Positions 1 through 55,386 of a stretch of 55,386 nt of DNA are shown in pieces (within the stretch, counting starts at the first letter, position 1; each line of letters opens with the position of its first letter). Origin of the DNA: Gammaproteobacteria bacterium (GTDB taxonomy: Bacteria; Pseudomonadota; Gammaproteobacteria; Xanthomonadales; Marinicellaceae); the NCBI GenBank assembly GCA_024280395.1, contig JAJRQG010000008.1:1-55386 (forward strand), in the 5' to 3' direction. The position numbers were made by a program, and so were the translations under genes. The notes beneath the pieces are model-generated. The model had not been told where the DNA came from. It saw nothing but the letters and a program-made list of their open reading frames with translations, and did no database searches.

Positions 1-709
1 CTGGAGATGAGTCTTTGACCTGTTGATTAACAGGTATTTGCTCCAATGATATTTTTGCCCCAAGCATACTGGCTTTACAAATATGGCCTAAATCTGCCAA
101 CAAACCATCAGAAATATCAATACAAGAATGCCCAAAAGATTGGATGTGATTGGATATTTCCAGTTGAGGTTCAGGAGTATGCAGTGCATTCACCAAAGTA
201 GAATCTCTGTGTTCTAAGGCAAAAGCTGCCGAGCCAATTTCACCAGTTACGGCAATTAGATCTCCCCGTTTAGCCGTACTGCGCTTTAAGGCTTTACCCT
301 TAGCCACTTCACCAAATACTGTTACCGAGATAGACAAAGTTCCCGATGTGGTATCGCCGCCAACCAAGTTGACTTGATGCTTGTTGGCCAATGCCATAAA
401 CCCCTGAACAAATCCTTCAATCCAATTCATGTCAATTTTGGGCAAGGTTAAATTGAGCGTGATCCACTTAGGCGTTGCGCCCATCGCAGCTAGATCACTA
501 AGATTCACCGCTAAAGACTTGTGGCCAATTTGAAAAGCTGACGCCGAGTCATCAAAATGTACTCCCATCACCAAAGTATCGGTTGATATCACCAGTTGCG
601 AGTCTTTTGACACATTAATAACTGCTGCATCATCGCCGATGCCCAATTCAACCGACTCATCTACTTCTACTTTCGACTGAATAAAAGAGATTAAATCGAA
701 TTCCAACAT
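1..709 (-). CDS. thiL: Thiamine-monophosphate kinase ThiL (3' end outside window)
   Basis: ThiL phosphorylates thiamine monophosphate with ATP to make the cofactor thiamine diphosphate in the cytoplasm. The reading frame starts at an ATG (709-707) and stays open to the left edge, so about 236 N-terminal residues are visible and the C-terminus is missing. The opening segment carries ELGIGDDAAV, the Mg-ATP-binding acidic motif of the ThiL/PurM fold, followed by VISTDTLVMGVHF, LAVNLSDLAAMGA and LVGGDTTSG, all typical of ThiL. It lies 10 nt downstream of the proS stop codon on the same strand, so the two are probably co-transcribed. No strong ribosome binding site precedes it, which fits translation following on from proS. 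Confidence 0.93.
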   Translation of the reverse strand, partial: MLEFDLISFIQSKVEVDESVELGIGDDAAVINVSKDSQLVISTDTLVMGVHFDDSASAFQIGHKSLAVNLSDLAAMGATPKWITLNLTLPKIDMNWIEGFVQGFMALANKHQVNLVGGDTTSGTLSISVTVFGEVAKGKALKRSTAKRGDLIAVTGEIGSAAFALEHRDSTLVNALHTPEPQLEISNHIQSFGHSCIDISDGLLADLGHICKASMLGAKISLEQIPVNQQVKDSSP

Positions 710-719
710 ACGAATAGAA

Positions 720-2426
720 TTAGGCTTCTAACAATGATTGTATATGGCCAACAATATCACTTTGTTTAATTCGAACATTTTCCATTTCTTTGCGAGACTT
801 GTATTCAACTTCACCTTCGTCCAATGAACGATCACCAATGGTAATGTGATGAGGTATGCCCAATAATTCTGCATCCGCAAACATCACACCTGGACGAATT
901 TTTCGATCATCAATAATTACATCAACACCCAATGCTTTTAATTCATTGTACAGATCATTGGCTGCTTGTTTTACACGCTCTGATTTCTTCATATTCATGG
1001 GTAAAATTGCTACTGTAAAAGGGGCAATTTGTTGGGGCCAGACTATGCCTTTTTCATCGTGATTCTGCTCGATCGCTGCAGCCACTACACGCGAAACACC
1101 AATACCATAACAACCCATGGTCATGTGTTGGGATTTACCTTGTTCATTAAGAACGACCGCATTCATGGATTGTGTATAGGTATCTCCCAACTGGAAAATA
1201 TGCCCAACTTCAATACCACGGGCAATTTTAATCTTGCCTTTTCCATCAGGGCTAGGATCGCCGGCTTTGGCATTGCGCAAATCTGCTACCTGGCCATAAC
1301 TGGCATCACGTTCCCAGTTAACTCCGGTTAAGTGTTTATCATTTTCATTGGCACCTGTGACAAAATCACTCATGATGGTCACTGCTCTATCTACAATGAT
1401 TGTGCAGTTCAAATCTTTAACACCGATTGAACCAGCATCACAAAGAGCGACTTTTTTAATCGCATCATCTTCTAACAATGTAAATGGTGCTGCTACTTCA
1501 GGCAAATTGTTGGCTTTTATTTCATTCAACTCATGATCGCCACGCAATACCAATGCAACTGGGCCATCAACACCTTCCACCAATAAAGTTTTAATCAATT
1601 TTTTAGGTGAAATGCTTAAAAAATCAGCCACTTCAGTAATAGATTTTTTATGATGTGTATCAACTATTTCCAGTTCTTGGGTTGCTTCTGGTCTTGGCTT
1701 GGTTGGTGCCAATACTTCACATTTTTCCACATTGGCCGCATAATCACTGCCTGTTGAATAAGCAATGGCGTCTTCGCCAGATTCTGCCAACACGTGAAAC
1801 TCATGAGAACCTGTACCACCAATTTCTCCAGAATCTGCCTCAACTGGTCGATAGGTCAAACCAATACGTTCGAATATATTGCAATAGGCTTGGTGAATTT
1901 TGGCATAGGTTTCTTTTAAGCAATCGGTAGATAGGTGAAATGAATAGGCATCTTTCATCAAAAACTCACGGGCACGCATTACGCCAAAACGGGGACGAAT
2001 TTCATCTCTAAATTTGGTTTGAATTTGATAAAAAGTAATCGGCAATTGTTTGTATGATTTGATTTCCTTGCGGGCAAAATCGGTAATGACTTCTTCATGA
2101 GTGGGTCCAAAACAAAAATCTCGACCTGCACGATCCTTGATCTTCAACAGCAAATCTCCGTATTTATCCCAACGTCCTGTTTCTTCCCACAATCCAGCGG
2201 GTTGAATAGTGGGCATAATCATTTCTAAGCACCCTGCTTTGTCCATTTCTTCGCGCACAATTTTTTCAATATTGCGCAAGACTTTTAGCCCCAACGGAGT
2301 CCAATTGTATAAACCCGAACCCAAACGGCTAAGCATGCCTGTTCTTATCATTAATTGATGGCTAATTACTTCAGCGTCAGCTGGTGTTTCCTTGCGTGTT
2401 TGCAGGTGAAATTGCGTGGTTCTCAC
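720..2426 (-). CDS. proS: Proline--tRNA ligase ProS, GTG start
   Basis: ProS charges tRNA-Pro with proline. At 568 residues it has the length of the bacterial class II enzyme with an inserted editing domain between motifs 2 and 3. The start [20 protein letters not shown] matches the family N-terminus, which fixes the GTG codon at 2426-2424 as the start. Visible class II motifs include [20 protein letters not shown] (motif 2) and [18 protein letters not shown] (motif 3). The middle section (about residues 230-380, with the LIKTLLVEG and [13 protein letters not shown] segments) is the YbaK-like editing domain. thiL follows 10 nt downstream. Identification is essentially certain. Confidence 0.97.
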
Positions 2427-2472
2427 AGTATTGTATCCAGAGTTTAATCAAAACGCTATGATAGCGGAATGT

Positions 2473-2820
2473 TTACATTTCTGCACCATTAAACCTGCGG
2501 ATTTTTAGATTTTCTATGAGTTTGGGTTCTAACATATTGGCATTGATGGCTATTCTATCTAATTCAGAATGAGAAGCAACAGTATAATGAGTCGTACAGC
2601 CACACAAAGGGCAATGGTGAAACAATATTTCTTTGTCGCCCCACATATAACTTCTACTTTCCTTTTTTTTCCACGAAACTTTCACTTCATCTGTTTTAAA
2701 ATACATCCATTGACTGGCTAATCTTCTACAAATAGAACAGTTACATTGGGTTATGGTCTCTTTTAAAGTAGAAACCTCCAACAGTATATTTCCACAATGA
2801 CATATTGCCTTAAACACCAC
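2473..2820 (-). CDS. GFA/CENP-V-family zinc-binding small protein
   Basis: A 115-residue protein with the cysteine pattern of the GFA (glutathione-dependent formaldehyde-activating enzyme-like) fold: CHCG at residues 7-10, CNCSIC at 26-31 and CPLCGC at 70-75, which would hold two zinc ions. Family members are mostly of unknown substrate. A real formaldehyde-glutathione role is not implied by the fold. The likely start is a GTG at 2820 that shares its G with the TAG stop of the upstream BNR gene (a second GTG follows at 2817), so translation is probably coupled to that gene. There is no ATG at the N-terminus and no clear ribosome binding site. The cytoplasmic GFA fold downstream of a secreted protein is an odd pairing. 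Confidence 0.8.
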   Translation of the reverse strand: MVFKAICHCGNILLEVSTLKETITQCNCSICRRLASQWMYFKTDEVKVSWKKKESRSYMWGDKEILFHHCPLCGCTTHYTVASHSELDRIAINANMLEPKLIENLKIRRFNGAEM

Positions 2821-5177
2821 TACAACTCACCACAATAAGCACTGTTGGCCAACACAGTCATTGTTTCAACCAAAGTATTTGGCTTGGTTGTGATTAATTG
2901 TGGACCGTTATTCACTACTTGTTCTGTGCCAATTTCGGTAATACCTGTTTCATCTCCTTCCTCAAAAAATCCCAAGCCACCATTGGGTTTTGAAACCTTA
3001 TTGGTTACAGAGTTATTGGTCTGAACTCCTGATGCGTTCGCTTGAATGACTTCCCATGTTGGAATCGCAAAACCGTTTGCATCTGTTTCTAACACTGCAA
3101 CTCCGTTTTCCATGGTCTTTTTATAGGTAAAATCTGCTGCAAACAATTCAAGAATACCTTCTCGTAAATAAGTGTATTGCAATCTACCCTCACTTTTTTC
3201 TCCTTGGCTTGTTAACACTTGACCATTAATATTACACAAATCTTTCTTTACTTGTGTTCTTGGCAACAAGGAATTGAAAGTTAAAGTTTTTTGAATATTG
3301 TAAAAGGGATTCGACATAAAAAATGTTTCACTATATTTTGCACCTAATGTTGCTTGCAAATTTTCTTTTACCGCATCACTCATATCAAACACATACTCAA
3401 TTTTATTGTCTATCAAATCTCCATTGTCATCTCTAAGGCGGTTTTTTGTCATGATTCCTATGGCCAACAAGGGCTGCCCTTGATCTGACAAATCGCCTGT
3501 TGGCATAAATAAAGGAATTGTGTAACTGTCTCCAAACTTGGGAATTTCACCCGTTGCCACCAACCAAATGGGCGTACCATCGGGTTTGGCGGTAAAAATG
3601 GCCTCAAAGGCTAACAATGGGTTATCGGGATTGCCATTATTGATTAAAGTCGATGACAATATACCTTGTGATGGCACACCATCAACAGCCCAAGCATTAT
3701 TGGTTAATAGCGTTGGAAAATCTGGATTTTCTTCAATGGCTGAAGGTTTGGCATACATATAATAGACATCTTGTTCATTATTATAAGTCGCAGTATAAGC
3801 AATATGTGCACCTAAATTGTCTGATTCTATATCGATGTAGTCTCCCATTTTTTCTTGTATAGGATAACCAATTCGATTGGGAAATCGGGGTGTTATATAT
3901 TGCTCTTTAGAAAATGTCACGCCAGCATCATATGAATAGGTATAATACATTCTTGAAGAAAAAATATCACCTTGGCTTCCATCATCATTTCTCGTGTCAT
4001 ACCAAATCACATCAATACGACCATTGGGCGCAACCGACATAGAACCAAACCATTGCCAATTCTTACTGTTATCTCCTCCCAACGCAATACTTTCTGAAAA
4101 AGTGACTCCACCATCTTTGCTTCGCATGAACATCACATCCAATTTATCTCCAGACACAAATGGAGCAAGTGAACCTAACAAGTACACATTGCCTCTTGAT
4201 GCTTTATTTGAACTGTCAACTTTCACATACAATTGACCTGGTAATCCCGCTGGGTTTATTGATGATTGAATCCGCAAACTTCCTCGCATATATATTCTTG
4301 TTGCCACTGAAAAATTAGGCTGGCTTTTATAGGGCTCTTCCATCTTAATCAAAAATTGGGCTCCTAAATCATTCGGTGCTTGGTCATCACTGTCTACAAA
4401 TCCAATAATATAAAGCTCTCCATTTGGTCCGACATCCAAAGTTCCAAATATCGGACTCTTTGGTATTTCAATTGGTTGAGTGAAGCTTACTCCTGAATTT
4501 AATGAGGTATTGAAGGTTTCAAGATAGGTTGGACTCAAATAAATATTCCAAGCGGCATAAATATTCCCTCTTGTAGATTTATTGGTTTTGTCAATCGCAA
4601 TCCAAGACTTGTCACCTCCATAGGCAAAGGTTTTATCAACCCAATTACGTCCGCCATCATTGGACTTCCACTGATCTATACGATAAAAATTATACTCGCC
4701 TTGATTATCTTTCCCAACAAATAAACTTTGATAAAAAAATACTCCATCAGCATCGGACTCCAAAACTGGATCGCTTCTAAATACACCTGGTTCAAAGACT
4801 TCCTGATAGTTCCATGTCTTGCCACCATCTGAACTATAGCTTCTTCCTGCTTGCCTAAAATCACTGGTCACCGTATCAAACTGGCGCCATCCAATGGCAA
4901 TTTGATTAGGGTTTAGTGGATTAACAGCCATAGATGGCTCATTGGCTGCATCTCCAATAACATTTAGACCATTGATATCGGTATTGACCTGCATGCTTAC
5001 AAAGCCATTTACTTGTTCAATATTCTTGATTTTTGATGGCGATCGGGGTTGGCTTAATTTGTGTTTGGAGATATAAACGGATGCTTTATTGCGTTTTTCA
5101 TGGGGCTCCCATGGTTGAGCCTGAATATTATGCTGGTAAAATGTGAATGTTAATATGACTAATACTTTAATTTTCAT
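2820..5177 (-). CDS. Secreted BNR-repeat (sialidase-like propeller) protein
   Basis: A 785-residue protein with an N-terminal signal peptide (MKIKVLVILTFTFYQHNIQA, cleavage likely near residue 20). Several BNR/Asp-box motifs are visible: SSDGGKTW, SNDGGRNW, SKDGGVTF and SYDAGVTF. These sit at the hairpins of a six-bladed sialidase-type beta-propeller, covering roughly residues 60-480. The C-terminal 300 residues are not recognised. The Arg triad of true sialidases cannot be confirmed by eye, so enzymatic function is uncertain. The gene has its own sigma70-like promoter (5209-5237) and a good Shine-Dalgarno (AGGAA). A decayed copy of its last ~23 codons lies just upstream (5289-5370), showing that a second paralogue once stood there. 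It overlaps the GFA gene by one nucleotide. Confidence 0.75.
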   Translation of the reverse strand: MKIKVLVILTFTFYQHNIQAQPWEPHEKRNKASVYISKHKLSQPRSPSKIKNIEQVNGFVSMQVNTDINGLNVIGDAANEPSMAVNPLNPNQIAIGWRQFDTVTSDFRQAGRSYSSDGGKTWNYQEVFEPGVFRSDPVLESDADGVFFYQSLFVGKDNQGEYNFYRIDQWKSNDGGRNWVDKTFAYGGDKSWIAIDKTNKSTRGNIYAAWNIYLSPTYLETFNTSLNSGVSFTQPIEIPKSPIFGTLDVGPNGELYIIGFVDSDDQAPNDLGAQFLIKMEEPYKSQPNFSVATRIYMRGSLRIQSSINPAGLPGQLYVKVDSSNKASRGNVYLLGSLAPFVSGDKLDVMFMRSKDGGVTFSESIALGGDNSKNWQWFGSMSVAPNGRIDVIWYDTRNDDGSQGDIFSSRMYYTYSYDAGVTFSKEQYITPRFPNRIGYPIQEKMGDYIDIESDNLGAHIAYTATYNNEQDVYYMYAKPSAIEENPDFPTLLTNNAWAVDGVPSQGILSSTLINNGNPDNPLLAFEAIFTAKPDGTPIWLVATGEIPKFGDSYTIPLFMPTGDLSDQGQPLLAIGIMTKNRLRDDNGDLIDNKIEYVFDMSDAVKENLQATLGAKYSETFFMSNPFYNIQKTLTFNSLLPRTQVKKDLCNINGQVLTSQGEKSEGRLQYTYLREGILELFAADFTYKKTMENGVAVLETDANGFAIPTWEVIQANASGVQTNNSVTNKVSKPNGGLGFFEEGDETGITEIGTEQVVNNGPQLITTKPNTLVETMTVLANSAYCGEL

Positions 5178-5208
5178 TTCCTAGCTCTACTTTAAATGAG
5201 ATTAAAAA

Positions 5209-5237
5209 AGTATACTATCTAGCCATATATTTCACAA
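5209..5237 (-). promoter_or_regulatory. Sigma70-type promoter of the BNR gene
   Basis: On the minus strand TTGTGA (5237-5232) and TATACT (5214-5209) are separated by exactly 17 nt. Transcription would start about 25 nt upstream of the BNR start codon, leaving a short leader with an AGGA ribosome binding site. Found by inspection only. Confidence 0.55.
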
Positions 5238-5245
5238 GTATTTTT

Positions 5246-5265
5246 CATACGTTTATAATCGTATG
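5246..5265. promoter_or_regulatory. Near-perfect 20-bp palindrome upstream of the BNR promoter
   Basis: CATACGTTTATAATCGTATG reads the same on both strands at 18 of 20 positions and lies 8 bp upstream of the -35 box of the BNR promoter. This is a typical place and size for the operator of a dimeric activator. The binding protein is unknown. Confidence 0.4.
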
Positions 5266-5288
5266 TCTGTAATGCCTTGTTTTTTTGT

Positions 5289-5370
5289 TTAATTTATTGA
5301 ACCACAATAAGCACTGTTGGCCAACACAGTCATGGTTTCAACCAAAGCATTTGGCTTGGCTGTGATGAAT
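5289..5370 (-). pseudogene. Decayed 3' end of a second BNR-protein gene
   Basis: Positions 5302-5371 match the 3' end of the intact BNR gene (about 2830-2899) with only four mismatches in about 70 bases by hand alignment. Translated on the minus strand the remnant gives KPNALVETMTVLANSAYCG, against KPNTLVETMTVLANSAYCG in the intact protein, then SIN and a stop. An in-frame stop lies at 5402-5400, so no more than about 36 codons remain open and nothing else of the gene is recognisable. It is the tail of a tandem paralogue that stood directly upstream. Confidence 0.8.
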
Positions 5371-5597
5371 TCTTGGTAAAAAGGTTGGCTAGTTAATACT
5401 CATGCCATTATTTAAGGAACCTCTGAAAAATAGAGGAATTTCAGCAAGTCATCAACAGTTTAGAACTATGAGAATTAACAACTCCAAAAATAAATACAAA
5501 CGAGAATAAAAGTAGAACTTGAGAATCATTTGATATCTTTTGGTCAAAATTAATGTGTCTAATTATAGATTAAGTCAAAATTTATAACAACCAAGTG

Positions 5598-5626
5598 TTG
5601 ACTTACGTATAATTTCGTACTATATT
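5598..5626 (+). promoter_or_regulatory. Orphan sigma70-type promoter
   Basis: TTGACT (5598-5603) and TATATT (5621-5626) are spaced by 17 nt. Transcription would start near 5633 and run toward the 3' end of the sulfotransferase gene, which is on the other strand. No plus-strand reading frame follows, so it could drive a small RNA, an antisense transcript, or be a relic. No convincing terminator is visible downstream. Confidence 0.35.
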
Positions 5627-5749
5627 ACAATTACTTTATGTAATCCCGCAGAATTAAAAATGAGCTTTTTAGGTTTGTAACAACCCTTCTCTCCCTTGAT
5701 GCTTGGTATGTTTAATAGTTAAGTTAGCATATTCAAGTAAAATCCAAGA

Positions 5750-5834
5750 GTTTCAAATCTAACTGGCTCCTTTTTATGTTTTGTTTCTTTAAATATTAGA
5801 CTATTGTATTAACATCTACTAATATTTTAAGCAA
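5750..5834 (+). repeat. Direct repeat, copy 1 (left flank of the 5.9-14.1 kb block)
   Basis: By hand this aligns with 14174-14260 at roughly 80% over about 80 positions with two or three small gaps. The best-conserved stretch contains TATTAACATCT then CTAATATT. Both copies are non-coding, in the same orientation, and bracket the seven-gene minus-strand block. Confidence 0.6.
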
Positions 5835-5860
5835 CTCGACATTCCTGCAAACAACATCCT

Positions 5861-6949
5861 TTAGTAGCCTAGACTTCTAGCCGTTGCGCCACAAATGTTT
5901 TCTATATTACATAAGTCCTTTTGAGTAAATTTAGCTTCATAGTAGCTAGGTTCATTCAGTTTTTTTACATACTCTTTTCGTATTTCTTCAAAGGTCTCTT
6001 GTTCAATATTACAATGAAGTAAGATACCAGTAATACTTTCTTCAGAATTATTACACAAGTCTTCATAACGCATAAAAAGACTAGCTGATTTAAGCTTTTC
6101 ATCTTCATTTATTTGACTGCACACATTCTTATACAAAGAATTCCAATGATATGCCCATGCTGATACTTTGTCGTCAGTTTCAAAAGCTTGTTTTATTTTA
6201 TTAAATTCAATTGAGTTATTTAAATATATTGAGTGTTTATTAGGGCCGAATTCAAAATGTCCAGCCCATTTTAAATAACGCATTGCACGTGGATTATTTG
6301 CCAAGTTTTTAGAATATAAGTTGTCTTGTTTGATACAGGATGCGATGTGGTTAACTGGGTTACGTACTGGAATGATAAATTTAGCATCAGGAAATAGTTT
6401 TTGAATATATCCTAAACGTGTCAGATTGTAATTCCCTTTGCATAAATACCTTTGTTTTCTGCGTACTAATAGTAATTTCTTAATATGATCTTTGTAAAAT
6501 TTTTCAAACTTCAGGTTCTTGGTTGTACCATCTAAAATTTGAGATACATCATCTTGGTGCAACTGTTTAAAAAAATCTATCCATAATACTTCTTCAATGG
6601 CTTCGGGACTGTGCTCTGTTATTTTAATTCTATCTTTGTGAGCCCTTTCTTGCAAAATCAATTGTTTTGTTGAAGTCCTTTGTTTTAACCAATTCCGCCA
6701 ATAAGGTGTATAGACATTAGGAAAATCACTGTAACGATGGCTAGTAAGTTGCGGGTGCTGATTTAGCATCTCTAATAAGATAGTACTGCCACTTCTTGCA
6801 ACTCCAGCTATATAAATGGGGTTTTTTATATGAATAGAACAGATTTCATCTTTTAATATTAACGTCTCAAGGTTACCAAGCAACTTCCAAACGGCCTTGG
6901 TTTTTTGAAAAAAATAAGATGAGGCATATAGACTTAGAGGGACATGCAT
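5861..6949 (-). CDS. PAPS-dependent sulfotransferase family protein
   Basis: A 362-residue protein of the Sulfotransfer_3 type, which transfers sulfate from PAPS to a hydroxyl or amine of a carbohydrate, lipid or peptide. The 5'-phosphosulfate loop is clear: YIAGVARSGSTILLEML with R52, S53, G54, S55 and T56. The second, 3'-phosphate-binding segment is FIIPVRNPVNHIASC. No signal peptide is obvious, so it probably acts in the cytoplasm or at the inner face of the membrane. It is the last gene of a run that begins at 9934, 25 nt after the Oxa1-like gene, with an AGGA ribosome binding site. The acceptor cannot be told from sequence. Its presence with a phosphodiesterase-fold lipoprotein suggests modification of a surface polymer or lipid. 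Confidence 0.82.
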   Translation of the reverse strand: MHVPLSLYASSYFFQKTKAVWKLLGNLETLILKDEICSIHIKNPIYIAGVARSGSTILLEMLNQHPQLTSHRYSDFPNVYTPYWRNWLKQRTSTKQLILQERAHKDRIKITEHSPEAIEEVLWIDFFKQLHQDDVSQILDGTTKNLKFEKFYKDHIKKLLLVRRKQRYLCKGNYNLTRLGYIQKLFPDAKFIIPVRNPVNHIASCIKQDNLYSKNLANNPRAMRYLKWAGHFEFGPNKHSIYLNNSIEFNKIKQAFETDDKVSAWAYHWNSLYKNVCSQINEDEKLKSASLFMRYEDLCNNSEESITGILLHCNIEQETFEEIRKEYVKKLNEPSYYEAKFTQKDLCNIENICGATARSLGY

Positions 6950-6974
6950 TGTTGATTCCTAAACTAAATGTAAA

Positions 6975-7754
6975 TTAATGAATGCGCCAACGCCATTTAA
7001 AAAATAAGGAAAAAGTTATTATCCCAATCATAAACAATGGCAACCAGCCTCTTAACCAATTCGGGCCAAAGGAGATGTATTGTTGTTCTGGATAGTTAAT
7101 AATCAGCTCCTGTACAAGACTGTCATCATTCAAATATTGGGCCGGATTTGCAATGAGCTTGTTCCACCATTGTTTTTTATGGAGTATTGGGCTCAATCCC
7201 ATTAATGGCAATGACAGAATTTTCTCTGAGTATTCATCCTTTAATTTAATTTTTTTATGTTCACCTGGCCATTTAATCAACCACTGATTGTGGTTTAGTT
7301 TCTTGATAGGCTGGCTTGAAATCCAGTTTAATCCATAGGGTGTATAACTGTGTACTTCTACTTTTATTTCCTGGCCTTCTGTAGGGAAATTGACAGAAAA
7401 ATTATTTGACAACCAAGGGAGTATAAATAATAGTGGAATTGTGGCCAACAAAGCAGGAAAAAAAGTTAACCACATGTGTTTAGCAGACAGTTTCAAATTG
7501 TTTTTTATCAACGGCATTAATCCATTAAACGGGCCATCATATTGTGCCAAGTTTTTTTGAGCCTGTTTCTGGCGGGGTTTTAACTCTTTTAAAATTTCTT
7601 GTTTTGAAAATCGTGCATAAACCCACATTGAAATATAGGCAGCCAAAAAAGACATTAAAACGATAATTATCCCATTGGGAATATAGCCTTGTATCCAATA
7701 ATAGATTTCATCAAAAACAATGCCTGGATAATCAAAAAAACCATGATTTTGCAT
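6975..7754 (-). CDS. Membrane protein, possibly Oxa1/YidC-like (DUF106-like)
   Basis: A 259-residue protein with three membrane segments: about residues 28-50, 93-115 and 235-252. Between the first two is a positively charged, helical cytoplasmic stretch (KQEILKELKPRQKQAQKN, then a loop ending ahead of KHMWLTFFPALLATIPLLF). This layout of TM, charged coiled hairpin, then a TM rich in Pro/Phe recalls the DUF106/EMC3 branch of the Oxa1/YidC insertase superfamily. About 120 residues between the second and third TM would face the periplasm and are not recognised. Its start codon overlaps the stop of the phosphodiesterase gene by one base (TAATG), so the two are translationally coupled and probably work together. 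The family assignment is tentative. Confidence 0.45.
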   Translation of the reverse strand: MQNHGFFDYPGIVFDEIYYWIQGYIPNGIIIVLMSFLAAYISMWVYARFSKQEILKELKPRQKQAQKNLAQYDGPFNGLMPLIKNNLKLSAKHMWLTFFPALLATIPLLFILPWLSNNFSVNFPTEGQEIKVEVHSYTPYGLNWISSQPIKKLNHNQWLIKWPGEHKKIKLKDEYSEKILSLPLMGLSPILHKKQWWNKLIANPAQYLNDDSLVQELIINYPEQQYISFGPNWLRGWLPLFMIGIITFSLFFKWRWRIH

Positions 7755-9643
7755 TATTGATCCTGCCCTGAAATATTGAGTAATAGCTGAAAATCCTGGA
7801 TAGATTTGATGTTTTCTTTGGGTTTAAATGAAGTAAATAATATTCCAGGTACATGGCTGGGATCAATCGCATGATCCCCCGACCATTTGGTATTGTTGTC
7901 ATAAATCAGTTCTTTGGGAACAGCCCCTAACACGGTTTCCCATGAGGCTCGGTACGAAGGTGCATAACCTACAACGATATCTGGTGCATCGGCTGTTTGC
8001 AATCCTTTATATACTTGCTTTCCATCATAGGTTCGAGTGATTATTGGCTTAGAATTGCGGGGGTCGATGATGTTACTTAATTTTTCTAGAAGCTCATTTT
8101 TTATTGCAATGGCTTCTTGCTTATCAACTATTCCAAGAGATTCTCTTCCTATTCTATTAATAAATATGCCATTCATTCCCAAGGCATATGCTTTTGATTT
8201 ACTCCAATCTACATCGGTAAAAAGCATGCTAGATTCTGTTGCGTTTTCATTCAAAAACAGATAGCCATTGTCAACTAACCAACGATTAAGGTTAACGGCT
8301 CGACGGAAAGAAGAAAAACCATGATCACTCAATACCAATAATTTGTCATTGGGCAACATTTTATTGAGTGTTTTGCCTAAAATTCTATCGGCTTCTTGAT
8401 AAATCCACAGAATGGCATTTTGTGCTTGTTTACTGGTTTTGATATGTAGAGGGTGCTTGTCATCTATGCCTCTCCAGAACATGTGGCTAATGCGGTCTGT
8501 CTGCACGAATACAGCAATCACTAAATCACTGTCTGTTTTATCCAAAGTATCAAAGAACATTGCCACTCTTTCAGCCAATATATGTTTTACCATTTGAATA
8601 TACGCTGAATCTGGAATTCTGTTTTCATTCAACGACCAAGTCTCCTCTGGCATACCCAAGGTGTGATATAGGCCTATTCTACTGGCCAATTCAGCTGAAT
8701 ACTCAACAGGACTAGAGATTTGCATAGCAGGATCTATCGGATTGAAATTTATCGGAGAGACATAAAGGCTAATTCTAGGAAAACTTTCGACTAAATAGAA
8801 GCGTACCATACCAGCTACACCCATAACTCCGGCAAATTTAAATTCAAGGGGAACCCATGAAGACCATTGATTTTTTTTAAGGCGAAATTTAATGTCATCC
8901 AGTGTAATTGTTACAGATTCATTTTTGGCTTTTTTAATAGTTAAGGGAAGTTTAAGAGTCCCCGCATCTGGTTTCATGGGGTGTTGTGGCCCTTCAAGTT
9001 GTGTATCAACCAATCCGTTATTTGCTCGGATCCTCTGTACTCTTCCACCCATATCATTACCATTGATAAATTGAGAGGTAATTAATGTATAGGTTCCTTG
9101 AGTACCCAATAAGTCTGGCACACCCATTCCTGATAACATGCGATGAATAGGGTCTGGAGGAAAGGACACAGGTACACGCAAAACCGAAGCTGTTTGGCCT
9201 TTTTCTTCAATTTCCATCCAAAAAGGCTTACCATGTCTGCGGTTAATGACTTCTCCCTCATCTAAAGGAATATGAAATCCAAATAAGTTAAGAGTATCTT
9301 TTGGTGGTTTTATTTCAGTAATTGAAAAATCCGGTGCATAAGTTTTAGTATCGCGGCGAATAAAATCAAAAATTCCATGCTCCCCAGGATTGGTTCCTGT
9401 AGCAAAACTGGACCAAGCAACAGGTGACAAAGCAGGGTTACTGGTACCCAAACGTTGATAGCTTCCCTGCTTTGCTAGTTTGGAAAAATTAGGCAACAAA
9501 CCTTGTGCCATCCATTTCTCAGTGAGATTGGGATCCATGCCATCAAATCCCAATATAATGGTGCGTGATTCAACAGGAGCGACTTGTTCAGAACAACTGT
9601 TAAGAAAGATTAAAATTATTAAACAATAGGAAATTCTTAACAT
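7754..9643 (-). CDS. Lipoprotein, type I phosphodiesterase/alkaline-phosphatase superfamily
   Basis: A 629-residue protein with a lipoprotein signal: hydrophobic N-terminus then LNSC, with C17 as the lipidated cysteine and Ser at +2, pointing to the outer membrane. The mature part is a nucleotide pyrophosphatase/phosphodiesterase fold. Visible residues are GFDGMD (metal-binding D34), SPVAWSSFATG (nucleophile position at S73 by alignment with the TFPN...TG motif of the family), FVQTDRISHMFW, LVLSDHGFSS and GDHAIDPSHVPG, which supply the remaining metal-binding Asp and His. A full two-metal site therefore looks present. The family hydrolyses phosphodiesters or phosphate esters, or acts as a transferase on surface glycans and lipids. 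It lies 9 nt after the small YIGPGAG gene and is coupled to the Oxa1-like gene. Substrate unknown. Confidence 0.82.
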   Translation of the reverse strand: MLRISYCLIILIFLNSCSEQVAPVESRTIILGFDGMDPNLTEKWMAQGLLPNFSKLAKQGSYQRLGTSNPALSPVAWSSFATGTNPGEHGIFDFIRRDTKTYAPDFSITEIKPPKDTLNLFGFHIPLDEGEVINRRHGKPFWMEIEEKGQTASVLRVPVSFPPDPIHRMLSGMGVPDLLGTQGTYTLITSQFINGNDMGGRVQRIRANNGLVDTQLEGPQHPMKPDAGTLKLPLTIKKAKNESVTITLDDIKFRLKKNQWSSWVPLEFKFAGVMGVAGMVRFYLVESFPRISLYVSPINFNPIDPAMQISSPVEYSAELASRIGLYHTLGMPEETWSLNENRIPDSAYIQMVKHILAERVAMFFDTLDKTDSDLVIAVFVQTDRISHMFWRGIDDKHPLHIKTSKQAQNAILWIYQEADRILGKTLNKMLPNDKLLVLSDHGFSSFRRAVNLNRWLVDNGYLFLNENATESSMLFTDVDWSKSKAYALGMNGIFINRIGRESLGIVDKQEAIAIKNELLEKLSNIIDPRNSKPIITRTYDGKQVYKGLQTADAPDIVVGYAPSYRASWETVLGAVPKELIYDNNTKWSGDHAIDPSHVPGILFTSFKPKENIKSIQDFQLLLNISGQDQ

Positions 9644-9652
9644 CAGTAACTA

Positions 9653-9934
9653 TTATTCACTCTTATTATCGGGTTGTTGTGGTGAAACTGTATTGGTATT
9701 TGCAGTGTCTTCTATGTTGTTCTTTAGTTTGGCATCTTTTTTCAATCGTTTTAGCCGTTTCCACATATAACGCAACGGCCAAAATAAAATACTTCCAATG
9801 GTCAATAAAATAACAAACAGTGTAGAAAACAACGAACCAAGAAAACTGATACCAGCACCTGGGCCGATATATGCTGAGGCAGGTATGGCAACGATTATAC
9901 CAATAATCAACAACAAGTATTTGAATGGGGTCAT
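9653..9934 (-). CDS. Small membrane protein with YIGPGAG motif
   Basis: A 93-residue protein. Residues 1-21 form a signal peptide or first TM ending in PASA, followed directly by YIGPGAG, then a second hydrophobic helix (about 30-55) and a basic, then polar, cytoplasmic tail (WKRLKRLKKDAKLK and a Gln/Pro/Asn-rich end). Small proteins with AYIGPGAG after the signal region are recurrent in bacteria but have no assigned function that I know. It is the first gene of a tight run followed by the phosphodiesterase, Oxa1-like and sulfotransferase genes, with a strong AGGAGGAAC ribosome binding site, so it may anchor or assist the lipoprotein enzyme. Confidence 0.6.
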   Translation of the reverse strand: MTPFKYLLLIIGIIVAIPASAYIGPGAGISFLGSLFSTLFVILLTIGSILFWPLRYMWKRLKRLKKDAKLKNNIEDTANTNTVSPQQPDNKSE

Positions 9935-9979
9935 AGTTCCTCCTATTATTTTAAAGATTGATTATAATACAAACGAAAA

Positions 9980-10006
9980 AAAACAGCGGATACAAACCGC
10001 TGTTTT
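9980..10006 (-). terminator. Rho-independent terminator of the 10032-10709 gene
   Basis: The stem AAAACAGCGG (9980-9989) pairs with CCGCTGTTTT (9997-10006) around a 7-nt loop. Runs of A before it and T after it let it work on both strands. It ends the minus-strand transcript of the PKD-like gene and isolates the run starting at 9934. Confidence 0.8.
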
Positions 10007-10031
10007 TTCATAATTTGTACTTAAATAAACT

Positions 10032-10709
10032 TTATGCTCTTCTAAGAACTACAAATCCAGTAATGCTTAACAACAAACCCATCAGTAACAAAGTAAGGTT
10101 AGATGAAGAAGGTATCATCGCAGGAGGCGCGACAGGTCCAACACCAGCAGGGCTAACCGTTGCAGTAGCTGTTACCCCAATAGCGCCAGCACCAGTAAAC
10201 CTAACATAAGTAGAGGCACCATCCGTACTGATTACAGGACTGGTCACTGAAAAAACATTACCGCTGTACAATGAATAACTATTGCTTTGAGCATAGATAT
10301 TGGTTCCAAAGCTACGAATGGTATAATTACCAGGAGCTGCATAAGTGTGCATAAATTGTCCCGTGAAAGTAGGGTTTCCAGTTACTGTATCAGTGCCGGT
10401 AAAAGGAATCACGGTATTAGCAACGACACTGCCATCACCCCAATCCACAGCAGGAGGAACCGGTGTTACCCAGCGATCAAACAATGATGTGCTTGTACTA
10501 TCGTCATAATAAAATTGACTCCCCAAAGCTCCCCCTGGTAATTGAGAACTGCTATCACCTTGCCCGCTAACATCAATCGACACTTGGCCATTTGTGTTGC
10601 CGGTCACAGTAACCAATAAACCCACAATGTTCGTATCATCATGATTCGCAAAGCTTAATGTTGAATGTAATGCCACGCACAGTAGCAAAAATTTGGTTAT
10701 TAATTTCAT
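10032..10709 (-). CDS. Secreted PKD-like protein with IPTL-CTERM-like tail
   Basis: A 225-residue protein with a signal peptide (cleavage near residue 21, STLSFA). The middle contains FMHTYAAPGNYTIRSFG, the pattern at the end of a PKD domain (H-x-Y-x-x-G-x-Y), preceded by VDWGDGSV. The C-terminus is an Ile-Pro start (MIPSSSNLTL), a hydrophobic helix and a terminal LRRA. This tripartite tail resembles the IPTL/PEP-CTERM sorting signals that hold proteins at the membrane for later processing. No exosortase or archaeosortase gene is in the window. A separate promoter is likely, since a terminator lies downstream and 140 bp upstream are free. Its link to the adjacent sulfatase-fold gene is unknown. 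Confidence 0.6.
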   Translation of the reverse strand: MKLITKFLLLCVALHSTLSFANHDDTNIVGLLVTVTGNTNGQVSIDVSGQGDSSSQLPGGALGSQFYYDDSTSTSLFDRWVTPVPPAVDWGDGSVVANTVIPFTGTDTVTGNPTFTGQFMHTYAAPGNYTIRSFGTNIYAQSNSYSLYSGNVFSVTSPVISTDGASTYVRFTGAGAIGVTATATVSPAGVGPVAPPAMIPSSSNLTLLLMGLLLSITGFVVLRRA

Positions 10710-10849
10710 TATTTATACCCTCTCCTATATATTGTTATTATTTTGTTAATTCTGTCACAAAACAAACTTACATTCAAGTGCTTAGTGTTAATTTTTTTGA
10801 ATAAACAAAATCGCCCTTAATTAACATGCAATATCACTGTTTTTCATAT

Positions 10850-13597
10850 TTATTTACTGAGTTCTAATACGATTTGTTTAATTTTTGTCACCTTTGGATG
10901 TTTTGGGTACTTTTTCAAAAAGATTTGGAAATATTTTTTGGCATATTGAGGGTTATCCAGCTTGTCTTGGTAAATTTTTGCCAATGCCAAATAGGCATCT
11001 GCTGATTTTGCCCCGTTAGCCAGAGCTGATTCAAGATCTTTTTTGGCCAATTGCGTGTGTCCTAAGTCTGCATGGGTCAATCCCCTGTGTAATAAAGCTG
11101 AAAAATAGTTCGGATTTAATTCTAAAGAGCGGCTCAAAGCATTTAGGGCTTGCTCTGCTTTGCCCAATCCTAAATAGGCAGCTCCTAATGTGTCCCATGC
11201 TTCAGAAGTCTTAGGCGAGATTTTGACGGTAATTTCTGCATGTTTTGCTGCGTTTTTATAATCCCTTTTTGATAACAACAGCACTGCCAAATTGTTTTGT
11301 GCATCTACATACCCTGGTTTTTCCTTAACGATAGAATTGAGTTCTGCCAACGCCTTTTTTAACTGACCAGATTGCGCCATAGCGATGGCATTGTTATTGC
11401 GAGCCGCCAAAGATCCAGGATCTTTTTCAAGGGCCTGGTCATAGAATTTTTGCGCTTCGTCATAACGTCCCTTTTCAGCCAAGATAGCACCCAAAGAAAC
11501 CACCAGTTCGCTTTTAAATTCATTCTCAAAACGTATAGCTTCCCTTAGATGAGATTCAGCATCTGGATGATGTCTTCGCGCTAGAAGAATAGCCAAAAGG
11601 GCATGTAAAGTGGGTTCATCAGGTGTATGCAACAGCCCTTCTTGGTAGGCTTTCTCTGCTTCTTCTAGTCGCCCAAGTGATTCCATCATGTTGCCCAAAA
11701 CTCTCCATGGATAAGCGGCAAATGGATCTCTTGAGGTCGCTTGTCTTAGGCGCAACTCTGCCTCAGTATACTTCTTTTCTGGTATTTCAATAAGTTGTGC
11801 ATAAAAAGCATTAATCAAAGGATCTTTAGGTTCGATTTTTAAAGCTTCGAGCATGGTTTTTTGGGCTGCTTCTTTTCTTTTTAAAATGGATTCTAACTGA
11901 ACTTTAAAAGACCAAGCTGACATGTTTGTTGGGTTGATTTTAAGCATTTGCTCCAAAACCAAGATAGCATGTTCTTTTTTATCACTAGAAGATTCTATTT
12001 GAGCCAACATCATCAGTAGTTGTTGGTTATCTGGAGCCAAACTTAGAGCCTGTTCCGCCACATCTTTAGCTGCTTCAAATTCTTTTAATGCAATAAGAAC
12101 TTGGCCTAAATCTGTCATTGCCGCAAGATTGTTTGGGTCTTCTACCAATAAATTTTCCAATAATTGTCTGGCTTCATTGTGCAGACCATCATTGCTAAAA
12201 CTTCTGGCCTTTTCTAAACTGGTGTGTAAATGTATCACATCCACAGGATTAGGCCTGTCACCTTCTATTTTCACGGGTGAACTGGACATAGCTATATAAC
12301 CCAATGCCCGTAAACTTTCTATTGATTTTTGATCCATCTGAATTTTTTGCTCTTGATCTCCACCTGCATATTGGTTGTTAAAAGACTCTAATTCTTGTCT
12401 TAAATCATGATTTATTTCAGATCGCCTAGTAGCCAAATTAGTTAACTGTCGGGGATCCCTAATTAAGTCATACAATTCATCTTCTGGAGCATCAATCAAC
12501 TCCCACCCACCTTGACGCATTACCTGTAATTTCGCCCATCCATAGGTATAAAATGGCAAATAAGATTCTGAGTAAAGCGGTCTATCCTTAGGTGTCTCTG
12601 AAAACAAGCTATAACCAGACATGTTTAACTGATCACTGTTAATATTGGCTAATTCCAAAAGAGTAGGAGCTAAGTCAACTTGGGATACTGGTTTATGTAC
12701 CCTGATTCCTTCTGGACCATCTTTAATTTTTAAAATCCAAGGAATATGCAAGGTAGATTGATAGGCGAGTATGCCATGCGTGTTTTCTCCATGTTCTCCC
12801 AGACTTTCACCATGATCACCAATGATTGAGATCGCAAGATCTGATTGGCTTTGAATACGGGAATGCGCCAATAATTTGCCGATTTGATTATCCATATAAG
12901 CAATTTCACCGGCATATAAATTGGTTTTATAATCATCACGAAATGGAGCAGGAGGATTATATGCAGCGTGAGGATCATAAAGATGTACCCAGATAAAAAA
13001 TGGTTCATCATCATTGATAGTATCAAGCCATTTTGTAGCAGCTGCAATGGTGAACTCTGCAGGTCTATCTGGGACCATTCTTGGTGTCCTTAAACGGCTG
13101 GTTGATAGATCATCATCGTAGATTTCAAAACCTTGGTCCAACCCATATCGTCTTTCAAGAACTGAAGCTGAAACAAAGGCCCCTGTTCTATAATTGTTTT
13201 GTAAAAATATTTCTGCTAGGGTTGTCAATTCTGGTTTAACAAAGTGCGTTCCATTGTTTCTAACTCCTGTTTGTGGTGGAAACAGGCCTGTATGGATGGA
13301 TGTATGTGCCGGCAGAGTTAAAGGGGCTACTGAATAAGCAGTTTCCATCAAGATACCCTCTTCAGCAAGGCTCTCTAGCACTGGAGTACTAACAATTTTT
13401 GAACCATATGGCTGTAAATAATCAGGCCTAGTGGTATCAAGAGTGATTAAAACAATTGACCGTTGTTTCTGTTCTATTAGCTGCCTTAAGTTACTGATCT
13501 CTTTTTTAGTTTCTGGTTGGCGAAAATATATGCTAGAAGCTACTAAAGCAATACCCACAATTAGCAATAACAGCCCTATGTTTTTATTTGATTTCAT
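10850..13597 (-). CDS. Membrane-anchored sulfatase-fold protein with TPR repeats
   Basis: A 915-residue protein: an N-terminal membrane helix (residues 7-25), a sulfatase/alkaline-phosphatase fold (about 46-400), then a long array of TPR repeats (about 440-910, e.g. AWDTLGAAYLGLGKAEQALNAL). LDTTRPD supplies a metal Asp (D54) and IIGDHGESLGEH the metal Asp/His pair. At the place where true sulfatases have Cys/Ser-x-Pro-x-Arg for formylglycine there is TLPAHTSIHTG with Thr94, so the enzyme cannot form formylglycine there and is more likely a phospho-ester hydrolase or transferase, or a binding protein. The TPR part would face the periplasm. The start overlaps the stop of the LTxxQ gene by four bases (ATGA). 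Confidence 0.82.
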   Translation of the reverse strand: MKSNKNIGLLLLIVGIALVASSIYFRQPETKKEISNLRQLIEQKQRSIVLITLDTTRPDYLQPYGSKIVSTPVLESLAEEGILMETAYSVAPLTLPAHTSIHTGLFPPQTGVRNNGTHFVKPELTTLAEIFLQNNYRTGAFVSASVLERRYGLDQGFEIYDDDLSTSRLRTPRMVPDRPAEFTIAAATKWLDTINDDEPFFIWVHLYDPHAAYNPPAPFRDDYKTNLYAGEIAYMDNQIGKLLAHSRIQSQSDLAISIIGDHGESLGEHGENTHGILAYQSTLHIPWILKIKDGPEGIRVHKPVSQVDLAPTLLELANINSDQLNMSGYSLFSETPKDRPLYSESYLPFYTYGWAKLQVMRQGGWELIDAPEDELYDLIRDPRQLTNLATRRSEINHDLRQELESFNNQYAGGDQEQKIQMDQKSIESLRALGYIAMSSSPVKIEGDRPNPVDVIHLHTSLEKARSFSNDGLHNEARQLLENLLVEDPNNLAAMTDLGQVLIALKEFEAAKDVAEQALSLAPDNQQLLMMLAQIESSSDKKEHAILVLEQMLKINPTNMSAWSFKVQLESILKRKEAAQKTMLEALKIEPKDPLINAFYAQLIEIPEKKYTEAELRLRQATSRDPFAAYPWRVLGNMMESLGRLEEAEKAYQEGLLHTPDEPTLHALLAILLARRHHPDAESHLREAIRFENEFKSELVVSLGAILAEKGRYDEAQKFYDQALEKDPGSLAARNNNAIAMAQSGQLKKALAELNSIVKEKPGYVDAQNNLAVLLLSKRDYKNAAKHAEITVKISPKTSEAWDTLGAAYLGLGKAEQALNALSRSLELNPNYFSALLHRGLTHADLGHTQLAKKDLESALANGAKSADAYLALAKIYQDKLDNPQYAKKYFQIFLKKYPKHPKVTKIKQIVLELSK

Positions 13598-14109
13598 TGT
13601 TTATTCTTTTTTGGTTTTTTAATTCGTTTTTTACTTTTTACACGGCTATCGATGGCGCCTCTAATCCAAAAATTCTTAAATAAATTTGGGTAATTTTGAT
13701 TGATTGTTAATTTTTGTTCTGGAGTTAATAACAAAACTATATTCGCCATCATATCAATTTGACGACCAACAGATTGTTGAAAAAGATTAGCAATGGTATT
13801 TCGTTTCTCAATGATTGCTGCCATATTACTGGCCATGAGGGCGTTTGCTAGCAATGCTTTTTCTTCACTTTGATTAACTTTTATTTTTCTATTTTTGGTT
13901 ATAAACAACCCAAGAATGTCATCCATTTCTTTTCTTTGGCTTTCAGTTAATTTTAGTGTTTCTATTTTCTTTTTAGCATTCCACCAAATTCTTTTTTGCA
14001 CATTTTTTATGATGTTTTTTTCTTTTTCATCAAAGCCTGTTTGAGCGGATGCAGATTGTAAATTTGATAAACTGGCCAAGATTACAAACGTTATAACATT
14101 TACTATCAT
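13594..14109 (-). CDS. Periplasmic LTxxQ-motif (Spy/CpxP-like) protein
   Basis: A 171-residue protein with a signal peptide (cleavage after ASA, about residue 22) and a charged helical body. Two LTxxQ motifs are visible, LTESQRKEM and LTPEQK, separated by about 80 residues, as in the Spy/CpxP family of periplasmic chaperones and envelope-stress sensors. The C-terminus is strongly basic (KSKKRIKKPKKNKQ), which is unusual for that family and could bind a polyanion. It is the first gene of a pair with the sulfatase-fold/TPR protein, overlapping it by four bases, so the two are surely co-translated. Confidence 0.6.
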   Translation of the reverse strand: MIVNVITFVILASLSNLQSASAQTGFDEKEKNIIKNVQKRIWWNAKKKIETLKLTESQRKEMDDILGLFITKNRKIKVNQSEEKALLANALMASNMAAIIEKRNTIANLFQQSVGRQIDMMANIVLLLTPEQKLTINQNYPNLFKNFWIRGAIDSRVKSKKRIKKPKKNKQ

Positions 14110-14173
14110 TATTAATTCCCATTAAATTAAGGCAAAAGATTGTAACAGAAGACTTTTAGCAAGTAAACTTTAG

Positions 14174-14260
14174 GTTTCAAACCTATCTAACTCTTTATTA
14201 TCTTTTAATTTCTGTAAATATTCGACTGTTATATTAACATCTGCTAATATTCAATAGCAA
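14174..14260 (+). repeat. Direct repeat, copy 2 (right flank of the 5.9-14.1 kb block)
   Basis: Partner of 5750-5834, same orientation. It lies in the 243-bp gap between the LTxxQ gene and glnA, which are divergent, so it may also contain part of the glnA control region. No clear sigma54 promoter was found in this gap. Confidence 0.6.
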
Positions 14261-14352
14261 GACACATTGAATTTACGTTGTATTTTTGTTTCAAACTGAT
14301 AAAATCAACCTTTTATTCTTAACACACTAAATTATTATTTTTGAGGAATACT

Positions 14353-15759
14353 ATGAGCGCCCAAGATATATTCGACCTTATCCAAGAGCATGAAATTGCC
14401 TTTGTAGATTTAAGATTTTGTGACACTTTAGGAAAAGAACAACACGTTTCTATCCCTGTGAGTGCCGTTGATGAAGACTTATTTGAAGAAGGAAAGATGT
14501 TCGACGGATCATCAATTGCTGGCTGGAAGGCGATTAACAATTCCGACATGGTATTAATGCCCGATACAACTACTGCGTTTGTTGATCCATTTACCGCCGC
14601 TTCTACTTTAATCATCCGTTGTGATATTTTAGAACCAAACACCATGCAAGGTTATAACCGCGACCCACGTTCTTTAGCAAAAAGAGCCGAAGCTTATTTA
14701 AAAAATTCAGGATTTGCAGATACCGCATTTTTTGGGCCCGAACCAGAATTTTTTATCTTTGATGGTGTGCGTTGGCAGTGTGATATGCAAAAAATGGCAT
14801 ATGAAATCGATTCACGTGAAGGTGCCTGGGACTCTTATGCCAATACAGAAAACAACCATGGCCACAGACCTGGAGTAAAAGGCGGGTATTTCCCCGTTCC
14901 TCCTGTTGACTCATTAAACGATGTACGTGCAACCATCTGTACAGTTTTGGAAGAAATTGGCGTACCTGTGGAAGTTCATCACCATGAAGTGGCAACAGCT
15001 GGACAATGTGAAATTGGTGTGAAATTCAATACCTTATTAAAAAAGGCCGATGAAACCTTGATGACCAAATATGTGATCCATAATGTTGCACATGAATATG
15101 GACACACAGCAACCTTTATGCCAAAGCCTATTGTTGGTGATAATGGCAGTGGTCTGCATGTTCATCAATCTTTAATGAAAGAGGGCAACAACCTTTTCTC
15201 CGGTGAAAAATACGGCGGGCTATCTGAAACAGCTTTATATTATATTGGTGGCATCATTAAACATGCCAGAACCATTAATGCTTTTGCAAATGCATCGACA
15301 AACAGCTATAAACGCTTAGTCCCTGGATTTGAAGCACCTGTGATGTTGGCTTATTCTGCAAAAAATCGCTCAGCTTCTATTCGCATTCCCTTTGTTGCCA
15401 ACCCAAAAGGCCGCAGAATTGAAGTGCGCTTTGGCGATTCCACAGGAAACCCCTATTTGATGTTCGCATCCATGTTAATGGCTGGTCTTGATGGCATCAA
15501 GAACAAAATTCACCCAGGTGATGCCATGGATAAAGATTTGTATGATTTACCCCCAGAAGAAGAAAAAGATATTCCAACGGTTTGTCACTCTTTAGATCAA
15601 GCATTAGAAGCTTTGGACAATGACCGTGAATTTTTAAAAGCGGGCGGTGTTTTTGACGATGATTTAATCAACGCCTATATCGAACTGAAGATGGAAGAAG
15701 TCACACGATTGCGCATGACCACTCACCCTGTTGAGTTTGATATGTATTATTCATTGTAG
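14353..15759 (+). CDS. glnA: Glutamine synthetase type I
   Basis: GlnA joins ammonia to glutamate with ATP, the central step of nitrogen assimilation, as a cytoplasmic dodecamer. From the ATG at 14353, which has GAGGA six bases upstream, the protein has 468 residues, the usual length. An in-frame TTG at 14341 would add four residues but has no ribosome binding site. Motifs include [33 protein letters not shown] and [26 protein letters not shown]. The adenylylation loop is present ([10 protein letters not shown], Tyr near residue 397), so activity control by a GlnE-type enzyme is expected. It stands alone, ended by a strong terminator. No ntrB/ntrC genes follow. Confidence 0.98.
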
Positions 15760-15782
15760 AACGCAAGCCTAAACTACAAAAC

Positions 15783-15818
15783 AAGCCTTGTATATAGTTG
15801 AAATACAAGGCTTTTTTT
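15783..15818 (+). terminator. Terminator of glnA
   Basis: An 11-bp perfect stem, AAGCCTTGTAT (15783-15793) with ATACAAGGCTT (15803-15813), followed by a run of seven T residues. It lies 23 bases after the glnA stop. Confidence 0.92.
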
Positions 15819-15869
15819 GCTTCAAAATCCTGTTGTTGACAATTCTTTACATTTTGATTTGGCTTTCAA

Positions 15870-15898
15870 TTGAAAAATTGCACTTCAAGTTATATGAT
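15870..15898 (+). promoter_or_regulatory. mscL: Sigma70-type promoter of mscL
   Basis: TTGAAA (15870-15875) and TATGAT (15893-15898) are spaced by 17 nt, 35 bases upstream of the mscL start codon. Confidence 0.55.
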
Positions 15899-15933
15899 AT
15901 TCATTCTTAAAAAATAAAAGTGAGGGTAAGAAT

Positions 15934-16335
15934 ATGGGCATGATGTCAGAATTTAAAGATTTTGCAATGAAAGGAAATGTCGTTGATATGGCAGTTGGTA
16001 TTGTTATTGGGGCAGCATTTGGCAAGATAGTCACATCGTTGGTCAATGATGTAATTATGCCACCCATTGGAGTGATCATCGGTGGAGTCGATTTTTCTGA
16101 TTTGGCATTTACCATTCAGGAAGCAACCGCAGATGTACCAGCTGTAACCGTTAACTGGGGCAATACTGTACAGATGATTATAAACTTTACGATTGTTGCG
16201 TTTGCCATTTTTATGGTAGTTAAGGGCATGAATAAAATGAAGAAAAAGGAAGAAGAAGCACCTGCCAAACCTGCTGAACCATCAAAAGAAGAGGTATTGT
16301 TAACTGAAATTAGAGATGCCTTACGAAATAAATAG
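15934..16335 (+). CDS. mscL: Large-conductance mechanosensitive channel MscL
   Basis: A 133-residue inner-membrane channel that opens under membrane tension and releases solutes on osmotic downshock. The N-terminal amphipathic helix and first pore helix are typical ([41 protein letters not shown]), followed by a short periplasmic loop, the second helix ([25 protein letters not shown]) and a charged C-terminal bundle helix ending in [14 protein letters not shown]. The linker before that helix is Ala/Pro/Glu-rich. A GAGGG ribosome binding site precedes the ATG. Single-gene unit with its own promoter and terminator. Confidence 0.97.
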
Positions 16336-16362
16336 CACTCTATTTAGTTAAGTTTTAAAATT

Positions 16363-16399
16363 AAGCCTCTGAGCAAAAATATGCCTTGAGGCTTTTTTT
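16363..16399 (+). terminator. Terminator of mscL, abutting msrC
   Basis: The stem AAGCCTC (16363-16369) pairs with GAGGCTT (16388-16394) around an 18-nt loop and runs into a T tract that ends at the msrC start codon (16400). Confidence 0.75.
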
Positions 16400-16888
16400 A
16401 TGTCATACAAAACTACAGAAATAAAAACAAAAGATCAATCAAAGTTTTATCAATTGCTAATTCAACAAGTTGAAGGATTGTTGTCTATGGAAAATGACTT
16501 GATTGCCAACGCTGCCAATTTCTCAAGTTTACTTTATCATACACTTGAGCAAGTTAACTGGGTTGGCTTTTATTTTCTCAAAGACAATGAACTGGTTTTG
16601 GGCCCCTTTCAAGGGCAAGTGGCTTGTACTCGCATTCCTTTGGGACAAGGTGTTTGTGGTACTGCATTTAGCCAAAACAAGACATTGAGGATTAAGGATA
16701 TAAATGAATTTAAAGGGCATATTGCTTGCGATTCTGCCAGTGCCTCAGAAATGGTGATTCCATTAACAGTAGATGGTGAAATAATTGGTGTATTGGATAT
16801 TGACAGCCCTGTTTTAGATAGATTTGATGCTCTTGACCAAACAAGATTAGAAGCTGTCGCAAATGTTTTTGCCAAAAAAGTACAGTAA
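16400..16888 (+). CDS. msrC: Free methionine-(R)-sulfoxide reductase (GAF domain)
   Basis: A 162-residue single GAF domain of the YebR/fRMsr family, which reduces free methionine-R-sulfoxide in the cytoplasm using thioredoxin. The three conserved cysteines are present: GQVAC (resolving), GVCG and GHIACDSASASEMVIPL (catalytic), together with NWVGFYFL and GVLDIDSP. The length and N-terminus match the family, so the ATG at 16400 is kept, but it follows directly on the T tract of the mscL terminator and has no Shine-Dalgarno. Expression may depend on read-through or on a promoter hidden in the terminator region. Confidence 0.9.
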   Translation: MSYKTTEIKTKDQSKFYQLLIQQVEGLLSMENDLIANAANFSSLLYHTLEQVNWVGFYFLKDNELVLGPFQGQVACTRIPLGQGVCGTAFSQNKTLRIKDINEFKGHIACDSASASEMVIPLTVDGEIIGVLDIDSPVLDRFDALDQTRLEAVANVFAKKVQ

Positions 16889-16990
16889 TTTAATACTTAA
16901 AGTTCATTGTTTTCGCCTTGTAAAAATAATCCTTCATCATGAATGCCTTTTCCTTTATGCTAGTGGACAGTATAAAAAGGCACGAAGAGC

Positions 16991-18004
16991 ATGAACAACA
17001 AAAGACAACAAATTTTTTCTTGGCAACAGCAAGGTCACATTGATGCGGCCAACATAGATCAGGCGATAAAGGTGGCACAGGCCAATCACTCTCCCCAGCA
17101 ATGGCAAACATTTATCAGTCAATTACTATTGTGGTTGGGACTAACAGCCATTGCCATTGGTACCATTTTTTTCTTTGCCTACAATTGGGGAGACTTATCT
17201 ACATTTCAAAAATTTGCTTTGATTCAAGGATTGTTACTCATTACTGCATTTTCCTACTCTCAAACCGAACCTCAGTCTAATTTCAGTACCGCCATTTTAT
17301 TTTTTATGGCAATATTAATAGGTTCTCTGTTTGCTCTGTTTGGGCAAACTTATCAAACCGGCAAGGATCCTTGGCAACTTTTCTTGCTTTGGACTCTATT
17401 TATAACTCCTTTGGCGTTAACTTCAAAAAGCAGTAGCCTGTGGTTGTTGTGGTTAGGATTGGCAAACTTGACGTTGTTTTTATACTTTGAAACCAGACAT
17501 GGTCTATTTGGAATCATCTTGCAGAACGAACGCAGAGTCCTATTTTATGCTTTGTTAAATTTAATTCCTGCTATTGTATTTGAATTTTTATACGTGAAGA
17601 AATTAATCTCCTATAGAATTGCCTCGCAAGTGGCGCTAATTGCAGCAATGGTAGCCTTTACTTGGGTTAGCCTTTATTCAGTTTTTGAATTTTATGGTGC
17701 CAATAATAAAAGCTATGATTTGATTGTCTATTTGGTGTGGATGGCGGGTGTTTACTATTTCTATCGATTAAAAGCAATCGATGTACTAATTTTATCTAGT
17801 TGGGTAGTGAGTGGTATTGTCTTTATCTTGGCTGTCGTTGCTAGGGGAATCGGAGACAATCTTGATGAAGGAACATTATTATTAATGGCTATATTATTAA
17901 TTGCCTTGTCTACTACAGGTGTCAAATGGCTGATGAATCTTCTTAAACACGAAAACATAAATGCAAATAAACCTGAAGGGATCGAAAAAGGAGAGATAAT
18001 ATGA
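16991..18004 (+). CDS. DUF2157 multi-pass membrane protein
   Basis: A 337-residue inner-membrane protein with a short soluble N-terminus (residues 1-40, IFSWQQQGHIDAANIDQAI) and about eight to ten hydrophobic helices. The N-terminal helix-turn region ahead of a TM bundle is the DUF2157 pattern. The family has no established biochemical function. It overlaps the next gene by four bases (ATGA), and members commonly stand beside DUF4401 and GDYXXLXY genes, as here. This strongly suggests a membrane complex made of the products. Confidence 0.72.
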   Translation: MNNKRQQIFSWQQQGHIDAANIDQAIKVAQANHSPQQWQTFISQLLLWLGLTAIAIGTIFFFAYNWGDLSTFQKFALIQGLLLITAFSYSQTEPQSNFSTAILFFMAILIGSLFALFGQTYQTGKDPWQLFLLWTLFITPLALTSKSSSLWLLWLGLANLTLFLYFETRHGLFGIILQNERRVLFYALLNLIPAIVFEFLYVKKLISYRIASQVALIAAMVAFTWVSLYSVFEFYGANNKSYDLIVYLVWMAGVYYFYRLKAIDVLILSSWVVSGIVFILAVVARGIGDNLDEGTLLLMAILLIALSTTGVKWLMNLLKHENINANKPEGIEKGEII

Positions 18005-19596
18005 GTGCACTACAATTATGGAATTTGTTGTCCAACAACCAAATGGTTTCAGGCGATAAACCTGAAAATGACCATGTACTAATTCCTTGGTATATTCGTT
18101 TTATTCAAGGCTTTGCTGGCTGGTTGGCAGCCATATTCATCATGGTGTTCTTTGCTGTATTTTTCAGCTTCTTGTTTAAAAAACCCGCTGGAGGACTAGT
18201 GGTTGCATTGGGTTTACTTTGCTCTGTTGCAGGATATGTAATTATTAGAGTCAAACAAAACGACTTTATCGACCAATTAGGCATGGCGTTTAGTTTGTGC
18301 GGCCAACTGTTGTTCTCATTCGGAATCTTTTTCTTCTTAAAGATTAACACAACAACAGGGGCATTTATTCTTGGCACTTATCAGTTGACACTGGCTTGGT
18401 TAATACCCCAATACGCCCACCGATTGTTGTCGACTGCCTTTGGCTTGTTCGCTTTATTGGTTGTGGTAAATTCCATGGGATATTATGGTATTGGGACGGC
18501 TCTTACTGCTGTATTATTTAGCCTTATTTGGATAAAAGAAAAACACTGGGCAGAAAATTATCAAAAATGGGAGCCCATAGGTCTGGGTATTGCGTTTACC
18601 ATCATATTCAGCAGCAGTTTTTTAATCACAGGAAAACACCTACTTAGAGAAACCTATCGCCACAACACGGGTTGGTTATTTGAACATGCTGAACTTGTCA
18701 GTAGTTTACTGGTTTCTTTGGTTTTTCTTAATCTGATTTTCACCTTATTAAAAGAATACAAGACACAACTTAACTCAAAAACAGCCATTTTAAGTTTTCT
18801 TGCCGCTACTGGACTCATTTTAATCAGTTTCAAAATTTATGGAATCAGCACAGGGTTATTGATAGTCTTGGTTGGTTTTGCACGACATAGAATTTTGCTA
18901 ATTACATTAGGCATTATGTCTATGCTAAGTTTTTTCTCATGGTATTATTACAATTTACAAGCCACCTTATTGTTTAAGTCTATTGTATTGGTGGTTTTAG
19001 GATTAATCCTGTTGGTTGCTTGGTTTGGGTTAAATTACATTTATAAAAACAAGCATGCACAGCAAAGCAAGAAATTTAAATTAAAGTCCATAAACAAAAA
19101 CAAGTGGCTGGGATTGACAACAATTCTAGCAACTTTGGTCATCATTAACATCAATATCAGTAAGAAAGAAGCACTTATAGAAACTGGTGAGGTACTGTTA
19201 TTGAAACTCGCGCCAGTTGATCCCAGGTCTATTATGCAGGGTGATTATATGAGATTAAGATTTGATCTGGCCAACAAAATTGCAACAGTCATTAGAGAAA
19301 ATAACAAAAACAACACTCTTCCAATTTATCTTCAAGGAAGAGCAATCATTGCAAAAGACAGTAATAATATCGTTTCTTTTGTGGCTCTTTTTGAGGATCA
19401 AACATTAAAACCAAGTCAAAGGCTAATGCCGTATAAATACCGCAATGGCCAAGTGAAATTCACCACCAACGCCTTCTTTTTTCAAGAAGGACAAGCAAGC
19501 CATTTCCAACAATCAGAATATGGAGAATTTAAAATGTCTAAAGATGGAGATATTCTATTGGTCAATATGGTCGATAAAGATTTGAATATTCTATAA
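18001..19596 (+). CDS. DUF4401-GDYXXLXY fusion membrane protein
   Basis: A 531-residue protein. Residues about 30-350 form a multi-pass membrane region of DUF4401 type. Then comes a basic linker (KNKHAQQSKKFKLKSINKNK), another TM (about 366-384), and a C-terminal periplasmic domain with VDPRSIMQGDYMRLRFDLANKI, the signature G-D-Y-x-x-L-x-Y-like motif (here GDYMRLRF, final Tyr replaced by Phe). In most genomes I know these two parts are separate adjacent genes. Here they form one reading frame with no break. Function unknown. Co-translated with the DUF2157 gene. Confidence 0.72.
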   Translation: MSALQLWNLLSNNQMVSGDKPENDHVLIPWYIRFIQGFAGWLAAIFIMVFFAVFFSFLFKKPAGGLVVALGLLCSVAGYVIIRVKQNDFIDQLGMAFSLCGQLLFSFGIFFFLKINTTTGAFILGTYQLTLAWLIPQYAHRLLSTAFGLFALLVVVNSMGYYGIGTALTAVLFSLIWIKEKHWAENYQKWEPIGLGIAFTIIFSSSFLITGKHLLRETYRHNTGWLFEHAELVSSLLVSLVFLNLIFTLLKEYKTQLNSKTAILSFLAATGLILISFKIYGISTGLLIVLVGFARHRILLITLGIMSMLSFFSWYYYNLQATLLFKSIVLVVLGLILLVAWFGLNYIYKNKHAQQSKKFKLKSINKNKWLGLTTILATLVIININISKKEALIETGEVLLLKLAPVDPRSIMQGDYMRLRFDLANKIATVIRENNKNNTLPIYLQGRAIIAKDSNNIVSFVALFEDQTLKPSQRLMPYKYRNGQVKFTTNAFFFQEGQASHFQQSEYGEFKMSKDGDILLVNMVDKDLNIL

Positions 19597-19611
19597 TGCA
19601 AAACGATAAAC

Positions 19612-20115
19612 TTAAACCAATACCACTCGATTACACTCTGGTGGCTTTTGTGCAATAATTGCTGCTCCCGTGTTGATTAAGGTTTCTTCAAAGGTATCAT
19701 CATTCTGATAGGAAGACACCCCAAAAGTTGCCGTAATGCCATAATCAAAATCCTCAATTTCAATGGCAGCATCAGCAATCTTATGCCGAAGATTTTCAGC
19801 CACTCCATAAGCTTGATTGGCATTGGTCTGAGGCAGTAAAATTAAAAATTCATTACCAGCCCATCTTGCAACCATGTCTGTATTGCGCAAATTTTCTTTC
19901 AAGCGATTACTGATCTCTACTAAAATACCATCCCTGTGAGAATATTTGTTTTTAACAATTTTAAAAGAATCTAAGACAACCATTATTAGAGCAGTATCTA
20001 AGCTCTCTTCACGTCTATTTTTATCATTTAAATCGACCTGCTCCAATAGTTTGCGTCGATTGGGCAAGCCAGTTAATATATCAGTCATCACTTTTCTATT
20101 GATTTTCGCTTTCAT
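19612..20115 (-). CDS. Stand-alone degenerate GGDEF-domain protein
   Basis: A 167-residue protein made only of a GGDEF domain, beginning with DILTGLPNRRKLLEQ, the conserved domain start. Active diguanylate cyclases make c-di-GMP from GTP. Here the signature is AGNEF (residues 86-90) in place of GGDEF. The metal-binding first Asp of the LDIDHFK motif is Val47 (VVLDSFK), and the Asp of the following GD motif, used for guanine binding, is replaced (HRDGIL). Catalysis is therefore unlikely. No sensor domain or TM is present, and there is no EAL domain. It could be a former cyclase acting by protein contact. It is convergent with the DUF4401-fusion gene and has a GGGAG ribosome binding site. Confidence 0.8.
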   Translation of the reverse strand: MKAKINRKVMTDILTGLPNRRKLLEQVDLNDKNRREESLDTALIMVVLDSFKIVKNKYSHRDGILVEISNRLKENLRNTDMVARWAGNEFLILLPQTNANQAYGVAENLRHKIADAAIEIEDFDYGITATFGVSSYQNDDTFEETLINTGAAIIAQKPPECNRVVLV

Positions 20116-20303
20116 GTTGTTACTCCCTTATTGATATTGATCACAATAAAACACAACAAAAGTATAACTGACTAGTCAAACACAAGTAAATACCAGTTAG
20201 TCCATAATATCTACAATCCATGAAATTTGACTCACAAATGGCCTAACACCTATTAAATCATCCAAAAGTGACTTTTATTTTCATACACAGACATTCACAA
20301 GTT

Positions 20304-21692
20304 TCAAATAACTCTTGAAAACCTCTGGGTAGTTTGCTTACGCAGATAAACATCGAATACCATACAAATATGGCGCACCAGTATTCTTCCTGCGGAAGTG
20401 ACACTGATAGAAGACTCTGTCATTTCAAGCAAGCCATCGACCTGCATTGCTTTAAGTTCTTTGATTTCTCGTGCAAAATAGTCTTGGAAATTGATGCTAA
20501 ATGACTCCTCAATTTGTTTGAAGTCCAACGAGAATTGGCAAGCAATTTGTTGAATAACTTCTTTTCTCAACACATCATCATCGTTTAATAAATAACCCCG
20601 ATAAATCGGCAGCTTATCATTGTCCAAAATGGCATAGTATTGTTCTGTGGATTTTACATTTTGGCTAAATGAATGACTGACAGAACTGATGGATGAAACG
20701 CCCAATGCCACCAAGTCCAATTCGGCATGGGTGGTATAGCCTTGGAAATTTCTCTGCAATGTTCCGTTGGCTTGAGCAATGGCCAATTCATCATCGGGTT
20801 TGGCAAAGTGATCCATGCCGATATAGACATAACCCGCTGCAGTTAATTTCTCAATGCTCATTTGTAGGATGTCTAATTTTTCTTCCGGCTTGGGTAAATC
20901 TTCAACATTGATGCGTTTTTGCGGTGCAAATAAATGTGGCATGTGGGCATAGTTAAACACCGACAACCTATCTGGTGACATTTCAATGACTGCATCCACT
21001 GTTTTACCAAAACTTTCCAGTGTTTGAAATGGCAGGCCATAAATTAAATCAACACTGATTGATTTGGCATTAACCGATTTACAGGCATCAATAATAGATT
21101 GAGTCATTTCGGTGGGCTGAATACGGTTCACAGCTTTCTGTACAACAGGATTAACATCTTGCACACCCAATGAAAAACGGTTGAAGCCATAACCAGCTAA
21201 TTTTTTAATGCTGTCTTTGGTCACTGAACGGGGATCAATTTCTATCGAATAATCGCGTTGTTCTGTTTGGATCAAAGGAAAATGTTTGGCAATCAGCGCC
21301 ATCATTCTTTCAAACTGAGCATCGGTTAAAAAGGTCGGCGTGCCACCTCCAAAATGCATTTGTTCAACCAACCGATCTTTATCATAGAGCTTAGACACCA
21401 TCTCCATTTCTTTGTCCAAATAATCCAAATAGACATCGGCTTTGTCGCGTTTTTTGGTGGCGATTTTATTGCAAGCACAAAAGAAACACAAGGTATCACA
21501 AAAAGGGATATGAAAATATAGGCTAATGGGTTGACCCTTGTTGATTGCATTGCTCAATCTCGCCTGTTTGATATAATCATCTGCAGTAAATTTATCGTGA
21601 AAAACTACCGCGGTAGGGTACGATGTATATCGAGGCCCAGCTTGATCGTATTTTTTGATTAACTCTAAATTAAACTCAGGTTTTGTATTCAT
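20304..21692 (-). CDS. hemN: Oxygen-independent coproporphyrinogen III dehydrogenase
   Basis: HemN is the radical-SAM enzyme that oxidatively decarboxylates coproporphyrinogen III in heme synthesis without oxygen. From the ATG at 21692 it has 462 residues, the usual size. An upstream ATG at 21719 would add nine residues. The radical-SAM cluster ligands are C65, C69 and C72 in FCDTLCFFCAC, with the extra HemN cysteine C74 next to them. The conserved GPRYTSYPTA lies near residue 19, and GGGTPTFL binds SAM. The C-terminal HemN domain is present. An FNR-type box lies about 60 bp upstream, fitting induction at low oxygen. Confidence 0.95.
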   Translation of the reverse strand: MNTKPEFNLELIKKYDQAGPRYTSYPTAVVFHDKFTADDYIKQARLSNAINKGQPISLYFHIPFCDTLCFFCACNKIATKKRDKADVYLDYLDKEMEMVSKLYDKDRLVEQMHFGGGTPTFLTDAQFERMMALIAKHFPLIQTEQRDYSIEIDPRSVTKDSIKKLAGYGFNRFSLGVQDVNPVVQKAVNRIQPTEMTQSIIDACKSVNAKSISVDLIYGLPFQTLESFGKTVDAVIEMSPDRLSVFNYAHMPHLFAPQKRINVEDLPKPEEKLDILQMSIEKLTAAGYVYIGMDHFAKPDDELAIAQANGTLQRNFQGYTTHAELDLVALGVSSISSVSHSFSQNVKSTEQYYAILDNDKLPIYRGYLLNDDDVLRKEVIQQIACQFSLDFKQIEESFSINFQDYFAREIKELKAMQVDGLLEMTESSISVTSAGRILVRHICMVFDVYLRKQTTQRFSRVI

Positions 21693-21745
21693 TTTCTGTA
21701 ACTTTGAAAAAAACACCATCTTATATCAACTGCATATATGCAAAT

Positions 21746-21759
21746 ATGATTTAGGTCAA
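21746..21759 (-). promoter_or_regulatory. FNR/Anr-type box upstream of hemN
   Basis: The minus strand reads TTGACCTAAATCAT, matching 8 of the 10 defined bases of the FNR consensus TTGAT-N4-ATCAA. It is centred about 60 bp upstream of the hemN ATG. FNR-type control of hemN is well known in Escherichia and Pseudomonas. Confidence 0.65.
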
Positions 21760-21808
21760 TTATTGTAGATTTTAACTGAATTGAATCTGAATACCGACTT
21801 GCTGAAAT

Positions 21809-21838
21809 TTGACAGGAACACAATCCTTGCTCTAGGAT
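21809..21838 (+). promoter_or_regulatory. Sigma70-type promoter of the 21871 gene
   Basis: TTGACA (21809-21814) and TAGGAT (21833-21838) with 18-nt spacing, about 32 bases before the ATG. Confidence 0.55.
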
Positions 21839-21870
21839 AAAATCTCCCTTAAAACTAAAAAGAGAAATAT

Positions 21871-22296
21871 ATGAAAAAATTAATATTCATAACCCTAATA
21901 ACACTTTCTGTCACAGCCGTTTCTTCTCCCTATGTCAAACCATCCGAACCCAATGGAGTAGTCCGGTTTAATTACAGCGCAGTTGGAAATTCTTTTGGTG
22001 AAAGAATTTCTGCCGTATCATTGACTGAGGTTGATGGTGAAAGGGTACTTAGACGACGTGGAGCAGTATGGTTAAGCCCCGGCAAACATACTCTTCGAGT
22101 AGAAGTTAATGGCCCAAACCAAGTACTTGGCAGTAATCGATTTGTTAGAAGTCAAAGAAATAAAAACTCAATAGAACAAAAGACTGTAGATGTTGTTGTT
22201 GAAGAAGGAAAAATTTATTTTGTGGGTTTTGATTCCAGATCAAAAAACCCAAATGATTGGCAAACCGTCGTATGGGGAATTCAAGATATTCACTAA
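21871..22296 (+). CDS. Secreted hypothetical protein
   Basis: A 141-residue protein with a signal peptide (MKKLIFITLITLSVTAVSS) and a mature part of about 122 residues that looks all-beta: AVWLSPGKHTLRVEVNG in the middle and TVDVVVEEGKIYFVGFDS near the end. The layout of a pipe-like SPGKHTLRV strand followed by a GKIYFVGF strand resembles small periplasmic or lipoprotein beta-sandwich families (PEGA/DUF2846-like), but there is no lipobox cysteine and I cannot assign it. It has its own promoter and stands alone. An AGGAAACT/AGTTTCCT hairpin (22315-22350) follows the stop but lacks a T tract. Confidence 0.65.
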   Translation: MKKLIFITLITLSVTAVSSPYVKPSEPNGVVRFNYSAVGNSFGERISAVSLTEVDGERVLRRRGAVWLSPGKHTLRVEVNGPNQVLGSNRFVRSQRNKNSIEQKTVDVVVEEGKIYFVGFDSRSKNPNDWQTVVWGIQDIH

Positions 22297-22379
22297 GAAA
22301 CCTCCGATATATTTAGGAAACTTTGATATATATTATCTTCAGAGTTTCCTGAATCACTATTATTTCCCTATTTTAATGC

Positions 22380-23132
22380 CTATACGTACCCTGCTATCAT
22401 CACACGCTTTTTAAAGCGGTGTTGTTCATAAAAGTGGTCTTGAGGTTCTATCATTTTAACGTCTTTGAACCCTACTTTACGCATTATCCACATTAACGCT
22501 TCTATGCTGGGTGCCAAACAAATACCAGTGGTACTCATCTCCGGACCATGGGTTTCTTCGGTTTCATCAATAATGGCAAATGAACCCATCATGGGTTTAA
22601 CAAAAGTGTAGTTCCCCCAATCGAGTTGTCCTGATAAGTTAGGTGCGACTTGTGTTTCGATTAAACACACATCATTGCACAAAGCATGGGCTTTGCGTAT
22701 AGCCCCAACTGGATTTTCGAGGTGATAAATCAATCCCAACATCAAAACGATATCAAAGGTTCCTACCGATTTTGTGTCTATTTCATGTACATCTTGTACC
22801 CTAGAATAAAACTTATCAGCCAAACCCATACCAAAGGCAATTTCATTGGCATCATTAACATGCTCTTGCCTGGCTTCTAAGCCCAATACTTTGGTGCCTT
22901 TTTTTGCCAAATGACATGAAAAATAACCTTCATGACTGGCGATATCAACTGCTTTTATGTCATTCCATCTGCCTTCAAATCGTGGATTCAACACCGAATC
23001 CATCATTTCTAAGCGAGTTTTGTGCACCAATTGAGCTTCATCAGGAAGGTAACTTTCGGTAACTTTGCCATTGGGCAGTTCAAATTTATAAAACCATTTT
23101 CTGTCTAGGATTTTGTGTATTGGATTTGTCAT
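22380..23132 (-). CDS. Class I SAM-dependent methyltransferase
   Basis: A 250-residue protein with a Rossmann-type methyltransferase core: motif I VDIASHEGYFSCHLAKKG, the acidic end of strand 2 VLGLEARQ, and FDIVLMLGLIYHLENPVGAIRKA. The last segment resembles the CmoB/DUF1698 group, in which the LYHL-type motif is characteristic. The substrate is unknown. The gene follows the alpha/beta hydrolase by 9 nt in the aspS transcription unit. Confidence 0.75.
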   Translation of the reverse strand: MTNPIHKILDRKWFYKFELPNGKVTESYLPDEAQLVHKTRLEMMDSVLNPRFEGRWNDIKAVDIASHEGYFSCHLAKKGTKVLGLEARQEHVNDANEIAFGMGLADKFYSRVQDVHEIDTKSVGTFDIVLMLGLIYHLENPVGAIRKAHALCNDVCLIETQVAPNLSGQLDWGNYTFVKPMMGSFAIIDETEETHGPEMSTTGICLAPSIEALMWIMRKVGFKDVKMIEPQDHFYEQHRFKKRVMIAGYV

Positions 23133-23141
23133 AGTTTTTTC

Positions 23142-23801
23142 CTATTCTGATTCTTTTTCGTCCTGTTCTTTGGAATTGTTTAAAAAATCGCTAATCTTGT
23201 TTTTAATGCTTTTATGAAACAACATGCGAAAATGATTGGTTTTTTCAGTCATATGGATATCTATCCATTCGGCTTGAGTTTCTACCAGTGCCACCGTTCC
23301 ATCATTGGGTTCTGGTAATTTGGTGACCAGTTTAGAAATCCCGAGACCATTGGAAACACCTGCAATCATGCAAGAATTACGCAATACAGTGGGTTCTATC
23401 ACACCATTACTCAAGGGCTCTGCTGCATGGTTTAATAACCAAGCTCCCCATGTTTTTTGGCTCATGGCTTTTGCAGCTTGTGAACCGTTAACAGGTGAAC
23501 CTAGCATAACTAATTTACCGGTTTTTTTAATATTCGGCAGTGTCCGCATAGACAATATTCCACCCATAGAGTGTACCACCAAATGTACTGTCTCCTGAGT
23601 TCTTGAATTCACAAATGCTTGAAGCTTCTGCATGTTAAAATCAAAAGGCTTTCTAGTAGTTTTGTAGCCAAAACGATACACCCGAAAACCTTCGTTTTTT
23701 AGGTGTTTTGCAATCGACGCAAACGACCAACGGCTCATCCATAAGCCATGTACCAAAACAACTGCTTGGTTTGCTTTCGCTTGTGAAAACTGTTTATTCA
23801 T
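23142..23801 (-). CDS. Alpha/beta hydrolase (lipase/esterase-like)
   Basis: A 219-residue protein with the hydrolase oxyanion motif [14 protein letters not shown], nucleophile elbow HSMGG and [17 protein letters not shown], as in small bacterial lipase/acyltransferase-like hydrolases. The ATG at 23801 is chosen because it overlaps the aspS stop as ATGAATAA and has GAGGAAG just upstream. An in-frame ATG at 23858 inside aspS would add 19 residues of poor quality. No signal peptide is visible. It ends with an acidic tail ([10 protein letters not shown]). Co-translated with aspS. Confidence 0.8.
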
Positions 23802-25599
23802 CTTCCTCGCTGTCTTGCTCTTCATCTTCTTCAACTTCAGGATAAATGGCACGAACATGCACTTCTTCTAAATTCTTTTCAGAAATTTCAGAAGGAGCAG
23901 AAGTCATTGTACATACCGCAGATGATGTTTTAGGAAAAGCTATCACTTCACGAATAGAATCCGCTCCGCACATTAGCGCAGCCATTCTATCCAAGCCCAA
24001 AGCAATACCACCGTGTGGAGGGCAGCCATATTGTAATGCTTCAAGTAAAAATCCAAATTTTGCATCGGCTTCTTCTTTGCTAATGCCCAATAATTCCAAT
24101 ACTGCTGATTGCATGTCTTCTTGGTGAATACGAATCGAACCGCCGCCGAGCTCAACACCATTCATCACAATGTCATACCCCTTAGAAATTGACTCGCCTG
24201 GATTGTCTTGTAAATCTTGAACGCTACCAGTAGGTGCAGTAAATGGATGGTGAATGGCATCCCAGCGTTTTTCATCTTCGTTGTAATCAAACATAGGGAA
24301 ATCTACAACCCACAGAGGCTGCCATGATTTTTTAACGAGGCCCAAATCTTTACCGATTTTCAAACGCAATTCGCCCATATATTGAGTAACGGTTGCATAA
24401 TCACCAGCACCAAAGAACAACAAGTCACCATTTTCTGCGCCTGTTTTTTCTAAAATAGCAGTCAATGAATCGTCGTCCAAAAATTTAACAATTGGAGACT
24501 GCAAACCATCACGGCCATTTTCTTTGGCATTGACTTTAATCCAAGCCAAACCTCTTGCGCCATAACGGGCAACAAACGGCGCATAATCATCAATCTGTTT
24601 GCGTGACATTTTAGCACCTTGAGGGACTTTCAAAATAGTTACACGGCCTTTTGGATCGTTTGCGGGTGCTGCAAATACTTTGAATTCAACATTTTTCAAA
24701 GCATCCGCCACATCCACCAATTCTAAGTCAATACGCAAATCAGGTTTATCCGAACCATAACGATTCATGGCATCAGCATAGGTCATGCGCGGAAATGGGC
24801 TAACCAAATCAACATCCAAAACTTTTTTGAAAGTTGTGCGAATCATGGCCTCGCCCATATTCAAGATTTCTTCCTGATCAACAAAAGCCATTTCTATATC
24901 CAGCTGGGTGAATTCAGGCTGACGGTCTGCACGTAAATCTTCATCACGAAAACAACGGGCAATTTGATAATATCTATCCATGCCAGACATCATTAACAAC
25001 TGTTTAAATAATTGTGGAGATTGCGGCAAAGCATAAAATTTGGCTTGCTGAACGCGCGAAGGAACCAAGAAATCACGTGCACCTTCTGGTGTGGCCTTGG
25101 TTAAGATTGGCGTTTCCATATCCAAAAATTCCATATCATCCAAATAATTGCGCAATGTTCTGGTCAACTTACTGCGTAAGCGCATGTTCTTTTGCATTTC
25201 AGGGCGACGTAGATCTAAATAACGGTGCTTCAAGCGGATATTTTCGCCTGCAGTATCATCATCCAACATGAATGGTAATGGCTTTGATTTATTGAGTACT
25301 TCGTAGTTGTCCACAACCACTTCAATTTTTCCTGACTTTAAATTAGGGTTAGCTTGACCTTCAGGGCGATTGCGTACATGGCCTTTAACATGCAAACAAT
25401 ATTCATAACGGGCATCTTCAGCAATTTTGAAAGCGATCTCATTGTCCGGTTCTACCACCACTTGCAATATGCCTGAGTGATCACGCAAGTCGATAAAAAT
25501 AACACCACCGTGATCGCGGCGTTTGTCCACCCAACCACAAACTTCAACTTGTTGATCTAACTTTAATTCTGTTACATTTCCACACAGATCACTACGCAT
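23794..25599 (-). CDS. aspS: Aspartate--tRNA ligase
   Basis: A 601-residue bacterial-type AspRS. It has an N-terminal OB-fold anticodon-binding domain ([26 protein letters not shown]), class II motif 2 ([26 protein letters not shown]), the bacterial GAD insertion domain, and motif 3 ([15 protein letters not shown]). The C-terminus ends in a very acidic run ([13 protein letters not shown]) beyond the usual end of the enzyme. The absence of asparaginyl/glutaminyl amidation genes nearby says nothing about discrimination. It heads a unit with the alpha/beta hydrolase and the methyltransferase. Confidence 0.97.
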
Positions 25600-25775
25600 T
25601 TGCTTTACCTAATCAATAATTTTATTCGAACGAGCAATTTTACTGTTTCTTGTGGGTTTTTATAGTTTTTTAGGGAATATCTGAGTAATTAATACTGTTA
25701 TTTGGATGGTATAAGAAGATTTTGTATCAATAACTAATTTACTTCTTATTGAACAAAGTGCCTTGATATAATGTT

Positions 25776-25828
25776 ATTGCACACGTATACAACATATGGC
25801 AGTTCTTGCTTCCGTATAAATGTGCAAT
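25776..25828. other. Long imperfect hairpin in the aspS upstream gap
   Basis: ATTGCACACGTATA (25776-25789) pairs with TATAAATGTGCAAT (25815-25828) at 12 of 14 positions around a 25-nt loop. A TATAAT hexamer lies immediately before it on the plus strand. There is no T tract, so it is not a plain terminator. It could be a processing or protein-binding site, or a small RNA. The rest of the 290-bp gap shows nothing else clear. Confidence 0.35.
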
Positions 25829-25889
25829 TTGTAGTTAAGCTTTCAGGCAATGGAATTGAGCTCAGCTATTTTCTCATAGCAAAATTTAT

Positions 25890-27551
25890 TTATTCAAATC
25901 CATTGATAAAAATCACATCCTCACCATGAAATTCATAAGCGCCAATATCAGGGGCCGTATCTCGTTCACTATTATTATAATCTAATGAAGAACTTAAAGT
26001 GGGGTGCCCTGTACCGACTATTGCCGCATCTTGGTTTTCAGCCCAAAGCATATCGTTTTCAGGACTTTCATACCCTGGATTGGCTTCTACAGAATTGAAA
26101 GAAAAGCCAGAACTAAATTGCCATTGAGACAGATTGCCCGATTGATTAGACCATTCTGCATTTGTTGCATTGGGGTGATAGCATAAATTATTATCTATAT
26201 CTAAATAATTTGATGATGGAAGGTCTACATCAAAACAATTGAAAGAATTCGAGTTACCCGTATAGAAAATGGCATTGCTTACTATTAAATGATTGTCTCC
26301 CATTGTACCAACCGTTATTGCGGTACCTGCAGATAAATTATCAATGTAAATCGAATTGTTACGCACCGTCAAGTTGTCCAAAGGTAAATCATTCGCTGCT
26401 AAATTACGGTCTGGGGCGAGTATTGCTCGGACCGGGAGATCTTGATGATTGGAAATAAGGTTGTTTTCCACAACACAATTCTCGCACGAACCTAAGCCAA
26501 CACCAACACGTCCAACATTAATAATGCTATTGCTTTGGATAAGTACATTGGTAAAAGATTCTGCTTCTGAGTATCCGCCATCAACAGCAATACCCCAACA
26601 ACCTGGTAAAGCATTACCAATATCTTCCCAAATTATATTGTTTTCAATAACCAAATTATTGTGTTCACCATGCACGACTAAAGAAACAGAAGAACAGGCT
26701 CCGTCTTGATCCAAGGTATTTCTGTACAACTGATTTCCACTGACCAATATCCCTTGAGTTACTTGGTCGGCTGAACCACTTATATAGACATTGTGATCAA
26801 AAATCGCTCGTGTTCCATTATCAGAAAAATAATTGTTAATCAGTTTTGTACCACTTGAACCACCTAACCAACCTTGAGTAGAATTAAAGGTCACCGTGCT
26901 ATCTCTCAAGGTAATGCGTTCATTTTGACCATCACAAGCACTATCACTGATGTTACAATCATTTGATGAACCTAAATATACGCCCAACCGAAAATTAGTA
27001 ATGGTTAAATTGCTTAAAATAACATCATCTACATCATTGGCAAGAAAGACCCCTCTACCGTCATTGCTGCCTCTTAAATCGAGATTTTCGATTAGATAAC
27101 CTTCTTCATGTTCAGCATTGCCACTATCAGCTAGATTAAAACCATCGGAACCATTTTGAAAATTTAAAATGGGCTTTTGTTCGTTTCCTGATGCCCAAGG
27201 AGCATCATAATCTGTTATGGTACATTTATTGTCATCTCGACAAAAACCATTAACCCAACGTAAGTTAGATTGAATCAACCAAGAACCTCCATTGCACAGT
27301 TGTATTGAGTCTCCTGCAGATTGTGAATTAAATACACTATTGGCTTGAACAATGCTTTGAAAAGGGTTGACCAAACTGCCATCAGAATTATCATTCCCGA
27401 CCACACAATCAACATCAGAATTGCTTTCACAATCACAGACATGGAAATCTATCGATTGGACAATTGATGGGAAATTTATGAGCAAAACAGTCAAACATAT
27501 TGTTTGTGTTGTTTTTAAAACCAAACTAGTCTTATTAGGGTTACATTTCAT
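25890..27551 (-). CDS. Secreted right-handed beta-helix protein, C-terminal FxNGFE motif
   Basis: A 553-residue protein with a signal peptide (cleavage near residue 33) and a cysteine-rich start (HVCDCESNSDVDCV). The body shows the Asn-rich short-strand periodicity of a parallel beta-helix (NLVIENNIIW, NVLIQSNSIINVGR, NCVVENNLISN, NLTVRNNSIYIDN), like pectin-lyase-fold or carbohydrate-binding proteins. A catalytic site cannot be named. The last residues are DVIFINGFE, matching the tails of four other secreted proteins nearby. It starts only 3 nt after the stop of the FG-GAP gene, so the two form an operon. Confidence 0.75.
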   Translation of the reverse strand: MKCNPNKTSLVLKTTQTICLTVLLINFPSIVQSIDFHVCDCESNSDVDCVVGNDNSDGSLVNPFQSIVQANSVFNSQSAGDSIQLCNGGSWLIQSNLRWVNGFCRDDNKCTITDYDAPWASGNEQKPILNFQNGSDGFNLADSGNAEHEEGYLIENLDLRGSNDGRGVFLANDVDDVILSNLTITNFRLGVYLGSSNDCNISDSACDGQNERITLRDSTVTFNSTQGWLGGSSGTKLINNYFSDNGTRAIFDHNVYISGSADQVTQGILVSGNQLYRNTLDQDGACSSVSLVVHGEHNNLVIENNIIWEDIGNALPGCWGIAVDGGYSEAESFTNVLIQSNSIINVGRVGVGLGSCENCVVENNLISNHQDLPVRAILAPDRNLAANDLPLDNLTVRNNSIYIDNLSAGTAITVGTMGDNHLIVSNAIFYTGNSNSFNCFDVDLPSSNYLDIDNNLCYHPNATNAEWSNQSGNLSQWQFSSGFSFNSVEANPGYESPENDMLWAENQDAAIVGTGHPTLSSSLDYNNSERDTAPDIGAYEFHGEDVIFINGFE

Positions 27552-27554
27552 GAG

Positions 27555-29180
27555 TTAATCCTCAAATGAATCAGAAAAGATCAAATCAGGTTGGATGAAA
27601 TTGAAGACTTCAACTGACCCCGCATCGTTTATTGTATTTGCCTGACTGATAAAAATATCATCACCAGGTATACCGACTGCCAACTCTCCACCATTACCGA
27701 AATCAGCAACTGTCATTGCATAACCCATTTCATCCAAGGGACTGAAATTGTTTGTATAGTATTGATTTTCATCAGTAGTGATACCACTAATGGAACCATA
27801 AAGAATATGAAAAGCACCGCTCGAACTATTTTCACGAGGGACACCTACAACTAAATCATCAAAAGAATCATTATTTAAATCTCCACTTGCCAATGTATCT
27901 CCAAATTGATCTGTACTTTCTGCAACCCCTAATATACCAGTAAAATTCTGATGGAAAGATTGATTGTTAACACTTGATAAACCAAATGAGTCGCCATAAA
28001 TGATGTTTATTGAGCCTGCATCATTTATGCCTGCGCTATTGATATCCTCTCTTGGTACGCCAACAACTAGATCATCTACAAAGTCATTATTGAAATCACC
28101 TGTTGTTAGAGATGTGCCAAACCTGTCATTTTCCTCAACGACACCTATTATATCTCCAGCTTGAGACCATATTACACTGCTATTTTGTAGGTCAATTCCA
28201 TTACTCCCCCCTTCAAACACTTGTACCGCACCTGCGTTTGTAACCCCGTTAACATCTTCTCCTGGAATACCTACCGCCAAATAGTCAAAATTATTATTAC
28301 CAATTCCTGCCAAGCTATAATCGCCAGCAGTCAAACTTAAACCAAATTGATCATTAGTTTCTGAAGCTGTTATAGGCAGATCATCTGACTGCTGAGACAG
28401 TGAGTCTCTAAACTCTGGTTCACCAGATAAACCTTGCGCCCTTCCGTAGTAAACCTCCACTTGCCCTCCATCTATTATTGTTGGAACAGGGCTTCCAAAA
28501 TCTTCAAATGGAGCTGAAACTGCCAAATCATCACAATCATCGCCATCAAAATCGCCTGCAGCCATACTCCAACCAAATCTATCGTTGGCTGTGCTGCTGG
28601 AATCAGCAAAAATTCCTAACCCAGTGCCTTGAAAGAGAAAGGTAGAACCTGCCCCTAAATCTGAGAACCCATCTACAGAACCATGAAATATATTTATCGC
28701 CCCGACGTTTTGTCTAATAGCTGGATTTATTGTGTTATAGTCTTCTTCTGGCGTACCAACTGCTAAATCGGCAATACCATCACAATTAAAATCGCCGCTT
28801 GCAAGGGACCTCCCAAAAAAATCATTTTCCTCAACGCCATTTAAATCTTCTAGTGAATTCGATGAACTAAATGTTTGAAATAAAAATTGCTCATTGGATG
28901 ATGAAAGCCCACTTGGCGAACCATAGATAATCAAAACAACACCAGTATTATTTATTGTTATACCAAAAAACTGAAAGTCATAATTAGGAATGCCAATAGC
29001 CAAATCTTGAATACCATCGTTATTGTAATCCCCGTGAGAAACCGATTCTCCGAGTCTATCTAATGGACTTGATTCACCAATAATATTGGTTGAATCTAAA
29101 TTCCATATAGTACTATCTGTAATGGTGTTGCCCCTAGCCAAGTAGGAATTGATTAATAACAGAAAAACAATGATTTTCAT
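27555..29180 (-). CDS. Secreted seven-bladed FG-GAP (integrin-like) propeller protein
   Basis: A 541-residue protein with a signal peptide (cleavage near residue 17) and seven FG-GAP repeats, for example DFFGRSLASGDFNCDGIADL and DRFGTSLTTGDFNNDFVDDL, enough for one integrin-alpha-type seven-bladed beta-propeller. The Ca-binding D-x-(N/D)-x-D-G-x-x-D loops are present in several blades and degenerate in others. Such proteins usually bind ligands or other surface proteins. The C-terminus is DLIFSDSFED, the shared motif of this island. First gene of the operon with the beta-helix protein, with a GGAGGT ribosome binding site. Confidence 0.85.
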   Translation of the reverse strand: MKIIVFLLLINSYLARGNTITDSTIWNLDSTNIIGESSPLDRLGESVSHGDYNNDGIQDLAIGIPNYDFQFFGITINNTGVVLIIYGSPSGLSSSNEQFLFQTFSSSNSLEDLNGVEENDFFGRSLASGDFNCDGIADLAVGTPEEDYNTINPAIRQNVGAINIFHGSVDGFSDLGAGSTFLFQGTGLGIFADSSSTANDRFGWSMAAGDFDGDDCDDLAVSAPFEDFGSPVPTIIDGGQVEVYYGRAQGLSGEPEFRDSLSQQSDDLPITASETNDQFGLSLTAGDYSLAGIGNNNFDYLAVGIPGEDVNGVTNAGAVQVFEGGSNGIDLQNSSVIWSQAGDIIGVVEENDRFGTSLTTGDFNNDFVDDLVVGVPREDINSAGINDAGSINIIYGDSFGLSSVNNQSFHQNFTGILGVAESTDQFGDTLASGDLNNDSFDDLVVGVPRENSSSGAFHILYGSISGITTDENQYYTNNFSPLDEMGYAMTVADFGNGGELAVGIPGDDIFISQANTINDAGSVEVFNFIQPDLIFSDSFED

Positions 29181-29379
29181 AATTCACCTCCATGAATGTT
29201 CGTTTCCTTTTAATTCGGCATTTGTCATTAAAAGTTTTTGTAAAATTGAAATGAATGAAAACCATTGACCAAAATGAGACATAAATCACACTTCTAATGT
29301 TTCATTGAAATTGATCGTTAACATTTAAGGAAATATTCAGAGTTTAAACGAAACAACTAAGGTGTCATTCATATACTAC

Positions 29380-29540
29380 CCAAATCCCGATATAGAAAAT
29401 ATGATGATAGCACAAGTCCATGATGCACCTAGAAAACCCAGAAAAGGCTTCATCGCCAATGAGGTAAATTTAGTTTTTCTTGATTTCCTATACACATCAG
29501 TTACTTGCACTCTCAAACGCAATTCTATATCGGGATTTGG
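29380..29540 (+). mobile_element. MITE-like element, copy A (18-bp perfect terminal inverted repeats)
   Basis: CCAAATCCCGATATAGAA at 29380-29397 is the exact reverse complement of TTCTATATCGGGATTTGG at 29523-29540. The 161-bp element is about 79% identical by hand count to 46965-46804 read on the minus strand, with no internal gap. It carries no transposase. An open frame crosses it in both copies in the same phase (core AP+KP+K..I.NEV.LVF, then SISGFG). A clear target-site duplication was not found. It stands between the divergent FG-GAP gene and the 148-residue gene, 27 bp before the latter's start. Confidence 0.75.
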
Positions 29541-29567
29541 ATACAAAACAAATCGAGGAATACTTAT

Positions 29568-30014
29568 ATGCTTAAAACAATCTACCTAAAAGTCCTACTG
29601 GCTTCTACTCTCATTTTACTGTCTAGCCTATCAAAATCTGCTGTTTCAGTGGATGATCAAGCTGTCGTTATTGAAAATAGTGGCACCACACTCATCACAG
29701 TATTTGATAATGATACGATAAACAAAGGCGAGAGTGTAACGGCATTTACTCAGCCTGCAAATGGGGTTAGTTCACTGCTACCAGGGCTTGGTATAAATTA
29801 TCAGCCAAACAACAATTATTGCAACAATGGCGTAACCACCGATGATTTTACCTACACATTAACGGGTGCTTCAACGGCAACCGTATCGGTCACTGTCACC
29901 TGTTTAGCTGGAAGCCCTCCTGCTCAAGTAATACCAGTTAACCAATTTCATTGGTTATTGTTTTTGCTTATTTCTGTTGTATTTGTGGCTAAATCAAAAA
30001 ATACTGTTAAATAA
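29568..30014 (+). CDS. Small secreted cadherin-like-domain protein with IPTL-type tail
   Basis: A 148-residue protein. The start at ATG 29568 is chosen because GAGGA lies 8 bases upstream and a signal peptide (MLKTIYLKVLLASTLILLSS) follows directly. A longer frame to 29505 only translates the MITE-like element. The mature part has VDDQAVVIENSGTTLITVFDNDT and DDFTYTL, the pattern of bacterial cadherin-like/Big_9 modules. The C-terminus is VIPVNQFHWLLFLLISVV then a short basic end, resembling the IPTL-CTERM sorting signal (Ile-Pro, Trp at the helix start, helix, basic tail). It is followed 12 nt later by the 632-residue Pmp-like gene. Confidence 0.65.
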   Translation: MLKTIYLKVLLASTLILLSSLSKSAVSVDDQAVVIENSGTTLITVFDNDTINKGESVTAFTQPANGVSSLLPGLGINYQPNNNYCNNGVTTDDFTYTLTGASTATVSVTVTCLAGSPPAQVIPVNQFHWLLFLLISVVFVAKSKNTVK

Positions 30015-30026
30015 ATGGGAATTATT

Positions 30027-31922
30027 ATGTTAAATATAAAATATAAAACTCAACTATTGGTTCTTATTGTTTTCTTTTCAAATCCCTCAAATGCTACGAC
30101 CATTAATATTGATAACAAAGTAAACCATGATCTTGATATGTATCGATCATTTTTAAGTACCAGCGAAAAAATTGAGTTGCACGAGGAAAATGATTTCGTG
30201 ACCATTGGCGCAGATGCTGGCTGTGACTTTAATTCTGCTATTTGGAATATTGGAGATGCTATTTCTAGTGGTTCAACAGAGGTTAGGGTGGCATCAAATG
30301 GAACTTATATTGAAAATATTATTATTGATGATCAAGACCTGATTCTTAGAGGTGGTTTTGCTACCTGTAGCGATGCGGAACTCAATAATCAGGATTTTAT
30401 GGATTTCACTGAAATTAATGGAACTGCCGTTCCTACAAATATAATCGCCATTACAGGAAATAATACACGCCGATTAATTCGATTGGAAAACTTGCTATTA
30501 ACAGGTGCCTCAGTTACGTTCCCTACCATTGGTGGGGCATTATCAGTCATTCAAACCAATCTAGAGCTACAATTGTTGCGGGTGTTTATTTCTGGCAACT
30601 CTGGTGGATCTGGAGCAGGCATTTACATTAACCCTGGGACTGGTGCCAATCAGACAAATATAGATGTTTTTGCTCAAGATGTGGTTATTCACAACAACTC
30701 ATCTATTAACTTAGGAGGAGGCTTATTTTGTATAGGCTTCAGGTCTCAAATTGCCTTAACAGGGATCAGTACTATTTCCAATAATACTTCAGCAACATCT
30801 GGTGGAGGACTATCTATAATTGGTCATTGTAAAGTCAGTATTTATTCCAAAACACACTCAAATATAATAAGTGCATTTCCCGGTCTTTTCAATAACAATA
30901 GTAAAGAAGAAGGTGGAGGTGCTTTTTTAAGAGCAACTGCCTTTTTGTATTTGTTTGGTCAGGAAATGTGCGATAACACCCATTGTTTAGGCTCTGCTGA
31001 TGCGCCCATTATTGTACAAGGAAACTTTAGCGATAATGACACCTTGAACAATGAATCAGGTGGAGGTGTTTATATGGATGGTACTGGAGGTTTCAATGAG
31101 TTTTACGCCAATGGGATATGGATAAATAACAACCAAGCAGGAGGCAATGGTGGTGGTGTCTATGTAGGATCTGATTCGGTTTTTGAAATTGAAAGAAGAT
31201 CTGGGAGCTGCTGGCAAAAAGACCGTTGCAATCTCATTATTAACAATCGATCAGGTACATCTATTGGTTTGGGCGGTAGCTTTTATGTTGACGGTGGAAC
31301 CTTGAATTTAAGCCATGTTTATGTTGAAGAAAACCGTGCTGACTTTGGTACAGCTATAGCTGCTAACGGGGAAAATGCGATAGTAACCATAGAAAATTCA
31401 GTGTTTGATGATAATGGTAATGGAGGATCTAATGGATATTCTGATTTTCAGGTCATAAGGGCTTCAACTGGAGCTTCTATTGCAATACGCCACAGTACTA
31501 TTGCTGACAATGACGCAGTGAACAGTGTTTTTGACATTGATCCTGCATTAAATTCTTCATTATCTCTAAGCTCTTCTGTGGTACATGATCCAAGTTCAGG
31601 TAATTTATTTGGCCCTGTCAGTGGCGATTTAACTATCGATTGTTTGGTGTCGCATGAAGCGTCTAGTTTTTCAGGTACAAATGTATTGGTTAGCAACCCT
31701 GAGTTTGTGAATCGGTCTTTAGGGAATTTTCACCTGGCTGCTGGCTCACCAGCCATCGACTTGTGTGCAGGTATTACAATGTTAAATCCATCAGATATGG
31801 ATATGGAAATAAGAGCATGGGATGATCCTGATCAAGCAAATGGCATGGGAATATTTGATGCAGGCGCTGATGAACGTTATTTCTTTGAAGAGATATTTGT
31901 AGATGGTTTTGAGAATTTTTAA
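30027..31922 (+). CDS. Secreted Pmp-like beta-helix protein, C-terminal FVDGFE motif
   Basis: From the ATG at 30027 (GGGA eight bases upstream) the protein has 631 residues. An ATG at 30015 would add four residues but has no ribosome binding site. A signal peptide covers about residues 1-24. The body has seven or more GG[AGL]-type turns followed by hydrophobic residues (GGALSVIQTN, GGGLSIIGH, GGGVYMDGT, GGGVYVGSD), the spacing of polymorphic outer-membrane-protein (Pmp) repeats forming a parallel beta-helix. The end is EEIFVDGFENF, the shared tail motif with two extra residues. No autotransporter barrel is seen. Confidence 0.75.
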   Translation: MLNIKYKTQLLVLIVFFSNPSNATTINIDNKVNHDLDMYRSFLSTSEKIELHEENDFVTIGADAGCDFNSAIWNIGDAISSGSTEVRVASNGTYIENIIIDDQDLILRGGFATCSDAELNNQDFMDFTEINGTAVPTNIIAITGNNTRRLIRLENLLLTGASVTFPTIGGALSVIQTNLELQLLRVFISGNSGGSGAGIYINPGTGANQTNIDVFAQDVVIHNNSSINLGGGLFCIGFRSQIALTGISTISNNTSATSGGGLSIIGHCKVSIYSKTHSNIISAFPGLFNNNSKEEGGGAFLRATAFLYLFGQEMCDNTHCLGSADAPIIVQGNFSDNDTLNNESGGGVYMDGTGGFNEFYANGIWINNNQAGGNGGGVYVGSDSVFEIERRSGSCWQKDRCNLIINNRSGTSIGLGGSFYVDGGTLNLSHVYVEENRADFGTAIAANGENAIVTIENSVFDDNGNGGSNGYSDFQVIRASTGASIAIRHSTIADNDAVNSVFDIDPALNSSLSLSSSVVHDPSSGNLFGPVSGDLTIDCLVSHEASSFSGTNVLVSNPEFVNRSLGNFHLAAGSPAIDLCAGITMLNPSDMDMEIRAWDDPDQANGMGIFDAGADERYFFEEIFVDGFENF

Positions 31923-32040
31923 TATTTTTCTTTTGCCCTATAGTTATGCAGATGTCTCGTTTTTTATTGTAAATTGTCCCAATTAAGAACTTAATGCATC
32001 GTAAAAACACACTCAATTGTTAAACCAACTTTTTAATCAT

Positions 32041-32892
32041 ATGAATACTTTTAACCTCAAAACTCCTGCAACCTATGAAATTAATGTTTCGAAATTTAAA
32101 CCACGTAACACTATAAAAGCTGCTGTTATGATAGCATCAGCAACTGGTGTTAAACAGTCTCTGTACATGAAATTTGCCCAATTTTTAAGTGAACATGGCT
32201 TTGTGGTTTATACTTTTGATTATGGAGGAATTGGAAATTCACTAACAAAACCATTGAAAGACTTTCATACTTCGACAAGTTTATGGGCAAAGAATGATTG
32301 TGAAACCTTGATAGAACATATCAAAACCCAATATCCGAATATCCCATTACTTGCAATTGGGCATAGTATCGGAGGTCAATTATTAGGGTTAACACCCGCT
32401 AATGCAAAAATAGATGGTATATTGCTGGTGGCAGCACAAACAGGATATTGGAAAATGTGGCCAGGACTTACAAAAATAAAAATGTGGTTCTTGTGGTTTG
32501 TACTTTCTCCTCTAGCAATTAAGCTCTACGGATTTTTTCCCGGTAAAATACTGGGATCGTGTGAAGACCTACCAAAGGGTATGTTTCTTGAGTGGCGCAA
32601 ATGGTGCATGAGTCAAAATTATTTATTTGACTGTGTTGAAGGTGCTCACAATAGTTATAACCAGATAGCTTGCCCAATAGTTTCTTTTAGTGCAAAGGAT
32701 GATGAGTTTGCACCTAAAAATGTTGTCGATTGGCTGAGCAATAAATTTATTAATGCTAAAGTTACCCGAACCCACCTAATTGCCAAGGAAGTCAATTTAA
32801 ACTCAATTGGTCATTTTGGTTATTTCAAAAGCGACAAACAAATACTCTGGAAATTATTGTTAAATTCTTTGAAAAGATTTCTCAATGAATAG
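32041..32892 (+). CDS. Alpha/beta hydrolase, COG4757-like
   Basis: A 283-residue protein with the serine-hydrolase elbow GHSIGGQ and an acidic residue in FSAKDDEFAP. The C-terminal His is most likely in NSIGHFGYFKS. This order, with a wide middle lid (KMWFLWFVLSPLAIKLYGFFPGKILG), matches the predicted hydrolases of COG4757. No signal peptide. The ATG at 32041 is preferred to a TTG at 32017. Neither has a clear ribosome binding site. It sits alone inside the secreted-protein island and shares no strand partner downstream. Confidence 0.75.
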   Translation: MNTFNLKTPATYEINVSKFKPRNTIKAAVMIASATGVKQSLYMKFAQFLSEHGFVVYTFDYGGIGNSLTKPLKDFHTSTSLWAKNDCETLIEHIKTQYPNIPLLAIGHSIGGQLLGLTPANAKIDGILLVAAQTGYWKMWPGLTKIKMWFLWFVLSPLAIKLYGFFPGKILGSCEDLPKGMFLEWRKWCMSQNYLFDCVEGAHNSYNQIACPIVSFSAKDDEFAPKNVVDWLSNKFINAKVTRTHLIAKEVNLNSIGHFGYFKSDKQILWKLLLNSLKRFLNE

Positions 32893-32958
32893 CAATTCTG
32901 ACCATAAAACCAAATTAGAAAAAGCTCGAAGTTGAGTGTCAGATTTTTTACTTAATGT

Positions 32959-35607
32959 TCAATCAAACCCATTCATAAATATCTCATCAACTATAAAATT
33001 AGCATTCATTTCAAATGCGCCTTGGTCGTAATTTGAGTTGTCATTTGGACGTACCTTTCCATCAATGTCTAATAATGAGCCAAAAGTACAGCTGTCTAAA
33101 CTTGGTGAAGTATCTGACAATCGATAATCGCCACGATTGGTACTGATAAATTGAGGATCACCAAGATTAGACCCAATACTTTGTCCGCCCGACTCTGCCA
33201 TTTCGGAATTGTTACATAGACCAATAAAAGGAACAGAGTTTGCAACAAGAGGTCCAAAAGCATTTTGCTGTAATATGCTGTTTTGTACAACAATCGTGGA
33301 GCTATTATCTCCTGCTCGAATGCCTCTTACATTGTTATTAGCAATGGTTGTAGAAAGAAGATTAAATATAACATTCCCATTAATAAAAATAACCGATCTA
33401 TTTATATCTGAAAGCCCATCATTCTCCACGAGAATTAAATTTTCCATAGTCACTTCTGTATCAAGCGGATTAGATAGCTCAAGTTGGATTGCAACTCCAC
33501 TTACTGTAGATGAACCGAATATATTGTTAGCATTCAATGCTACACCACTTAAATTTATTCCTTCTTCATTGGTTGAACCCTTTATCATTAAACCCGCTCC
33601 AGATCTTGCTTCATTGTTTGATACCTCACTGCAATATTCATTAAACCCTAAAGTAGAAGGCAAGCATTCATCAGATAAAATTCCATACACCGATTTTATT
33701 GTTAATGAATTGTCAATGCCACCATCATAAAATATACCGCCACCACCAAAGTGACTAATATTATCATTTATTTTTGAATTGATTAGAACTAAATTTGAAT
33801 TCAAGATTTTTATTCCACCCCCTCCCCCTTGGTTGAAAGTATCAAAAGCTTCATTTTGAATAATTGATGAATTTCTAATGATTAAGTCACTGTCTTCTGA
33901 ATGTATCCCTCCTCCTTCAACCAAAGTAGAATTATTAGCAATGATAGATTTATCGATAATAAGGTTGCTATCAAACACATTAATCGCACCACCATTTCTC
34001 ATAGAATCATTGACACTAAATTCTGACCCAGTAATATAAGCATCAAATATTCCATTTAAATTCAATGCACCTCCTCCTGTTCCATTATTGGTAATTGTTG
34101 TTGAGTTGTTCGAAAACTGTGAATTGATAATACGCACACTGTCAGCAACTGGATCTAAATCAAAAAGGGAAACACCACCGCCATTTGTAGCTCCACTGTT
34201 GCTAGAAATGATACAAGAGTCTATCAAGATTGTACCTCTACCCCCATCTTGAGAAATACCTCCACCAAAAGATGACGATGTATCAGTGAGAACATTTCCT
34301 GTAAATGTGGAATTTTTAAGTTCTACAACAGTACCGTTATTAGAAAATATATCAACCCCTCCACCACTAATCGATGCAGTATTATGTGAAATTTGAGATG
34401 AATTCGCAATAGATAAGCTTTGGCAATTGAAGCAATGAATCCCTCCTCCAAATTGGCTCGCTGCATTAAAAAGAACTCGACTATTATCAATCAACAATGG
34501 TGACGCTGTATAAATTCCCGCACCAAAGCGAGCATCATTATTCAAAATATCACTGCCATTTATAATGTTAATTGAATCGGTACTGTCAAAACTTAAAATA
34601 CCACCTCCCAAAACAAATGCCGTATTAGATAAAATGATGCTTGAATCTACAATGACATGACTAGACCCAGTCAAATATAAACCCCCGCCTCCAAAATTTG
34701 AGCCGAGTTCAGTTGTTAAATTATTACTAACTGTTGCATCTTTTAGAGTTAAACTAGTATTATCCAAGTAAATACCTCCGCCATTGTTTTGTGTTGTGTT
34801 TTCTTTTACAGTGGCATCATTTATGTCTATGTTTGAATCAATAGCGAAAATCCCACCACCTGAATTGTTTGCCACATTGTTTTGTATTTGACTTGCTAGA
34901 TTATTTATCACTAAACTTGAGTTTTCAGCATAAATACCACCGCCATTGTTTGATGCTGTATTGCCTCGATTTATTCCCATTAAACCAATAGAACCCTCAT
35001 TTATAAGGAGTTTAGAACCATATATCGCAAGACCTCCTCCGTTTCCTGTGACAACAGTTCCACTGTAAATTGTAGAGCCATTGTTCATAACAAGGCTACT
35101 TTGATCGGCCGTATCAGAAAAGACATAGACATTGCCACCAGCAGATAAAGCTGATCCATTAATCACAACAACATTATCAAGTGTTACACTACTGCCTTCA
35201 ACAACTGCCATTACACCGCCATTTATTGCAGAGGCATTTATTAATGCTATATCGCGAAAAGTCACTTTCGCTCCATTGGTTATTTTCACCAATCCCCCTA
35301 TTGAATCAAAGGTTTGCCCCATCCCATCAATGATTGCAAAGACACTATCGCCAATTTCACAACCCGTTGCACCCCTGCTTGCAACAAGTGTTAAATTGAT
35401 TGAAATCTCACCAATTAATTGGGTATGTGTCCCACCTTTAATGTTGATAACATCATTGGGTTGTGCAGCTGCAATAGCACCTGATATGGTGTTAAAATTA
35501 CATGCGGTGCCATTTATACTGGCAATGGGTTGTCCGGCTAGTAAAGCATTAGCCCAAAAGGTAATGCTTAGTAAAAGTAAGTTGCCAATATTTATATTTA
35601 TTTTCAT
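32959..35607 (-). CDS. Large secreted Pmp-like beta-helix protein, C-terminal FMNGFD motif
   Basis: An 882-residue protein with a signal peptide (cleavage near ANALLAG, residue 24). About 17 GGG/GAG turns spaced 22-35 residues apart (NGGGIYAENS, NSGGGIFAID, NGGGIYLDN, FGGGGLYLTG, FGGGIHCFN, SGGGVDIFS and so on) make a long right-handed beta-helix of the Pmp type. The end is DEIFMNGFD. The repeat DNA (ACCACC/CCTCCT-rich on the plus strand) is the only internally repetitive stretch in the island. Its 3' end is convergent with the alpha/beta hydrolase gene. No outer-membrane barrel is present, so export needs other machinery. Confidence 0.78.
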   Translation of the reverse strand: MKININIGNLLLLSITFWANALLAGQPIASINGTACNFNTISGAIAAAQPNDVINIKGGTHTQLIGEISINLTLVASRGATGCEIGDSVFAIIDGMGQTFDSIGGLVKITNGAKVTFRDIALINASAINGGVMAVVEGSSVTLDNVVVINGSALSAGGNVYVFSDTADQSSLVMNNGSTIYSGTVVTGNGGGLAIYGSKLLINEGSIGLMGINRGNTASNNGGGIYAENSSLVINNLASQIQNNVANNSGGGIFAIDSNIDINDATVKENTTQNNGGGIYLDNTSLTLKDATVSNNLTTELGSNFGGGGLYLTGSSHVIVDSSIILSNTAFVLGGGILSFDSTDSINIINGSDILNNDARFGAGIYTASPLLIDNSRVLFNAASQFGGGIHCFNCQSLSIANSSQISHNTASISGGGVDIFSNNGTVVELKNSTFTGNVLTDTSSSFGGGISQDGGRGTILIDSCIISSNSGATNGGGVSLFDLDPVADSVRIINSQFSNNSTTITNNGTGGGALNLNGIFDAYITGSEFSVNDSMRNGGAINVFDSNLIIDKSIIANNSTLVEGGGIHSEDSDLIIRNSSIIQNEAFDTFNQGGGGGIKILNSNLVLINSKINDNISHFGGGGIFYDGGIDNSLTIKSVYGILSDECLPSTLGFNEYCSEVSNNEARSGAGLMIKGSTNEEGINLSGVALNANNIFGSSTVSGVAIQLELSNPLDTEVTMENLILVENDGLSDINRSVIFINGNVIFNLLSTTIANNNVRGIRAGDNSSTIVVQNSILQQNAFGPLVANSVPFIGLCNNSEMAESGGQSIGSNLGDPQFISTNRGDYRLSDTSPSLDSCTFGSLLDIDGKVRPNDNSNYDQGAFEMNANFIVDEIFMNGFD

Positions 35608-35679
35608 GTCTGTGGTTTTATTTTAAGAAGTTACTCATAATTTCGACAAAATCACAGAAAAGTTTTATTTTAGTGAATA

Positions 35680-35694
35680 CCCAAATCTCGATAA
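35680..35694 (-). repeat. Solo half-site resembling the MITE-like terminal repeat
   Basis: CCCAAATCTCGATA on the plus strand matches the outer end of the element's terminal repeat at 13 of 14 bases, then diverges. It lies about 75 bp upstream of the 882-residue gene, in the orientation that the element's gene-proximal end has before the other two genes. Confidence 0.35.
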
Positions 35695-35711
35695 TTGTAC
35701 AAAGGCCTCTG

Positions 35712-37964
35712 TCATTCAAAGTCATCACTAAACATATGCATATAAGTAGTTTTCAGAATAAAGTCTTTATTTGTGGCTTGTTGTAATGGAGATAAGGTTA
35801 TTTGATCTGCATCTAGTGGATTACATAAACCAACTGAGCAAAAATCATTACCATATTTAACATCCAATAATGCTTCCAGGCTTGAAGTGGTCAAATAATA
35901 AGCACCAACTGGTAGTCCGCGAGTGATATAATTTCCTTGCTCATCAGTAATAGATGAGCCCATAAAGACACCTTGATCGTTGTAAACATTTATGGTGATT
36001 TCTCTGAGTCCGCTATTGTTTATAAAATCAGTAACTGTACCTGTTATTATTCCGCCTTGAGTGAGGCTGAAATCAACAGCATTTGTGCCCAACAGCTTTA
36101 CTGAACTTAGGGGTAACACAATGGGTGTACCCATGGTAACATCACAACCTGCTAAACAGGTAAGACCGTCATATAAGATATCAATCCAACCAATTGGTGC
36201 CGCCCCACCAATATTGCTAAATACACTGACAAAGAAGGGTAGATCTGAGCCATAACCTGTTCTGGCATAATAAGTGCCATCAGGCAATCCTGTCACTTCA
36301 AATGCACCAATAGGAACACCATTACTACCTGAGCTGGTGGTTGCCCAATTGGCAAATTCAACCATACCTGCCCCCATATCTTTATACACCAGTACGTGGA
36401 CATTGGCCACAGGAGCACTGGTGGCAAGGTCTGTTACCGTACCAGAAAATGAGTTTCCAGTAGATAACGAAAAATCGATTCCTGTTGTTATTGTCTCATT
36501 TGTTACAATAATATTTGTAGCAGATAAATCACAAGCAAGGCCAGCACAATTAACAGCTGGATATTTTTGATTGACATAGGGCTGTGTCAATACACCTTGG
36601 AACATTGAACCTGTGCGTGCAGAATAGGTGCCTGCAGGCAGTGCACGGGCTGAAATATAACTGCCGTCATCCTTAATAAATGCAGAACCTACAACAGTTT
36701 CTGCACTGTTATAAAACTCAACTTGCAATCTGGCTTCACTCTGGTTTTGGACAATAGGTAAACCCGTTACAGCATCAGTTACCATCCCTGAAATCTTTCC
36801 ACCTTTGTCTAATAAGAAATCAATACCAACTAAATTCTCTCCAGAACTAAGTGAAATGAGATCACCCATACTTCTATCGCAACCAGAGTAATAGCAAGGA
36901 TGATTGTCGTATAGTTCTCTTTGGTAAAATTCTTGACCTAAATCACCCCCTTGAACATAATAACTACCTGGCAGCAATCCGCCAATTGTATAGGTCCCAT
37001 CTGCACCTATATCGTAATTGGTCCCATACACGACTATAGAAGCAAGATTATCATTTAACTCGTTGAATAACATCACCAGTCCGTATTCAACCAAGGGATT
37101 CAAAGTATCATTGTCTACTAATGTTCCTGATATGCTCGCACCAGTATTTAGTACAAAATCAATACCGTTAATAGTATTTGCCATATTTATGTTCAGGATA
37201 CTGCCAATTCCACTAATTGTTAGTTTTTGACAGCCATTACATTCAGGGCCGCCAAATATTTGTGGAATATGATTATTGTTTTCTAACGGAAATAAATAAA
37301 CCCTGTAATCACCATCAGGAATACCATTCAGGGTAAATTCACCAGCTACTGTCTCAACAGTCGATTGCACTTGGTAAGTATATTCATTATTTGCGTTAGT
37401 AATTGAAACCACTACAGTATCAACCCCTTGCTTGGTTATACTGTCAATGACAGTACCAGTTATTTTACCCCCTAACTTGACTATAAAATCAATGTTGTTG
37501 ATAACATCTGAATCAGTAACACTTATATAGCTACTTGTGGGAACAATACAGTTGAAGAAAGTACATACTATTGGTGCTGTTGGATTCCATAAGTATTTTA
37601 AATATTCACTTTGATTGGTGTTACTACCTGAGTTAACAACATAAACACCTTCCGGCAGTGCGTCAAACGAATAATAGCCACTTGCATTAGTTACAACCTC
37701 ACTTACATATTGTTGTTCTCCAAATATAATTTCATATAGACTTACACTATAATTGACCAATGGTGTCGCCAAATCATTCTGAATATTTCCTCCAATAACA
37801 GCTGTACCAATACCCTTTATAGAAGCCTGCATTTGTTTTGCGTATATCGGGTTCTGTTTTGATTCAATAAATTCATCACTAGTTGTGTTAATCGTATTTT
37901 GGTTGGCCAATATGGTAGAACTCGTAAATAATAAAATTATCAGACGGATGTTGTTTTTGTTCAT
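35712..37964 (-). CDS. Secreted carboxypeptidase-regulatory-like repeat protein, C-terminal FSDDFE
   Basis: A 750-residue protein with a signal peptide (cleavage near residue 20). It consists of six related ~110-residue units, each opening with G-x-I-x-G-T-V-x-D (GGKITGTVIDSITKQGV, GGKISGMVTDAVTGLPI, GNSFSGTVTDLATSAPV, GGIITGTVTDFINNSG) and a mid-unit G-L-P-x-G-x-Y-Y strand. This is the carboxypeptidase D regulatory/CNA-B type beta-sandwich. Several units hold a pair of cysteines (e.g. GLACDL, CLAGCDV) that could form disulfides in the cell envelope. The end is MHMFSDDFE, a loose form of the island's shared tail. First gene on its strand after the 295-bp control gap shared with the sigma factor gene. 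Confidence 0.78.
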   Translation of the reverse strand: MNKNNIRLIILLFTSSTILANQNTINTTSDEFIESKQNPIYAKQMQASIKGIGTAVIGGNIQNDLATPLVNYSVSLYEIIFGEQQYVSEVVTNASGYYSFDALPEGVYVVNSGSNTNQSEYLKYLWNPTAPIVCTFFNCIVPTSSYISVTDSDVINNIDFIVKLGGKITGTVIDSITKQGVDTVVVSITNANNEYTYQVQSTVETVAGEFTLNGIPDGDYRVYLFPLENNNHIPQIFGGPECNGCQKLTISGIGSILNINMANTINGIDFVLNTGASISGTLVDNDTLNPLVEYGLVMLFNELNDNLASIVVYGTNYDIGADGTYTIGGLLPGSYYVQGGDLGQEFYQRELYDNHPCYYSGCDRSMGDLISLSSGENLVGIDFLLDKGGKISGMVTDAVTGLPIVQNQSEARLQVEFYNSAETVVGSAFIKDDGSYISARALPAGTYSARTGSMFQGVLTQPYVNQKYPAVNCAGLACDLSATNIIVTNETITTGIDFSLSTGNSFSGTVTDLATSAPVANVHVLVYKDMGAGMVEFANWATTSSGSNGVPIGAFEVTGLPDGTYYARTGYGSDLPFFVSVFSNIGGAAPIGWIDILYDGLTCLAGCDVTMGTPIVLPLSSVKLLGTNAVDFSLTQGGIITGTVTDFINNSGLREITINVYNDQGVFMGSSITDEQGNYITRGLPVGAYYLTTSSLEALLDVKYGNDFCSVGLCNPLDADQITLSPLQQATNKDFILKTTYMHMFSDDFE

Positions 37965-38213
37965 TGTTTATTTACCTTATATTAAAATATTTGTTGTTTC
38001 TTTTTAATTCGTTTTTTTTTAAGTTTTATTTTAAAATTTAAAAACAAGTCTAAAAACCCTATAAATTTCGTAAGAGGCATGGTTAATTAACTACCCATTT
38101 TTATGGAATGAATTGTTGTCCTTTTGCACGTTGAAATTGATATTCACTATAAGAGTAAAAGAAAGAAAGATAGATAGAATAATTTTGTAACAAAAAACAT
38201 TATCACATTACAC

Positions 38214-38243
38214 TTTCAATATCTTTTGAGATTTAGCTATAAT
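38214..38243 (+). promoter_or_regulatory. Possible promoter of the sigma factor gene
   Basis: TATAAT (38238-38243) lies 16 bp before the start codon, with a poor -35 candidate TTTCAA 18 bp upstream. The 295-bp divergent gap 37965-38259 otherwise shows only AT-rich sequence. No ECF-type motif could be recognised by eye. Confidence 0.35.
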
Positions 38244-38259
38244 GTAGTAACATCAACAG

Positions 38260-38826
38260 ATGGACATTAACATTTCAATAAATAAGATAAGTCAAATTGC
38301 CGAAGAAAGCTTTGCTGGTTCTGGCTATGATGAGTTATTCGACAAACTCTATCCGTTTATTAAACAGCTGGCACATTATGAATTAATGAAGCTCAACCCA
38401 GGTCAACAACTTACTCCTACCGCTTTGGTTAATGAGTGTTATTTAAAATTAAAATCCGGCAAAAACCAGCGATATGACAATAAGAAACATTTTTACAATA
38501 CCGTTGCGCGTTGTATGCGGTTTTTTTTAGTTGACATTGTTCGCTCTCATCATAGGCAAAAAAGAAAAGGTGAACATACAGATTTTAGTGTATCCCAAAT
38601 AGAAGGGAATGATGGTATTGCCATGGAATTACTCGAATTAGATGATGCTTTAAAACAATTGGAGGAAATAAATCCAGATTTAGCGAATATAACTATGATG
38701 AGGTATTTTTCGGGCATGACTCTAGATGAAATAGCAAAAACTTATGATTGTAGCAAAAGCCATATTCATAAACAGTGGACAATAGCTCGTGCATATTTGG
38801 TTAATATTTTAGAGGAAGAAAACTAA
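38260..38826 (+). CDS. ECF-type RNA polymerase sigma factor (Sigma70_ECF, TIGR02999-like)
   Basis: A 188-residue sigma factor. Region 2 is seen in LYPFIKQLAHYELMKL and NKKHFYNTVARCMRFFLVDIVRSHHRQKR, region 4 in QLEEINPDLANITMMRYFSGMTLDEIAKTYDCSKSHIHKQWTIARAYL with the helix-turn-helix near residues 150-172. The phrase PTALVNECYLKL is typical of the TIGR02999 group, whose members are usually followed by a Ser/Thr kinase. The kinase gene starts 16 bp downstream here. In the related Vibrio EcfP-PknT system the kinase activates the sigma factor by phosphorylation. That this pair works the same way is inference. No anti-sigma gene is present. Confidence 0.9.
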   Translation: MDINISINKISQIAEESFAGSGYDELFDKLYPFIKQLAHYELMKLNPGQQLTPTALVNECYLKLKSGKNQRYDNKKHFYNTVARCMRFFLVDIVRSHHRQKRKGEHTDFSVSQIEGNDGIAMELLELDDALKQLEEINPDLANITMMRYFSGMTLDEIAKTYDCSKSHIHKQWTIARAYLVNILEEEN

Positions 38827-38841
38827 AGAGGGTTAAACAAG

Positions 38842-40107
38842 ATGATAGTTAAAAGCAACATGACAGTTTGGCAACAATCAACAGAAGTATTTGAAAGCTT
38901 GGTTGACTTTCCACAAGAGCAAGCCTTGTCACGTTTAAAACTTCTTGACAGTGTTTCTGATTCGGTCAAACGAAGGGTGACCAAGTTGATAAAGGCTGTT
39001 AATAAAGACAATACAGTTTTGGATGTAGTCAATTCAGGAAATGTATTTCAACAATTAAAATCCATCACCGATTTAACAGGAAAAACCATAGGCAACTACA
39101 AGGTTACAGAATTGATTGCTATTGGAGGCATGTCCTATATTTACAAGGCACATCGCATTGATTCTCAAGTACAAAAACCTGTTGCAATTAAAGTAATGTC
39201 CTTAAGTCAAACACCCGAATCACTTGCTTTATTTAACCGAGAGCAACAAACCTTATCTAAATTAAATCACCCGAACATTGTATCTTTTTTACATGGCGGG
39301 CAAACCGATGATGGTATTTATTATTTAGTGATGGAGTTTGTTGAACAAGCTATACCACTTGATGCATATATTGAGAAAAAAAATATTAACAAAACCACCA
39401 TTGTGTGTATGATTAAAAAAATTGCCAATGCCATGAAGTTTGCTCATGAAAATTTAATTATTCATGGCGATCTAAAAAGTGACAATATCATTGTTGATAA
39501 AGATGGCAATATCAAAATAGTTGACTTTGGCATTTCTGCTTTCACATTCAAACATGATGCCAATAAGATAAACGCTTATACACCAGAAATCGCATCTCCT
39601 GAACAAATCAAAGGCGAAGAAGTCACCACCAAAACAGATGTATTTTCATTGGCTGCCACACTTTTACAACTTTTAGTAAAGGACAGCAAGCTGCCAGAGT
39701 TTACACCAGATACCTATGATGAGAAAGAAGATGAAAAATACGTCAAACAAGTATTGGCTAGTTCATCACTTGATATTGATCTTTGCAATATTTTAATAAA
39801 AGCTTTAAGAACCGATAGTTTTAAGCGTTATTTTACCATGTTTGATTTTGCCAAAGATTTACATAAATGGTCGCTAAATAAACCAGTATCTGCAACCAAA
39901 AGTACTCGGTTTTATTTGCTGAAAAAATTTATTATACGCAACAAGTTTTTAACGGTTGCGAGTGTAGTATTGTTAAGCTCGGTATTTGTTTCTATCATCT
40001 CATTCAAAAACTACGTGGCCAGTATAGAAAGCGAAACTCAGCGAATTAATCTTCAACTTCAAGAGACGCAACAAAAGTTAAATCAAAAGACTATCAGTAA
40101 AAAGTAA
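38842..40107 (+). CDS. Membrane Ser/Thr protein kinase lacking the usual TPR tail
   Basis: A 421-residue Hanks-type kinase. An N-terminal ~75-residue helical region precedes the kinase domain (about 83-350). Visible parts are the glycine loop IAIGGMSYIYKA, the ATP lysine AIKVM, catalytic HGDLKSDN (Asp present, the usual Arg replaced by Gly, so a non-RD kinase), VDFG and the TPEIASPEQ substrate segment. A single TM (FLTVASVVLLSSVFVSIISF) follows, then a short coiled coil (ETQRINLQLQETQQKLNQK) and the stop. Family members beside TIGR02999 sigma factors usually continue into a long TPR sensor. Here the outside part is only about 40 residues. A GAGGG ribosome binding site precedes the ATG. Confidence 0.9.
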   Translation: MIVKSNMTVWQQSTEVFESLVDFPQEQALSRLKLLDSVSDSVKRRVTKLIKAVNKDNTVLDVVNSGNVFQQLKSITDLTGKTIGNYKVTELIAIGGMSYIYKAHRIDSQVQKPVAIKVMSLSQTPESLALFNREQQTLSKLNHPNIVSFLHGGQTDDGIYYLVMEFVEQAIPLDAYIEKKNINKTTIVCMIKKIANAMKFAHENLIIHGDLKSDNIIVDKDGNIKIVDFGISAFTFKHDANKINAYTPEIASPEQIKGEEVTTKTDVFSLAATLLQLLVKDSKLPEFTPDTYDEKEDEKYVKQVLASSSLDIDLCNILIKALRTDSFKRYFTMFDFAKDLHKWSLNKPVSATKSTRFYLLKKFIIRNKFLTVASVVLLSSVFVSIISFKNYVASIESETQRINLQLQETQQKLNQKTISKK

Positions 40108-40108
40108 A

Positions 40109-41617
40109 TCAAGATTTATTTTTCTTCGATAAAATACTTATCAAGACAAGCCCAGCAAACATCAATCCTGCCCCAATTCCTAAACCCCAAACACTGCCGG
40201 TTATTCCTGCAAAAATAAAAGCCACAACACAACAAGCACCATTAAACAGAGCATAAGGCAACTGCGTTTTGACATGATCAATTTGGGTACAGCCTGCACC
40301 TGTAGCAGACAATATGGTTGTATCAGATATCGGTGAACAATGATCACCAAATAAACCGCCTGAAAGCACTGCCCCAATACTCACATACATGGGCGCGTCA
40401 AATTGATGTGCCATGGGAATAATTAAAGGCAACAAAATGGCATAAGTTCCCCACGATGAGCCTGTGGCGAAAGAAATGATACCTCCGACCAAAAATGCAA
40501 CCAAAGGTATAAAGGCAGGCGAGAAAGAACCATCTGCCAAAGCCACTATATAATTGGCCGCGCCAAGATCTTTGCCTATGGCCCCCAATGACCAAGCAAG
40601 GATAAGTATAATTAAAATACCAACAATCGCACTCATGCTTTTTATATATAGAGAAAACCCTTCCGCCATTGTTCTAATACCAAATTTTGCCATAAGAATA
40701 ATAATTGTTATGGCGGAAAAAATATAGGCTGTGGACAATGCCGAACGAAAAGCATTGGATGGAATATTAGACATATCTGTAGGAAAACCAAGGGGCACAA
40801 GTAACCCAAACATAACCACCAACATAATTAATAATGGTAACCAGACCAATATAGGTTTTGCTTTCTTTAATATTTCTTCGTCAATGGCTTCACTTTCTTC
40901 GGTGTTTTCATCTTCTAACACAATGTCATTCAGGCGGTTAAGTTCGGCTGTCTTCATGGGCCCGAAATCGGCTTTAAGCATGGCAACCATTGGCACCATC
41001 ATGACTGCCATTAATGAATAAAACTGAAAAGGAACTGCTTTGACATAAACAGAGAAAGCGTTTTCAGTTAAGCCCAGCTCTGAAAATTCTTGTGCAATTA
41101 ACCCTTGAGAATACAAACCCCAGCCAATAAAAGGGATTAATACAGCCACAGGAGAAGCCGTTGAATCAATGATCCATGCCAGTTTTACACGTGATATTTT
41201 GATGCCATCGACAATGGGACGAAACAAAGGTCCAACAATCAACGGCGTACCAGAATCGGTAAAAAATAACAATGTGCCACTTGTCCATGCAGCCAATTGT
41301 GCCTTAACTCTACTGGTGATAAGCTTTATCACCATACTGGCAAAGGCAACCGCTCCTCCTGAGCGTTCCATCAATCCAACCACTCCACCAATCAGAACCA
41401 TTAAAATCAAAATTCCAGTATGTGAACTACTGGTGACTTGTTTAATAATATAGTTTTCAATCAAAGTGCTCATGCCAGTAAAAGGGTTGAGGCCATGTAA
41501 AATTAATACACCTGAAAATACACCGACAAATAAACCCAAAATCACATTGCGGGTCCAAACCGCAATTATCAAAGTCAATATAACGGGAAGAATTGAAATA
41601 AACCCTAAATTTTCCAC
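40109..41617 (-). CDS. Na+/H+ antiporter, NhaC family
   Basis: A 502-residue inner-membrane protein with about 11-12 hydrophobic helices. GDHCSPISDTTILSATGAGC in the C-terminal half is the hallmark of NhaC-type antiporters, with GTPLIVGPLFRPIVDG and FATGSSWGTYAILLP. These exchange Na+ (or, in some members, amine or organic substrates such as malate/lactate) for protons. An acidic loop (EDENTEESEAIDEE) lies mid-protein. Its stop lies 1 nt from that of the kinase gene on the other strand. The subject of transport cannot be fixed by sequence alone. Confidence 0.88.
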   Translation of the reverse strand: MENLGFISILPVILTLIIAVWTRNVILGLFVGVFSGVLILHGLNPFTGMSTLIENYIIKQVTSSSHTGILILMVLIGGVVGLMERSGGAVAFASMVIKLITSRVKAQLAAWTSGTLLFFTDSGTPLIVGPLFRPIVDGIKISRVKLAWIIDSTASPVAVLIPFIGWGLYSQGLIAQEFSELGLTENAFSVYVKAVPFQFYSLMAVMMVPMVAMLKADFGPMKTAELNRLNDIVLEDENTEESEAIDEEILKKAKPILVWLPLLIMLVVMFGLLVPLGFPTDMSNIPSNAFRSALSTAYIFSAITIIILMAKFGIRTMAEGFSLYIKSMSAIVGILIILILAWSLGAIGKDLGAANYIVALADGSFSPAFIPLVAFLVGGIISFATGSSWGTYAILLPLIIPMAHQFDAPMYVSIGAVLSGGLFGDHCSPISDTTILSATGAGCTQIDHVKTQLPYALFNGACCVVAFIFAGITGSVWGLGIGAGLMFAGLVLISILSKKNKS

Positions 41618-41793
41618 TGATTAATTCCTTACAATAATAAAGTTAAAAGAACATATTAAAGCTACTAATATGTTATACAACTAAAATCAATAAAATAAGC
41701 GGATTAGGGTTGAATGTTGATAAAGCTTGTTTGAATTAAGGTATTTTGTTAAATTGAGAAAATTATAAAATTTTGTTATTTCTGGAGCGCAGA

Positions 41794-43050
41794 ATGAACC
41801 CGTACCATTACAAAAACAATCAGCTTTGCATTGAAAATTTAGCAATTAAACAAATAGAAAAAACGGTAAAAACACCTTTTTATTGTTATTCTCAATCGAC
41901 TATTCATGGTGCTTATCAGAGTTATACAAGCAACTTGCAACAACTGGATACCATGATATGTTATGCAGTAAAGGCCAATTCCAATCAAGCCATTATTAAA
42001 ACCCTTGCGGATTTAGGATCGGGAGCAGATGTTGTATCAGAAGGAGAATTAAGACGCGCATTAAAAGCAGGAGTTCAAGCTCAAAAAATCGTGTACTCGG
42101 GCGTAGCAAAAACATCGCATGAAATTCAATTCGCTTTAGAAAATGAAATTTTTCAGTTCAATGTAGAGTCTGAAAATGAATTGGATTTACTCAACCAAGT
42201 AGCTTGCCAATTAAATAAAAAAGCTGCCATTGCTTTTAGAATTAATCCAGATGTAGATGCCCACACCCATGAAAAAATATCAACGGGAAAATCAGAAAAT
42301 AAATTTGGCATCCCCATAAGTAAAGCAAGAGACATTTATCGCAAAGCAGCCAATCTCGAAGGAATAATAGTGCAAGGAGTGGATGTGCATATTGGTTCAC
42401 AATTAACAGACTTGGCTCCTTTTCAAATGGCCTTTGATAGAATTAAATTATTGGTATTAGATTTAGAAAAAGAAAATATTTCAATAAATGTAATCGATGT
42501 GGGTGGTGGTTTAGGTGTTAATTATGAAAATCATGAAAATGTTTCATATGGAATTGAAGCCTATTGTCAAATGCTACAAAAGGCTTTTGCTGATATGAAT
42601 TGCAAAATTATACTAGAACCGGGTCGATCTTTGGTCGCCAATAGTGGCCTGTTGATTTCTAAAGTCATTTATACAAAACAAGGTGAAGATCGGGACTTTT
42701 TGATTATTGATGCAGCGATGAACGATTTAATTCGTCCCAGTATGTACGATGCCTATCATGATATTTTACCTATTTCAAACAGCAACAATCAGGCCACTTA
42801 TGACATTGTTGGACCGGTGTGCGAAACAGGAGATACTTTCGCCAGAAATAGAACAATACCACAAATGAACGAAGGCGATTTATTGGCCATTGCAACTGTT
42901 GGAGCTTATGGTTCAGTTATGGCATCTACTTACAACACTCGATTACAAATACCCGAGGTATTGGTTAAAGACCAGACATCCAGTATAATCAAGGCAAGAA
43001 CAGATTATGAAACATTAATCAACCAGGACAGTTTAGCTTCATGGCAATAA
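41794..43050 (+). CDS. lysA: Diaminopimelate decarboxylase
   Basis: LysA decarboxylates meso-diaminopimelate to lysine. From ATG 41794 (GGAG with a 6-nt spacer) it has 418 residues. A TTG at 41773 would lengthen it but lacks support. The fold type III PLP site is clear: YAVKANSN with the PLP Lys, VDVHIGSQL, DVGGGLGVNY, EPGRSLVANSG, VGPVCETGD (active-site Cys) and GAYGSVMASTYN. The sequence style MNPYHYKNNQLCIENLAI...TPFYCYS is that of ordinary LysA, not of carboxynorspermidine decarboxylase. It overlaps the saccharopine-dehydrogenase gene by 10 bases. Confidence 0.93.
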   Translation: MNPYHYKNNQLCIENLAIKQIEKTVKTPFYCYSQSTIHGAYQSYTSNLQQLDTMICYAVKANSNQAIIKTLADLGSGADVVSEGELRRALKAGVQAQKIVYSGVAKTSHEIQFALENEIFQFNVESENELDLLNQVACQLNKKAAIAFRINPDVDAHTHEKISTGKSENKFGIPISKARDIYRKAANLEGIIVQGVDVHIGSQLTDLAPFQMAFDRIKLLVLDLEKENISINVIDVGGGLGVNYENHENVSYGIEAYCQMLQKAFADMNCKIILEPGRSLVANSGLLISKVIYTKQGEDRDFLIIDAAMNDLIRPSMYDAYHDILPISNSNNQATYDIVGPVCETGDTFARNRTIPQMNEGDLLAIATVGAYGSVMASTYNTRLQIPEVLVKDQTSSIIKARTDYETLINQDSLASWQ

Positions 43051-44405
43051 TCAATCAAACAGAACAAATACGTAGATTTTTAATATTGGGCGCTGGCTTC
43101 GTGGCAGAACCCGCCGTTGAATATTTGAATCGACAGGCAAATAATCAAATCACAATAGCCGGCTACACATTGGATGAAGCCCAAGGGTTGGCCACTAAAT
43201 TTGAATCGGTGAAAGCCCTACAAATCAATGTTGCTAACAAACAGCAATTGCTTGATACCATCGGTGGATTTGATGTGATTGTGAGCCTTGTCCCTGCGCC
43301 TTTTCATTTGTTGATTGCTAAAGTTTGTATTGAACTGAAAGTCAATATGGTGACGGCCAGTTATCAAACACCAGAAATGAAGGCATTATCCAATGATGCC
43401 GAACAAGCTGGCATTTGTATCATGAATGAAATAGGTCTTGACCCAGGTATCGACCACTTAGCAGCGATGGAAATCATTGATAAAGCCCATGGTAAAGGTC
43501 ATGAAATAGAGTCATTTGTATCGTGGTGCGGAGGCATTCCTGCACCTGATGACAATGACAATCCCTTGGGTTATAAATTTTCTTGGGAACCCCGTGGTGC
43601 CATTATGGTATTGCGCAATGATGCAACCTATCAACAGAATGATAAAGTTGTTAAGGTTAAAGGTGAAAATTTAATGGCATGGAGTACACCCATTGAAATT
43701 ACTGGCTTGGACTTCGAGTGTTACCCCAACAGAGAGTCCACTTCCTATAAAAGCATTTATGGCATTGAAAATATAAAAGACATTATTCGTGGAACCTTGA
43801 GATACGAGGGATTCTGTCACATCATGCAATCATTTAAAGATTTGGGCTTAATGGAAACTGATTTTGGCAGTGTGAATGAAGAGATAACTTGGAAAAATTA
43901 TGTTCTGAGATTAAATAATACCGATGATTTATCTAAGTTACAAACAAATATGAGCCCAAAAGCATGGGATGCTATCAATTGGGTGGGTTGTTTTTCTGAT
44001 GAATTAATGGCATCTAAAAAAGATTGCAGCATTGATGTATTGTGCGAATTATTCCTGAAAAAATTATCCTATAAACCTCAAGAAAAGGATATGGTAGTCT
44101 TGCTGCATAAATTTATTATGAAAAAACCTGATGGCAGTCGTTATTACATTTCATCGTTACTAAAAGCAATTGGTGACCCAAATGGCTATAGTGCCATGGC
44201 AAAGACTGTAGGTTATCCAGTGGCAATGTCTGCACAATTGATAGCCGATGGCAAGATTAAAACCAGAGGGTTGTTATTGCCAGTAACCCAAGAAATATAT
44301 CAACCAATACTGAAACTATTGGAGATTGAAGGCATCGAATTTATTGAAACACACATGACGAATAAAGAAATGTCAGTAGATATTTTCCTCACCGAATTGA
44401 ATTAA
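43041..44405 (+). CDS. Saccharopine dehydrogenase (L-glutamate-forming, LYS9-like)
   Basis: A 454-residue protein with an N-terminal Rossmann motif FLILGAGFVAEPAVEYL and the family signature NEIGLDPGIDHLAAMEII, then CGGIPAPDDNDNPLGYKFSWEPRGAI and YPNRESTSYKSIYGIENIKDIIRGTLRYEGF. This closely follows yeast Lys9, which makes saccharopine from aminoadipate semialdehyde and glutamate with NADPH, or the reverse in lysine breakdown. The partner enzyme needed to make or use saccharopine on the lysine side (lysine/2-oxoglutarate-forming) is not in the window. Ten bases overlap lysA, so synthesis of the two is coupled. A different carbonyl/amine substrate is possible. Confidence 0.9.
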   Translation: MAIINQTEQIRRFLILGAGFVAEPAVEYLNRQANNQITIAGYTLDEAQGLATKFESVKALQINVANKQQLLDTIGGFDVIVSLVPAPFHLLIAKVCIELKVNMVTASYQTPEMKALSNDAEQAGICIMNEIGLDPGIDHLAAMEIIDKAHGKGHEIESFVSWCGGIPAPDDNDNPLGYKFSWEPRGAIMVLRNDATYQQNDKVVKVKGENLMAWSTPIEITGLDFECYPNRESTSYKSIYGIENIKDIIRGTLRYEGFCHIMQSFKDLGLMETDFGSVNEEITWKNYVLRLNNTDDLSKLQTNMSPKAWDAINWVGCFSDELMASKKDCSIDVLCELFLKKLSYKPQEKDMVVLLHKFIMKKPDGSRYYISSLLKAIGDPNGYSAMAKTVGYPVAMSAQLIADGKIKTRGLLLPVTQEIYQPILKLLEIEGIEFIETHMTNKEMSVDIFLTELN

Positions 44406-44466
44406 AATTCTTAATCTTTAATAATGCAATTTATCACAACGGTTTATCTGTTCTCACACCACAAAA

Positions 44467-44490
44467 AAAGGCGCGTTAAATCGCGCCTTT
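44467..44490. terminator. Bidirectional terminator between the LYS9-like and AGCS genes
   Basis: AAAGGCGCG (44467-44475) pairs with CGCGCCTTT (44482-44490) around a 6-nt loop, between two converging genes, with A and T runs on either side. Confidence 0.85.
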
Positions 44491-44509
44491 GTATTAAAAA
44501 TAAAATTAA

Positions 44510-46033
44510 TTAATAATTAGGCTTAATTTCACCCGATTTAATTTTCTCCATAAACGATTTCAACTCACGTTTAACCACAGGAGCCAACAAATACAAGCCA
44601 ATTATATTGGGTAAAGCCATTGCAAATAACATTGCATCTGAGAAACTGAGAACAGCGCCTAGATTAACGGCTGATCCCACAACAATAAAGATCAAGAATA
44701 AAACCTTATAAGAGTTCTCTTGAATAGTACCGTGGCCAAACAAATATGTCCAAGCTCTCATTCCATAATACGACCATGAAATCATGGTTGAAAAGGCAAA
44801 TAGAACAGCAGCAAAGGTTAATACCCAAGGGAACCAAGAAATACCCGTTTCAAAAGCAGATGAAGTTAATGCAATACCCGTTAATCCTTCACCGCCAGCA
44901 CCAACGCCTACACCTTCAACACCTGAAATAATAATAACCAAAGCAGTCATAGTACATACAACTACAGTATCAATAAAAGGCTCATACAAGGCAACCAAAC
45001 CTTCAGTTACTGGGTGGTTGGTTTTTACTGCAGAATGGGCTATAGATGCCGAACCAATACCAGCTTCATTTGAGAATCCAGCTCTTTGGAAACCAACAAT
45101 CAAAACACCAACTAAGCCGCCAAGACCAGCATCTGCATTGAATGCACCGTTAAATATCAAACTAAATGCATGACCAATATTTTCATAATTAACAGCAATA
45201 ATAAATAAACAAGTTGCCATATAAAGAACGCCCATAAAAGGGACCAGTTTAGACGTTACTTTTACAATACTTTTAATGCCGCCCAAAATTGAAACTGCCA
45301 CAAATATAGCAACAATGACGCCAAATACCCAGCCATGTAAATCAAAAAAACTACCTGCCCCACCAGTCATAACAATCACCTGTTCTAGCGATTGGTTGAC
45401 TTGATACATGTTTCCACCACCCCAGGACGCACCGATACACATAATAGCAAAGAAGATTGCTAGGCCTTTACCTAAACCACCCATGCCTCTTTCTGCAAAC
45501 CCTTTCTGCAAATATCGCATAGGCCCACCATGAGCTGTTCCATCTGGATGAATATCTCTATACTTTACACCTAAGGTACATTCAACAAACTTCGATGACA
45601 TGCCAATGAACCCAGCTACTATCATCCAAAATGTAGCACCTGCTCCACCCAAACTAACCGCTGTTGCAACTCCTGCAATATTTCCTAGGCCAACCGTTCC
45701 AGAAACCGCTGTTGCTAAGGCTTGAAAATGTGTTACTTCTCCTGGAGCATCTGGTTCATCGTATCTGCCTCTGATTAAATCATAACCCAATCTGAAAGAA
45801 CGTAAGTTGATGAATTTAAAATAAAGAGTGAAAAAAGTTGCAGCAACAATTAACCATGCAAGAATGAATGGTATTGTTTGATCTGTAAATGGGATAGGAA
45901 TACCATAAAATATATATTTGAAAACAAAATCTGATATGGGTTGAACAAAATCATTGATCGCTTCATCAACACTGGCGAGGCTTAAAAAAGGCAGCAACAA
46001 CAAAGTTATTGCCAAAAGAATACGTTTATTCAT
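44510..46033 (-). CDS. Na+:alanine/glycine symporter (AGCS family)
   Basis: A 507-residue inner-membrane transporter with about 10-11 TMs and an N-terminal hydrophobic signal-like segment. The AGCS signature is [21 protein letters not shown], with [28 protein letters not shown] and the [11 protein letters not shown] segment. It imports alanine or glycine with Na+. The neighbours suggest coupling to the Na+ gradient kept by the NhaC-type antiporter. The upstream 256-bp gap (46034-46289) shows a TACAAT-like -10 on the minus strand and no gene. Confidence 0.93.
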
Positions 46034-46289
46034 AGATTATTTTCCCAGACGTTTATTTTTTATTGCGCTAGATTGTACTCTATTTAATGAACAATTGATA
46101 ATTGAAAATAGGAAATTAGAAATTGACACACAGCATCGCTGCATAAACTAACCGATCAAATGATGATGGGGAATATAAAAATTATCAATTCATTAGCTAC
46201 CCCAGCCCTAAGTGGTTATGCTTCTTCCCTTTTTTATTTTAACTGGTCTTTGATTGTGAAATTCCATCTAGAATTTTGTATTTATAGTC

Positions 46290-46802
46290 TTACTTAAGAT
46301 AAAAAATGGTTTTTGGTGTGGTCAATATCACCCTCCGTGTTGAATCATCAATCATTACTGCATAAATGCTGTGCTCACCACTTTCCACATCTGCAATGAG
46401 TTGAGATTTTGACTTAACCTTGCCATGTGGCAAGTCATCAACATAGAATTTAATGCGGTAATTTTTTGGCATGTCACCTTCAATATTGACGCTGGCTACT
46501 ACATTTCCTTTGGTACCCGACAAAGTCGCTTTATTGGCTGGAGTGACCATCACAAAGTTGTCAAATTCATTTTCTGCTTGCTTCTCTTTGTGCGTTTCCC
46601 TTCTTCTATTTGGAGCAGAGTCAAATTGTTTTGTTGATATTTCAACAATGGATTTTAGTTCTCCTTCCTTGACACCTGAAGAAGGCGTGTTGTCACTGAA
46701 GTGAACATTGCCAATCTCATCGGTGTATTTATAAATTTTTGTTTGGGCTTCAATAGAAAAGGCAAAGCCCAAACTTAAAACCAGTGCTAATATTTTAATC
46801 AT
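46290..46802 (-). CDS. Secreted DUF4124-domain protein
   Basis: A 170-residue protein. The start at ATG 46802 is chosen because a signal peptide (MIKILALVLSLGFAFSIEA) begins there. The frame is open for 56 codons more upstream, but that part only translates the MITE-like element. After the signal comes TKIYKYTDEIGNVHFSDNTP, the DUF4124 motif (short beta-hairpin with Y-K-Y-x-D-x-x-G-x-x-x-F-S-D-x-P). The C-terminal 90 residues resemble an Ig-like fold (GTKGNVVASVNIEGDMPKNYRIKFYVDDL). Function unknown. There is no usual Shine-Dalgarno, only GGGATTTGGG from the element. Confidence 0.75.
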   Translation of the reverse strand: MIKILALVLSLGFAFSIEAQTKIYKYTDEIGNVHFSDNTPSSGVKEGELKSIVEISTKQFDSAPNRRRETHKEKQAENEFDNFVMVTPANKATLSGTKGNVVASVNIEGDMPKNYRIKFYVDDLPHGKVKSKSQLIADVESGEHSIYAVMIDDSTRRVILTTPKTIFYLK

Positions 46803-46803
46803 C

Positions 46804-46965
46804 CCAAATCCCGATATAGAAACACATTTTAGAGTGCGAGTACTTGATGTGCATAAGGAATCAGTAAAAACTAAATACACCTCATTGGTGATAAGGTTTT
46901 TTTCTGGTTTCTTAGGTGCATTAAGGGCTCGTGCTATCACTGTGTTTTCTATATCGGAATTTAGG
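46804..46965 (-). mobile_element. MITE-like element, copy B
   Basis: Ends are CCAAATCCCGATATAGAA (46804-46821) and TTCTATATCGGAATTTAGG (46947-46965), the second with two changes from the perfect repeat of copy A. It is about 79% identical to copy A without internal gaps. It fills almost all of the space between the natB stop (46972) and the DUF4124 start (46802), with its perfect end two bases from the ATG. The orientation relative to the downstream gene is the same as for copy A. Confidence 0.72.
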
Positions 46966-46971
46966 GTCATG

Positions 46972-48162
46972 TTAATCAGAGAATAATAAACTTTCTCTGT
47001 TATACAATTTTATTGCCACAAGTGCAAGTATCAAGCCAATTAATAACGACCCTACAATTGCTGCAATGATAGAAACAACTTCAACTTGCTCACCACGCAT
47101 AATTTGATTGATGATTAAATTTTGACTTAAAATAGGTGTTGCCATCATCCAAAGCTTCTCTTTAACAGGTAAAATCATTAATGCAATACTGGGAATCATG
47201 GGAACAATAATTAACAGTCCTACGTAGGTTTGCGCCTCTTTAAATGATTTGCTAAATGTTGCGATTATGGTTTGCAATGAAGCTGCCATAATGGCTAATG
47301 GCGCTAAGATGATGGTCATTATCGAGAGGGTTTTAAAACCTAAATCAACGGACATCCCCATTTTTTCTAATGGCATAAATGGCATGGCCAGTTTAAATGT
47401 AATTAAGGTGAGTATCATCGTCATTAAACCAAAAGAAATGGTTGCAAATAATTTACCCAATAACAAATGTGAACGCTTAATTGGATTTAATAGTAAAGCT
47501 TCTAATGAGTTGCGTTCTTTTTCACCTGCCATGGTGTCAATGGCTAAATACATGCTGCCCATAAATAGGCCGAGTATTAATGCGTAAGGTAAAAATGCAA
47601 GCAACCTGGCTCCCTTTGATTGTGATGTAGAAACATCATGTTTTTCTACAACTATGGCCTTAAGTAATAATGGGCTTATACCACGTAATTGTAGTCTGGA
47701 CATGCCAATGGTGTTTGAATATTCACTGATAAGAGCTTTGATTCGTCTTTGTGTGACATTGGTTGTGCCTTTTGCTGTGGCATCATAATAGATTTCAATT
47801 TTGGCAGGAATACCACTAGAGAAATTTTCATAGAAATCCTCAGGGATGATGATAACAGCTTCCTCATCTTTGTTTTCTATGGCTTTTGTTGCATCTCCAC
47901 TGAATTCATTGATTTTAACGCCTTTGGATTTAACAAAGCTAATAAAACTTTTGGCATTGTCTGCGCCTTGAATTGCTATTTCTAATTGAGATTCTTGTTT
48001 GTCTTTTGCCATATTAACTGTAAAATTAATCATGAATACAAACAAAACAGGCATAAATACGGCACCCATAAATATTGAAGATAACAATGATTTTTTGTCT
48101 CTTACATTGTCTGTTATTTCTTTAAACATGACAGTTTTGATTTGTTGCATTTGCTTATTCAT
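46972..48162 (-). CDS. natB: ABC-2-type permease, NatB-like
   Basis: A 396-residue permease with an N-terminal TM (SSIFMGAVFMPVLFVFMI), a ~150-residue extracytoplasmic domain, and five C-terminal TMs. YLAIDTMAGEKERNSLEALLLNP is the conserved coupling-helix motif of the ABC-2/NatB group. The ATG at 48162 is chosen because it overlaps the natA stop as ATGAATAA and has GGAGAAGG six bases upstream. Longer starts at 48174 and 48198 lack this. With NatA it would form an exporter. The Bacillus NatAB pumps Na+, and the substrate here is inferred only by similarity. Confidence 0.85.
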   Translation of the reverse strand: MNKQMQQIKTVMFKEITDNVRDKKSLLSSIFMGAVFMPVLFVFMINFTVNMAKDKQESQLEIAIQGADNAKSFISFVKSKGVKINEFSGDATKAIENKDEEAVIIIPEDFYENFSSGIPAKIEIYYDATAKGTTNVTQRRIKALISEYSNTIGMSRLQLRGISPLLLKAIVVEKHDVSTSQSKGARLLAFLPYALILGLFMGSMYLAIDTMAGEKERNSLEALLLNPIKRSHLLLGKLFATISFGLMTMILTLITFKLAMPFMPLEKMGMSVDLGFKTLSIMTIILAPLAIMAASLQTIIATFSKSFKEAQTYVGLLIIVPMIPSIALMILPVKEKLWMMATPILSQNLIINQIMRGEQVEVVSIIAAIVGSLLIGLILALVAIKLYNRESLLFSD

Positions 48163-48886
48163 GGCCTTCTCCATTGGTAACAATATGCACAAAGGCATCT
48201 TCTAAATTTTCCTTACCAGTTTGTTGTTTTAATTCACTTTCTGAACCTGAAGCACAGATTATGCCATCATTGACAATTAAAATTTCATCACTTACTGCTG
48301 CTACTTCTTGCATCACATGTGAGGAAAATAAAATACACTTGCCGCGTTCCTTTTCTTTCATAAGGAAAGCTCGAACACCCCGTGTACTCATCACATCCAA
48401 GCCATTTGTTGGCTCATCTAAAATGATATTCTGAGGATCGTGAACCAGGGCGCGGGCGATGGCTACTTTGACTCGTTGGCCTTGGGAAAAGCCATCGGTT
48501 TTGCGATCAATGAAATCTTCCATGCGTAAATCTGCAACCAGTGAATCGGTTCTAGATTTAATTTTTTCATCAGTCATGCCATGTAGTTTACCAAAATACT
48601 CTATATTTTCACGCGCGCTTAACCTTTTGTATAAGCCGCGTGTATCGGGTAAGACGCCTAATAGCTTTCTGGCTCTTTCAGGTTCTTTTTTTGGATCGAT
48701 GCCATCAATAAGAATTTCTCCTGATTCTGGTGTGATCAATGAGTAAATCATTCTTAAGCTGGTTGTTTTTCCTGCACCATTGGCGCCAAGTAAAGCTGTT
48801 ACCTGTGAATCGGGTGCGGTGAATGTAACTTCTTTAACGGCTTGAACTTCACCAAAATTTTTGCTAATTGATTTTACTTCTATCAT
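48155..48886 (-). CDS. natA: ABC transporter ATP-binding protein, NatA-like
   Basis: A 243-residue ATPase. Walker A is GANGAGKTT (34-42), the signature FSQGQRVKVAIARAL and Walker B NIILDEPTNGLD, with SSHVMQEV for the switch His. It energises the permease downstream (8-base overlap), and its start overlaps the stop of the S33 hydrolase gene by four bases (ATGA). The three genes thus form one coupled unit. Confidence 0.92.
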   Translation of the reverse strand: MIEVKSISKNFGEVQAVKEVTFTAPDSQVTALLGANGAGKTTSLRMIYSLITPESGEILIDGIDPKKEPERARKLLGVLPDTRGLYKRLSARENIEYFGKLHGMTDEKIKSRTDSLVADLRMEDFIDRKTDGFSQGQRVKVAIARALVHDPQNIILDEPTNGLDVMSTRGVRAFLMKEKERGKCILFSSHVMQEVAAVSDEILIVNDGIICASGSESELKQQTGKENLEDAFVHIVTNGEGHE

Positions 48887-50310
48887 TGTTCTGGCCCCAT
48901 CATGTTAATAAAGAAAGGTGTGTAATCAAAATCGTTCATGCATTCAATATCGAGTTCTTGTTCTGGATCCTGGATGAAGTCAGTAATAATATCTGGCATG
49001 CAACCCAAGGGAAACACGTTGTGTCCTTGACCTTTAGCAATCAAATGTTGCGAATTGGAAAGAGTTTGCATGGTTAACTCTGCAAAACTAGGCGGTGTTA
49101 CTGGGTCTAATTCTCCTGATAACAACAGTACAGGCAAGTCTGAAATCACAGGGTCTTTAAAACTGGAATCAACCGTACCGTGTGGCCAAGCTGCACAATT
49201 GTCTTTGGTGTTTTTTATAAAATCACCAAACAAATTATTCTCATTAAGCGTGTATTCACTGTAAAAAGGCATGTCTTCTGCACACAGTATCGACATTTCG
49301 ACATTGCTCATGCTTTCTGACAATAAACTTCCAATCATATTAGATTGCGAAGCGATCACTTCCGGTTGCCCATGGTTGGCTTTGGCAATCATCAATGGAA
49401 TTAAGTTCATGGTATTGGCTGAATAAGCAAACAACCTCAATGCTATAGCGACATTTTCTTTGTTTAAAGTCATTTCTTCAAACTCACCTGTAGAAAAGTT
49501 TTGCAACCTTATTTTGGGCTTTTCTGTATCCACTTTTTCAAGCAATTGCCACATCTGCTGCTCTACATCTCCAAATGCTTCATGACAAGCAGGTTGATTT
49601 TTACATTGTTCAAATTGTAACCTTAAAGCATTAACCAAATTTTTCTCATGGCTTTGAGGCATGGCTTCTTGTTGTGGCATCACACCGTCTAAAATTACTG
49701 AGCGAATTGAATCAGGAAATAGCTTCATATAGGTCAAGGCTTTTCGTGTACCATAAGAAATACCCAGTAAATTCCACTTTTCAATTTTTAAGGCTTTGCG
49801 TACTTCTTCTAAATCTTTAATCGATTCTGTGGTTGTATAATAACGGGTATCTGCATCAAGTTTTGCAACACATTTTTTTATTTCGGCTGGTATTAGATTG
49901 ATGTCAGCCAATATGGCCAATTGAGTTTCTTCATCAAACTCACACTTTAAAGGGTTGGACTTACCTGTACCCCTTTGATCCACTAATACCACATCTCGCG
50001 TTTTTAAAATGTCACGAAAGGCAGAAGATGCCATAGGGTAAGACTCAACAGCAGACTGCCCTGGACCACCGGCCAACATAATAATGGGATCATTGAGTTT
50101 TTTTGTTGATTTTGATCTGACAATGGCAATATTTAAATCAATCATCCTAGATGGATTTTGTCTGTTCTCTGCAACAGAAAAATGGCCGCATTCGGCTTTA
50201 ATTTTACCCCCTTTATCACTACCTATTCTGCATTCTTTGAGTTCAATTGCATTAACATTTAAACTCAATATTGTAAATCCAGCTATTAAGCTTAGGTTTT
50301 TAAATTTCAT
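48883..50310 (-). CDS. Secreted alpha/beta hydrolase, peptidase S33/TAP-like
   Basis: A 475-residue protein with a signal peptide (cleavage near residue 21). The catalytic pattern is complete: IMLAGGPGQSAVE (oxyanion), LLGISYGTRKAL with the nucleophile Ser, LLLSGELDPVTPP with the Asp, and KGQGHNVFP with the His. The C-terminal TAP-like domain marks tripeptidyl-aminopeptidase/proline iminopeptidase-type enzymes that trim short peptides in the periplasm. A pair of cysteines lies at KNQPACHEAF. First gene of the unit with natA and natB. The 235-bp gap to the divergent D-amino-acid dehydrogenase gene holds the control regions of both. Confidence 0.88.
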   Translation of the reverse strand: MKFKNLSLIAGFTILSLNVNAIELKECRIGSDKGGKIKAECGHFSVAENRQNPSRMIDLNIAIVRSKSTKKLNDPIIMLAGGPGQSAVESYPMASSAFRDILKTRDVVLVDQRGTGKSNPLKCEFDEETQLAILADINLIPAEIKKCVAKLDADTRYYTTTESIKDLEEVRKALKIEKWNLLGISYGTRKALTYMKLFPDSIRSVILDGVMPQQEAMPQSHEKNLVNALRLQFEQCKNQPACHEAFGDVEQQMWQLLEKVDTEKPKIRLQNFSTGEFEEMTLNKENVAIALRLFAYSANTMNLIPLMIAKANHGQPEVIASQSNMIGSLLSESMSNVEMSILCAEDMPFYSEYTLNENNLFGDFIKNTKDNCAAWPHGTVDSSFKDPVISDLPVLLLSGELDPVTPPSFAELTMQTLSNSQHLIAKGQGHNVFPLGCMPDIITDFIQDPEQELDIECMNDFDYTPFFINMMGPEQ

Positions 50311-50545
50311 AATACCCCTTTGTTCTTATTTAATATTGAGTATTATGCCTAAATTCAAGAAACTATGAAGTGCTAAAAGTCATGTTAGTCTGATTCATGG
50401 TATTATGAAATGAAATTTTCACTGGGAGCTTGTCCGAGAATAATTTGCGCATTTCATGTATGGTATTTCTTATTGACTTTTAACGTTAACCTCTCCATTT
50501 GAATTGCATCATTTACTCAGCGGTAATATTATATTGACCCTTTCT

Positions 50546-51784
50546 ATGAAGAAAAAAATAATTGTCATTGGTGCAGGTGTTATTGGAGCTACTTCTGCTT
50601 TGGCTTTGCAACGTGATGGACACGAAGTCTTACTGATTGATAGAGATGCACCTTGTTCTGGTGCTTCTTTTGGCAATGCAGGTGGCATAGTTAATGGCTC
50701 CTGCGTACCCACTGCTATGCCGGGCATTTTAAAAAATGTTATGGGCATGATTGGCCAACCCCTTTCGCCTCTTTCTATACGACCTGCCTATCTGCATAAA
50801 ATTTCACCATGGCTCATGCGTTTTATTTGGCAGAGTCGACTATCGACTGTACAACAAAATGCCATCTATTTACAAAGTCTTTCTCATGATGCTGTTGCCA
50901 GTTGGAAAAAGTTGACTGCTAACACTCCTCTAAGTTGCTTGTTACGTGATACTGGGTGGTTGAAAGTATATGAATCAGACAATGCTTTTAACAATACCAG
51001 GAATGCATTAAACTTACATGACCAAGTGGGCAGTGCTTATGAAATACTCTCTGCTGGACAAATTAAAGATTTAGAGCCCAATTTAGCACCTATTTTCAAA
51101 CATGGATTTTATCAAAAAGACAGTATAAGTGTTACCGATCCTGAAAAACTGGTTCTTGGTTTAGTTGACTTATTTACAAAAAATGGAGGTTCCTACAAAC
51201 AATTTCCGGTCAGTGAAATTACAACCAACGAACATTCAGTTACATTAAAAGGGTCTAGTGGTTACTTAACAGCTGATAAAGTTGTGTTGGCAGCAGGTGC
51301 ATGGTCAAAGTCTTTGGCTAAACAGCTGGGTGATATTGTTCCTTTAGATACAGAGCGAGGATACCATCTTATGTTTCCTGAATCTACAGGCTCTCTACTT
51401 AAACGTCCCGTTCTTAATGGCGAAAATTCATTTGTCTTAGCTCCTATGAACAAAGGGATGCGCATGACCAGTCAAGTTGAATTTGCCGGTTTAATAGCCA
51501 AACCTAATTATAGCCGGGTAAGAAGCTTAATTCCTTGTGCTAAACGCATGTTACCAAAAATTGACACACATGAAGAGTCCGTCTGGATGGGTTGTCGCCC
51601 GTCATTGCCTGATTCTTTGCCTGTGATTGGCTTCTCTCAGCAATCTAATCATGTTCTGTATGCCTTTGGACACCAACATTTAGGAATGACATTAGGTGCA
51701 ACGACTGCTTATATTGTATCTGACTTATTGGGCAATAGAGAGGCCAATATATCAATCTTTCCTTACCAAGCAACTAGATTTTAA
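50546..51784 (+). CDS. dadA: D-amino-acid dehydrogenase small-subunit-like (DadA family)
   Basis: A 412-residue FAD oxidoreductase. The start at ATG 50546 is taken because the dinucleotide-binding motif IIVIGAGVIGATSALALQRDG follows at residue 5. A TTG at 50504 would add 14 residues without support. Other DadA parts are GASFGNAGGIVNGSCVP, VLAAGAWSKSLA, and GCRPSLPDSLPVIG with HQHLGMTLG at the end. DadA deaminates D-amino acids to keto acids and passes electrons to the respiratory chain. Its 3' end overlaps that of the reductase gene by 11 bases. Confidence 0.88.
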   Translation: MKKKIIVIGAGVIGATSALALQRDGHEVLLIDRDAPCSGASFGNAGGIVNGSCVPTAMPGILKNVMGMIGQPLSPLSIRPAYLHKISPWLMRFIWQSRLSTVQQNAIYLQSLSHDAVASWKKLTANTPLSCLLRDTGWLKVYESDNAFNNTRNALNLHDQVGSAYEILSAGQIKDLEPNLAPIFKHGFYQKDSISVTDPEKLVLGLVDLFTKNGGSYKQFPVSEITTNEHSVTLKGSSGYLTADKVVLAAGAWSKSLAKQLGDIVPLDTERGYHLMFPESTGSLLKRPVLNGENSFVLAPMNKGMRMTSQVEFAGLIAKPNYSRVRSLIPCAKRMLPKIDTHEESVWMGCRPSLPDSLPVIGFSQQSNHVLYAFGHQHLGMTLGATTAYIVSDLLGNREANISIFPYQATRF

Positions 51785-52547
51785 TAGTGAATGCTTCTTT
51801 TTTTTTCCTTTTGGGTGGAGAAACATATTTTTCACGGCGAATTTGTGGCACTGGCAGTCCCTTTTCTTTTAATAGATTAAATGCACCATCTACCATTTCA
51901 GGATTGCCACACAAATAAACCACATCATTGTCTAAATCAAATTCAACTGTTTTCAAGTAAGTTTGTACATGACCATTTAAATCCAAATCAGATGGACATT
52001 GGAGGCACTCTCTACTCAAACAAGAGATATAATGATAACCTTCAGTCTTGGCATTTTCTCGAAACTCATCTTCATACAACAATCCAGACTGGTCCCTTGC
52101 TCCCATGGCGATATAAACCTCTGCCCCTTGTTTAATCCGTTTCATCAATTCATTTTGCATAGCTCTATAAGGGGTAACGCCTGTTCCTGTGGCGACCAGA
52201 AAATACCTTTTCCACATTTTATCAGTCAAACAAAAGCGACCATAAGGTGCGGATGCTTGAATAACCTCACCAATTTTCATACTAGAAAGGCCAACAGTTG
52301 CTAAGCCTCCTTTAACCCAAGAAACAGCCAATTCAATCGTTTTGATATCATCTTCACAAGAATTTAAAATATTGGCCACAGAATAACTGCGAAAAACTTC
52401 CTCTCCATCTTGTTGAAACAACAAGCGAATAAACTGTCCAGCAATCAAAGTCAATTTTTGCTCGTTAAGGATGTCAAATTTAAAATGAACAGTATTGTCA
52501 TTCATGTCTTTTGTTTCTATCAATTTTAAGTCGAAATTATTTTGCAT
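51774..52547 (-). CDS. FAD-binding ferredoxin/NADP reductase-family protein
   Basis: A 257-residue protein of the ferredoxin-NADP reductase family. FRSYSVAN (the R-x-Y-S FAD motif), FLVATGTGVTPYRAM (NAD(P)-binding) and YLCGNPEMVDGAFNLL are all visible. No [2Fe-2S] domain is attached. The C-terminus departs from the usual aromatic end and carries a lysine-rich run (PKRKKKEAFTIKI). It is convergent with the D-amino-acid dehydrogenase, sharing 11 bases at the 3' ends. A possible electron partner is unknown. Confidence 0.82.
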   Translation of the reverse strand: MQNNFDLKLIETKDMNDNTVHFKFDILNEQKLTLIAGQFIRLLFQQDGEEVFRSYSVANILNSCEDDIKTIELAVSWVKGGLATVGLSSMKIGEVIQASAPYGRFCLTDKMWKRYFLVATGTGVTPYRAMQNELMKRIKQGAEVYIAMGARDQSGLLYEDEFRENAKTEGYHYISCLSRECLQCPSDLDLNGHVQTYLKTVEFDLDNDVVYLCGNPEMVDGAFNLLKEKGLPVPQIRREKYVSPPKRKKKEAFTIKI

Positions 52548-52714
52548 GGTGGTTCTAGAATAAAAAGAGGCATATTACTGTAAATAATTAAATTACACTA
52601 GGGCGAAGTCTAAGAATAGCCAATCTAAACACAATAAGCAGGCTTAATAAACCCAGGTATTGTCCAAATATTAAGAAATATGATTATAATGTTATTTTTC
52701 AGTCGTAATTAAAA

Positions 52715-54265
52715 ATGATTCAAATACTAAAAATATCATTGTTGTGCCTGTGTGTTTTTACAACGGTTACCTGTCAATCCAAACAAAAAGAATTTTTGCC
52801 AGAGTTTACTCATATTGATTTGCTCATCACAAATGGCAAGGTCTTGGATGGATTGGGTAACCAGGCGGTATTGGCAGACATAGTGGTAGTAGGCGATAAG
52901 ATTGTTTTTATTGGTAAAACCTTATTTAGTGCAGATGATTTAAACAACAGAGTGGTTACTATTATTGACGCCAAAGAGCGGATTGTTTCCCCTAGCTTTA
53001 TTGATCTACATGCGCATGGTAGTCCATTGAAAACACCCGGATTTGAAAATTTTCTTGCCATGGGAGTCACCACAACAACATTGGGGCAAGATGGAGAAAG
53101 CCCAAAAGTTAAAAATTTAAGCAATTGGCTGGCCAAAGTTGAAAAAAATGGCATTGCCCTGAATCTTGCGATGTTTGTCGGTCATGGAACTTTACGGGAG
53201 TTAACAGGAATCAATCGAACTAAAATGCCAAGTCCAGATGCTTTATCTAACATGTTACAACTGTTAGATAAAACTCTTAAATACACTTTCGGCATGAGTA
53301 CTGGGCTAGAATATAATCCTGGATTATACGCTCAAGAAGCAGAACTGACAGCTTTAGCCAAAGTAGTGGGCAATAATAATCGTTTGATTATGAGTCATAT
53401 GCGCAATGAAGACAGTGATCAGTTGGCAGCTTCAATTAAGGAATTAGCATTGCAAGGTCAATATGCCAAAGTTCACATTGCCCATATTAAATCTGTATAT
53501 GGAAAAGGCGCAGCCGAAGGTGAACAAATTTTACAGATATTAAACGATGCACGAAAATCAGGAATAGAAATTTCGGCAGATATTTACCCCTATAATGCCA
53601 GTTTTACAGGCATTAGTTTATTGTTCCCTATTTGGGCAAAAACCACTGAACAATTTGAATTGGCTTTAATTGACAGAAGGGCAGAATTAGAAGATTTCTT
53701 ACGCAAAAAAATCACCAAAAGGAATGGCCCGCAAGCCACTTTATTAGGCACTCCTCCGTATACGGGCAAAACACTGGCGGATTTGGCCGATGAAATGAAT
53801 ATGCCATTCGAGCAAGTGCTTATCCAATTGGGCCCAAAGGGTGCCTCTGGCGCCTATTTCATCATGGATGATGCGCTGCAATCTCGATTGTTGATTGATC
53901 CAAAAATTTCCATATCATCAGATGGGCGTTTAGAAGGATTTCACCCCAGAGGTCACGGTGCTTTTGCAAAGATTATTGAACAGTATGTCAAGCAACGTCA
54001 AGTACTGTCTTTACCGGAAGCTGTACGAAAAATGACTTCACAATCGGCTCAAATATTAGGTATAAATGACAGGGGTGTTCTTCAAGTCGGTAAAAAGGCA
54101 GATATTATTGTCTTTGACCCCAGTATGGTTAAAGCCATGGCCAGTTATCCAGAGCCTCATCAGCTAGCCCAAGGCTTTGATACTATTATAGTCAATGGTA
54201 AAGTTGCCAGGCGCGAAGGAAAAATGTCTGAAAGTTATTTTGGCAAGGTGCTTAAGCCAAATTAA
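52715..54265 (+). CDS. Lipoprotein N-acyl-D-amino-acid deacylase (amidohydrolase)
   Basis: A 516-residue protein with a signal of lipoprotein type: hydrophobic start, then TVTCQS with a lipidated Cys near residue 20. The amidohydrolase metal site is seen in FIDLHAHG, SHMRNED, HIAHIKS, SADIYPYNAS and SSDGRLEGFHPRGHGAF, in the order used by D-aminoacylases, which remove acyl groups from N-acyl-D-amino acids. It would release D-amino acids outside the inner membrane. The FAD enzyme of the DadA family two genes upstream could use them. Strong family assignment, exact acyl or side-chain preference unknown. Confidence 0.88.
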   Translation: MIQILKISLLCLCVFTTVTCQSKQKEFLPEFTHIDLLITNGKVLDGLGNQAVLADIVVVGDKIVFIGKTLFSADDLNNRVVTIIDAKERIVSPSFIDLHAHGSPLKTPGFENFLAMGVTTTTLGQDGESPKVKNLSNWLAKVEKNGIALNLAMFVGHGTLRELTGINRTKMPSPDALSNMLQLLDKTLKYTFGMSTGLEYNPGLYAQEAELTALAKVVGNNNRLIMSHMRNEDSDQLAASIKELALQGQYAKVHIAHIKSVYGKGAAEGEQILQILNDARKSGIEISADIYPYNASFTGISLLFPIWAKTTEQFELALIDRRAELEDFLRKKITKRNGPQATLLGTPPYTGKTLADLADEMNMPFEQVLIQLGPKGASGAYFIMDDALQSRLLIDPKISISSDGRLEGFHPRGHGAFAKIIEQYVKQRQVLSLPEAVRKMTSQSAQILGINDRGVLQVGKKADIIVFDPSMVKAMASYPEPHQLAQGFDTIIVNGKVARREGKMSESYFGKVLKPN

Positions 54266-54621
54266 TCTCTAAACTTACTTCTACAAATTTCGTAACTGCT
54301 CACACCCGCCGTCATTACCACGAAGACGCTACAATTGTGTATGAGGTGCACGTTGTCTATACGCCCACATGGATGTGGGAAAGTATCATGGTTGATACGC
54401 ATAATTAGTGCCTGACCGAGAAAGAAGTAATCTACTGCGGAAAAGCTGGATTTGACCAAAACTTTCCATTATTCTCATCAAATAGCGAGCTATTCTCTTC
54501 AAATAATGAAATATTTTGCTTCAAACCAGGCTTTCCCTCGCTACGATTCCTTTCTAGGTCAAGCACTAAATAGCCAACAGCGGGGCACTGCTTTTTGGTT
54601 TAGGAATTTAAAAGCTGATTT
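54266..54621. other. Gene-free stretch with repeat-like sequence
   Basis: A 356-bp gap between converging genes. It has higher G+C than the gaps around it, a small hairpin CCCACATGGATGTGGG (54363-54378) and a short direct repeat (TTATTCTC-TCAAATA pattern near 54471-54510). The open frame on the minus strand (54262-54459) has no start context and looks accidental. It may be a dispersed repeat. Confidence 0.4.
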
Positions 54622-55386
54622 CTAGCTTTCTTTTTTTAGTGAGGATTTGGTATAATCAAGGTAAAGAAAACTAACCATTATCACAGTAGAAATAACAGAA
54701 GTTACAATTAAAATTAATATGAAATTTTGCCAGCCACCGTCTTTGTTTGCCACTTCGCCACCAACAAAATCAAATATCATTGCGCCAAAGTATGCAAGAG
54801 CATCAATTAAACCAACTAAAAGCCCGCAGTGCTTGCCGCCAAAATTAATCGAAAAAACACTCATCGGTATATAATAGGAGGGTGAAATGGCTAAACCAAA
54901 TAAAAATATCAATACAATAGTCAATACCAATTCTAAATCAGCATTCCATTCAATAGTGCCTAAAAAATAAAGGCTTAACAAGCAAAGAATCGCAACCACA
55001 AGTGTTGCACCAAAAACGAAGATGACATTCTTACTGGATAAACGGTCATAAATAAATCCAGCAGAAAATACCGCTACTAGACAACCCAAAGGAAATGCTG
55101 CAGAGGCCATGCCAGCCTGAGCTGGCGCTAGGCTAAATGTCTGGCTAAGATAAATAGGTATAAATACCTGAAATTCAAACAAAACTGCTAGCGATGAAAT
55201 ACCAAGACTAATCAGCCAAAACCGTGGACTTTTAATAAACACCAGAATAGCACCTAGAGCACCAACACCATTGAGTGGATGACTTTTAAACCAAGCTGAT
55301 AATTCGTCTACCGTTTGTTCTGATTCATCGGATAGCTCACCAGTTTCTTGCCAAGAATTTTTTAAATATCTTGGTAGTATAATCGC
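54622..55386 (-). CDS. MFS transporter, OPA/GlpT-like (5' end outside window)
   Basis: The frame is open from the stop at 54622 to the right edge, giving 254 C-terminal residues. A GTG at 55242 is only internal, as the frame continues upstream with LPRYLKNSWQETGELSDE. The visible part has six TM helices, i.e. the second half of a 12-TM permease, with FPLGCLVAVFSAGFIYDRLSSKN (an MFS loop motif) and SINFGGKHCGLLVGLIDALAYFGAMIFDFVGG, which resembles the organophosphate:phosphate antiporter group (GlpT/UhpT). Substrate undetermined. Confidence 0.82.
   Translation of the reverse strand, partial: AIILPRYLKNSWQETGELSDESEQTVDELSAWFKSHPLNGVGALGAILVFIKSPRFWLISLGISSLAVLFEFQVFIPIYLSQTFSLAPAQAGMASAAFPLGCLVAVFSAGFIYDRLSSKNVIFVFGATLVVAILCLLSLYFLGTIEWNADLELVLTIVLIFLFGLAISPSYYIPMSVFSINFGGKHCGLLVGLIDALAYFGAMIFDFVGGEVANKDGGWQNFILILIVTSVISTVIMVSFLYLDYTKSSLKKES

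Follow-up and report, generated by a model that had tools for sequence, protein, structure and literature searches.

The stretch of DNA analysed here (the window, 55,386 nucleotides) encodes five secreted proteins of differing domain content whose C-termini converge on the same few residues (Table 1), and the question raised by this locus is whether such an ending has a function of its own and what might read it. An earlier note, made from the sequence alone, had placed these tails at or near the true C-termini of proteins with signal peptides, and both statements held: the five open reading frames (ORFs) terminate as listed, and all five products scored as having a Sec signal peptide in a crude hydrophobicity test. 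Its domain assignments (beta-helix, FG-GAP and carboxypeptidase-regulatory repeats) were likewise confirmed, save that the Pmp-like character of the 635-residue protein rests on a sub-threshold match only. None of the Pfam or NCBIfam matches of the five proteins extends into the tail, and AlphaFold models of two of them were uninformative (mean pLDDT 36 and 26).

Table 1. Tailed genes and adjoining features of the window
Feature	Coordinates	Strand	Length (aa)	C-terminal tail (position)	Supporting match
Secreted beta-helix protein	25890..27551	-	553	DVIFINGFE (25893-25919)	Pfam Beta_helix
Secreted FG-GAP propeller protein	27555..29180	-	541	DLIFSDSFED (27558-27587)	Pfam FG-GAP
Big_9 protein between tailed genes	29505..30014	+		IPTL-like (hydrophobic and basic)	Big_9 domain match
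Secreted Pmp-like repeat protein	30015..31922	+	635	EEIFVDGFENF (31887-31919)	Weak, sub-threshold POMP_repeat only
Secreted beta-helix / Pmp-like protein	32959..35607	-	882	DEIFMNGFD (32962-32988)	Pfam beta-helix
Secreted carboxypeptidase-regulatory repeat protein	35712..37964	-	750	MHMFSDDFE (35715-35741)	Domain search
ECF sigma factor adjoining tailed genes	38260..38826	+			Pfam Sigma70_ECF; TIGR02999 over cut-off
Ser/Thr protein kinase paired with the sigma factor	38842..40107	+			Pfam Pkinase

The tails are retained by relatives of four of the five proteins in another metagenome-assembled genome (MAG; L031). The 553- and 541-residue proteins have relatives there that are 78% and 83% identical, the former ending in DVVVFNNGFE and the latter keeping the motif as ELIFSNSFEGLSF, with a linker before the motif and residues after it that differ in length from those of its counterpart. 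Relatives of the 635-residue protein end in EVMFVDDFEDS (L031) and EVMFVDGFEDF (L032), and the L031 relative of the 882-residue protein ends in DQVFINGFE. An ending like that of the remaining protein, YMHMFSDDFEE, was found on another contig (L079) of the same genome. The ECF sigma factor is likely to be the regulator of the tailed genes, and its neighbourhood has the same arrangement in L031 and L032. The Big_9 protein bears a second tail type inside the same cluster; this tail is kept in L031 (5709-6170), and no NCBIfam CTERM model matched the protein. IPTL-like tails coexist with the present tail in this genome.

Frequency, carriers and distribution of the tail

In the genome to which the window belongs (3.77 Mb), a DNA-level search for [I/M]F-x-[D/N]-x-F-[E/D] gave 78 matches and the reversed pattern gave 10; in two relative genomes the counts were 71 and 57 against 0 for the reversed pattern. 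The DNA around all 78 matches was fetched and the frames were checked: nine fall within short frames (9-56 aa), the other 69 within frames that reach at least 60 aa or run off a contig edge, and a stop codon occurs 0-5 residues past the motif in 55 of these 69 copies. The stop follows the motif directly in 34 of the terminal copies, and the other 21 carry one (12), two (4), three (2), four (1) or five (2) extra residues; the last positions are E/D or a short mixed stretch, without a basic cluster. A few copies were found just behind the signal peptide, i.e. at the mature N-terminus (L003, L063, L070). The consensus is [DE]-x-[IM]-F-x-[DN]-[GS]-F-E, with no conservation upstream of position -2 among the tailed ORFs. 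Compared with shuffled C-termini, the motif is far above chance, as 49 of 324 ORFs are tailed against a mean of 0.08 and a maximum of 2 when the last 20 residues of each ORF were shuffled (500 rounds). This ORF set was collected around motif matches and is enriched by construction, which does not apply to the genome-wide count of 78 against 10.

Signal peptides were detected, again by the crude test, in 44/49 tailed and 101/275 untailed ORFs. Among the 49 tailed proteins, 43 Pfam models were matched, a number that includes related ones, and the commonest was found in only four proteins. Many carriers are beta-helices, propellers or Ig-like repeats, and others include relatives of ExeM/NucH-type nucleases, subtilases, endonuclease I and metalloproteases. 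Proteins of these latter kinds are often secreted by type II secretion systems (T2SSs). Some carriers are paralogous, for instance ten small SGGFW-like proteins. No outer-membrane barrel family appeared among the listed matches of the 49 proteins. The earlier note knew of no named model for the tail, and this has held so far, as none of the Pfam or NCBIfam models was seen to extend over it, family positions being given only for the window proteins and the first member among the 49; nor does the motif coincide with the final strand of a known domain. Choice-of-anchor Q proteins bear the tail in tail-rich genomes; in several other genomes they have IPTL-type anchors instead.

In the genomes sampled, the tail is restricted to one order, being present in 94 of its 298 genomes with a patchy distribution by genus, and is at chance level in 229 genomes of other orders in the same class. 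Within family f9, genus g12 contributes 23 tail-poor genomes that possess the S-type T2SS described below. When 400 kb of one such genome were sampled at even spacing, 4/353 ORFs had IFxDRFE-type ends against 0.18 expected from shuffles, and this seemingly tailless genus thus shows a variant tail, although the variant was found post hoc.

Candidate readers and the type II secretion system

The surroundings of tailed genes were surveyed in 40 neighbourhoods (up to 20 kb each) from 13 genomes with few tails, the families being named by eye save for one kinase. A kinase was found in ten of the loci, and CadC-like regulators and a fibre-like secreted family in five each, with no other family reaching five; an ECF sigma factor and an oligopeptidase-like gene, the latter named by eye, were found in three loci each, and no translocon family recurred in the 40 neighbourhoods. 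The kinase cluster was distributed over 8 of the 13 genomes, with one member checked against Pfam, and its link to the tail is not a tested enrichment because no random-neighbourhood comparison was made.

Two types of T2SS were distinguished: an Xps-like L type, and an S type, which is a second, canonical system with clustered genes for a PDZ-containing GspC, GspD, GspE and GspF and with GspL encoded elsewhere. In a GspD tree of 60 sequences from 36 genomes, each of the 16 tail-rich genomes sampled has a copy in a separate S clade, as do four tail-poor ones, and the remaining 16 genomes have no copy in this clade. The L type was also considered as the reader and was rejected as not discriminating, since in the same tree it occurs in tail-rich and tail-less genomes alike.

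An S-GspD profile was applied to the 298 genomes, with a lower limit for the S call, set by ourselves, of 1.16 bits per aligned residue. S-GspD was present in 76 of the 82 genomes with at least ten motif copies, and in two more as contig-end fragments (78/82), compared with 32 of the 216 genomes with fewer copies (33 with one fragment, leaving 183 without). Of the four genomes that have at least ten copies and lack S-GspD, three are MAGs with a completeness between 81 and 90%, and the fourth, G080 (97% complete), is a genuine exception. All 43 tail-rich genomes tested contained a GspD of some type. Canonical GspL was found in 43/44 genomes with at least ten copies versus 10/35 with fewer, and its gene lies megabases away from S-gspD in G154 and G027. 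The earlier note had proposed correlating the motif with candidate translocon genes, and these two do track tail counts. Odd GspD fragments were classed by profile scores only, and 22 further genomes of f2 and f12, with 0-1 motif copies, matched more weakly and were excluded from the S type; their inclusion would weaken the link.

The Fisher p value for co-occurrence of tail and S-GspD (~1e-37) is uncorrected for kinship, which matters because the co-occurrence rests on few shared losses, namely those of families f2, f12 and perhaps f8, and of G011, which has no GspD. Within f8 there was no association between tail and S-GspD (Mann-Whitney p 0.51): G080 (16 copies) and G106 (7 copies, several of them real tails) are without both S-GspD and canonical GspL, and G094, G134, G159 and G177 have S-GspD with 0-1 motif copies. 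Elsewhere, S-GspD was found with few copies in G243 of f12 (0) and in G013, G015 and G144 (2-4).

With respect to the component that might bind the tail, a PDZ domain was found in all three S-type GspCs scanned and was not found in the L-type partner of GspC in the same genome, which resembles XpsN below the cut-off. PDZ domains bind terminal peptides, and the Xps-like counterpart has no detectable one; for these reasons the GspC PDZ is the foremost candidate reader, its recognition of the tail being inferred. When the PDZ parts of S-type GspCs were aligned, tail-rich and tail-poor genomes could not be clearly told apart, and the 1-5 extra C-terminal residues, together with the few N-terminal copies, make the tail a poor fit to strict PDZ carboxylate binding.

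Interpretation, rival explanations and known systems

The tail is likely to be a short linear secretion or sorting tag, a conclusion well supported by sequence data and without experiment. The proposal of the earlier note, that the tail is a tag recognised by a machine for export, assembly or processing that lies outside the window, is supported by the genome-wide count, the terminal position, the signal peptides, the domain diversity and the absence of a tail model; the canonical T2SS as that machine is an inference from co-occurrence only. In the proposed mechanism, tailed proteins would enter the periplasm via Sec (signal peptides being shown crudely) and fold there with the terminal peptide [DE]-x-[IM]-F-x-[DN]-G-F-E exposed, which is inferred, and the S-type T2SS would then recognise the tail and carry the protein over the outer membrane. 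For tag and reader jointly, the case is evenly balanced; the reader is inferred from co-occurrence and a few shared losses, to which family f8 is an exception. A bolder reading, slightly less likely than not, is that the nine-residue peptide is the signal of the canonical T2SS, bound by the GspC PDZ or another periplasmic part, and that its variants (GFE, DRFE) co-evolve with the reader. A point against a T2SS reader is that canonical T2SSs of other orders are not known to need such a tail; for the 229 genomes outside the order, the analysis shows no more than that tails are lacking.

Among the rivals, it remains possible that the sorting tag is read by another, unidentified machine, such as a surface-retention receptor, an outer-membrane anchor or a processing protease, and that the S-type T2SS was lost alongside it through a shared way of life without direct contact. 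In favour of this rival, the tail of choice-of-anchor Q proteins occupies the place of the IPTL-type anchors of other genomes, which suggests retention as well as export; some f8 genomes have tails without the S-type T2SS; and the correlation is borne by few co-losses, and other genes may correlate too, since only T2SS genes were profiled. Against it, no translocon family recurred in the 40 neighbourhoods of tailed genes, two T2SS genes at separate loci track the tails, and the tail-poor genus g12 of f9 proved to carry a variant tail.

A purely structural role, with a terminal strand and NG/DG turn capping beta-rich secreted folds and no reader, is very unlikely. The many beta-helix, propeller and Ig-like carriers and the resemblance (by eye) of F-x-[DN]-G-F to a beta turn speak for it; however, the carriers span 43 Pfam models including nucleases and proteases, the same choice-of-anchor domain has other endings in several tail-poor genomes, the tail is at chance level in the 229 genomes outside the order, and the linker before the tail varies in length while the tail persists (one pair examined). 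That the tails are remnants of one duplicated family or an effect of composition can be all but excluded: it would account for the paralogous carriers such as the SGGFW-like proteins, but not for the excess over reversed patterns in this genome (78 vs 10) and its two relatives (71 and 57 vs 0), nor for the many different domains and the lack of conservation upstream of position -2.

If the tag reading is correct, the long-standing question of T2SS cargo choice becomes directly testable with a removable or transferable nine-residue tag, and the tail would permit secretome prediction from sequence in an order with many surface proteins of unassigned route. No paper on the tail was found by title in the literature searched, and the matches to the motif string that were inspected were names such as Fangfeng; its absence from print is not shown.

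Several known systems share features with the tail. PEP-CTERM/exosortase, GlyGly-CTERM/rhombosortase and IPTL-CTERM likewise involve many unrelated signal-peptide proteins per genome that share only their C-terminus; such tripartite sorting signals show presence or absence by lineage (PMC3237569) and, like the present tail, are found after choice-of-anchor domains. The tail differs in having only ~9 residues with neither a transmembrane helix, for which there is no room because 55/69 copies stop 0-5 residues past the motif, nor a basic cluster. An identity with PEP, IPTL or GlyGly-CTERM signals was thus rejected, as the earlier note had held for the PEP/IPTL type. The C-terminal domains of the type IX secretion system (TIGR04183 and relatives) are also a C-terminal address for outer-membrane export. 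These are folded domains of ~80 residues, and among the 49 tailed proteins only one weak TIGR04183 match (E 0.0014) was seen, with no other T9SS model in the 25 listed families. The beta-signal of the BAM complex is likewise short, aromatic and C-terminal, and is read in the periplasm; the present tail, in contrast, ends in E, may be followed by 1-5 residues and has no barrel family among its listed matches. T2SS substrates, including those of GspC PDZ-dependent secretion (EpsC/VesB, OutC), are, as proposed for the tailed proteins, Sec-exported and folded, and the EpsC PDZ is required for full secretion of one substrate (PMC12369372). The determinants known for T2SS secretion consist of structural loops or of an Ig fold (PMC12369372, PMC7949064). 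Conserved signals have not been identified (PMC11981180), nor is any conserved or universal linear one known (PMC11981180, PMC12369372), and the present tail, if its proposed reading is true, would be the first T2SS signal that is both linear and conserved.

Occurrence and conservation of the C-terminal tail

The earlier note had described five secreted proteins in the window (25890-37964) ending in a shared C-terminal motif; sequence translation confirmed the five ORFs and their tails, and a crude Sec signal-peptide test was positive for all of them. Pfam domains of these proteins are beta-helix, FG-GAP and carboxypeptidase-regulatory, and no listed Pfam or NCBIfam match stretch reaches into any of the five tails. 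The choice-of-anchor Q model matches the first protein weakly (E 0.081), ending at residue 541, short of the tail. A relative of the FG-GAP protein in L031, a related cluster of another genome, retains the motif, while the preceding linker and the end after the motif differ in length.

In the whole genome carrying the window (G000; 3.77 Mb, 158 contigs), the pattern [IM]F-x-[DN]-x-F-[ED] gave 78 matches versus 10 for the same pattern backwards, and surrounding DNA was retrieved for all 78. Nine are in short frames of 9-56 aa; for 55 of the other 69, a stop follows within five residues of the motif (zero further residues in 34, one in 12, two in 4, three in 2, four in 1 and five in 2). Signal peptides were called by the crude test in 48 of these 55 frames, 46 of them credibly (L008 and L053 were excluded, the predicted stretch being far inside the frame), and four of the seven misses are frames running off contig ends. 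With a cleaner ORF set, the same test was positive for 44 of 49 tailed versus 101 of 275 untailed proteins. Among the 14 non-terminal matches, six proteins continue for 72-101 residues after the motif (L085, L084, L028, L058, L059, L087), L054 and L060 continue for 11 and 17 residues, L073 is an internal copy, and the match in L069 probably arose by chance. An evident C-terminal domain (GFE-DVV...) is common to three of those six, the rest being similar by eye. In three more of the 14 (L063, L070, L003), and less clearly in L072, the motif lies close behind the signal peptide; this mature N-terminus, directly behind the cleavage region, was also observed as a motif site in L234 of genome G101.

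Conservation was counted over 49 complete tailed ORFs, with both F, D/N and E/D imposed by the search pattern and the acid at -2 and the G not imposed. Position -2 is D or E in 36, the first motif position is I or M in 47, the D/N place is N in 28 and D in 21, G (37) or S (8) follows, and the last place is E in 46 and D in 3; no conservation was seen upstream of -2. Codons for the tail glycine are mixed (GGT 14, GGA 11, GGG 9, GGC 3), and therefore the tail looks kept as protein rather than copied as DNA. The carriers are diverse: together the 49 proteins match 43 Pfam models, some interrelated, and no model occurs in more than four of them. NCBIfam choice-of-anchor Q matches six, and single matches came from models of ExeM/NucH nuclease, metalloprotease and subtilase. 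A small secreted tailed family of ~95 residues with an SGGFW-like core has ten members in this genome; the one member scanned, L064, has no Pfam or NCBIfam match. Relatives were observed in other families of the order (L133 in G117, L154 in G030).

A stricter pattern, [LIMVF]F-x-[DN]-[GSR]-F-E plus stop (written TRR, so that W is also admitted), matched at least once in 94 of 298 genomes and 39 of 85 genera of the order; its backwards control gave six matches in all 298. Without the stop, three genomes gave 66, 97 and 45 matches versus 0, 0 and 1 for the control, higher counts because many tails have 1-6 further residues. In a class sample of 232 genomes only G000 has more than one strict match, and outside the order, within the same class only, nine of 229 genomes have a single match versus seven with a single control match. 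The tail is patchy within families: only G101 and G223 are rich in f2, and only genera g15, g25, g54 and g64 in f12. There is little doubt that the order-specific C-terminal tag is real, and no existing name was found for it.

Co-occurrence with type II secretion

Of 79 genomes chosen for a GspD search (TIGR02517), 43 tail-rich and 36 tail-poor, 78 have the gene; the exception, G011, belongs to the same family as the window, measures 4.7 Mb and has no motif copies. In a tree built from 60 GspD sequences (36 genomes), two deep groups separate, corresponding to a canonical system (S type) and a second, Xps-like system (L type). The S group includes all 16 sampled tail-rich genomes and four tail-poor ones (G013, G094, G063, G075); the remaining 16 have no copy inside it, and G216 and one G078 copy are outgroups. 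Against an S-group profile, S sequences scored at least 684 bits when their own family was excluded, L-group sequences at most 252, and the outgroups 638 (G216) and 466 (G078). The profile matched 130 of 298 genomes at E 1e-100 or better. The S call, with fragments counted, was set at 1.16 bits or more per aligned residue and accepted 108 of these; it left out 22 with weaker, outgroup-like matches, all of which belong to f2 or f12 and have 0-1 motif copies. Of the genomes holding 10 or more motif copies, 76 are S and six non-S; of those with fewer, 32 are S (33 counting a G017 fragment) and 183 non-S. Among the genomes tested for canonical GspL (PF05134), it was found in 43 of the 44 that reach 10 motif copies versus 10 of the 35 below that number, seven of these ten being S genomes; the GspL match of G044 is weak and by an L-type locus, and those of G078 and G216 are by their outgroup GspD copies. 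GspL lies apart from S-type gspD, as in G154 (GspL at 3.71 Mb, S-type gspD at 0.35 Mb).

Of the six non-S genomes rich in copies, two (G120 and G125) carry S fragments where a contig breaks off, and three (G173, G067 and G178) are MAGs that are 81-90% complete; G080 (97% complete) is a real exception. G080 and G106, both of family f8, keep tail motifs without S-type GspD or canonical GspL, and the G106 tails were seen to be real; these may be relics after loss, or another reader may exist. No association between tails and S type was found within f8. In the opposite direction, 23 S genomes with few copies belong to genus f9 g12, whose choice-of-anchor Q loci have endings such as DRIFRDRFGLF, IFSDRFDSAR and IFADRLESQP. 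From G075 of this genus, 400 kb were sampled at even spacing (353 ORFs); four ORFs end in IFTDRFE, IFSDRFE, LFIDRFE or IFHDRFE plus 2-6 residues, versus a shuffled mean of 0.18 and maximum of 2. Three of them have a signal-peptide-like start, and the remaining one is truncated where the sample ends. No such ending occurs among 250 ORFs from the T2SS loci of genomes without tails. These endings and this sample suggest a G-to-R tail variant in the genus, recognised after the fact and resting on one sampled genome and glimpses of three more. IFxDRFE or similar tails missed by the GFE pattern were observed in L360, L361, L369, L370 (G075), L321, L339 and L342. Eight or nine further S genomes with few copies are unexplained.

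Gene neighbourhoods, anchors and candidate readers

Locations of features near tailed genes and secretion genes
Feature	Location	Remark
ECF sigma (TIGR02999) and Ser/Thr kinase pair	window 38260-40107	conserved beside tailed genes
Relatives of this pair	L031 1034-2837	beside tailed genes
Relatives of this pair	L032 2411-4220	beside tailed genes
IPTL-like hydrophobic plus basic tail	window 29505-30014	
IPTL-like hydrophobic plus basic tail	window 10032-10709	weak NCBIfam midcut-by-XrtH match, E 0.0011, below cut-off
SGGFW-like family, own genome	L005, L021, L034, L040, L043, L046, L047, L064, L065, L074	
Alpha/beta-hydrolase-like gene (named by eye)	L249 8176-9135	between S-type gspC and gspD

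The earlier note had read the tail as a recognition tag, distinct from IPTL-type signals, for an export, assembly or processing machine. The distinction held. Two C-terminal tail types occur side by side in one genome. For the machine, no recurrent translocon was found in 40 tailed-gene neighbourhoods (up to 20 kb each, 13 genomes). The commonest neighbour is a Ser/Thr kinase (10 of 40 loci, 8 of 13 genomes). CadC-like regulators occur at 5 loci, as does a fibre-like secreted family; ECF sigma factors are present at 3, and so is an oligopeptidase-like gene. Names were assigned by eye, one kinase excepted. Recurring sigma and kinase neighbours suggest gene regulation rather than an export route, but the counts lack comparison to random neighbourhoods. 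It is conceivable that the sigma-kinase pair provides dedicated regulation of tailed proteins.

The tag may substitute for an anchor, which would be consistent with export, retention or both. In tail-rich genomes, several choice-of-anchor Q frames finish with the tag (L324, L329, L347) or its variants (L333, L345), and in tail-poor genomes three have IPTL-type helix ends (L337 in G086, L350 in G071, L334 in G050). Such a helix also ends the own-genome locus L336, and L338, from the f8 genome G102 without an S system, finishes in the tag-like sequence DVIFKNGFEIEN. This survey covers 30 loci, many running past the locus edge, and some script-chosen frames are possibly wrong.

As for reading of the tag by the canonical T2SS, the case for and against is evenly poised. 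The S cluster has the order gspC-D-E-F, adjoined in many genomes by helicase- and ftsEX-like genes (non-gsp names by eye). A PDZ domain is present in all three S-type GspC members scanned; the protein at the C position of the own-genome L system shows no PDZ match, and its matches to the GspC and XpsN models stay below cut-off. PDZ domains bind terminal peptides. The 1-5 extra residues and N-terminal motif copies speak against strict carboxylate binding, and therefore GspD or the pseudopilus are still possible readers. In published work, the PDZ domain of EpsC is required for one Vibrio substrate (PMC12369372). XpsC has a single helix at that position, and a conserved signal for T2S is not known (PMC11981180). 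Loops serve as signals in pectate lyases (PMC7949064).
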